Of a stretch of 29,642 nucleotides of DNA, positions 1-29,642 are shown one piece after another. The position numbers were made by a program, and so were the translations under genes. The DNA lies in IMG/VR virus record IMGVR_UViG_3300046170_000145, positions 1 through 29,642 of that record, one strand, 5' to 3'. Below the pieces are notes generated by a model. The model searched no databases. It saw only the letters and a program-made list of their open reading frames with translations, and had not been told where the DNA came from. Position 1 is the stretch's first letter. Every line of letters begins with the position of its first letter. The DNA is from a virus.

Positions 1-1008
1 GATACCGCTGGCGCTGAAGCTGCGCGAATTGATAGTAGCGGCCGCTTGGGGCTGGGGACATCTGGGCCTGAAAAACTGCTCACGCTGGAAGATGCTCACC
101 CAACCATTGCATTCAACCACACAACAAGCTGGCCAGCCGCAAACCAAGAGTTAGGAATTATTGAGTTTCGGACAGACTGGAACGGCGTCGGCGCAAAGAT
201 TCAAGGCGTATCGGACGCGCAATGGGGCAACACTGACTATCCGGGGCGATTAACTTTTCACACAACCTCAGATGGCTCAGCAAGTCCAGTAGAACGCATG
301 CGCATCGACAGCAGCGGCAATTTGCTTGTGGGGACTACTGATGCAGTAAACACAGCAAGCAATCTGCATGATGGCGTTACTATCTATTCGGATGGCAGGA
401 CAGACATCTCAAAGTCTGGTGGTCAACCGCTAAATCTCAGAAGGCGTGGCAGTGATGGCATTTTGGTTGCGTTCTTCAAGGAAGCAAGCGGCAGTATTAC
501 TAACGTAGGGGCGATTGGTAGCGAAGGCGGAGACTCATTGTATGTTGAAGCTAATAATTCTGGTTTAAGATATTCTAGTGCAAATAGAGTAATACCTTGT
601 GGCACTAACGGTGCCTCCAGAGATAATATTATTGATTTGGGTTCTGCAGGAAGTAGATTTGACGACATTTACGCCACTAACGGCACAATCCAAACCTCTG
701 ACCGTAACGAAAAGCAAGACATTGAAGCACTATCTGACGCAGAACAGCGCGTAGCTGAAGCCGCTAAAGGCTTACTGCGTAAGTTCCGTTGGAAGTCTGC
801 TGTTGAAGAAAAGGGCGACGATGCCCGTATCCACTTCGGAATCATTGCACAAGACCTGCAAGACGCATTCACAGCCGAAGGCTTAGACGCTGGGCGCTAT
901 GCAATGTTCATTTCAAGCACATGGACTGACGAAGAAACAGGCGAAGAACGTACACGAATGGGTGTGCGCTATTCAGAACTTTTAGCGTTCATCATTTCAG
1001 CAATTTAA
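1..1008 (+). CDS. Tail fibre, C-terminal part with S74 chaperone
   Basis: This is the C-terminal 335 codons of a tail fibre; frame 1 is open from base 1 and has no start of its own. It joins in phase to 28476..29642 if the sequence is circular, giving a 724-aa protein. Fibre motifs of the type RIDSSGxLxxGT occur at the join and again near 298-345. The last ~100 residues are an intramolecular chaperone auto-processing domain (peptidase S74, endosialidase type). TSDRNEK places the conserved Ser at 697-699 and Lys at 712-714, followed by ARIHFGIIAQDLQDAF and the terminal GVRYSELLAFII. In this family the domain trimerises the fibre, then cleaves itself off just before the Ser. The fibre should be the distal receptor-binding part of the tail. 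The stop overlaps the AAGGAG of the next gene. I am confident of the domain; receptor and fold upstream are unknown. Confidence 0.92.
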   Translation, partial: DTAGAEAARIDSSGRLGLGTSGPEKLLTLEDAHPTIAFNHTTSWPAANQELGIIEFRTDWNGVGAKIQGVSDAQWGNTDYPGRLTFHTTSDGSASPVERMRIDSSGNLLVGTTDAVNTASNLHDGVTIYSDGRTDISKSGGQPLNLRRRGSDGILVAFFKEASGSITNVGAIGSEGGDSLYVEANNSGLRYSSANRVIPCGTNGASRDNIIDLGSAGSRFDDIYATNGTIQTSDRNEKQDIEALSDAEQRVAEAAKGLLRKFRWKSAVEEKGDDARIHFGIIAQDLQDAFTAEGLDAGRYAMFISSTWTDEETGEERTRMGVRYSELLAFIISAI

Positions 1009-1019
1009 GGAGCATAAAA

Positions 1020-1334
1020 ATGCAATGGCAAGTCTCAACAATGGAACGAACGCTAAACGACTCAGAAAGTGGTTTAGAGGGGGTGGTCAACATACTGCAC
1101 TGGCAATGTACGGACTCAGATGGTGAGCATCATGGCCGCTGCTACGGCACTGTGGGGCTAGAAGCACCAGATGCAGATGCCTTTACCGAATGGGGCGACA
1201 TAACTCACGATGATGCTGTAGAATGGGCAAAGGCTGCGTTAGGTGATCAGGTCGAGTCATGCGAGGCCAGCGTTGCTAACCAGATTGAGTTATCTAAGAA
1301 CCCAGTTCAAGCGAGTGGTACGCCGTGGAATTAG
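1020..1334 (+). CDS. Small DUF7936-like phage protein
   Basis: 104-aa protein with an ATG placed 8 bases after a strong AAGGAG that overlaps the tail fibre stop. Visible features are HWQCTDSDGEHHGRCYGT, an acidic middle (DADAFTEWGDITHDDAVEWAKAAL) and an ending NQIELSKNPVQASGTPW. This resembles, from memory, a family of roughly 100-aa phage proteins (DUF7936) usually encoded right after tail fibres and ending in KNPVxxxGxPW. Its role is not known; position suggests a fibre accessory or virion protein. There is no signal peptide or membrane segment. The end overlaps the next gene by 10 bases. Confidence 0.8.
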   Translation: MQWQVSTMERTLNDSESGLEGVVNILHWQCTDSDGEHHGRCYGTVGLEAPDADAFTEWGDITHDDAVEWAKAALGDQVESCEASVANQIELSKNPVQASGTPWN

Positions 1335-1486
1335 TCGAAATTATTGCTCTGTTACCTACTTTGTCGGTTTTGTGTTCTGCGATTTGCGCAGCAACCCCAA
1401 CCCCAAAAGATGATGCGATATATGCCAAGTATATTTATCCGGCTATTGAGTACATCGCTTTGAATTTTGGGAAAGCCAAAGAATGA
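1325..1486 (+). CDS. 53-aa hydrophobic protein
   Basis: A GTG start overlaps the previous gene, and the stop TGA overlaps the next ATG (ATGA at 1483-1486), which supports translational coupling. The protein has a short hydrophobic N-terminus (MELVEIIALLPTLSVLCSAICAA), then TPTPKDD and a second amphipathic helix around YPAIEYIALNFGKAK. Similar small proteins with a TPTPxDD turn occur in marine phages next to lysis-like membrane genes, from memory. One short membrane-associated helix is likely. Function is unknown; a holin-like or accessory role is possible but not shown. The ribosome binding site is weak, as expected for a coupled gene. Confidence 0.6.
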   Translation: MELVEIIALLPTLSVLCSAICAATPTPKDDAIYAKYIYPAIEYIALNFGKAKE

Positions 1487-1701
1487 CCAAAGAAGAGCGC
1501 AATCTGGCCTTAGATGCCCTCGAACGCATCGCAAAACACGAAGAAGTTTGTGGTCGGCGATGGGGTGAGGCATTGATTGAGTTAAAGCAACTGCGGTCGG
1601 CCACTGACGCTCACGCTGCGAGATGGGAAAAGCTCGCATGGTTGGTAATCACGACAGCACTAGCGACGGCTGCAACAGTAATAACATCGCACTTTTTCTG
1701 A
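1483..1701 (+). CDS. XhlA/holin-like coiled coil with C-terminal TM helix
   Basis: 72-aa protein. Residues 3-50 form a charged amphipathic helix (EERNLALDALERIAKHEE... IELKQLRSATDAHAARWEK). Residues 51-70 form one transmembrane helix, LAWLVITTALATAATVITSHFF, and the protein ends right after it, so it is tail-anchored. This plan matches XhlA-type hemolysin/holin-accessory proteins, though no specific motif proves the assignment. It overlaps the upstream hydrophobic gene by ATGA and sits 7 bases before another membrane coiled-coil gene, so the three may act together at the inner membrane. Alternatives are an antiholin or a generic membrane anchor. Confidence 0.72.
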   Translation: MTKEERNLALDALERIAKHEEVCGRRWGEALIELKQLRSATDAHAARWEKLAWLVITTALATAATVITSHFF

Positions 1702-1708
1702 GGTACAT

Positions 1709-2005
1709 ATGTCTGAAGCCATAAGAATCCCCACTTATCTGCTACCAATCGGCGCTGCTGTAGTCTCGTTTTTGATGGGCTATGCGGCCATGAGCGCCAA
1801 CGTAAGTCACGCAGATGAAGCCAGAGAACGTATTGAGGCGGTAGCGGAAGAAGCAATAAAAAAATCCCAGCAGAACGGCCAAGCGATAGCCGTAACGGAT
1901 CAGAAGGTTCAGGCCGTAATCGAATCGCTCAGTCGGCAGGAAAAGATCCAAGAGAAAACGAACGAGCAGATCCAAGCATTGGTGCAGGCACTTCTAGCCA
2001 AGTAG
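1709..2005 (+). CDS. N-terminal TM, coiled-coil protein (i-spanin-like plan)
   Basis: 98-aa protein with ATG behind TGAGG. Residues 9-31 (TYLLPIGAAVVSFLMGYAAMSAN) form one transmembrane helix. Residues 34-98 are a long polar helix with heptad character (EARERIEAVAEEAIKK... QAVIESLSRQEKIQEKTNEQIQALVQALL). A single N-terminal signal anchor with a periplasmic coiled coil is the plan of Rz-type inner-membrane spanins. No lipobox-bearing Rz1 partner was found in the alternative frames, so the spanin reading is only a possibility. It follows two other small membrane proteins, suggesting a membrane or lysis cluster at the end of the late operon. Confidence 0.7.
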   Translation: MSEAIRIPTYLLPIGAAVVSFLMGYAAMSANVSHADEARERIEAVAEEAIKKSQQNGQAIAVTDQKVQAVIESLSRQEKIQEKTNEQIQALVQALLAK

Positions 2006-2040
2006 TTTATGACCCGGAGCGGCCAAAGCTGTTTTGTGAC

Positions 2041-2280
2041 ATGCGCGAATATCGAAACCTTCGCTATGTTCAGCCACCGGCAAAACGCCAGGCTGTAGCC
2101 ATCAAGTGGTTGCAGTTCAATCACAAGAAATGCGGGTATGGCGCGACGGTTTATGTCAGGAATCAAGGGCCGAGGGTTCTGGGGACTGCGTGGGATTCCA
2201 AGCTTGTTATCCTGACTTGGGAGTTAATGAAGCCGAAAGCGGTTAAGACTCAAGCCATCAAGCAGAAGCGGAGAATCTAG
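2041..2280 (+). CDS. Unknown basic protein, start uncertain
   Basis: At least 79 aa from ATG 2041, rich in Lys and Arg, with a well-folded look: REYRNLRYVQPP, WLQFNHKKCGYGATVYV, VLGTAWDSKLVILTWEL and a basic tail ending KQKRRI. I do not recognise the family. The ATG at 2041 has no good ribosome binding site, and the same frame upstream reads YDPERPKLFCD, which looks coding. If one G were missing after the ATG at 2009 (ATG GAC CCG GAG...), the gene would start MDPERPKLFCDMREYR four bases after the previous stop. That is plausible given the other indels in this contig. No membrane segment or signal peptide is present. Confidence 0.65.
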   Translation: MREYRNLRYVQPPAKRQAVAIKWLQFNHKKCGYGATVYVRNQGPRVLGTAWDSKLVILTWELMKPKAVKTQAIKQKRRI

Positions 2281-2528
2281 TGGATACAATGCTCATCTTT
2301 GTTTTGATGATTCTCGAAAAAGGCGAGCCGCGCTTAGAGTTAGCATTCCGCGAACTGACCAGTTGCCTAGAATACAAAACCGCTTTACTGCATCAGGACG
2401 TTTCAAAGCATCAAATCGTAATGCCCAAAACAAAACATTTTGACGCATTCTGTGAACCTAGACTGGTGCCGGTTGCGGATGTAGGCACAAAGTTATTACT
2501 GCGAGATCCGCCAAAGACTAAAGAATGA
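2280..2528 (+). CDS. Unknown 82-aa protein
   Basis: Start GTG at 2280 is chosen over the ATG at 2289 because GGAG at 2268-2271 is correctly spaced for it and it overlaps the previous stop by one base. The protein begins with a hydrophobic stretch (MLIFVLMILEKG), then an amphipathic helix ELAFRELTSCLEYKTALL and a polar C-terminus with VPVADVGTKLLLRDPPKTKE. No known domain is recognised. The 3' end overlaps the DUF3310-like gene by 4 bases (ATGA), so the two are probably translated together. Confidence 0.6.
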   Translation: MDTMLIFVLMILEKGEPRLELAFRELTSCLEYKTALLHQDVSKHQIVMPKTKHFDAFCEPRLVPVADVGTKLLLRDPPKTKE

Positions 2529-2809
2529 AAGAAGCCGCCAAGCTTATCGAGCTAGAAGAATACATCCAGAAAACTTACTCCCAGCACTACAGTGGCAAAA
2601 CTCAGGCTATTGATCTGATTATTAGCTCAGGTATCGGTGAAGAATACTGCTGCGGGAATCTCATTAAGTATGCCAGTCGGTTTGGTAAGAAAGACGCCAA
2701 GCGAATGGAGGCGTTGAAAATCGCCCACTACTCTATTTTGCTGTTATGCGCACTCGATTCTGATAAAGTATCGACTCAACCAAACGGGGACGCCGATGAT
2801 TACAATTGA
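2525..2809 (+). CDS. DUF3310 (SaV-like) family protein
   Basis: 94-aa protein with the family pattern HYSGKTQAIDLI (residues 21-32), then GNLIKYASRFGKKD and an EALKIAHYSILLL helix. This is the DUF3310 signature HYxxGxxQxIDxI...GNxxKYxxRxGxKD, seen in many phages and sometimes called SaV-like. The biochemical role is not established to my knowledge; some members are annotated as nucleotide kinases without strong evidence. It overlaps both neighbours by a few bases in an operon of small genes. Its place after the tail fibre rather than among replication genes is slightly unusual. Confidence 0.85.
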   Translation: MKEAAKLIELEEYIQKTYSQHYSGKTQAIDLIISSGIGEEYCCGNLIKYASRFGKKDAKRMEALKIAHYSILLLCALDSDKVSTQPNGDADDYN

Positions 2810-3002
2810 TGAAGTCGAATATGCTGAAGAAGATCTGAATGAAGAAGCAAAAGCCAGAGTTGAGCGCATTCAAGAACTGCAAAAACAAGTTCATCAAACC
2901 CTGCTAAACTATGAAGAACTGCAAGCCGCAATGAGTCATCACGCGGCCAAGATCAAAGAGGCGTTAGATGTACCAGTACAACTCGACAAGGCCGACGACT
3001 GA
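2796..3002 (+). CDS. DUF6447-like small coiled-coil protein
   Basis: 68-aa protein starting MITIDEVEYAEEDLNEEAKARV and continuing as one long helix (ERIQELQKQVHQTLLNYEELQAAMS... IKEALDV). This is the plan of a small phage family known to me as DUF6447 (MITIDGxEY followed by a coiled coil). Function is unknown. It overlaps the previous gene by 14 bases and the next by 35. The small size, acidic start and lack of any membrane segment suggest a soluble helical adaptor. Confidence 0.75.
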   Translation: MITIDEVEYAEEDLNEEAKARVERIQELQKQVHQTLLNYEELQAAMSHHAAKIKEALDVPVQLDKADD

Positions 3003-3692
3003 ATTCCTATATGATGTCGCTAAAGGCAATATCTATGATTCAACTGCGGTTAACATCTTTGGATTCAATCGATCCATAGGGGCATCCTTTGAAACCATAT
3101 GGAACAATGGTGGCAATTACGCCTATCCATCTTCTGGCGTTGCGATGTCAGTGGCAAGTTCTGCATCTGGCGATACTGGTTTGCAGGTTAAGATTACGGG
3201 ACTCGATGCAACCTATGCCGAGGTCACTGAAACACTAACGACCGATGGATCAGATGGCACGACTGCGGTAACTGGCAGCGTATTATTTTACCGGATCAAT
3301 AGCGCGATCATCTTAAACGGTAATGCTACCGGGAACATCTCAATAACAAACGGCGGCACAACCTACGCCTACATCGAGGCCACGTTAGGGACAACCCAGT
3401 CATCCGTTTACACCGTACCGGCGGGCCATAGCCTGTACATATTCCGCATTGACTGTAATTCCGCAACAGCCAACGGCAATCAGTATTTGGTTATCAGGAA
3501 CGTGGTTACTAATAGCGCGGGCAGAACCCTAAAGGTTGCCGAGGCTACGTTTGCAGATTCGCAAGGTTAGCTATGACCGTCAGGTGCCGTTCAAGATAGA
3601 GGAAAAAACAGACTTTCCACTTTGAGGCTAGATCCAGCGCATCGAGTAACGAAGCCGCCATATTTATTGAAGCCATATTGGTTCGGGACTAA
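2968..3692 (+). CDS. Beta-rich virion-type protein, frameshifted near 3' end
   Basis: The intact frame gives 200 aa (2968..3570): TEFLYDVAKGNI at the N-terminus, then Ser/Thr/Gly-rich beta strands, with ITGLDATYAEVTETLT, VYTVPAGHSLYIFRIDC and a final GRTLKVAEATFADSQ. The pattern resembles a marine phage family of ~230-aa beta-sandwich proteins, probably decoration or fibre-associated. Dropping one G from GG at 3565-3566 and one C from CC at 3617-3618 extends it through VSYDRQVPFKIEEKTDFHFEA and SSNEAAIFIEAILVRD to TAA 3690-3692, about 240 aa. Both edits fall in homopolymer pairs, so sequencing errors are likely. AAAGAGG upstream of ATG 2968 supports the start. The corrected end overlaps the convergent gene's stop. 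Confidence 0.75.
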
Positions 3693-3979
3693 GACTTCAG
3701 GAACCCGCGCTCTTTCGTTGTAAAAACTGACCCCTTCGTTGGCGCTCGCCACAACAGAAGCTCATCGGCTTGCGGGATGTCACCCAACGCGCTGCGGGCT
3801 GCGTCTTTATCTTCTTCAAGACAGGCCAACTTGAACTCTGAGATCGAATCCCAGTTGCGCTTCACAGCGTCCAAATAATCGACAAAGAATTCCAACGGAA
3901 CACTCTGCCGATCATCGGACACCGTAGCGCCATAGAGATCTTCTTCACTTACGGTCGAGGCGTTCATACATTTCATCAA
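3689..3979 (-). CDS. Unknown acidic protein, last gene of recombination operon
   Basis: Up to 96 aa; the first in-frame codons include ATGs at 3976 and 3967, either usable. The protein is acidic in the middle (DSISEFKLACLEEDKDAARSAL) and ends LLLWRAPTKGSVFTTKERGFLKS. The LWxAPTKGxxFTTxER ending is something I have seen in phage proteins of unknown role encoded near recombination genes. There is no recognised catalytic motif. It overlaps the upstream gene by up to 35 bases and its stop overlaps that of the convergent, corrected 2968 gene. Role likely linked to the Rad52/SSB operon, by position only. Confidence 0.65.
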   Translation of the reverse strand: MMKCMNASTVSEEDLYGATVSDDRQSVPLEFFVDYLDAVKRNWDSISEFKLACLEEDKDAARSALGDIPQADELLLWRAPTKGSVFTTKERGFLKS

Positions 3980-4127
3980 TTTCGATGGCGTTGATGGTTG
4001 CCAAGACTCGGCCTTTTAGCTTCATCAATTCAGCGATTTTGTCACTGTGGGGCAGTTCTTCCCAACGCGCAGGGTATTGGATGGCAATATACCTTTGATC
4101 CTCAGACACTTTATAGGCCCCGGTCAA
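3945..4127 (-). CDS. Unknown 60-aa protein
   Basis: 60-aa protein, MTGAYKVSEDQRYIAIQYPARWEEL at the start followed by a charged helix (SDKIAELMKLKGRVLATINAIEIDEMYERLDRK). Not recognised. Its start overlaps the SSB-like gene by 4 bases (ATGA arrangement on the minus strand), so it is part of the same transcript. The size and mixed charge suggest a small soluble accessory protein. Confidence 0.55.
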   Translation of the reverse strand: MTGAYKVSEDQRYIAIQYPARWEELPHSDKIAELMKLKGRVLATINAIEIDEMYERLDRK

Positions 4128-4384
4128 AACGGCACATCCTCTAAAAGCTCATCATTGGTCGGCTGCGGCGGCGTGGTCGGCTCAGCGGTCGGCTTCCAAG
4201 TATTCACCTCCATGTACCAGGAACCTTTTTGTGATTCTTTGAGATCAATCTTGATCTTTTCTGGCTGGGTTTCTAGCCATTTCACAAGGTCGGCAGTGTG
4301 GATCACTACGTTGGCCTTGATGAAGTCGGGCGATTTTTCATTCGGTTTGAATGCTCGCAGACCATCAACAAATTGTTTTTCCAT
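4124..4384 (-). CDS. Probable single-stranded DNA-binding protein
   Basis: 86-aa protein with FKPNEKSPDFIKANVVIHTADLV, then KIKIDLKESQKGSWYMEVNTWKP, then a Pro/Thr-rich linker and an acidic tip ending DELLEDVPF. An OB-like strand pattern with a flexible linker and an acidic tail ending in Pro-Phe is the hallmark of SSB proteins, whose tip recruits partner proteins. From memory, small phage proteins with this KAPDFVKxxIxI core act or are annotated as SSB-like. Its place directly in a Rad52-like operon fits coating of single strands before annealing. It starts one base after the stop of the upstream gene. The fold itself cannot be proven by eye. Confidence 0.72.
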   Translation of the reverse strand: MEKQFVDGLRAFKPNEKSPDFIKANVVIHTADLVKWLETQPEKIKIDLKESQKGSWYMEVNTWKPTAEPTTPPQPTNDELLEDVPF

Positions 4385-4385
4385 T

Positions 4386-4766
4386 CTAATTTCCTAGCAG
4401 TAAAGTTACGAAAGCTGACACAACTAAGGACGCAAAGACGCAAGCGCCGAGAATCCGTTTGTTGTTAATTTTTGCCTTTTCAGGCGTTTCGGTAGTGACC
4501 CTTGGGGTTTGGGTCGGGTTAGCGTCAATCGGCGTTATTACCGCGCTAGAGGGCCGATTTTGGGGCTTATAGCGACCCTTCTGAGTGCGCGTGAGGTAGC
4601 CGCGTTGAATGCAGTTATCCAGCGCCTTGCGGATCTGTTTTTCAGTCGCGTCACTGTGAACTTTTTTGGCGGTTGCAATGACCGCCGCCGCACTTACGCC
4701 ATATTTATCGTGGCCGACAATTCTATCGACCACTGTTTTACTGATTCCGTTCTTTGGTAGTTTCAT
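4386..4766 (-). CDS. Winged-helix-like protein with C-terminal membrane anchor
   Basis: 126 aa. Residues ~10-70 look like a winged helix (VSAAAVIATAKKVHSDATEKQIRKAL, then DNCIQRGYLTRTQKGRYK, a recognition helix followed by a two-strand wing). Residues 70-100 are a Thr/Pro-rich linker. Residues ~104-124 (RILGACVFASLVVSAFVTLLL) are a single transmembrane helix at the very end. A DNA-binding-like domain tethered to the membrane in a phage recombination operon is unusual. It overlaps the Rad52-like gene by 4 bases. It could tether phage DNA or the recombination complex to the membrane, or sense something; this is inference. I do not recognise a named family. Confidence 0.65.
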   Translation of the reverse strand: MKLPKNGISKTVVDRIVGHDKYGVSAAAVIATAKKVHSDATEKQIRKALDNCIQRGYLTRTQKGRYKPQNRPSSAVITPIDANPTQTPRVTTETPEKAKINNKRILGACVFASLVVSAFVTLLLGN

Positions 4767-5263
4767 GCTGTTGGCCTTGGTAATTTTTCTTCGTACTGTT
4801 CTGGGGACAACAACGGCCCGTCACGGTATAGATAGCGAGCTACGCCGAAAGAAACGGCTGCGCGTTTGAATGCGTCACTGAATTGACCCTTCTCGCCTTC
4901 GATACTGGTTTCGCCAGCGCCGTCAGATTTAGCGATCCACTGATCGCCCATCTTTACCGATAAGGTGCAACAGCAGTTGCCTCCGATTTCTGAATAGTGC
5001 GACTGCCAACCGTCTGGGCCGACTACAGCATCAAGTCTAGCCATGACCTGACGCGCATCAACATATGACAGCATCTTGCCTCCCGGCCCCTTGCGTTCTT
5101 TGACTTGGTTGGTAGGCCAGGGTCGTTTCAGTTCCCAAGAAATCAGATCGGGTGTTTTAGTCATATCAGCCTCGGTGAATTTTGGCAAAGGTGAGTTTTG
5201 AACGACGGCTTCAAGCTCATCGAACACTTCAGAAAAAGTGGTGAGTTCTTCTTTGACTTTCAT
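4763..5263 (-). CDS. Rad52/22-family ssDNA annealing protein
   Basis: 166 aa. Residues ~44-146 carry the Rad52/Rad22 core: WELKRPWP, KMLSYVDARQVMARLDAVVGPDGW (residues 63-86), CTLSVKMGDQWIAKSDGAGETSIEGEKG and SDAFKRAAVSFGVARYLY (129-146). Such proteins anneal complementary single strands and promote recombination. The short length is typical of phage versions that keep only the annealing core. It is the second gene of the leftward operon, overlapping its upstream neighbour by 4 bases and followed by the winged-helix/membrane protein and the SSB-like protein. It likely supports replication by recombination or end joining for circularisation. High confidence in family. Confidence 0.9.
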   Translation of the reverse strand: MKVKEELTTFSEVFDELEAVVQNSPLPKFTEADMTKTPDLISWELKRPWPTNQVKERKGPGGKMLSYVDARQVMARLDAVVGPDGWQSHYSEIGGNCCCTLSVKMGDQWIAKSDGAGETSIEGEKGQFSDAFKRAAVSFGVARYLYRDGPLLSPEQYEEKLPRPTA

Positions 5264-5535
5264 GCCTCGATTTCCTCAATCAATCCGACAACGTGACCAT
5301 CCTGATCGCAAACGGTTGATCGGCCATCGTGTTCAAGGTCGAGGGTTGAGTACGACCACTGGTTTCTAGGTCGCAGTTGCTCGCCGATTAGTCGGTCAAG
5401 GTGACTGACGCCGTAGGCAAAATGCGTGTCTTCTTGAAAGATGTTGACTTCAAATTCACGATCACTAGGATCAATGGATTCTTGGTTAAATGGAGCGCGT
5501 GGATTGCCACGGTCTTCGTCGGATCTGCATATCAT
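5260..5535 (-). CDS. Unknown 91-aa acidic protein, first gene of leftward operon
   Basis: The frame is open from 5586, but the ATG at 5535 (MICRSDEDRGNPRAPFN) is preferred because AAAGGGG lies just upstream. The protein is acidic, with DPSDREFEVNIFQEDTHFAYGVSHLDRLIGEQL and ending DQDGHVVGLIEEIEA. No family is recognised. It overlaps the Rad52-like gene by 4 bases and is the first gene after the divergent control region, so it is probably expressed first in the leftward operon. Being small and acidic at that position, it could be a host-directed early protein, but nothing in the sequence proves this. Confidence 0.6.
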   Translation of the reverse strand: MICRSDEDRGNPRAPFNQESIDPSDREFEVNIFQEDTHFAYGVSHLDRLIGEQLRPRNQWSYSTLDLEHDGRSTVCDQDGHVVGLIEEIEA

Positions 5536-5592
5536 AGGTTTCCCCTTTCTTAGTGTTTCTCGTGATCGGCTTCCCAACCGATGCAAGAATAA

Positions 5593-5607
5593 TAAACCCG
5601 TCGTTTA
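5593..5607. promoter_or_regulatory. Candidate operator O1 (TAAAC-N5-GTTTA)
   Basis: A 15-bp inverted repeat, TAAAC CCGTC GTTTA, lies in the short divergent region between the leftward recombination operon and the Cro/YdaS-like gene. The same repeat recurs at 10954-10968 and, with one mismatch, at 6219-6233, each at the head of a transcription unit. A TATTAT-like -10 for leftward transcription lies close by, so a bound protein would block it. The binding protein is unproven; the adjacent Cro-like protein is the first candidate. Confidence 0.6.
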
Positions 5608-5609
5608 GC

Positions 5610-5626
5610 AAATAAAAGGTTTATTT
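5610..5626. repeat. 7-bp AT-rich inverted repeat next to O1
   Basis: AAATAAA, spacer AGG, TTTATTT is a perfect 7-bp inverted repeat two bases beyond O1. It could be a second regulator site, a promoter element or an easily melted stretch. It differs from the TAAAC-N5-GTTTA motif in spacing and arms, so it may be read by another protein. Confidence 0.45.
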
Positions 5627-5654
5627 TTAGTTTTGGCTGAATTAAGATCGCCGG

Positions 5655-5855
5655 ATGGATCAAGAAATCTTCAGAAGAATCAAAAAGCACATTGGGACGC
5701 AGCGCGATTTAGCGAAGCATCTTGGTGTTCAGCCGCAAGCAATCTCAAAGTGGAAGCGAACGCAGATTCCTGCGACGAGGGTAGTAGAGATTGAACGGCT
5801 AACTGGCGGCAATGTAACTCGCCAAGAGATTCGTCCTGACGTATTCTACGGATAA
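5655..5855 (+). CDS. Cro/YdaS-like HTH regulator
   Basis: 66-aa protein. Residues 15-35 (TQRDLAKHLGVQPQAISKWKR) are a classic helix-turn-helix; the recognition helix is QAISKWK. IPATRVVEIERLTGG follows, which is the typical Cro/YdaS pattern for residues after the HTH. YdaS-type proteins act as Cro-like repressors or, in some elements, as toxin partners. It is transcribed divergently from the recombination operon, with candidate operator O1 some 50 bases upstream. No divergent CI-type repressor or integrase is present, so this looks like a lytic-switch timer rather than a full lysogeny module. No strong ribosome binding site is visible before ATG 5655. Confidence 0.85.
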   Translation: MDQEIFRRIKKHIGTQRDLAKHLGVQPQAISKWKRTQIPATRVVEIERLTGGNVTRQEIRPDVFYG

Positions 5856-5862
5856 GCACCGG

Positions 5863-5887
5863 CCCCCATCCCCTCCCCCTACTTCCC
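5863..5887 (-). other. G-quadruplex motif on the minus strand
   Basis: The plus strand has C runs of 5, 4, 5 and 3 at 5863-5867, 5870-5873, 5875-5879 and 5885-5887 with spacers of 2, 1 and 5 bases. The minus strand therefore fits G3+N1-7 with four runs. It lies 8 bases past the stop of the Cro-like gene, in the non-coding gap. Confidence 0.6.
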
Positions 5888-6179
5888 GTGGCGGGTCGGT
5901 TGCTTACTTTTCCAAGCTCCACCAAAGTGGCAGAAACCCTAACGGGCGCGGTCTAGTCAGTATTGAACCGTTGAGCGAAACAAATCTGATGACAAACGTT
6001 GAGAAGCTACGCGCTTTTGGTGCAGCGCGAAATTGAACATCCGTTAAAGGTGTCGTGACCCAATGGGGTAGGACAAGTCTGAGCCAGCTTGCATATACCG
6101 CGAAATGGTTGGATGGAAATATAGCCTCAACTTACAATCCCTTCAGGTGATAGGACACCCTACGCACCCAGCGGTCACT

Positions 6180-6207
6180 ATGGCTTTTTGAAACAGGCCA
6201 TTTTTTT
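6180..6207 (+). terminator. Possible intrinsic terminator before the helicase operon
   Basis: ATGGC (6180-6184) pairs with GCCAT (6197-6201) around a 12-nt loop, followed by a run of seven T (6201-6207). The stem is only 5 bp, so it is weak. It would end transcription from the Cro-like gene or serve as a site for antitermination before the helicase operon. Confidence 0.4.
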
Positions 6208-6218
6208 GATCTGAATAG

Positions 6219-6233
6219 TAAACCAAGAGTTGA
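6219..6233. promoter_or_regulatory. Candidate operator O2 (TAAAC-N5-GTTGA)
   Basis: TAAAC CAAGA GTTGA matches the O1/O3 repeat except for one base in the right arm and keeps the 5-bp spacer and the C after TAAAC. It lies 16 bases before the first gene of the rightward helicase operon and overlaps a TTGACT that could be a -35, although no good -10 follows. Confidence 0.45.
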
Positions 6234-6248
6234 CTAAGGGTTGCTTGG

Positions 6249-6575
6249 ATGGCAAAGTATTACCGTCAAAGTGAGCGGTCAACGGCTGTCATGGAACTAG
6301 CAACGTACAACATTTATCCATTCGATAACGGTGATTGGAAGGCGCAAGTCGCCTTTGTTATGTTTCTGGCGATGGACGGCAAATCTACGGTCACGATTTG
6401 CTGCTGTGATGATAAAGGTCAGCAGTATGACGAACCTGACGGAATGCTGGTTATTGAAAGCATGAAGCCTTATGTGACCCCTGAAATTGTCGAAAAAAAA
6501 TTGACGGCGTTAATTGAATCCCTGAAAGGTAAATATCACTTTGTTCAAGTATGGATTGATCGGGAATGGAACTAA
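6249..6575 (+). CDS. Unknown 108-aa protein upstream of helicase
   Basis: 108-aa protein with AAGGG about nine bases before ATG. It shows alternating strands and turns (DNGDWKAQVAFVMFLAMDG, STVTICCCDDKGQQYDEPDGMLV) and a C-terminal helix EIVEKKLTALIESLKGKYHFV. The short cysteine cluster ICCCDD has no partner cysteines, so zinc binding is not supported. No family recognised. It overlaps the helicase start by 10 bases, which suggests coupled expression and a possible partner role in replication. Confidence 0.6.
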   Translation: MAKYYRQSERSTAVMELATYNIYPFDNGDWKAQVAFVMFLAMDGKSTVTICCCDDKGQQYDEPDGMLVIESMKPYVTPEIVEKKLTALIESLKGKYHFVQVWIDREWN

Positions 6576-8090
6576 GAGAATACCAACAACGGGCGGTTGA
6601 GCAGTCAATCGTAGAGCTAGCAAAACACGAAGCGATCATCCTACAAGCACCAACGGGATCGGGCAAAACGGTCATGGCTGCGGCCATCGCTGATCATTAT
6701 TTGACAAACGACCAGCGTGTTTTGTTCCTGCTGCCACGCCGTGAGTTAGTAGATCAGACCGCCGACAAGTTCGACGCGATTGGTTACGACTTCGGGAATG
6801 ATTACGGCATCATCATGGCTGGCGAGGATATGACCTATCACACGCTAGGCTGTCCGTTGCAGATCGCATCCAAAGACACACTTCACGCAAGAAGTAAAAG
6901 CGGCAAGATCCAACTGCCTGAAGCTGACCTGCTAATCATCGATGAGTGCCACCTATCACTCAGCCCGACTTGGTTAAAGCTTATTGATCACTACAAAGGT
7001 CTCGGCACTGACATCCTTGGGTCTGACGGCGACACCAGCGCGGGGAGATGGGCGCGGATTAGGGGAAGCCTACGACGTAATGATCCAAGCGCCGATGGTT
7101 TCTGAGTTGATGAATATGGGGCATCTGGCGAAAGCGACATATTACGCGCCGACGCAAGTAGACCTAGACGGGATAACCATTGATCGCAAAAAACACGACT
7201 ACAACGAAACCCAGTTGCAAGAGCGGATGTCGCAACAGCACATTGTCGGCGATATTGTTGAGCACTGGCTGAAGCTTGCCGGAGGTAGGCGAACAGTGGT
7301 TTTCTGCGCTGGAGTGAAGCACAGCATCTTAGTGCGAGATCGCTTTGTATCGCAGGGCGTGAAAGCTGAACACGTTGATGGCATGACTGAGATCGGCGAG
7401 CGCAAAGGCATCTTTGATCGGTTTAGGTCTGGCGAAACTCAAGTGCTGACAAACTGCATGGTTGCAACTTATGGCTTTGATTTACCAGAGATGGATTGCG
7501 TTGTATTAGCTAGACCAACCCAGTCGATCATTCTGCACCTTCAAATGCTAGGCCGGGGACTAAGAACCGCCAAAGGTAAAGAAGATTGTTTGGTGCTGGA
7601 TCATGCTGGTAATGTTGTCCGATTAGGCTTCGCCAGCGATGAAGTGCCGTGGGGATTAGAACCAACGGGGAATTTGTATGAACGAATCGCGCAGGAAAGA
7701 CTTGATAAGAAAATTAAAGACAGCGATGGAATTGTCTGCGATAGCTGCGGCCATATTTTTGAGAGTGCTAGACAATGCCCGAAATGCGATTGGGAGCTAC
7801 CTGAGAAAAAAGGCAAAGACATACAGGTTCGGGATGGTGAACTGGTTACCTATTCAGCGATGGATGGCCCAAGCGTTGACGATATTAGAAGGTTTTATCG
7901 TGAAATGCTGGGGCTTTGTGTGCTTAACAACCGAAAAACAGGTGTTGCGTATTTCACAACACTGGCGAAGTACGATTTCAAAGCGCCATATTCGTGGCTC
8001 AAATTACCACCGTTACAACCATCAGAAACAACGATCCGATTCGATAAGTATCAGCGGATCAGATACGCAAAAAGGCGGAGAAGGGCATGA
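6566..8090 (+). CDS. SF2 DEAH-type DNA helicase, frameshifted
   Basis: Two frames, 6566..7105 and the downstream frame ending at 8090, join into a 507-aa helicase if one G is dropped from GGG at 7019-7021. Joined motifs: ELREYQQRAV (N-terminal Q-like), Walker A APTGSGKT (28-35), DECH (126-129), LTATPARGDG (153-162), and motif VI QMLGRGLR (326-333). A zinc ribbon CDSC...CPKC follows (Cys 391, 394, 404, 407). This is a superfamily 2 helicase of the type phages use for replication or recombination. The break falls exactly between motifs II and III at LG|LTATP, in a G run, so it is almost certainly a sequencing error. It overlaps the next gene by ATGA. No primase is fused or adjacent. Confidence 0.93.
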
Positions 8091-8416
8091 ATAGAGAAGT
8101 AGACCAGCTTGATCGGATTCTTGATAAACTAAGCCAGCGCATTGATGAATGGGATGACGCGCAAGCTGAGGCGGCGGAAGCCGAAGCCAGATTAAAAAGC
8201 CAAGAAGCGACAACAGCTAAAGCGATGATAGACAGCGGGATGAGCGCAGCAAAAGCGCAGCAAGAAGTCAGGGCAAAAACCGAATGGCGTGAAATGTATC
8301 TGGAGGCTCAGTATAAAAACATCGCGGCACAGAAGGTTAAGATGCAGATCGAGCTAGGCAACAAATACTTTGAAGCCGAAAGAACGCGACAAGCCAACCT
8401 GCGAGGCATTCGCTAG
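8087..8416 (+). CDS. Unknown helical protein between helicase and NinG
   Basis: 109 aa, almost entirely helical and highly charged: VDQLDRILDKLSQRIDEWDDAQAEAAEAEARLKSQEATTAKAMIDSG and AKTEWREMYLEAQYKNIAAQKVKMQIELGNKYFEAERTRQAN. A coiled coil over residues 1-40 is likely, with a second helix at 65-105. Similar helical proteins sit upstream of NinG-like genes in other phages, from memory, but I cannot name the family. The start overlaps the helicase stop by ATGA, and the end overlaps the NinG-like gene by one base. Confidence 0.65.
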   Translation: MNREVDQLDRILDKLSQRIDEWDDAQAEAAEAEARLKSQEATTAKAMIDSGMSAAKAQQEVRAKTEWREMYLEAQYKNIAAQKVKMQIELGNKYFEAERTRQANLRGIR

Positions 8417-8820
8417 TGTCAGAAACGCTGCGCTCGAAAGCGATGAAAAAACTGCAACTGCTGGCTAGAATCTCAGCCGCAGATGATCACGGTTATGCTG
8501 ATTGTGTAACGTGTGGCGTTACAAAACATTACAAGGAAATGGATGGCGGTCACTTCATCCCGAAGGGTCGCAGTAGCTACTGGGCGCTGGAGGTTGAGAA
8601 CGTCCACCCGCAGTGTAAGGCTTGCAATAACTGGGGCATGAAACACGGTTCAGCGGCTCAGGCTTACACGATCTGGATGATCGACTACTATGGCCAAGAC
8701 TTTGTTGAACACATGCTGGAAGTTCAGCGCAAGGTCAGGAAGTTATACGCAGCAGACTACCGCGATATGATTAAGCGGTTCAGTCAGGATATTAAGTACC
8801 ACGAAGCGAGGATAAGTTGA
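8416..8820 (+). CDS. ninG: NinG-like recombination nuclease (HNH fold)
   Basis: 134 aa from GTG 8416, which overlaps the previous stop TAG. It has CVTCGVTKHYKEMDGGHFI (CxxC then GGHF), then VHPQCKACNNWG and a C-terminal helical region. This is the NinG/Rap layout: CxxC, DGGHFIP, HPQCxxCN. NinG (lambda Rap, recombination adept with plasmid) binds branched DNA and can cleave Holliday-type junctions. It fits with the helicase and Rad52-like annealing protein as a recombination-repair set. Length is shorter than lambda NinG (~200 aa) because N-terminal residues are lacking; the zinc-binding core is intact. Confidence 0.85.
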   Translation: MSETLRSKAMKKLQLLARISAADDHGYADCVTCGVTKHYKEMDGGHFIPKGRSSYWALEVENVHPQCKACNNWGMKHGSAAQAYTIWMIDYYGQDFVEHMLEVQRKVRKLYAADYRDMIKRFSQDIKYHEARIS

Positions 8821-9035
8821 GGGCATCATTTAACGCAAAACGTGAAGCATCACGCAGAAGGTTGCAGCAAGACGTTGAGAATTTTGTGAAAAATGGCGGT
8901 ACAATCGCCCAAGCAGAAGGGTATCAACCAGTTGAATTACTTTTTTGCTCACACTGTAGAACCCGGAAAGCTCGCTCAAAATTTCCGAAATATACAGGGA
9001 TGGGGCAGTCAAAATGCTTTGATTGCGTACTGTGA
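8817..9035 (+). CDS. 72-aa small zinc-ribbon-like protein
   Basis: TTG start at 8817 overlaps the NinG stop, with GAGG upstream. The N-terminal half is a basic helix (NAKREASRRRLQQDVENFVKNGG). The C-terminal half is FCSHCRTRKARSKFP... SKCFDC, i.e. CxxC plus CxxC, a small zinc ribbon. Such small treble-clef-like proteins can bind DNA or RNA. Family unknown. The stop overlaps the next GTG start (GTGA at 9032-9035), continuing the run of coupled genes. Confidence 0.6.
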   Translation: MRASFNAKREASRRRLQQDVENFVKNGGTIAQAEGYQPVELLFCSHCRTRKARSKFPKYTGMGQSKCFDCVL

Positions 9036-9244
9036 AGCCGCGACAAATAGCCGCCAAAATGATTAGGGCGATGGATGAAGCTGCAAAACAGGTTTGGGAA
9101 CAAGAACAACATCATATTGATTTGCAGTACAGAACGAGCTGGAAAGGACTCATTTGGGCGCATGTGACTAATCACTATATGAGGCAGAACAGTGCAAGAA
9201 TATCAAGACAAGACGGGATTGAATCATCAAGAATGGATTGCTGA
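9032..9244 (+). CDS. Small unknown protein overlapping the phosphoesterase gene
   Basis: GTG at 9032 (overlapping the previous stop as GTGA) is preferred over the TTG at 9023. About 70 aa: basic start KPRQIAAKMIRAMDEAAKQVWEQEQHH, then YRTSWKGLIWAHVTNHYMRQNSARIS. The last 53 bases overlap the phosphoesterase gene in another frame, which is unusual for this genome, so either the true end is shorter or the overlap is real. No family recognised. The N-terminal 50 codons look like true coding sequence. Confidence 0.5.
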   Translation: MKPRQIAAKMIRAMDEAAKQVWEQEQHHIDLQYRTSWKGLIWAHVTNHYMRQNSARISRQDGIESSRMDC

Positions 9245-10157
9245 GTTTCGTAAAATCGGCGCATCTGGAATGGCGCGCAAATACGATCTCAACATTAGGA
9301 ACATCTATAAGAAGCGAAGATTACTGGAAGCCGATCACGGAACGATCAGTAACCCTAACAAGATTGAGCAAAATATTCCGGCCAAGCATGTACGCAAAGA
9401 GATCGACGCCGACAACTTGGTTGTGATCATCGGATCAGACGCGCACTACCAACTTAATGCCGTATCGACCGCCCACCTAGCATTCGTTGAACTAACCAAA
9501 GAACTACAGCCTGATATGATCATCCTGAATGGCGATATGATTGACGGCGCAAGCATTAGCCGACACCCGCCAAGGGGTTGGGAATACATCCCAGCGTTGG
9601 CTGATGAGATGGACGCCGTACAGCTAAGACTCGAAGAAATAGAAAAAGCCGCACCTAGTGCGCAGCGGATTTGGACAATAGGCAATCATGATTCTCGGTT
9701 CGAGTCACGGCTAGCGATGCAGATGCCAGAAATGCGAGGGCTAACGGGGACTAGGCTCGAAGATTTTTTCCCAAGCTGGTCGATCTATATGTCTGTGCAT
9801 ATCAATTTCGGCAATTTACAAAAGCTGGTCGTTAAGCATAGATGGAACGGTGGTGTTCACGCAGGGTATAACAACGTCCTGAAAGGCGGCGTCAATATGG
9901 TTACAGGCCACACACATCAGCAGGAATGCAAACCCTTCACTGATTACACCGGGACTAGGTACGGGGTTCAATTAGGCACAATGCAAGAGCCTAATGCGGC
10001 AGCGTTCGAGTATGCCGAGGATTCGCCAAAGAACTGGGTCAGCGGCTTTGCTGTAATAACGATCCGCGACGGGGTTCTGTTGATGCCCGAATTTGTTAGG
10101 GTACACAAGCCTGGAGTTTACGAATTCCAAGGCGATCTGCGAGAAATCCATGATTGA
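9192..10157 (+). CDS. Calcineurin-like metallophosphoesterase with N-terminal HTH
   Basis: 321 aa from GTG 9192. Residues ~14-45 (EWIAEFRKIGASGMARKYDLNIRNIYKKRR) look like a helix-turn-helix. Residues 77-245 have the complete metallophosphoesterase set: GSDAHY (D83, H85), NGDMID (114-118), GNHDSR (164-169), VHAGYN (H223) and TGHTHQ (GHTH 239-242). These bind two metal ions and hydrolyse phosphodiesters. Phage members are often SbcD/Mre11-like or DNA repair phosphoesterases, but substrate cannot be told from sequence. An HTH in front suggests action at DNA. It is near NinG and the helicase. Strongly supported as an active enzyme; role inferred. Confidence 0.88.
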   Translation: MQEYQDKTGLNHQEWIAEFRKIGASGMARKYDLNIRNIYKKRRLLEADHGTISNPNKIEQNIPAKHVRKEIDADNLVVIIGSDAHYQLNAVSTAHLAFVELTKELQPDMIILNGDMIDGASISRHPPRGWEYIPALADEMDAVQLRLEEIEKAAPSAQRIWTIGNHDSRFESRLAMQMPEMRGLTGTRLEDFFPSWSIYMSVHINFGNLQKLVVKHRWNGGVHAGYNNVLKGGVNMVTGHTHQQECKPFTDYTGTRYGVQLGTMQEPNAAAFEYAEDSPKNWVSGFAVITIRDGVLLMPEFVRVHKPGVYEFQGDLREIHD

Positions 10158-10377
10158 AGAAGTCTATCCGATTGACCTGATCGTATCCCGACGTATGGGA
10201 TACCTTGATGCCGAGGTTATTAAATCGGTGACGGCGTTTGCTGAGACGCAAGAAGTCGAAAATTTACACCACGCCCAAGCGCAACTTGCTAAACTGATCG
10301 AGCGCGAAGAATTCAAGCATCAGCAGCAAGCAGATTACGAAAAAAGGGCGGGTTATTATGGCGAACATACTGATTGA
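10150..10377 (+). CDS. Unknown 75-aa protein
   Basis: ATG 10150 overlaps the phosphoesterase stop by 8 bases. The protein is MIEEVYPIDLIVSRRMGYLDAEVIKSVTAFAETQEVENLHHAQAQ... AKLIEREEFKHQQQADYEKR, with a mixed fold then a long polar helix. It is not recognised. Reading the frame back to 10093 would add residues antiparallel to the phosphoesterase coding region, so the shorter start is chosen. Confidence 0.55.
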   Translation: MIEEVYPIDLIVSRRMGYLDAEVIKSVTAFAETQEVENLHHAQAQLAKLIEREEFKHQQQADYEKRAGYYGEHTD

Positions 10378-10525
10378 GGATATGCAGCCCGGAATGATCA
10401 TTACGGTCATCTGCGAAGACCAAGGTGAAATCGAGGGGCCAGACCCCGGCGAGGAAGCCCCTGAAGATGAAGAAGAACAGATTTTAAGGTTGGTAGGCGA
10501 ACCGATCAGGGCAAGTAGGTCTTAG
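10358..10525 (+). CDS. Unknown 55-aa acidic protein
   Basis: A small ORF of 55 aa behind AAGGGCGGG and ATG 10358, overlapping the previous gene by 20 bases. MANILIEDMQPGMIITVICEDQG is followed by a strongly acidic stretch (EGPDPGEEAPEDEEEQ) and LRLVGEPIRASRS. Good spacing of the ribosome binding site and codon choice support it as real. Not recognised. It is the last gene of the rightward operon and converges on, and overlaps by ~40 bases, the 3' end of the leftward exported-protein gene. Confidence 0.55.
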   Translation: MANILIEDMQPGMIITVICEDQGEIEGPDPGEEAPEDEEEQILRLVGEPIRASRS

Positions 10526-10669
10526 ACCCTTAAAGTCAGGCCAGATGCCGTCACAGACGTTGGTGATGTAATCCGCTTCCTCTTGCAGTTCATCCTCGAA
10601 AGCCATCGTTGAGGCTTGCATCATTAGAATGACGGTTAAAGCAACCAGCAAGATGTATCGTATTTTCAC
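10484..10669 (-). CDS. Small exported protein (61 aa)
   Basis: GTG start overlaps the stop of the HTH gene (TAGTG). Residues 1-23 are a signal peptide: Lys-Ile-Arg at the N-terminus, a hydrophobic core (YILLVALTVILMM) and ASTMA as the probable signal peptidase I site. The mature part is ~38 acidic residues, FEDELQEEADYITNVCDGIWPDFKGL... with two Cys (CDGIWPDF and CPDRF) that could pair in the periplasm. Function unknown. Together with the HTH gene it forms a two-gene leftward unit opposite to everything around it, which is moron-like. It may act on the envelope during infection; inference only. Confidence 0.6.
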   Translation of the reverse strand: MKIRYILLVALTVILMMQASTMAFEDELQEEADYITNVCDGIWPDFKGLRPTCPDRFAYQP

Positions 10670-10899
10670 TAGTTTGACTCCGAGCGTAGAAAGCGGCGAA
10701 CCGCGTTGTAGATTGTGCTTTGGGCTAAACCCATCTCACGCGAGATATCGGCCTTTGTATAGCCTTGCTGGTATAGCTCACCGATGCGGTCAATTTGTGC
10801 CTCGGTCAGCTTTTTAGGTGCTGGCCTATTGCTAGAAAGCCCGTACATATCGGGCAGCTTTTTAAGCGCCTGAGTAGCGCGATAGAATGTGTCGTTCAT
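10669..10899 (-). CDS. HTH DNA-binding protein (resolvase/Hin-type HTH)
   Basis: 76 aa. The N-terminal part MNDTFYRATQALKKLPDMYGL is polar. PAPKKLTEAQIDRIGELYQQGYTKADISREMGLAQSTIYNAVRRFL (positions ~27-72) is a helix-turn-helix of the Hin/resolvase/sigma-region-4 type, with recognition helix QSTIYNAVRRF. It lacks any catalytic domain. It is transcribed away from the divergent region that holds candidate operator O3 and from the lysis genes on the other side, so it may regulate late transcription or itself. ATG start with GAGAATCAA upstream. The exported-protein gene follows in the same transcript. Confidence 0.75.
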   Translation of the reverse strand: MNDTFYRATQALKKLPDMYGLSSNRPAPKKLTEAQIDRIGELYQQGYTKADISREMGLAQSTIYNAVRRFLRSESN

Positions 10900-10953
10900 T
10901 TGATTCTCTTAGTTGTTTCGACCCGCAAATAATTACAAAAACCCAACCAAAAG

Positions 10954-10968
10954 TAAACCTTTCGTTTA
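10954..10968. promoter_or_regulatory. Candidate operator O3 (TAAAC-N5-GTTTA)
   Basis: TAAAC CTTTC GTTTA is the same inverted repeat as O1, sharing TAAACC and TCGTTTAG. It lies between the leftward HTH gene and the rightward lysis/late genes. A TAAAAT at 10984-10989 could be a -10 with a TTCGTT -35 at 10961-10966 (17-bp spacing) overlapping the operator, so a bound protein would block the late promoter. Confidence 0.6.
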
Positions 10969-11014
10969 GAGTAGCAAAAGGGTTAAAATATCCGATTTGC
11001 TATGTTGAGGTGAT

Positions 11015-11425
11015 ATGAAGACTGTAAAACTAGAACGGCTGGCGTATTTAGAAGATGGGACATTCGGCGAACTGACATCGGATTGCGGGTTTCACTGCTA
11101 CACCGTAGAGCGGCCTTGGTTAGACAACAAGCCGTGGAAGTCATGCGTACCCGAAGCGAGCTATGAGTGTCAGCCATTCGACGGCAACAGATTTAAGGGC
11201 GTCGTAGAGTTAACCAACGTGCCTGATCGCAGCCATATACTGATCCACCCCGCAAACTGGCCGAAAGAGCTACACGGCTGCATTGGGCTAGGTAACGGCT
11301 GGGAGATTACAAAAACGGTGCCGATGGTTTACAATTCCAAGGCGACCTGTAGAGAATTCTTTGCAAAGGTTGGCAAAGAGTTTATTTTGACCATAACGAG
11401 CAAGAGCGCGATTTTATGGGAATAG
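11015..11425 (+). CDS. DUF5675 family protein, possible peptidoglycan enzyme
   Basis: 136 aa; TGAGGTG lies before ATG 11015. The family pattern is clear: GTFGEL, FHCYTVERPWLDNK, SCVPEASYEC, NVPDRSHILIHPANW and HGCIGLG. This is the DUF5675 domain, common next to holins in phages. IHP...LHGCIGLG resembles the His...HGC signature of YkuD-type L,D-transpeptidases and related Cys enzymes, so cell wall cleavage is plausible; activity is not established to my knowledge. It overlaps the holin gene by 10 bases, supporting a lysis role. No other endolysin was found in the window, so this is the best lysin candidate. Confidence 0.82.
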   Translation: MKTVKLERLAYLEDGTFGELTSDCGFHCYTVERPWLDNKPWKSCVPEASYECQPFDGNRFKGVVELTNVPDRSHILIHPANWPKELHGCIGLGNGWEITKTVPMVYNSKATCREFFAKVGKEFILTITSKSAILWE

Positions 11426-11799
11426 GCATAGTCAAAGAGCTAGTCGGCCCTGTAGCGGGCATCCTAGACAAGTTTGTCGAGGATAAAGACCAGCGGGCGC
11501 AGTTAGCGCATGAAATCGCAACGATGGCCGACAATCACGCGCAGGAATTAAGCCTAGCGCAGATCGAGCTAGCCAAAGTTGAGGCTGGCGGTAACTGGCT
11601 ACAACGAAGTTGGCGACCTATGATCGGCCATATTTGTTGGATTGGGTTGGCCTACAACGTAGTGGTCAGCCCATTCCTGGGCATTTGGTTGCCTGTTCCT
11701 GAGATACAATCGGATCTACTGTATCCGGTTCTATTGGGAATGCTTGGAATGTCAGGCATTCGCGGATATGAGAAAGTGAAGGGCAAGGCTGGTGGCTAA
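11416..11799 (+). CDS. Holin (3-TM superfamily)
   Basis: 127 aa. The N-terminal half is amphipathic (GPVAGILDKFVEDKDQRAQLAHEIATMADNHAQEL). NWLQRSWRPMIGHICWIGLAYNVVVSPFLGIWLPVP (residues ~60-95) and a second hydrophobic segment LLYPVLLGMLGMSGIRGYEKVKG make the membrane part. RSWRPM and GMSGIRGYEK are hallmark motifs of the Holin_3TMs superfamily. Holins assemble in the inner membrane and open at a set time to let the lysin out. It overlaps the DUF5675-like gene upstream and is followed by the coiled-coil membrane gene (8-base overlap). Confidence 0.9.
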   Translation: MGIGIVKELVGPVAGILDKFVEDKDQRAQLAHEIATMADNHAQELSLAQIELAKVEAGGNWLQRSWRPMIGHICWIGLAYNVVVSPFLGIWLPVPEIQSDLLYPVLLGMLGMSGIRGYEKVKGKAGG

Positions 11800-12082
11800 G
11801 GTTTCCGAAGATTCAGAACTGACGATCCCGCTGAAAAACTTGCTTAGTTTGGTTGGAGCAACGGCTGTAGGTGTTTGGGCATACTTTGGTATCACTGAAC
11901 GCCTTGGCTTGTTAGAGCGCGAACAAGCTATGATGATGATCGAGGTTGAAGAAAACGATAACTGGATTGACAACTTCACGCCCCCGCCCGAAGTGAACGC
12001 CAGCGTTCAACGGGTCAGGGAGCTAGAGTTGCAGCTTGTTGAGATAAAGTCGCGGCTTAAATTCTTGGAGGCGGAGAAGTAA
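11792..12082 (+). CDS. One-TM coiled-coil protein, lysis cluster
   Basis: 96 aa from GTG 11792 overlapping the holin stop. Residues ~17-33 (LLSLVGATAVGVWAYFGI) form one transmembrane helix. The rest is polar and helical (LLEREQAMMMIEVEEN... and VQRVRELELQLVEIKSRLKFLEAEK), with a C-terminal coiled coil. This resembles phage lysis-accessory or spanin-like proteins; no lipoprotein partner is seen. The ending EAEK abuts the next ATG behind GGAGGCGGAG. Confidence 0.7.
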   Translation: MAKVSEDSELTIPLKNLLSLVGATAVGVWAYFGITERLGLLEREQAMMMIEVEENDNWIDNFTPPPEVNASVQRVRELELQLVEIKSRLKFLEAEK

Positions 12083-12304
12083 ATGCGTGGTGTATTACTG
12101 TTCAATCAAGATGGCACGATATACGCGGGCCTAGTTCATACAATGCCGAATGGTGAAGTTCATACAGGGACAACCCATACAGCAGCAAGCAAGCGGGTCT
12201 TTTACTATTCAGACCTGCCGATGCCTAGCCGGATCAAGGCGCTAGAATCTATGCTTTACCGCCACGATAGTCCCAGCAGAACAAACGGAAGCTTTAACAA
12301 CTAA
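12083..12304 (+). CDS. Unknown 73-aa protein upstream of terminase
   Basis: 73 aa with excellent GGAGG upstream. MRGVLLFNQDGTIYAGLVHTMPNG... then THTAASKRVFYYSDLPMPSRIKAL and a polar tail. Short beta strands with His-rich turns; the pattern is familiar from marine phages but I cannot name it. It overlaps the small terminase start by one base (TAATG) and opens the packaging operon. Confidence 0.6.
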   Translation: MRGVLLFNQDGTIYAGLVHTMPNGEVHTGTTHTAASKRVFYYSDLPMPSRIKALESMLYRHDSPSRTNGSFNN

Positions 12305-12657
12305 TGGCAAGACCCTTGGCTGAAATAGACTGGCACCAAGTCGATACGATGTGCGAGATACACTGCACTGGCGAAGAGCAGGCAGCAGTTCTTGGTGTAG
12401 ATTACGACACCCTAAACGCAGCGTGTAAGCGCGATCACGGCATCGGTTTTTCGGACTATTTCAAACAAAAGAGCGCAGCGGGCAAAATGAGCCTCAGACG
12501 TAGGCAGTACACCAAAGCAATGGACGGGGACAACACCCAGCTTATATGGCTAGGCAAGAACTGGTTAGGCCAGATGGATCAGCCAGAAGCCGCGCCGATT
12601 GACTTGCAACCGATAGTGATACAGCGAGCCGATGAAGCTAACCAAGCCGCAGGATGA
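12304..12657 (+). CDS. terS: Terminase small subunit
   Basis: 117 aa. An N-terminal HTH-like part (EIDWHQVDTMCEIHCTGEEQAAVLGVDYDTLNAACKRDHG) resembles the DNA-binding domain of small terminases, where a helical domain recognises the packaging site. FSDYFKQKSAAGKMSLRRRQYTKAMDGDNTQLIWLGKNWLGQMD forms the oligomerisation part seen in this TerS group. It overlaps the large subunit by 26 bases, a common TerS-TerL arrangement. Partner is TerL for DNA translocation into proheads. Assignment rests on both sequence pattern and neighbourhood. Confidence 0.85.
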   Translation: MARPLAEIDWHQVDTMCEIHCTGEEQAAVLGVDYDTLNAACKRDHGIGFSDYFKQKSAAGKMSLRRRQYTKAMDGDNTQLIWLGKNWLGQMDQPEAAPIDLQPIVIQRADEANQAAG

Positions 12658-13846
12658 CATCTTTTTTCGCAACTGCCGGTTCAGGGTAGTTGTAGCGGGT
12701 AGACGATTCGGTAAAACGTTCCTATGTATTTACGAACTGTTGCGGGTAGCCCTAGGCGCTAGAAGCCGCAACTGCTGGTATGTTGCACCAACCTACAAAG
12801 CGGCTAAAGAAATCGCTTGGGCAATGCTGATCGAGTCAATTCCTGATGGCTATATTGAGCGCAAGAACGAAACGTCACTCACCATCACACTTCGCAATGG
12901 GTCAACCATCTCACTAAAAGGTGCCGAAAACCCGGACAGTCTGCGCGGCAGGGCGTTAGATTTTGTCGTTCTGGATGAGTTCGCGGATATGCGACCAGAG
13001 GCTTGGTATGAAGTGTTGCGGCCATCGCTATCAGACCGCAAAGGTTCAGCGTTATTCATTGGAACACCGAAAGGCAGAAACCACTTCTATGACCTATGGA
13101 CTAGGGGTGTTGATGGCTACGAGTCGTGGCAAGCGTTCCAATATACGACCATCGAGGGCGGTAACGTAGAAGCGCAAGAGATCGAGGCAGCAAAGCACGA
13201 CCTAGATGAGCGCACGTTTCAGCAAGAGTATGAGGCGAGGTTTGTTAACTACAGCGGGATCATTTACTACGGCTTTAACCGTGAGCAGTCAGTTAAGACC
13301 TACAAAGGCCCAATCGAAGAGCTGCATATTGGAATGGACTTCAACGTCGATCCGATGTCGGCTGTTGTATGCGTTAGGCATGGCGGGGTAGTTCACGCGG
13401 TTGATGAGGTCGTAATGTATGGCTCGAACACTGATGAGATGGTCGATGAGATCAGGCAGCGTTACAATGACAAGCCAATTACTATCTACCCAGACCCAGC
13501 ATCGGCGCAGCGTAAGACATCCGCAGGGAGTCGAACGGATTTGAACATACTGCAAAACGCGGGCTTCAAGGTTAAAGTTAGGACAAGGCACCCAGCAATT
13601 CGTGATAGAATCAACGCGGTGAATAGCAGACTGCTATCGAGCGAACAAGAGCGGCGGCTATTTGTTAGCCCCAACTGTAAAAACGTAGTCAACAGCCTAG
13701 AGCGTCAAACGTATAAAGAAGGCACCAGCCAGCCGAATAAGGATGACGGGTTCGATCACATGAACGACGCACTGGGTTACTTTATTGAGTATATGTTCCC
13801 GATTCGTAAGGAACACGATGTACCGCAGCCGGTGAGGTGGAGTTAA
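12632..13846 (+). CDS. terL: Terminase large subunit (ATPase and nuclease)
   Basis: 404 aa. Walker A AGRRFGKT (22-29), Walker B VVLDEF (112-117, catalytic E116) and coupling motif IGTPKG (143-148) form the packaging ATPase. The RNase H-like nuclease follows: GMDFNVD (D236, D240), IYPDP (D288) and DDGFDHMNDALGY (D371-D379). It cuts concatemers and pumps DNA into the prohead via the portal. Length is at the short end of the usual 400-600 aa but complete. It overlaps the portal start by TAATG. High confidence. Confidence 0.96.
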   Translation: MKLTKPQDDIFFRNCRFRVVVAGRRFGKTFLCIYELLRVALGARSRNCWYVAPTYKAAKEIAWAMLIESIPDGYIERKNETSLTITLRNGSTISLKGAENPDSLRGRALDFVVLDEFADMRPEAWYEVLRPSLSDRKGSALFIGTPKGRNHFYDLWTRGVDGYESWQAFQYTTIEGGNVEAQEIEAAKHDLDERTFQQEYEARFVNYSGIIYYGFNREQSVKTYKGPIEELHIGMDFNVDPMSAVVCVRHGGVVHAVDEVVMYGSNTDEMVDEIRQRYNDKPITIYPDPASAQRKTSAGSRTDLNILQNAGFKVKVRTRHPAIRDRINAVNSRLLSSEQERRLFVSPNCKNVVNSLERQTYKEGTSQPNKDDGFDHMNDALGYFIEYMFPIRKEHDVPQPVRWS

Positions 13847-15220
13847 TGCGATTTCTTGAATACCAGCATCCCGATTATGATCAGAACCAAGAACGATGGG
13901 AGCTGTATTTGCGCTCATACATGGGCGGCGAGGATTACCAAGCAGGTTCATATCTGACTGGGTATCTCAACGAATCAAAAGACGATTACAACCGTCGCAT
14001 CTCACTCACTCCGGTAGATAACCACTGCCGGAACATTGTTCACATCTATTCATCGTTTCTGTGGCGTGTACCGCCGGTCAGAAGTTATAACAGCCTGGCT
14101 AATAACCCCGCGCTGCAATCATTCATCAGTGACGCTGATCTTGATGGCATGAACTTCAATTCGTTTATGAAGCAAGCGCAAATCTGGTCATCGGTGTATG
14201 GTCACGTTTGGATTCTAGTAGATAAACCGCAAAGCAACGCGCAGACGCGAGCAGAAGAACTAGACCAAGACATTCGACCCTACGTAACGCTGTTCACGCC
14301 TGAGAACGTATTTGATTGGAAATATGAGCGCACCCCTAGTGGGCGGTTTGAACTTACCTATCTCAAGCTGCGTGAGTCAGTAGACCGTGAAGATGCTACA
14401 ACGACCGTTAGTTATTACAGGCTGTGGCGCAAAGACACCATCGAGTTCTGGAAAGATGACGGCCACGCTGAAACAAAGATCGAAGAAGTATCGAATCCAT
14501 TGGGCAAGATCCCGGCGGCATTCTTGCCTGCTGCGCGCAGTGTCGTTCGAGGCGTAGGCATTAGTGATCTAAGTGACGTTTCGCTGATGCAGAAAGCCAT
14601 CTATCAAGAGTTAAGCGAGATCGAGCAGCTTATTCGTATCAGCAACCATCCGTCACTGGTTAAGACTTATGACGCAGACGCGAGTGCTGGTGCCGGTTCG
14701 GTTATCAACTTGCCCGAAGATAGCGATGCAGGACTGAAACCGTATCTGTTACAACCTAGTGGTCAAAACATCGACTCGATACGCGAATCAATCAAAGACA
14801 AGGTTGAGGCTATCAACCGAATGGCTCATATGGGCGCAGTACGAGGGACGGAAGCAATCACGCAATCAGGCGTAGCGATGCAGACCTGAATTCCAGATGC
14901 TCAACGCCAAGCTATCTGAGAAGGCTGATTTGTTAGAGTTAGCCGAAGAGCATGTCTGGACGTATTTCTGCAACTGGCTGGGTGTAACCCCTGACGTTGA
15001 GGTGTTCTACCCCGATGCGTTTGATCTACGTGATTACGACAAAGAGCTATTGTTCTTGCAGCAGGTTAGAGCCAGCGGCGTACCGTCTACTACTATGCAG
15101 CGTGAAGTTGATAAGCAGATCGCCGATCTAGTGTTAGACGATGAGAAACTAGCAGCGGCGCATAACGAGATAGAAGCCGAGACGCGAGTTATAGGGCAGT
15201 TTCCCGTACAGGCTGAGTAA
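13846..15220 (+). CDS. Portal protein, frameshifted
   Basis: Two frames, 13846..14889 and the downstream frame ending 15220, join to ~457 aa when one C is removed from CC at 14885-14886: ...GVAMQT | EFQMLNAKLSEKADLLELAEE. Start is ATG 13846, overlapping the TerL stop, rather than a GTG nine bases earlier. Features: QHPDYDQNQERW, YLNESKDDYNRRISLTPVDNHCRNIVHIYSSFLW and a long helical C-terminus, typical of portal proteins. Forms the 12-mer ring at one capsid vertex through which DNA passes and the tail attaches. The break sits in a homopolymer pair and is probably a sequencing error. Place between TerL and the Mu F-like gene is standard. Confidence 0.88.
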
Positions 15221-16095
15221 TGGCCGCAAATGACGATTACGCGGATTTCCTAGAACGCCTGACTGATGAACATCAGCGTCGGATGGCTGGGGTATTGCAA
15301 AGCCTAGAAGGGAACATAACGTCTTACGTTAACAGCGCACCTGATACCGACGGCAAGCTATTCGATTTGGAATGGTCGATTCAGGCTAGGCAAGAAGTTC
15401 GCCGGTTGATGGAGGTCGATTTCTTATCTGAAGCGCAAGCTATGATCGATGAGTATATTGACGTTGCCAGCAGACAGTACGCGATGCTTTCCGAGTTCGG
15501 CACGTTCACGCGGGTAGCACCCGAAGCGATCTCAGCATTGCAGCAGTTATCATTCCAAGGCTTTCAAGCAATCGCCGATCAGCAGCTAGATACCCTAGCA
15601 ACTGGCATATACCAATCCACGCTAACAGGCCGAAGCAAAGCCGATCTCATCGTTGAGTTACGCGGTCAAATCAATGGCGTATATCAGCAGTCCGATGATG
15701 AAGAAGCGAGGCAACTGGTCGAGGTAGCGCAGACAGCTACCGGGAAAGTGCAGCAAGATGCAGTCGATAAACTGCACAACATCTATGCCCGCGACCGATT
15801 GGGTAACAACATGCGGCGTTATGCCACGCAGATGGCGAATGACAGCCTAGCCCAGTACAGCGCGTCGATAACTAAAGCCACCGCTAATGAAGCTGGTGTA
15901 ACTAAGTTCAAATACTATGGCGACGTTATACGAGACAGCCGACAGTTCTGCCGCGACCATGTAGGAAAGACGTTCACAGAAGATGAAATCAATGACATCT
16001 GGCAAGGTTCTTGGGCTGGCAAGGCACCAGGCGACCCTTTTATTGTCCGAGGCGGGTATAATTGTCGGCATCACTGGTTACCGATAGTGGAGTGA
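15220..16095 (+). CDS. Mu F-like / SPP1 gp7-like minor head protein
   Basis: 291 aa, helical N-terminus and a C-terminal domain typical of phage head morphogenesis protein: FKYYGDVIRDSRQFCRDHVGKTFTEDEINDIW (from about residue 228) and GDPFIVRGGYNCRHHWLPI. The conserved RDH...N...GDPF..GGYNCRHxW is diagnostic of the Mu gpF/SPP1 gp7 family; the Cys/His residues probably bind a metal. Members are minor capsid proteins present in a few copies, associated with the portal, affecting DNA ejection. Portal stop and this ATG overlap (TAATG). Complete at 291 aa. Confidence 0.9.
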   Translation: MAANDDYADFLERLTDEHQRRMAGVLQSLEGNITSYVNSAPDTDGKLFDLEWSIQARQEVRRLMEVDFLSEAQAMIDEYIDVASRQYAMLSEFGTFTRVAPEAISALQQLSFQGFQAIADQQLDTLATGIYQSTLTGRSKADLIVELRGQINGVYQQSDDEEARQLVEVAQTATGKVQQDAVDKLHNIYARDRLGNNMRRYATQMANDSLAQYSASITKATANEAGVTKFKYYGDVIRDSRQFCRDHVGKTFTEDEINDIWQGSWAGKAPGDPFIVRGGYNCRHHWLPIVE

Positions 16096-16096
16096 C

Positions 16097-16369
16097 ATGA
16101 GTAAAGAACTAGATCGCGCAGCAAACCTATGCGCCAGAAGGCCAATCCCCCCGGCTATTCGGCAACTTATCGAACCGCTAGAAGCGGCTGCACCGGATAC
16201 CGAGTCGGATGATTTCAAAGAATTACACGCGGTGATTGATGAATTGCTGCCAATCGAGAAACCAAAAACCAAGAAGGGAAAGAAGAATGCCAAACCATTA
16301 CAGCAGCCCAGCGTCGAAGATGAAGAAGAAAAAGAAGAAGAAGTCGGGCAAGAAAAAGTGATGGATTAA
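16097..16369 (+). CDS. Unknown charged 90-aa protein
   Basis: 90 aa. The first half is a folded-looking helix pair (SKELDRAANLCARRPIPPAIRQLIEPLEAA... FKELHAVIDELLPIEKP). The second half is a Lys-rich stretch (KTKKGKKNAKP), then an acidic run (EEEKEEEVGQEK). The opposite charges in one small protein suggest an unstructured tail. Not recognised. It sits between the head protein and scaffold, so it may be a structural accessory. Confidence 0.6.
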   Translation: MSKELDRAANLCARRPIPPAIRQLIEPLEAAAPDTESDDFKELHAVIDELLPIEKPKTKKGKKNAKPLQQPSVEDEEEKEEEVGQEKVMD

Positions 16370-16423
16370 AAATACCGCGATGGGTTACACTCGGCGTGTT
16401 ACTCATTAGAGGATAATCGTTAC

Positions 16424-17101
16424 ATGAGCGAAGAAGTCATGGATGAAGCTGTCGAGACTGAGACGACCGAAACTACTCAGGAAAGCAAGACGTTTACGCA
16501 AGAAGAGTTAGACCGCATTGTTGCTGATCGCATAGCGCGAGAACGCAGGAAAGCTGATAAGAAACTCGAAGGTATCGACTTAGATGAAGCCCGTAAAATC
16601 ATGCAAGAGCGTGAACAGGCTGAAATAGAACGCCAAAAGGAACGCGGCGAATTCGAGTCAATACTGAAGCAAACCGTCGAGAAAAAAGATCAAGAGATCA
16701 CGGCATATAAGCAGAAGTTGCAACAAACATTGGTCGATGGATCACTGTTAAGCGCAGCAAGTAAGCATGAAGCGGTATCCCCTGATCAGGTGTCGCAGTT
16801 ACTGAAGAACCGAGTTCGACTAGCCGATGACGGTGGAGTTGAAGTTCTCGATGATTCTGGAACCCCGCGATACAACGGAAGCGGCGACCTACTATCTGTT
16901 GATGAGTTGGTTTCTGATTTCCTAACGGCTAATCCGCATTTTGTTCGTGCCTCCGGTGGAGGGGCGGGCAGTCAGGGTAACGCTGGTGGCTCTACTCCGA
17001 AGCCTGTATCGGTGGCTGATATGGTAGAAAACTGGAACGACGGCGGGCGAGAAGCCTATGCTGCCATGAAGAAGGCGAATGACCAAATTAACCACTTTTG
17101 A
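16424..17101 (+). CDS. Scaffolding protein
   Basis: 225 aa preceded by AGAGGATAA. Acidic N-terminus (EEVMDEAVETETTET), helical coiled coil from ~25-110 (RIARERRKADKKLEGIDLDEARKIMQEREQAEIERQKERGEFES...), then a flexible Gly-rich linker (ASGGGAGSQGNAGGST) and a basic-acidic C-terminus. This is the standard plan of a capsid scaffold, encoded right before the major capsid protein; the C-terminus usually binds the coat. It should be removed from proheads before DNA packaging. No protease gene is visible nearby. 16-base gap to the capsid ATG. Confidence 0.88.
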   Translation: MSEEVMDEAVETETTETTQESKTFTQEELDRIVADRIARERRKADKKLEGIDLDEARKIMQEREQAEIERQKERGEFESILKQTVEKKDQEITAYKQKLQQTLVDGSLLSAASKHEAVSPDQVSQLLKNRVRLADDGGVEVLDDSGTPRYNGSGDLLSVDELVSDFLTANPHFVRASGGGAGSQGNAGGSTPKPVSVADMVENWNDGGREAYAAMKKANDQINHF

Positions 17102-17117
17102 GTTTTGGAGAACTACA

Positions 17118-17950
17118 ATGGCTGCTACAACTAGCACAACCCTTGACGATCTATTCGTCAACATTATCGCTCAGGCACGATTCACCGCTGAAGAAGCAAT
17201 CCTTAATGATGGGTTTGGTTACTCGTACGACATCGGCGCTGAAGCCGGCAAGACGATTCAGGTGCCTAAGTACCCTGCAATCGCTGCTGCTGATTTAACC
17301 GAAGGCACTGACATGTCCATCACGACTGTTAGCACTCGCTCTGTAACATCACGGTTGGTGAAGTTGGCGCACAGGTTGTATTGACCGACGTTGCTGCAAT
17401 GGGTGCTGGTAATCCTGCTGAAGAGTTGGGTACTGTTCTGGGTAACTCAATCGCTACCAAGATGGATAAAGACCTGATCGCTTTGTTCGACGGCTTCTGC
17501 AGTTCTTTGGGTGCCGCTGCACAAGAGATCACTGTTGCTGATCTGTTTAAGGCTGCTGCAACTCTACGCTCTAACAAAGTGACCGGCCCAATGTACGCCG
17601 TTGTTCACCCTTTCCAAGCGTATCAGTTGAAAGCTAACCTAACCAACACGTTCGCAAACCCTAATGGTGGTGATGCTCAAAACACCGCTATGGTAAATGC
17701 TTATGTCGGCACAATTGCTGGCATCGACGTTTACGAGTCTGCAAACGTAACTGTTGACGGTAACGACGACGCTAAAGGCGCGGTATTCGCACCTGAAGCA
17801 CTCGCTATCGCCATGAAGCGTGACTTCCAAATCGAGCCACAGCGTGACGCATCACTGCGAGCGTTTGAGCTTAACGCTACTGCCGTATACGGTGTTGGCG
17901 AATTGGATGACACCTTCGGCGTTGAGATGTTGTTCGACTCAGCACTGTAA
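17118..17950 (+). CDS. Major capsid protein, frameshifted
   Basis: ATG 17118 sits behind TTGGAG. Frame 17118..17384 ends early at ...SVTSRLVKLAHRLY, and the rest runs from ~17360 to 17950. Restoring one A near 17351 (TCA-CGG to TCA-ACG-G) gives SVTSTVGEVGAQVVLTDVAAMGAG with no break, ~277 aa. N-terminus MAATTSTTLDDLFVNIIAQARFTAEEAIL; C-terminus ends VYGVGELDDTFGVEMLF. Size, high Ala content and position between scaffold and a strong terminator fit the major coat protein; the HK97-like fold is inferred. An intact capsid gene must exist for a viable phage, which supports a sequencing error here. Confidence 0.88.
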
Positions 17951-17967
17951 GCTGCACCTTGGGACTG

Positions 17968-17995
17968 CCCCCGGTTCGCCGGGGGTTTGTTTTTT
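17968..17995 (+). terminator. Strong intrinsic terminator after the capsid gene
   Basis: CCCCCGG (17968-17974), UUCG tetraloop (17975-17978), CCGGGGG (17979-17985) form a perfect 7-bp GC stem, followed by TTTGTTTTTT. It lies 18 bases past the capsid stop and should insulate the highly expressed capsid gene from the connector and tail genes. Confidence 0.93.
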
Positions 17996-18005
17996 GGAGG
18001 TTCTA

Positions 18006-18293
18006 TTGGCTATAACTTACCGAGGCGAGCGGTTCGAGGGTTACAACAAACCCAAGCGCACACCCAAGCACCCAGAGAAAAGCCATGCAGTATTGGCAAA
18101 GGAAGGCGACAAGGTTCGTCTGATCCGCTTTGGGCTACAAGGTGCGGAGAATAAGCCCCCTCGCAAGGGTGAGAGTGAGGCAGACAAGGCCAAGCGTAGA
18201 TCGTTCAAGGCTAGGTTCGCCAAGCAGATAGCAGCAGGGCGCAAAGACAAAACAGCATCAGCCGCGTATTGGGCTGACAAGGTGAAGTGGTAA
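18006..18293 (+). CDS. DUF6321-like 95-aa basic protein
   Basis: TTG start at 18006 is supported by GGAGG at 17996-18000, directly after the terminator. Sequence: AITYRGERFEGYNKPKRTPKHPEKSHAVLAKEGDKVRLIRFG... then SFKARFAKQIAAGRKDKTASAAYWADKVKW. This matches my memory of the DUF6321 family (YNKPKRTPxHPxKSHxVLAKEGDK... ARHAKNIAKG... AYWAxKVKW) seen in many phages. Strongly basic; role unknown, possibly DNA- or capsid-bound. Next gene overlaps by one base. Confidence 0.82.
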   Translation: MAITYRGERFEGYNKPKRTPKHPEKSHAVLAKEGDKVRLIRFGLQGAENKPPRKGESEADKAKRRSFKARFAKQIAAGRKDKTASAAYWADKVKW

Positions 18294-18706
18294 TGGCATT
18301 TTCTCAAGACTCCGATCTGGTAGCCCTTGTCCCTGACATCTTGGACTTCGGCATCACATCCTTTGCGACTGAACACGCGAAAGCGCAAACAGACCTGACC
18401 CGTACCATCCGAAATGAGTGGTGGTACAAGAAGCAGATTCCAGGGGAGATGAACCCCGCTTATCTGACAGATTCCCAGTGGACTCGCTGCAACAGCTACT
18501 TGGTTCTGTGGAAGTACGCACTACCACAACTGACCAACTGGGTAGACGGTGACAGATTCAAAGAGATGCTGGACTTCTACAAGATGCGCTATGAAGAAGA
18601 AATTAGCGACATCTTCAAGGACGGCATTGAGTACGACGATGACAACAGCGGGACAATCGACGCGGATGAGAAAGAAATAGTCTCATTCGGTAGGCTGGTG
18701 CGCTAA
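18293..18706 (+). CDS. Head-tail connector-like protein with EF-hand loop
   Basis: ATG 18293 overlaps the preceding stop (TAATG). 137 aa, helical: SQDSDLVALVPDILDFGITSFATEHAKAQTDL, RTIRNEWWYKK, TDSQWTRCNSYLVLWKYALPQLTNWV. Position directly after the capsid genes and before tail completion genes suggests an adaptor that lengthens the portal. Residues 115-126 (DDDNSGTIDADE) fit the EF-hand calcium loop consensus DxDxSGxIDxxE exactly. This loop in a connector is interesting; the flanking EF helices are plausible. Family name not recognised with certainty. Confidence 0.7.
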   Translation: MAFSQDSDLVALVPDILDFGITSFATEHAKAQTDLTRTIRNEWWYKKQIPGEMNPAYLTDSQWTRCNSYLVLWKYALPQLTNWVDGDRFKEMLDFYKMRYEEEISDIFKDGIEYDDDNSGTIDADEKEIVSFGRLVR

Positions 18707-19140
18707 TGGCTCAGGGCGTTGGATTACAGGTAACAACTACCCCCAAGGATCTAACGCAGGTCAGTAAGAAGGCCAGAAAGAGCGTCCTGAAGGGCGTACC
18801 GAGGGCTGTACTGCGCACAGGCGTATATGGCATGGGTATCATCAAAGAGCGCACAGCAGACGGCAGGGGTTATCTGGGGGCGTTTAGAGCGTATTCCCCA
18901 GAGTACATGGCGACCCTATCCAAAGAAGGCAAGCCAACATCCCCTGTTGATCTGTTTAATACTGGCCAAATGCTTAGGTCGATGCAGACTAGGCGCAAAG
19001 ATAAGCGCACTGCTGAGATATACTTTGACAACAAAGAGGCGGCAGAAAAGGCGGCGATGAATAACAAGTCGCGCCCGTTCTTTGGCTTCAATCGACAAGA
19101 AGAAAAAGCGTTGGGCGTATTTTTTAGGAAGCAACTTTGA
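18706..19140 (+). CDS. Tail completion / virion morphogenesis protein
   Basis: 144 aa, overlapping the previous stop (TAATG). RTGVYGMGIIKERTADGRG..FRAYSPEYMATLSKEGKP..PVDLFNTGQMLRSM is the pattern of HK97 gp10-like / Mu G-like virion morphogenesis proteins (K..YS.eY...K......L..TG.M..S). These form part of the neck that joins head and tail. Basic throughout. Ends FFGFNRQEEKALGVFF. Confidence in role is moderate from both pattern and position. Confidence 0.8.
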   Translation: MAQGVGLQVTTTPKDLTQVSKKARKSVLKGVPRAVLRTGVYGMGIIKERTADGRGYLGAFRAYSPEYMATLSKEGKPTSPVDLFNTGQMLRSMQTRRKDKRTAEIYFDNKEAAEKAAMNNKSRPFFGFNRQEEKALGVFFRKQL

Positions 19141-19571
19141 GTGTTAGAGAAAACATTGCGACCAATCTGGTTACATCATTACAGGCCATCACGACGCCTG
19201 TAGCGGTTAAGTATGTGACCCGCGAGCCGTTTGAATTCGATAAGCTAAGCAACGCTCAATACCCTGCGATTCTAGTTAGAACGCAGAACGAAGATCGTGA
19301 AGATTCAACAATCAAAGGCACGTTAACGCAGCGGTTTGGAACGGTTGACTATCAACTGGTCTGCTATGTAAAGGCGTCGGCCATTGATACAGCAAGAAAT
19401 AACATCATCGAAGCAATAGAAGAGAAATTGGACGTTGATAGAACGCGAGGCGGTCACGCGATTGATACGCAGATCGTAAGTATTGAAACGGACGATGGTT
19501 CTATACATCCCGTCGGAGGTGTTATCATAACGGCACGGATTGAATACCAATTCACCAGAGGCACAACTTAG
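19137..19571 (+). CDS. Tail terminator-like protein
   Basis: 144 aa from TTG 19137, overlapping the previous stop. SVRENIATNLVTSLQAI, then EPFEFDKLSNAQYPAILVRT and strands (VDYQLVCYVKAS, GGVIITARIEYQFTRGTT) resemble minor tail / tail terminator proteins that cap the tail tube before joining heads. No GTG in frame is available, so TTG is chosen; AGGAA precedes it. Position between tail completion and tail tube genes supports the call. Confidence 0.75.
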   Translation: MSVRENIATNLVTSLQAITTPVAVKYVTREPFEFDKLSNAQYPAILVRTQNEDREDSTIKGTLTQRFGTVDYQLVCYVKASAIDTARNNIIEAIEEKLDVDRTRGGHAIDTQIVSIETDDGSIHPVGGVIITARIEYQFTRGTT

Positions 19572-19582
19572 AGGATTTCTGA

Positions 19583-19984
19583 ATGGCTACCACGAAAGGA
19601 TCAAGCGGCGTTGTAAAACTAGCCGTCACTGGCGGTTCTGCCGCTGCTATGGGTGAGGTTCGATCTTACACCCTGACACAAACCGCCGACACGATTGAAG
19701 ACACCACAATGGGTGATTCAGCGCGCACATATCAATCATCACTAACTACCGGCACGTTATCAGTAGAAGTTTACTGGGATGACGCTGACGCGGTTCAGTT
19801 GGTAATGGATGCGTCTGCTGGCGTTATCTTTGAGGTCTACCCAACAGGCACCGGAACCGGCGAGAAGTATTACACTGGCGGCGGTACTGTAACGAGCAAC
19901 GAGATCACTGCGGCATTCGACGGAATGGTTGAAGGTTCGTTTGAAGTACAAATCTCAGGCGCGGTAACAGAAGCAACAGCATAG
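19583..19984 (+). CDS. Major tail tube protein
   Basis: 133 aa preceded by AGAGG. Sequence pattern MATTKGSSGVVKLAVTGGSAAAMGEVRSYTLTQTADTIEDTTMGDSARTYQ followed by TTGTLSVEVYWDDADAVQL and GTVTSNEITAAFDGMVEGSFEVQISGAV is a typical siphovirus tail tube fold (beta sandwich, small). The D-T-I-E-D-T-T-M-G motif is common to this tube family. Hexamer rings stack to make the tail. Strong in context: it is followed by the chaperone and tape measure genes. Confidence 0.9.
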   Translation: MATTKGSSGVVKLAVTGGSAAAMGEVRSYTLTQTADTIEDTTMGDSARTYQSSLTTGTLSVEVYWDDADAVQLVMDASAGVIFEVYPTGTGTGEKYYTGGGTVTSNEITAAFDGMVEGSFEVQISGAVTEATA

Positions 19985-19993
19985 GGGTAGCAC

Positions 19994-20344
19994 ATGGGTC
20001 TAGCTAAAGAGCTAAGAAACAGACGCACCGTAAACCCTCGCAAGATAAGTGTTGACGCATGGGCTGACTCGGAAGGGCGGCCCTTTGTTATGTACTGCTT
20101 CCCAATTACTTGTTACGACTTAAACGAGTTGCAGAAGAAGCACCCGAAGTTCTTAGAGAACACAACGGTTGCTGCAATGGTTGATCTGATCGTTATGAAG
20201 GCGGCGAGCGAAGATGGCGAAAAGCTATTCACTGCTGCTGAAGATCGCGTCGATCTGATGGGCGAAGAAACTGTGGTAATTTCCGAGATTGCCAATCAAA
20301 TGTTTGCTGAGATTGAATCGGTTGAGGATGCGGAAAAAAACTGA
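19994..20344 (+). CDS. Tail assembly chaperone (G-like)
   Basis: 116 aa. The N-terminal part is polar and basic (MGLAKELRNRRTVNPRKISVDAW); TCYDLNELQKKHPKFLENTTVAAMVDLIVMKAASEDG is helical and acidic at the end. Position between the tube and tape measure, small size and a slippery A AAA AAC at 20335-20341 at its end, just before its stop, identify the lambda gpG-like chaperone. A -1 slip yields a 163-aa G-T fusion with the next ORF. It chaperones the tape measure during tail polymerisation. Confidence 0.85.
   Translation: MGLAKELRNRRTVNPRKISVDAWADSEGRPFVMYCFPITCYDLNELQKKHPKFLENTTVAAMVDLIVMKAASEDGEKLFTAAEDRVDLMGEETVVISEIANQMFAEIESVEDAEKN
20335..20341 (+). promoter_or_regulatory. Slippery heptamer for -1 frameshift (A AAA AAC)
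   Basis: In the G frame the codons read GAA AAA AAC TGA, so the heptamer is A AAA AAC exactly in phase and one codon before the stop. A -1 slip moves into the overlapping downstream frame (CTG ATG TCC...), which continues to 20484. This is the canonical sequence used by bacterial and phage programmed frameshifts. No strong downstream hairpin is obvious by eye. Confidence 0.85.
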
Positions 20345-20484
20345 TGTCCGATCCGTCGAGGATGAATCTTATATCCTTGGCAGATCGGTTACATAAGACA
20401 ATCGGAGAAGTTGAGCAGATACCCGTTAGTGAATTCAACGAGTGGCTGGCCTACTTCAAGATCATAGGCAAGGACAATGGCTAA
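20344..20484 (+). CDS. Tail assembly chaperone T part (made by frameshift)
   Basis: 46-codon ORF overlapping the G stop (TGATG). MSDPSRMNLISLADRLHKTI followed by EQIPVSEFNEWLAYFKIIG is the small helical T-like domain that binds the tape measure in lambda-type systems. It is normally made as the G-T fusion through the -1 slip at 20335; use of its own ATG is possible but no ribosome binding site is seen. It ends 8 bases into the tape measure gene. Confidence 0.8.
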   Translation: MSDPSRMNLISLADRLHKTIGEVEQIPVSEFNEWLAYFKIIGKDNG

Positions 20485-22109
20485 CCAAGACGTTCGCATT
20501 TCGATCAAGGCGGTTGATAAAACCAAGGCTGGTTTCTCATCCGTTACGAGAGGATTGAAAAGTGTAGCCGGGGCTATCTTCAGCATGAAAAGTGCCATCG
20601 TTGGCGCTGTAGGTGTTGGGGGTATCGGCCTTCTGGTTCAAAGATCCTTTGCAAGCTACCGACGCGCTATCTAAGACGGCGATCAGGTTAAACACTACGA
20701 CCGAAGCCCTAAGCAAGCTGCACTTCGCGGCAGAGCTAAGCGGCGTTTCCACCGAAACCATGAACATGGCGATGCAGCGGTTCACTAGAAGAACTGCCGA
20801 GGCTGCGCGTGGTACAGGTGAAGCCCGTGGCGCGTTGCGTGAACTGAACCTAAACGCTGCTGATCTTGCAAAGCTTCCACTAGAAGAACAGATGATCAAG
20901 CTGGCTCAGGCATTCGACGAGAATGTTCCGGCAGTTGACCGTACACGAGTAGCCATGAAGCTATTTGACTCGGAGGGTGTAGCGTTATTGCAGACGCTAG
21001 ATTCTGGTGCTGACGGCTTGCGCGACATGTTCAAAGAAGCCGAAATGCTTGGCCTAGTTATGAGTGATGATGCTGCGCGTGGTGTGGCTCAAGCGAATGA
21101 CGCAATAAGCAGGATGCGGATGACTACCGGCGCGCTGGTAGATCAGTTTGTTGCAGCTTTAGCCCCAGCAATTGAGAGCGGGGTTACAGCGTTCCAAGAG
21201 TATGTCGCGCAATTAGTTAAGACCGAAGGCGGGTTCAAGAATCTAGCCAAAGTGGTTGCGATCAATCTGCTGACGGCGTTTAGGGATGCCTTGCAAGGGG
21301 CTGAAGATTTTGTAAACGGACTCATCGGCGCTATCAACGATTTCAACAAGTTTATTTCAGAAATGATGCCGGCGCTGGAAAGATTCAGGAAGCAAATAGA
21401 AGAAGTCGATATAAGCGGTACGATTAGCGCAATTGATAGCATGATTGGCGTTGTCGGCAAGTTGGGCGAATCAGCCTCATCAACCGGCACCACGTTAACA
21501 GAAGCATTCAACCCTTCGACTATGGAGATTTTTCGGGATGCGGCGGTTGATGCCTTCGACAATATCAGCGAATCAATAGAAAACACTGGCCAGAAAACGC
21601 TAAAGATTACGGCGCAACTAGAAAAGCTGGCAACCAATACAATGAACAACCTGACCGATAGTTTGTTCGATGCGGCGGCTGGTACGGCGAATCTGGCTGT
21701 AGCATTCCGAAAGATGGCAGCAAGTATCGTTGAAGATTTAACCAAGATGCTAATTCGCTATTTAATCGTTGAGCCATTGTTTGCCTCACTTACTGGCGGG
21801 GCATCTACCGCATTAGGCGGTGCCGCTAAGGTTTCTGAGTCAGTTCCCGGAAGGGCTATAGGTGGATCGGTACAAGCTGGAAGCCCTTACATGGTTGGCG
21901 AGCGTGGCCCTGAGATGTTTATACCTAATTCATCGGGGTCGATTGTTCCTAACGATAAGATGGGCGGCGGTATCACTGTTGTGAATAACATTGATGCCAA
22001 GGGCGCTGGCCCTGAAGTCGATATGAAGATCCGGGCAGCTATGCAGCAGACATCGCAGCAGACTATTCTATCCATTCAAGATTTGATGCGTAGAAGGCGC
22101 TTTGTATGA
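20477..22109 (+). CDS. Tape measure protein, frameshifted
   Basis: The 20477..20674 frame and the frame ending 22109 join to ~543 aa if one T is dropped from TTT at 20648-20650, giving LLVQRSLQATDALSKTAIRLNTT. A hydrophobic segment (residues ~38-58, AGAIFSMKSAIVGAVGVGGIG) lies near the start. The body is long helices (ALSKLHFAAELSGVSTE, RFTRRTAEAARGTGEARG). The C-terminus ends with PGRAIGGSVQAGSPYMVGERGPEMFIP, a typical tape-measure end. Lambda-like scaling of about 0.15 nm per residue would give a tail near 80 nm. It is short for a tape measure. The break is homopolymeric, so sequencing error is likely. Confidence 0.88.
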
Positions 22110-22705
22110 CAACTTTTACATTCCCGTCGATAACGCCATCAGCTAGCACGTTTGAGCTAGTTAGCAACACTCGAACCTATCGGTCGCCGCTGACTAACGC
22201 GGTTCAGACTGTAGGTCGCAAGGGTTCGTTATGGCGCGCAGCGTTACAGTTCAACAACCTGACCGGCGCAGACCGCGCTGAGATGCAAGCATTCGTTACG
22301 AAGCTTAACGGCCAAGAGCATAGGTTTACGTTGCATGATCACTCATACACCCTTCGAGGCGCAGGTGGCGGCACGTTAAGAGTAAACGGCGCAAGTCAGT
22401 CTGGATCTAGCTTGGTCTGTGATGGCGCGACTGCCAGTGTTACGAATTACCTTAGAGCAGGGGACTACGTTTCGTTTAGTAATGAACTGCATATGGTTAC
22501 GGCTGACGCTAATTCTGACGGCTCAGGAAATCTGACGCTGTCACTAGCACCGCCTATTAGAAAACAACCTGCCGACGATACAATTATCGACTACACCGCT
22601 CCGGTCAATGGGGTGTTCATGCTCGCCAGCCCAGCATCTTGGAATAACCAACCTGGCATCTTTTCTAGCTTCACCATTGAGGCAATCGAGGATGTTCTAG
22701 CGTGA
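22106..22705 (+). CDS. Distal tail protein-like
   Basis: 199 aa. Beta-rich: TYRSPLTNAVQTVGRKGSLWRAALQFNNLTGADRAEMQAFV then HRFTLHDHSYTLRGAGGG and an ending PGIFSSFTIEAIEDVLA. This pattern is common in marine phages right after the tape measure and behaves like a distal tail/baseplate protein (Dit-like); fold assignment is inferred. It overlaps the tape measure stop (ATGA at 22106) and the next GTG (GTGA), so the genes are co-translated. Forms the ring between tube and tip protein. Confidence 0.7.
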   Translation: MTTFTFPSITPSASTFELVSNTRTYRSPLTNAVQTVGRKGSLWRAALQFNNLTGADRAEMQAFVTKLNGQEHRFTLHDHSYTLRGAGGGTLRVNGASQSGSSLVCDGATASVTNYLRAGDYVSFSNELHMVTADANSDGSGNLTLSLAPPIRKQPADDTIIDYTAPVNGVFMLASPASWNNQPGIFSSFTIEAIEDVLA

Positions 22706-23332
22706 GCAGAGACTTTCCAACAAACGTATCCAATGCGCTGGTTGCTAATCACGTTGCCACGGTTACGTTCATCAAGCTGGAGTTCTCATCAGGTACTTTA
22801 TACCTGCACAACTCAATCGGAACCTACACTTGGGGCGGGCAAGACTGGCTAGGGGTAGGCGATCTGGGTGACATATCCGCCTATTGAAGAAGGCGCAGAA
22901 GTCAGCCCGTACAAGATCACGCTAAGCCTGTCTGCTATCGACGCGACGATCAGTAACGCAGCACTGAACGAAGACTACTACATGCGTCCGGTTACTTTGT
23001 ATATCGGGGCATTGGATAGCGCAGACGATCTACTAGCTGATCCCACAGAAGTGTGGGCTGGCTTCATGGATCAGATGAACGTATCGCTAGGGCATCAGGG
23101 CAGCGATGATATTGCCTTGATCGCTGAAAGCGAGTTGGCGAAGTTCGACCGCGCATCTAATCGACGATTCACCGACGCGCATCAGCAAGAAACTCATTCG
23201 GGTGATCTGTTCTTCGGGTTCTTGAAAGACATTGAAGGCGCGAAGATACAGTGGGGCAGTTCTGGCTCTACTACTGGCGGCACCCCTGATCTTGATACGA
23301 TGCCAAGCAGACCTAGATTTGAAACGCGCTGA
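22702..23332 (+). CDS. DUF2163-like baseplate hub protein, frameshifted
   Basis: Starting at GTG 22702, SRDFPTNVSNALVANHVATVTFIKLEF ... TWGGQDWLGVGDLGDISA breaks at CC 22880-22881; dropping a C reads ISAIEEGAEVSPYKITLSLSAID and runs to 23332, ~209 aa. YKITLSLSAIDATISNAAL and VWAGFMDQMN match the DUF2163-type tail tip (hub) proteins found between distal tail proteins and NlpC-like proteins. It links the distal ring and the J-like tip. Homopolymer break, likely an error. It overlaps the next ATG (TGATG). Confidence 0.75.
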
Positions 23333-23700
23333 TGAAGGTTCTGGCCGCGCTCAATAAGTGGCAACGGCGTGAATTCAATTATGGCGACGCTGATTGCTGC
23401 CAATTTGCGGCTTTTATCGTTAAAGAACTGACTGGGCAGGATTACGCTGCCGATTTCCAATATAATACCGAGCAGGAAGCCGACAACATCATCAGTGGTT
23501 GCGGCGACCTGAAGAATTTGATCGTTGCGATTTTGGGCAACCCTTCAGATGAGTTAAAAGATGGCGACCCTTGTTTGATTGATATGCCTATTGTTGGGCA
23601 GATCATGGGCATCAAATTAGGCTCACAAGTCGTTGCTCTAACGCAGAAGGGTTTGATTAGGGTGCAAGATCGTTATTTAGTTTGCGGCTGGAGCGTGTAG
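23332..23700 (+). CDS. NlpC/P60-like fold (DUF6950-like) lacking any His
   Basis: 122 aa. EFNYGDADCCQFAAFIVKELTGQDYAADF is the start of the NlpC/P60-like fold seen in phage tail proteins such as DUF6950, with the usual YGxxDCxxF Cys (C22). Lambda gpK-type relatives help assemble the tip or open the cell wall. However, there is not a single His in the protein, so a normal Cys-His catalytic pair is not possible; it is likely a structural or degenerate version. Position next to the J-like gene matches the gpK/I position. The ATG overlaps the previous stop. Confidence 0.75.
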   Translation: MKVLAALNKWQRREFNYGDADCCQFAAFIVKELTGQDYAADFQYNTEQEADNIISGCGDLKNLIVAILGNPSDELKDGDPCLIDMPIVGQIMGIKLGSQVVALTQKGLIRVQDRYLVCGWSV

Positions 23701-23703
23701 AAA

Positions 23704-26700
23704 ATGCCACAAGTAGTCCCTGCGCTGATTGTAAAAATCGGAGTCGCTTTAGAGATGATCGGCACCGCCGTGACTTTAGGTGCGGCCACTGGTGTTACAG
23801 CAATCGTCGCGGGAACCGCTGCTGTTATTGGTGGCGCGAGATTAGTTACCGCTAATGCAATGCCTGATCTCACGACAGCGATTGGTGATAACGCATCGAA
23901 TCGGCAAGCCACCGTCAGAAGCACCACAGAACCGCAAAAGCTAATCTATGGCCAAGCTTTAGTATCCGGCCCGATAACCTTTGTGGGTGTAGCGGGTACT
24001 GATAACCGCGACCTATACCATCAGATCGCGCTGGCTGGGCATGAAATACATAGCATCACCGACATCTATTTTGATGACCAAGTGATAACAAACGCATCTA
24101 TCGGCGGCGGGGCTGCAACAGGCGGCAACGTAACAACCGGCGACTTCGGCCCATTAGCCAGCACAACAATTTGTAAGATAAACAAGCACTTAGGAACATC
24201 GACCCAAGCCGCAGACTCGGATCTTGTTTCTGCGTTTACTGAGTACACCAGTTCGCATCAAGGTAAGGGCGTTGCTAATATCGTGACCAAGTGGACGCTG
24301 ACCGATGAGTCGCAGTCTGTTTGGGACAAGAAAAAGCCCAACAATATAAAAGCCCTAGTTAAAGGCAAAAAAGACATCTACGACCCGCGCCTTGATACAT
24401 CTGCGGGTGCTAATCCTACTGATTCGAGTTATCAGGCATGGACTGACAACCCTGCGCTGTGCATAGCTGATTACTTGATGAGTTCGACCTTCGGGTTAGG
24501 TATCGCTGCGGCAAAGATTGATTGGGATGCGGTAGTCACTGCGGCGAATGCTTGTGATGTAAGTGTATCAATCCCCGGCTCGACTACTGAAAAACGTTTC
24601 ACGTGTAACGGTGTAATTTTTGGCACCGATCAACATCGTCAAAATATCGACAAGATACTTAGCGCGATGAACGGCAACCTGACCTACACATCAGGCAAAT
24701 ACACCATCAGAGCGGGCGTATACGCGGCTCCTAGCGAGTCTTTAGACGAGGATGACCTAGCGGGTGCGGTAATCGTAAAAACGTCTGTAGAGCGTTCACA
24801 GCGGTTTAACAAGATCACAGGGATGTACATATCACCGGCTGATAATCACAAGTCGGTCGAGTTCCCTGCGGTACAACTGACTGCGGCACTGCAAAGAGAT
24901 AACAACGAGACACTAGAGCGCAACATCAGCTTGCCGATGACTAATACCAGCTATATGGCGCAGCGTATTGCGAACGAGTTGGTGCAGTTAAGTGACCAGC
25001 AGAAGGTCATCACGTTCCCATGCAATTTGTCTGGGTTGCGTGTAGCTGTGGGTGATCGTGTAAGCATTACCCTTAGCGATTTGGGATATTCCAACAAAGT
25101 ATTCCGTTGCGTCGGCTGGTCATTCTCGGAGTCAAACGCAAGCGGCGTTAACCTGACTTTGATCGAAGATGATTCTGGAAGCTATGCCGATCCTGATGTT
25201 TCTGCATACTCAACAATCAGCGCAACTGGTGTAATCACGGCAGGGTTTCCGGGCGTACCAGATCCAAGCAACTTAACCGCGACTGCTGGCCTTAAAAACA
25301 TTGAGTTGAACTGGACGAATCCAACCGAGACTAGCTTATTCACTGAGATTGTGATTTATGCGTCACCGGATTCTAGTTGGTCGAACAAGGTTGAGATTGG
25401 TCGCACTAGAGGCACCCAGTTTATACACGATGCGTCGAATGCTGCCGATGCTATTAGTCCGGGTGACACTAGATTCTATTGGATTCGCGCATTAGCCTAC
25501 GGCGCCGGTAGTGGCGCGGGCGTGGAGTCGGACAGACAGCCCGACAATGATACCAGCACGATTAGTGCCACGGCTGGGGCCAATGACCCCAATTATACGG
25601 ATGTCGTTAACAACGTCCCCGCGCAAGAAGCACCGTCGGGTCTAACACTGACTGAAACCACTGTATTAGGTAACGATGGTTCGGTTTTGCCAGCGATTCG
25701 GGTGTCATGGACTGCGCCCACCGCAAACACTTATGTCAGCCACTACGACGTTGAATTCAAGAGAACGTCACAAGGCGAGATCGACTACGGGCAAGTCACC
25801 GACTCATACACGGCCACCATCGACTACGGTTCTGTTGCTACGGCTACGACCGTTGAATTGAACTATGGCGGCGTTAACGAGGCCATCAGTGGAGCGGGTA
25901 CAGCATTCTCATCGGTCAACGTCCACGGCGTTTCGACTGTCATTTCGGGGATGCAAGAGCTAGAAGAATTCACCGTTCGAGTGAAAGCGGTCACGGTTGT
26001 AGGTACAACGTCAGGAACCATAACCGGCACGATCACCTTGCAGGGCGATCAGACTGCGCCGGGTATACCGGGATCAATTACCGCCACTGGCGGCATTCAG
26101 CAAATCAAGCTGAACTGGGACAACCCAAGCGATTCAGATTTAGCTTATGTCGAGATCTACGAAAACGACACCGACAACCGCGCCACATCTTCGCTGATTG
26201 TTCAGACCAGAGCAGACCAGCATACGGTTTCGGGCTTAGGTAACGCAGTCACTAAATACTACTGGCTGAGAAGCGCAGACCGATCCGGTAACGTTTCTGG
26301 GTTCAGCGCGTCTGTAAACGCGACCACGCAAAAGGTCGCAATGAATGACTTGGCGCAAGACGTTCTCGATGAATTTGCTGCTGGTGATGCGTTTGGTATA
26401 GAGCCGGTGGGTACTTTGTCCGGCGTTACAGGTTCGCACGTTGGTCAGATTAAGTTCTTAACCACAACCAACACCTTATACGTTTGGACGGGTTCGGCGT
26501 GGTCAACTGATCTGTTCACGGCATCGGAAGTAGACCCCGGTTCGATTACTGCGGCATCTTTTGCTAGTGGTGTCGAGCCAATCTCAGCGGTTACTAGCTT
26601 GCCGTCACCTTCGGGATACACTGGCCCGAATATCGTATTTCTGACCACTGACAAAAAACTGTACAGGTACGACAGCTCGGTTCCTGAGTTTACTACTCTG

Positions 26701-28319
26701 ATCAACGCCAGTGATTTGACTGGCACGTTTGATAGCGACCAGTTCCCTAACAGTCTGCGACCCGTTGAGGTTTTGGGGGCGTTACCAACTACTGGCAACA
26801 CTCAAGGCCGGACGGTACTTCTTACAACTGACAACAAGCTGTACAGGTACACGGGGAACATCATTCACCACGGCCATATCTGCGGCTGATCTCAGCGACC
26901 AGCTAAACGTCGCCACGCAGGTGGTCGGTGAATTGCCTGTATCGAATGCGAATGCAGGTCTGAGAAATAGTGGTATCACTATCAACGCAGACGGGTCACT
27001 GAGCGGGGCCGGTGCAGGTAATGTAACCCTTTCTGGTATAGGGGCTGGCGCACTAGCAGCGCAGAATACGGTAAACCTAGCAACTCAAGTTGCCGGTGAA
27101 CTGTCAGCAGCTTACGCAGCGGCAGGTCTGAAGAATTCCAACGTCACGATCAACGCGGATGGTACGTTAGGCGGCGCTGGTGCTGGGCAGGTTTCTCTAA
27201 GCGGTATCGGAGCGGGTGCGCTTGCATCGCTCAACAGCATCACCGCAACCGAGATAACCGACGGGTCAATCACCACACCTAAGATCGCAGCGGGTCAGAT
27301 TACAGCGGCCAAATTGAACGCCTCAGAGGTCTTTGCTGACTCGGTAGTAGCGTCCAACATCGCAGCCAATTCGGTCACAGCGGCCAATATCAAGTCTGTG
27401 CTGGTGTCTACTGACAAACTGGTCGCGGATCAGATTGCAGCAAATACAATTACTGCTGACCTTATCGCAAGCCGGACTATTTTGGCCGGTAACATCGTTG
27501 CTGACACTTTGACCGGCAATGAGATTTTGGCGAATTCGGTAAATGCTGACCGCCTAGTTGCGAACAGTATCACCGCCGGAAAGATTGCAGCCGGAACCAT
27601 AACCGCAACTGAGATATCAACTGGCACGTTGACCGCAAACAAACTCAACGTTTCTGAGATTTTCGGAGATTCGGCGGTAATTGGTGCGATTCAAGCATCA
27701 TCCATCACAACGGCGGCGGTTGTTGCTGCTATTGGTACGTTTGAATTCATCCAGTCGGATAACATCCAGTCGAATGCGATAACAGCGGGCAAGCTGGCTG
27801 CGTCTGATGTTGTAACGTCAAGCGCACAAATATCTGACGGCATCATCACTAACGCCAAAATCGGCAACACGATACAATCGTCAAACTACTCAGCGGGTTC
27901 TGCTGGCTGGATTATTAACAAGAATGGCGATGCTGAATTCAACGGCGTTGTCCTAAGTCGGAACCTAATTGTTGCGAGCGGTACTTATTACCCAAGCGAC
28001 CAAACAACTACATTCTCTGGCGACATAGATACGCTGGCGACGTTCTTTGTTGAAGGGCGTTTACTCGGCTGGCTTTACCGCGTGGGGCGGATCAAACTCC
28101 ACGCTACTTTGTAACGTCGAGATGGGCGGCAGCTTCTACACCAACGTTGGCTATCAAACCACTTCGATGCTGGGGCCAGTCGCTACCATTTTACCTTTGA
28201 CCAAGTTCCAAGGTACGCAAGGCTTTACTCTAAAAATTGAGATGGTCGGCAGACACGTTGCGGGCTGGGGTTCGCCTAGCGACCTAACGTTAAGCTGGAA
28301 AATCTACAAGGTAACGTAA
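23704..28319 (+). CDS. J-like tail tip / host-specificity protein, two frameshifts
   Basis: Frames 23704..26889, the middle frame to 28114 and the last frame to 28319 join to ~1537 aa if one G is dropped from GGGG (26853-26856) and one from GGG (28055-28057). First join: KLYRYTGTSFTTAISAADL; second: FFVEGVYSAGFTAWGG. Residues ~60-510 form the J-like tip core (KLIYGQALVSGPITFVGV, NPALCIADYLMSS). Residues ~519-875 contain three fibronectin-III-like domains. The last third holds two 56-aa repeats and a helical ITxxKIAAxxIT-type repeat region. The protein sits at the tail tip and reads the host receptor. Both breaks are in G runs. 36 bases after DUF6950-like stop, with weak spacing. Confidence 0.9.
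26906..27241 (+). repeat. Two tandem 168-nt coding repeats in the J-like gene
   Basis: Units 26906-27073 and 27074-27241 each encode 56 aa: NVATQVVGELPVSNANAGLRN... and NLATQVAGELSAAYAAAGLKN..., both ending SGIGAGALAxxN(T/S)(V/I). They share INADGxLxGAGAG and are exactly equal length. They are likely a duplicated shaft domain that could expand or shrink by recombination. Confidence 0.85.
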
Positions 28320-28474
28320 TGACGTTAATTGATGGCTACGAAAACGAGTCGGGTATTTTTCTGCACTACACGATGGTTGATGGTGAACGTGCAATAATAG
28401 ACATTAAATTCTACCCGCCCGATGATCCTGAATTCGCATGGGCATTAGAACAACTGAGAAACTTAGAGGGCTGA
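28319..28474 (+). CDS. Unknown 51-aa protein between J and fibre
   Basis: ATG 28319 overlaps the stop of the J gene (TAATG). Sequence: MTLIDGYENESGIFLHYTMVDG then ERAIIDIKFYPPDDPEFAWALEQL, ending RNLEG. It looks like a small alpha-beta fold. It has no signal peptide or membrane segment. Its position between the tip and the fibre suggests a fibre chaperone or adaptor. Family unknown. Confidence 0.6.
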   Translation: MTLIDGYENESGIFLHYTMVDGERAIIDIKFYPPDDPEFAWALEQLRNLEG

Positions 28475-28475
28475 G

Positions 28476-29642
28476 ATGGCAACACAACTACAAATCAGAA
28501 GAGGCACCAGCACTCAGGTTGCCGCATTTACCGGGGCTGAAGGTGAAATCGTTGTAAACACCACCAACGATTCGGTACACGTTAACGATGGTTCAACTGC
28601 TGGCGGCTTTGAGTTGGCCCGCGCCGACTTCAATAACATTTCGGCCAGTGCGACCCTAACCATCGGGACGCTGAATACCACGAACCTTGACTTAACAAAT
28701 CTTGAAGTCACGAACATAAAAGCCAAAGATGGCACCGCTGCGGGGTCGATTGCTGACTCAACCGGCGTAGTGACTTTAATTAGCTCATCACTGACAACTG
28801 CTGACATCACCACGCTGAAGATTGGCGGCACCACAGTAACCAGCACCGCCGCTGAGTTAAACATCTTAGACGGCGTTACCTCTACCGCTGCCGAGCTAAA
28901 CATCCTAGACGGTGTGACGGCTACCACTGCTGAACTTAACTATGTGGACGGCGTAACTTCTGCCATACAGACCCAGATAGACGCTAAGGCACCTATTGCT
29001 AATCCAACGTTCACCGGCAGCGTGACTACTGATGTTAGCGAAGGATCAGCGAACTCGTTAAACACTCAGATTTCGATGAAACATCAAAGCGGCAGCACTG
29101 GCTATCATTTGAAGACCATACGATCTGCATCAAGCGATGAGCCAGATGGTTTAGCTTTTGTAGAAAACACAAGTGAGCGTATGAGAATCCGTGGCGGTAA
29201 CGTGGGCATCGGCACCTCTACAACTACGGGTAATAGCGGTCACTCAAATATATTTTTGGGCGGCACTGCGAACATCTATGCTGATTCAGCGGCAACTGCT
29301 GATGCTTCATTAAGCATTAGTCAAAATGCCTTTGTGGATTCTGATGGCTCATGGGAATACAGAGTTACAGACGAAGCTACCAACTATTATCAAAACGCTG
29401 GTAATCATGTCTGGCGTAACGCCGCATCGGGAACTGCTGGTACTGACATTTCTTGGCAGGAGGCCATGCGCATCAGCAGCGGCGGCGACCTTATCCTTGC
29501 TGCCAATGCCACCGGTGCGGCATTAATCAAAGGCGTATCAGGAGACCAAACAGATAGAAATACGGGAGGTTATCCGCAATACACTTTTGTTGGTAATGAA
29601 GGCACAGGCATAAGACGAGCGTCAGCAAATGTTTTAGCGTTT
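28476..29642 (+). CDS. Tail fibre, N-terminal part (runs off window edge)
   Basis: 389 codons, open to the right edge and joining 1..1008 in phase. MATQLQIRRGTSTQVAAFTGAEGEIVVNT is the usual start of tail fibre proteins that attach to the tip (QIRRGT motif). It is followed by triple SxTAAELNxLDGV repeats (28839-28955), then APIANPTFTGS and receptor-distal RxxSxGxLxxG type repeats (ERMRIRGGNVGIGTST, EAMRISSGGDLIL). With the C-terminal part it makes a 724-aa S74 fibre. GAGATGG start directly follows the previous gene. Confidence 0.9.
   Translation, partial: MATQLQIRRGTSTQVAAFTGAEGEIVVNTTNDSVHVNDGSTAGGFELARADFNNISASATLTIGTLNTTNLDLTNLEVTNIKAKDGTAAGSIADSTGVVTLISSSLTTADITTLKIGGTTVTSTAAELNILDGVTSTAAELNILDGVTATTAELNYVDGVTSAIQTQIDAKAPIANPTFTGSVTTDVSEGSANSLNTQISMKHQSGSTGYHLKTIRSASSDEPDGLAFVENTSERMRIRGGNVGIGTSTTTGNSGHSNIFLGGTANIYADSAATADASLSISQNAFVDSDGSWEYRVTDEATNYYQNAGNHVWRNAASGTAGTDISWQEAMRISSGGDLILAANATGAALIKGVSGDQTDRNTGGYPQYTFVGNEGTGIRRASANVLAF
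28839..28955 (+). repeat. Three tandem 39-nt repeats in the tail fibre
   Basis: Units at 28839, 28878 and 28917 encode TSTAAELNILDGV, TSTAAELNILDGV and TATTAELNYVDGV. This 13-residue repeat is very common in marine phage fibres and probably gives a trimeric shaft. The third copy has diverged, indicating older duplication. Confidence 0.9.

What the first reader, a model, noticed from the sequence alone, without database searches (positions are those of the whole stretch)
11015..11425. DUF5675-like protein may be the only lysin
No standard endolysin was found in the window. This gene is coupled to the holin and holds IHP...LHGCIGLG, which resembles the His/HGC active site of YkuD-type wall enzymes. 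It is a good candidate for the lysis enzyme itself.
Basis: partly seen in the sequence, partly recalled or inferred. Interest (0 to 1): 0.6.

Follow-up and report, generated by a model that had tools for sequence, protein, structure and literature searches.

The report
Unusual YkuD-fold phage lysis enzyme
A small marine-phage gene of unknown function has the fold of a bacterial wall-peptide enzyme and, in related phages, sits exactly where known cell-bursting enzymes sit, so it is very probably the enzyme this phage uses to break its host open.

Summary
The gene at 11015-11425 is real. It is under strong purifying selection, overlaps a 3TM-holin gene by 10 nt, and belongs to DUF5675 (PF18925, phrog_1501; function unknown). 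AlphaFold2 (pLDDT 96) gives a YkuD / L,D-transpeptidase fold: the 21 best solved structures are all L,D-transpeptidases or L,D-carboxypeptidases (Z 5.8-10.2); the next match is Z 2.5. Across 106 diverse homologues H78, N81, G88 and C89 never vary. No recognised lysin was found in the genome, which appears complete. The strongest evidence is displacement. Vibrio phages martha 12B12 (DUF5675) and 1.028.O (GH108 muramidase) differ at this slot while downstream genes are 90-100% identical. In P2/HP1-like Vibrio prophages DUF5675 and other slot genes (GH24, M15, pesticin-type, phrog_3108) are mutually exclusive, 26:42 without overlap. Relatives of the window's own holin are paired with M15 peptidases. 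DUF5675 is most likely a holin-dependent endolysin, probably an L,D-endopeptidase. Activity was not tested. Database annotators already named crAss-phage homologues "L,D-carboxypeptidase/transpeptidase", so the fold idea is not new; the endolysin role appears to be.

The parts
11015..11425 (+). DUF5675 (PF18925 / phrog_1501) protein, 136 aa; YkuD-fold putative endolysin
   Evidence: AlphaFold2 pLDDT 96.1; fold match to L,D-transpeptidases/L,D-carboxypeptidases Z up to 10.2
11246..11248 (+). codon of H78, predicted catalytic His, invariant in 106 homologues
11279..11281 (+). codon of C89, predicted catalytic Cys, invariant in 106 homologues
11416..11799 (+). 3TM holin (PF11351 GTA_holin_3TM, phrog_3427), overlapping the DUF5675 gene by 10 nt
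   Evidence: all 22 homologues of this holin found in 112 DUF5675 loci lie 1-3 genes from DUF5675
11792..12082 (+). small protein with an N-terminal membrane segment and a charged/coiled C-terminal part; possible i-spanin-like lysis partner (inference only)
   Evidence: sequence; phrog_20984 unknown function; not found in the cassette of some close relatives, e.g. L360, L361, L363
23332..23700 (+). DUF6950 protein before the tail-tip gene: considered and rejected as the lysin (contains no histidine at all)
28476..29642 (+). N-terminal part of the tail fibre, reading in frame into window position 1 (evidence that the genome is complete)
   Evidence: contiguous order in relative L278
1..1008 (+). 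C-terminal part of the same tail fibre (Peptidase_S74 chaperone domain)

Best explanation
The 11015-11425 protein is the phage's endolysin. It has no hydrophobic signal segment, accumulates in the cytoplasm and reaches the periplasm when the adjoining 3TM holin opens the inner membrane. There a Cys89-His78 pair on a YkuD fold attacks peptidoglycan stem peptides. Shown here: the gene and its coupling to the holin, the predicted fold, the invariant His and Cys, the absence of another recognised lysin, and the replacement of known endolysins by this family at the same locus in relatives. Inferred: hydrolysis, most likely at the mDap3-D-Ala4 L,D bond of cross-linked stems (L,D-endopeptidase, which would sever 4-3 cross-links). 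The Arg that follows the catalytic Cys in canonical transpeptidases is missing in all 106 homologues; loss of a conserved active-site Arg is also reported for the hydrolase DpaA.
For: Family and coupling to the holin. Fold: AlphaFold2 pLDDT 96.1, pTM 0.89; 21 L,D-transpeptidase/L,D-carboxypeptidase entries at Z 5.8-10.2, best Pgp2 and Csd6, then a drop to 2.5. Profile-profile match to a YkuD clade, prob 81%, E 1.2e-5, aligning PEG-Y, I-H and GCIA motifs. 29 of 106 members weakly hit Tlde1_dom and 4 hit YkuD. Invariant H78/N81/G88/C89. Displacement: (i) Mu-like martha 12B12 DUF5675 versus 1.028.O GH108, with Mor and the downstream genes 90-100% identical and the holin-like gene 99.5%; a Shewanella Mu-like phage has an annotated lysozyme there; (ii) 68 P2/HP1-like prophages: DUF5675 26, other slot genes 42 (GH24 16, phrog_3108 24, M15 1, pesticin-type 1), overlap 0; (iii) the window's own holin (84% identical in L364) overlaps an M15_3 endolysin gene (phrog_894) instead, and no record holds both M15_3 and DUF5675. 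All 22 3TM-holin-like genes among 2275 ORFs in 112 homologue loci lie 1-3 genes downstream.
Against: No activity data were found for any member. Foldseek alone found no significant PDB match. The protein does not reach the Pfam YkuD cut-off and lacks the canonical HX14-17(S/T)HGC motif (His-Cys spacing 11-12). Two of the three displacement cases come from relatives at 30-40% identity, not from the window's own group. The prophage counts are not phylogenetically independent, and 24 of the 42 slot genes (phrog_3108) are themselves unproven lysins. Salinibacter phage M8CRM-1 carries both DUF5675 and an annotated 'cell wall hydrolase', so the two can co-occur. Some known YkuD enzymes build cross-links rather than cut them.
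Confidence: 0.86

Rival explanations
1. DUF5675 is an accessory wall enzyme (for example detaching outer-membrane lipoproteins like DpaA, or trimming stems like Csd6), and the true lysin is an unrecognised ORF of the genome.
For: The closest folds are the cell-shape enzymes Pgp2 and Csd6. Lysins can escape family models, as phrog_3108 probably does. Several window ORFs have no family. Salinibacter phage M8CRM-1 has DUF5675 plus an annotated cell wall hydrolase.
Against: An accessory gene would coexist with endolysins, yet in the P2/HP1-like set it never did (0 of 26), nor with M15_3 in the 40 holin records, and it takes the place of a GH108 muramidase in a nearly unchanged Mu-like locus.
Confidence: 0.09
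2. It is a cross-linking L,D-transpeptidase that remodels or protects the wall during infection rather than breaking it.
For: The fold family contains many cross-linking enzymes; public records name crAss-phage homologues 'transpeptidase'.
Against: It occupies endolysin slots next to holins. All 106 members lack the Arg after the catalytic Cys; the L,D-transpeptidase review reports loss of a conserved active-site Arg in the hydrolase DpaA (PMC12729407).
Confidence: 0.03
3. It is a virion-associated entry enzyme.
For: DUF5675-like domains occur inside giant phage proteins, such as a 1251-aa protein of Ralstonia phage RP31.
Against: In the window it lies next to the holin and outside the tail genes. 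The Cellulophaga phi39:1 homologue gp30 is not among the proteins annotated from virion mass spectrometry. In Mu-like phages it lies in the lysis slot, away from tail genes.
Confidence: 0.02

Closest known systems
YkuD-family enzymes Csd6 and Pgp2 (L,D-carboxypeptidases) and L,D-transpeptidases (PF03734)
   Same: Overall fold (Z 9.2-10.2 for Csd6/Pgp2); invariant Cys and His; PEG-Y, IH and GCI motifs in the same order
   Different: Short 11-12 residue His-to-Cys spacing, no (S/T)HGC, no Arg after the Cys; below the Pfam YkuD cut-off; holin-coupled phage gene without a hydrophobic signal segment
Tlde1 domain (PF10908), antibacterial T6SS L,D-carboxypeptidase/transpeptidase
   Same: Related fold (Tlde1a Z 8.1-8.3); weak profile matches in 29 of 106 members; compact wall-attacking YkuD-type enzyme
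   Different: Delivered by T6SS and paired with immunity proteins; canonical HX14-17(S/T)HGC motif (PMC9638812)
Phage endolysins: M15 peptidases, GH24 and GH108 muramidases, pesticin-type lysozyme
   Same: Same genomic slot, related holins, mutually exclusive with DUF5675 in the sets tested
   Different: Different protein families and chemistry
YkuD-domain phage lytic proteins in the PhaLP database and endolysin surveys
   Same: YkuD has been listed as a rare catalytic domain of phage lytic proteins (10 in PhaLP)
   Different: Those are canonical PF03734/PF10908/cd16913 matches; DUF5675 stays 'unknown function' in Pfam and PHROGs

Membership tests
DUF5675 (PF18925) | Score over the curated cut-off | tested here: met
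   95.7 bits against 26.7
YkuD / L,D-transpeptidase | Score over the PF03734 cut-off | tested here: not met
   No match even at E 10; 4 of 106 relatives match weakly, best E 0.019
YkuD / L,D-transpeptidase | YkuD fold | tested here: met
   21 of the 22 rows of the second look are this family, Z 5.8-10.2; the other row is Z 2.5. Foldseek alone was not significant
YkuD / L,D-transpeptidase | Canonical motif HX14-17(S/T)HGC followed by hydrophobic-Arg | tested here: not met
   His-Cys spacing 11-12 in 105 of 106, position before GC variable, no Arg at C+2 in any
YkuD / L,D-transpeptidase | Invariant Cys and His in the active site | tested here: met
   H78 and C89 106/106; paired with the YkuD His and Cys motifs by hhalign. 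Spatial geometry was not measured
YkuD / L,D-transpeptidase | L,D-bond chemistry on peptidoglycan | not testable with these tools
   Needs enzyme assays
Tlde1_dom (PF10908) | Score over the curated cut-off | tested here: not met
   Window protein has no hit; 29 relatives match weakly, best E 0.0018, and those whose scores were shown lie below the cut-off
Phage endolysin (functional class) | Encoded in a lysis cassette with a holin | tested here: met
   Overlaps PF11351 holin; recurrent in relatives
Phage endolysin (functional class) | Interchangeable with known endolysins in relatives | tested here: met
   GH108, GH24, M15 and pesticin-type swaps
Phage endolysin (functional class) | No competing recognised lysin in the genome | tested here: met
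   the 9 lowest-ranked Pfam families were not displayed
Phage endolysin (functional class) | Degrades peptidoglycan and is needed for lysis | not testable with these tools
   Needs zymogram, muropeptide analysis and a deletion
NlpC/P60-type peptidase (rival gene 23332-23700, DUF6950) | Catalytic Cys-His pair | tested here: not met
   The 122-aa protein contains no histidine

The most novel reading that the evidence does not exclude
DUF5675 is a new catalytic class of phage endolysin: a single-domain YkuD-fold cysteine peptidase that severs cross-links at L,D bonds. It would be the sole lysin of many phages of marine and gut bacteria (tailed phages, crAss-like phages, a microvirus) and would interchange with muramidases and M15 peptidases next to 3TM holins.
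Probability: 0.6. Interest if true: 0.7.

Novelty: new variant of a known kind. Interest (0 to 1): 0.62.

Why it matters
At least 136 phage records in the annotated collection match this protein and hundreds of IMG/VR contigs encode relatives (576 in one capped search), without an assigned function in Pfam or PHROGs. Calling them lysins would fill the missing lysis gene of many Vibrio, Cellulophaga and crAss-like phages. It would also show that a fold known mainly for building or trimming the wall has been turned into a phage lysis enzyme, with a bond specificity that differs from muramidases, amidases and M15 peptidases. Annotators could adopt it at once and a simple lysis assay would test it.

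Tried and rejected
DUF6950 (23332-23700) as the lysin: rejected, no histidine. Possible M15 in the window: only chance-level tblastn matches. Small membrane genes at 1325-2005 as an alternative lysis cassette: no wall-hydrolase domain; not excluded as accessory holins or spanins. PDB sequence search with the family profile: only chance hits. Foldseek against PDB: nothing significant. First attempts to scan with the broad alignment failed. Profile comparison with a mixed YkuD alignment was weak (prob 29%); with one coherent clade it rose to 81%. A first exclusivity table showed 8 false overlaps caused by an over-long lysB ORF; with the trimmed query they vanished. Literature: two papers mention DUF5675, neither with a function; no paper holds PF18925; no DUF5675 lysin was found in the held library. 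Promoter/terminator scan of the cassette: near chance.

Full report
What is there. The ORF 11015-11425 (+) encodes 136 aa, has a GAGG ribosome-binding site and ends 10 nt inside the next gene, 11416-11799. The protein is DUF5675, PF18925, E 2e-27, and phrog_1501 'unknown function'; the next gene is a 3TM holin, PF11351/phrog_3427. Ten close relatives in IMG/VR keep the gene at 90-99% amino-acid identity with dN/dS 0.02-0.09, so it is a functional protein.

Is it the only lysin? The record is a 29,642-base virus contig classed as linear. The last ORF reads in frame, without a stop, into the first ORF across the contig ends, giving one 724-aa tail fibre. A relative, L278, has fibre start, fibre junction, then the window's genes 1020, 1325, 1483 and 1709 in that order. 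The window is therefore probably a complete, circularly permuted genome, although no exact terminal repeat was found. A Pfam scan of 56 ORFs (25 of 34 families shown) and of ten unassigned ORFs gave no lysin, and targeted searches for YkuD, M15_3, phage lysozyme, SLT and amidase_2 were negative. The one other wall-enzyme candidate, the DUF6950 gene before the tail tip, contains no histidine and cannot be a Cys-His peptidase.

Fold and active site. An alignment of 106 diverse homologues keeps R8, E32, N38, S43, Y50, R72, H78, N81, G88 and C89 invariant. Foldseek against PDB is not significant, but the second-look aligner finds 21 L,D-transpeptidase/L,D-carboxypeptidase entries at Z 5.8-10.2, led by Pgp2 (10.2) and Csd6 (9.2), and then drops to an unrelated ribosomal entry at 2.5. 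Sequence evidence agrees: 29 of 106 members weakly match Tlde1_dom and 4 match YkuD, and hhalign with one YkuD clade gives probability 81%, E 1.2e-5, pairing the PEG-Y motif, the His motif and the Cys motif. All members lack an Arg two residues after the Cys. Loss of a conserved active-site Arg is also reported for the hydrolase DpaA (PMC12729407), which favours hydrolysis over cross-linking; this is inference.

Displacement of known endolysins. In the window's own phage group, the holin is 84% identical in L364, where the same small genes (g1709, g2041, g2796) precede it and an M15_3 peptidase (phrog_894 endolysin) overlaps its end; M15_3 or M15_4-like genes are near the holin in other relatives. 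Over 40 records, nearly all with this holin, 9 have DUF5675, 10 have M15_3 and none has both; many are fragments. In P2/HP1-like Vibrio prophages the slot between tail tube and tape measure holds DUF5675 in 26 and another gene in 42 (GH24 lysozyme 16, phrog_3108 24, M15 1, pesticin-type lysozyme 1), with no overlap (Fisher p 2e-19, not corrected for relatedness). In Mu-like phages, martha 12B12 has DUF5675 where phage 1.028.O has a GH108 muramidase; Mor is 98% identical and the genes downstream are 90-100% identical, including the holin-like gene at 99.5%; the gene between Mor and the lysin slot also differs. A Shewanella Mu-like phage has an annotated lysozyme in the same place, and Mu has its endolysin in the corresponding region.

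Holin association. In 112 non-redundant homologue loci with 2275 ORFs, an iterated profile of the window's holin finds 22 genes, all at +1 (15), +2 (5) or +3 (2) from DUF5675, one of them on the opposite strand. A small membrane protein follows DUF5675 in 44% of loci against a 16% background. DUF5675 also occurs in a 4.9-kb microvirus and in crAss-like phages, where depositors wrote 'transpeptidase'.

Mechanism. The best reading is a holin-released endolysin. A YkuD enzyme cuts the L,D bond mDap3-D-Ala4 (established knowledge of the family); in a cross-linked stem that cut severs the 4-3 bridge. L,D-endopeptidase activity is documented for another YkuD enzyme, LdtCd2 (PMC12729407). Whether DUF5675 is an endopeptidase, a carboxypeptidase or both is unknown.

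Limits. No assay was found; two of the three displacement cases come from relatives at 30-40% identity; the prophage counts are correlated; phrog_3108 is unproven; one phage carries DUF5675 together with an annotated cell wall hydrolase. Prior knowledge: crAss-phage homologues already bear L,D-carboxypeptidase/transpeptidase names in databases, and YkuD is a rare listed domain of phage lytic proteins, but no paper in the held library was found to assign a function to DUF5675. I rate it a new variant of a known kind.

Noticed in passing
L408:3196-3702:- and 23 other P2/HP1-like Vibrio prophages: phrog_3108 ('unknown function', sequence ..AHESG..GFTQMEPATF..) occupies the lysin slot of 24 prophages and is mutually exclusive with GH24, M15, pesticin-type lysozyme and DUF5675: probably another unrecognised endolysin family.
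   Followed up: partly
L195, L204, L215, L219, L222, L224, L233, L242, L249, L251 and others, around 6-9 kb of each locus: Bacteroidota genomes carry a conserved mini-cassette: a ~250-aa protein (MARQKGIIKLKGTIGDITFYKTKDGHLAREKGG..), DUF5675, a ~77-aa 2-TM protein and often a ~57-aa 1-TM protein. Its role is unknown; it could be a phage remnant or a lysis or release module.
   Followed up: no
window 6566-8090, 17079-17950, 20477-22109, 22702-23332, 23704-28114: Helicase, capsid, tape measure and two tail genes are each split over two overlapping frames, suggesting assembly frameshifts in this contig.
   Followed up: no
window 10669-10899: The resolvase-type HTH gene upstream of the lysin differs between otherwise close phages (63% versus 95% identity), suggesting local recombination next to the lysis cassette.
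   Followed up: no
window 1325-2005: Three small genes, at least two with a membrane segment, follow the fibre; in relatives lacking DUF5675 the 3TM holin and often an M15 lysin lie close to this block, so the holin seems to have moved next to the terminase in the window's clade.
   Followed up: partly
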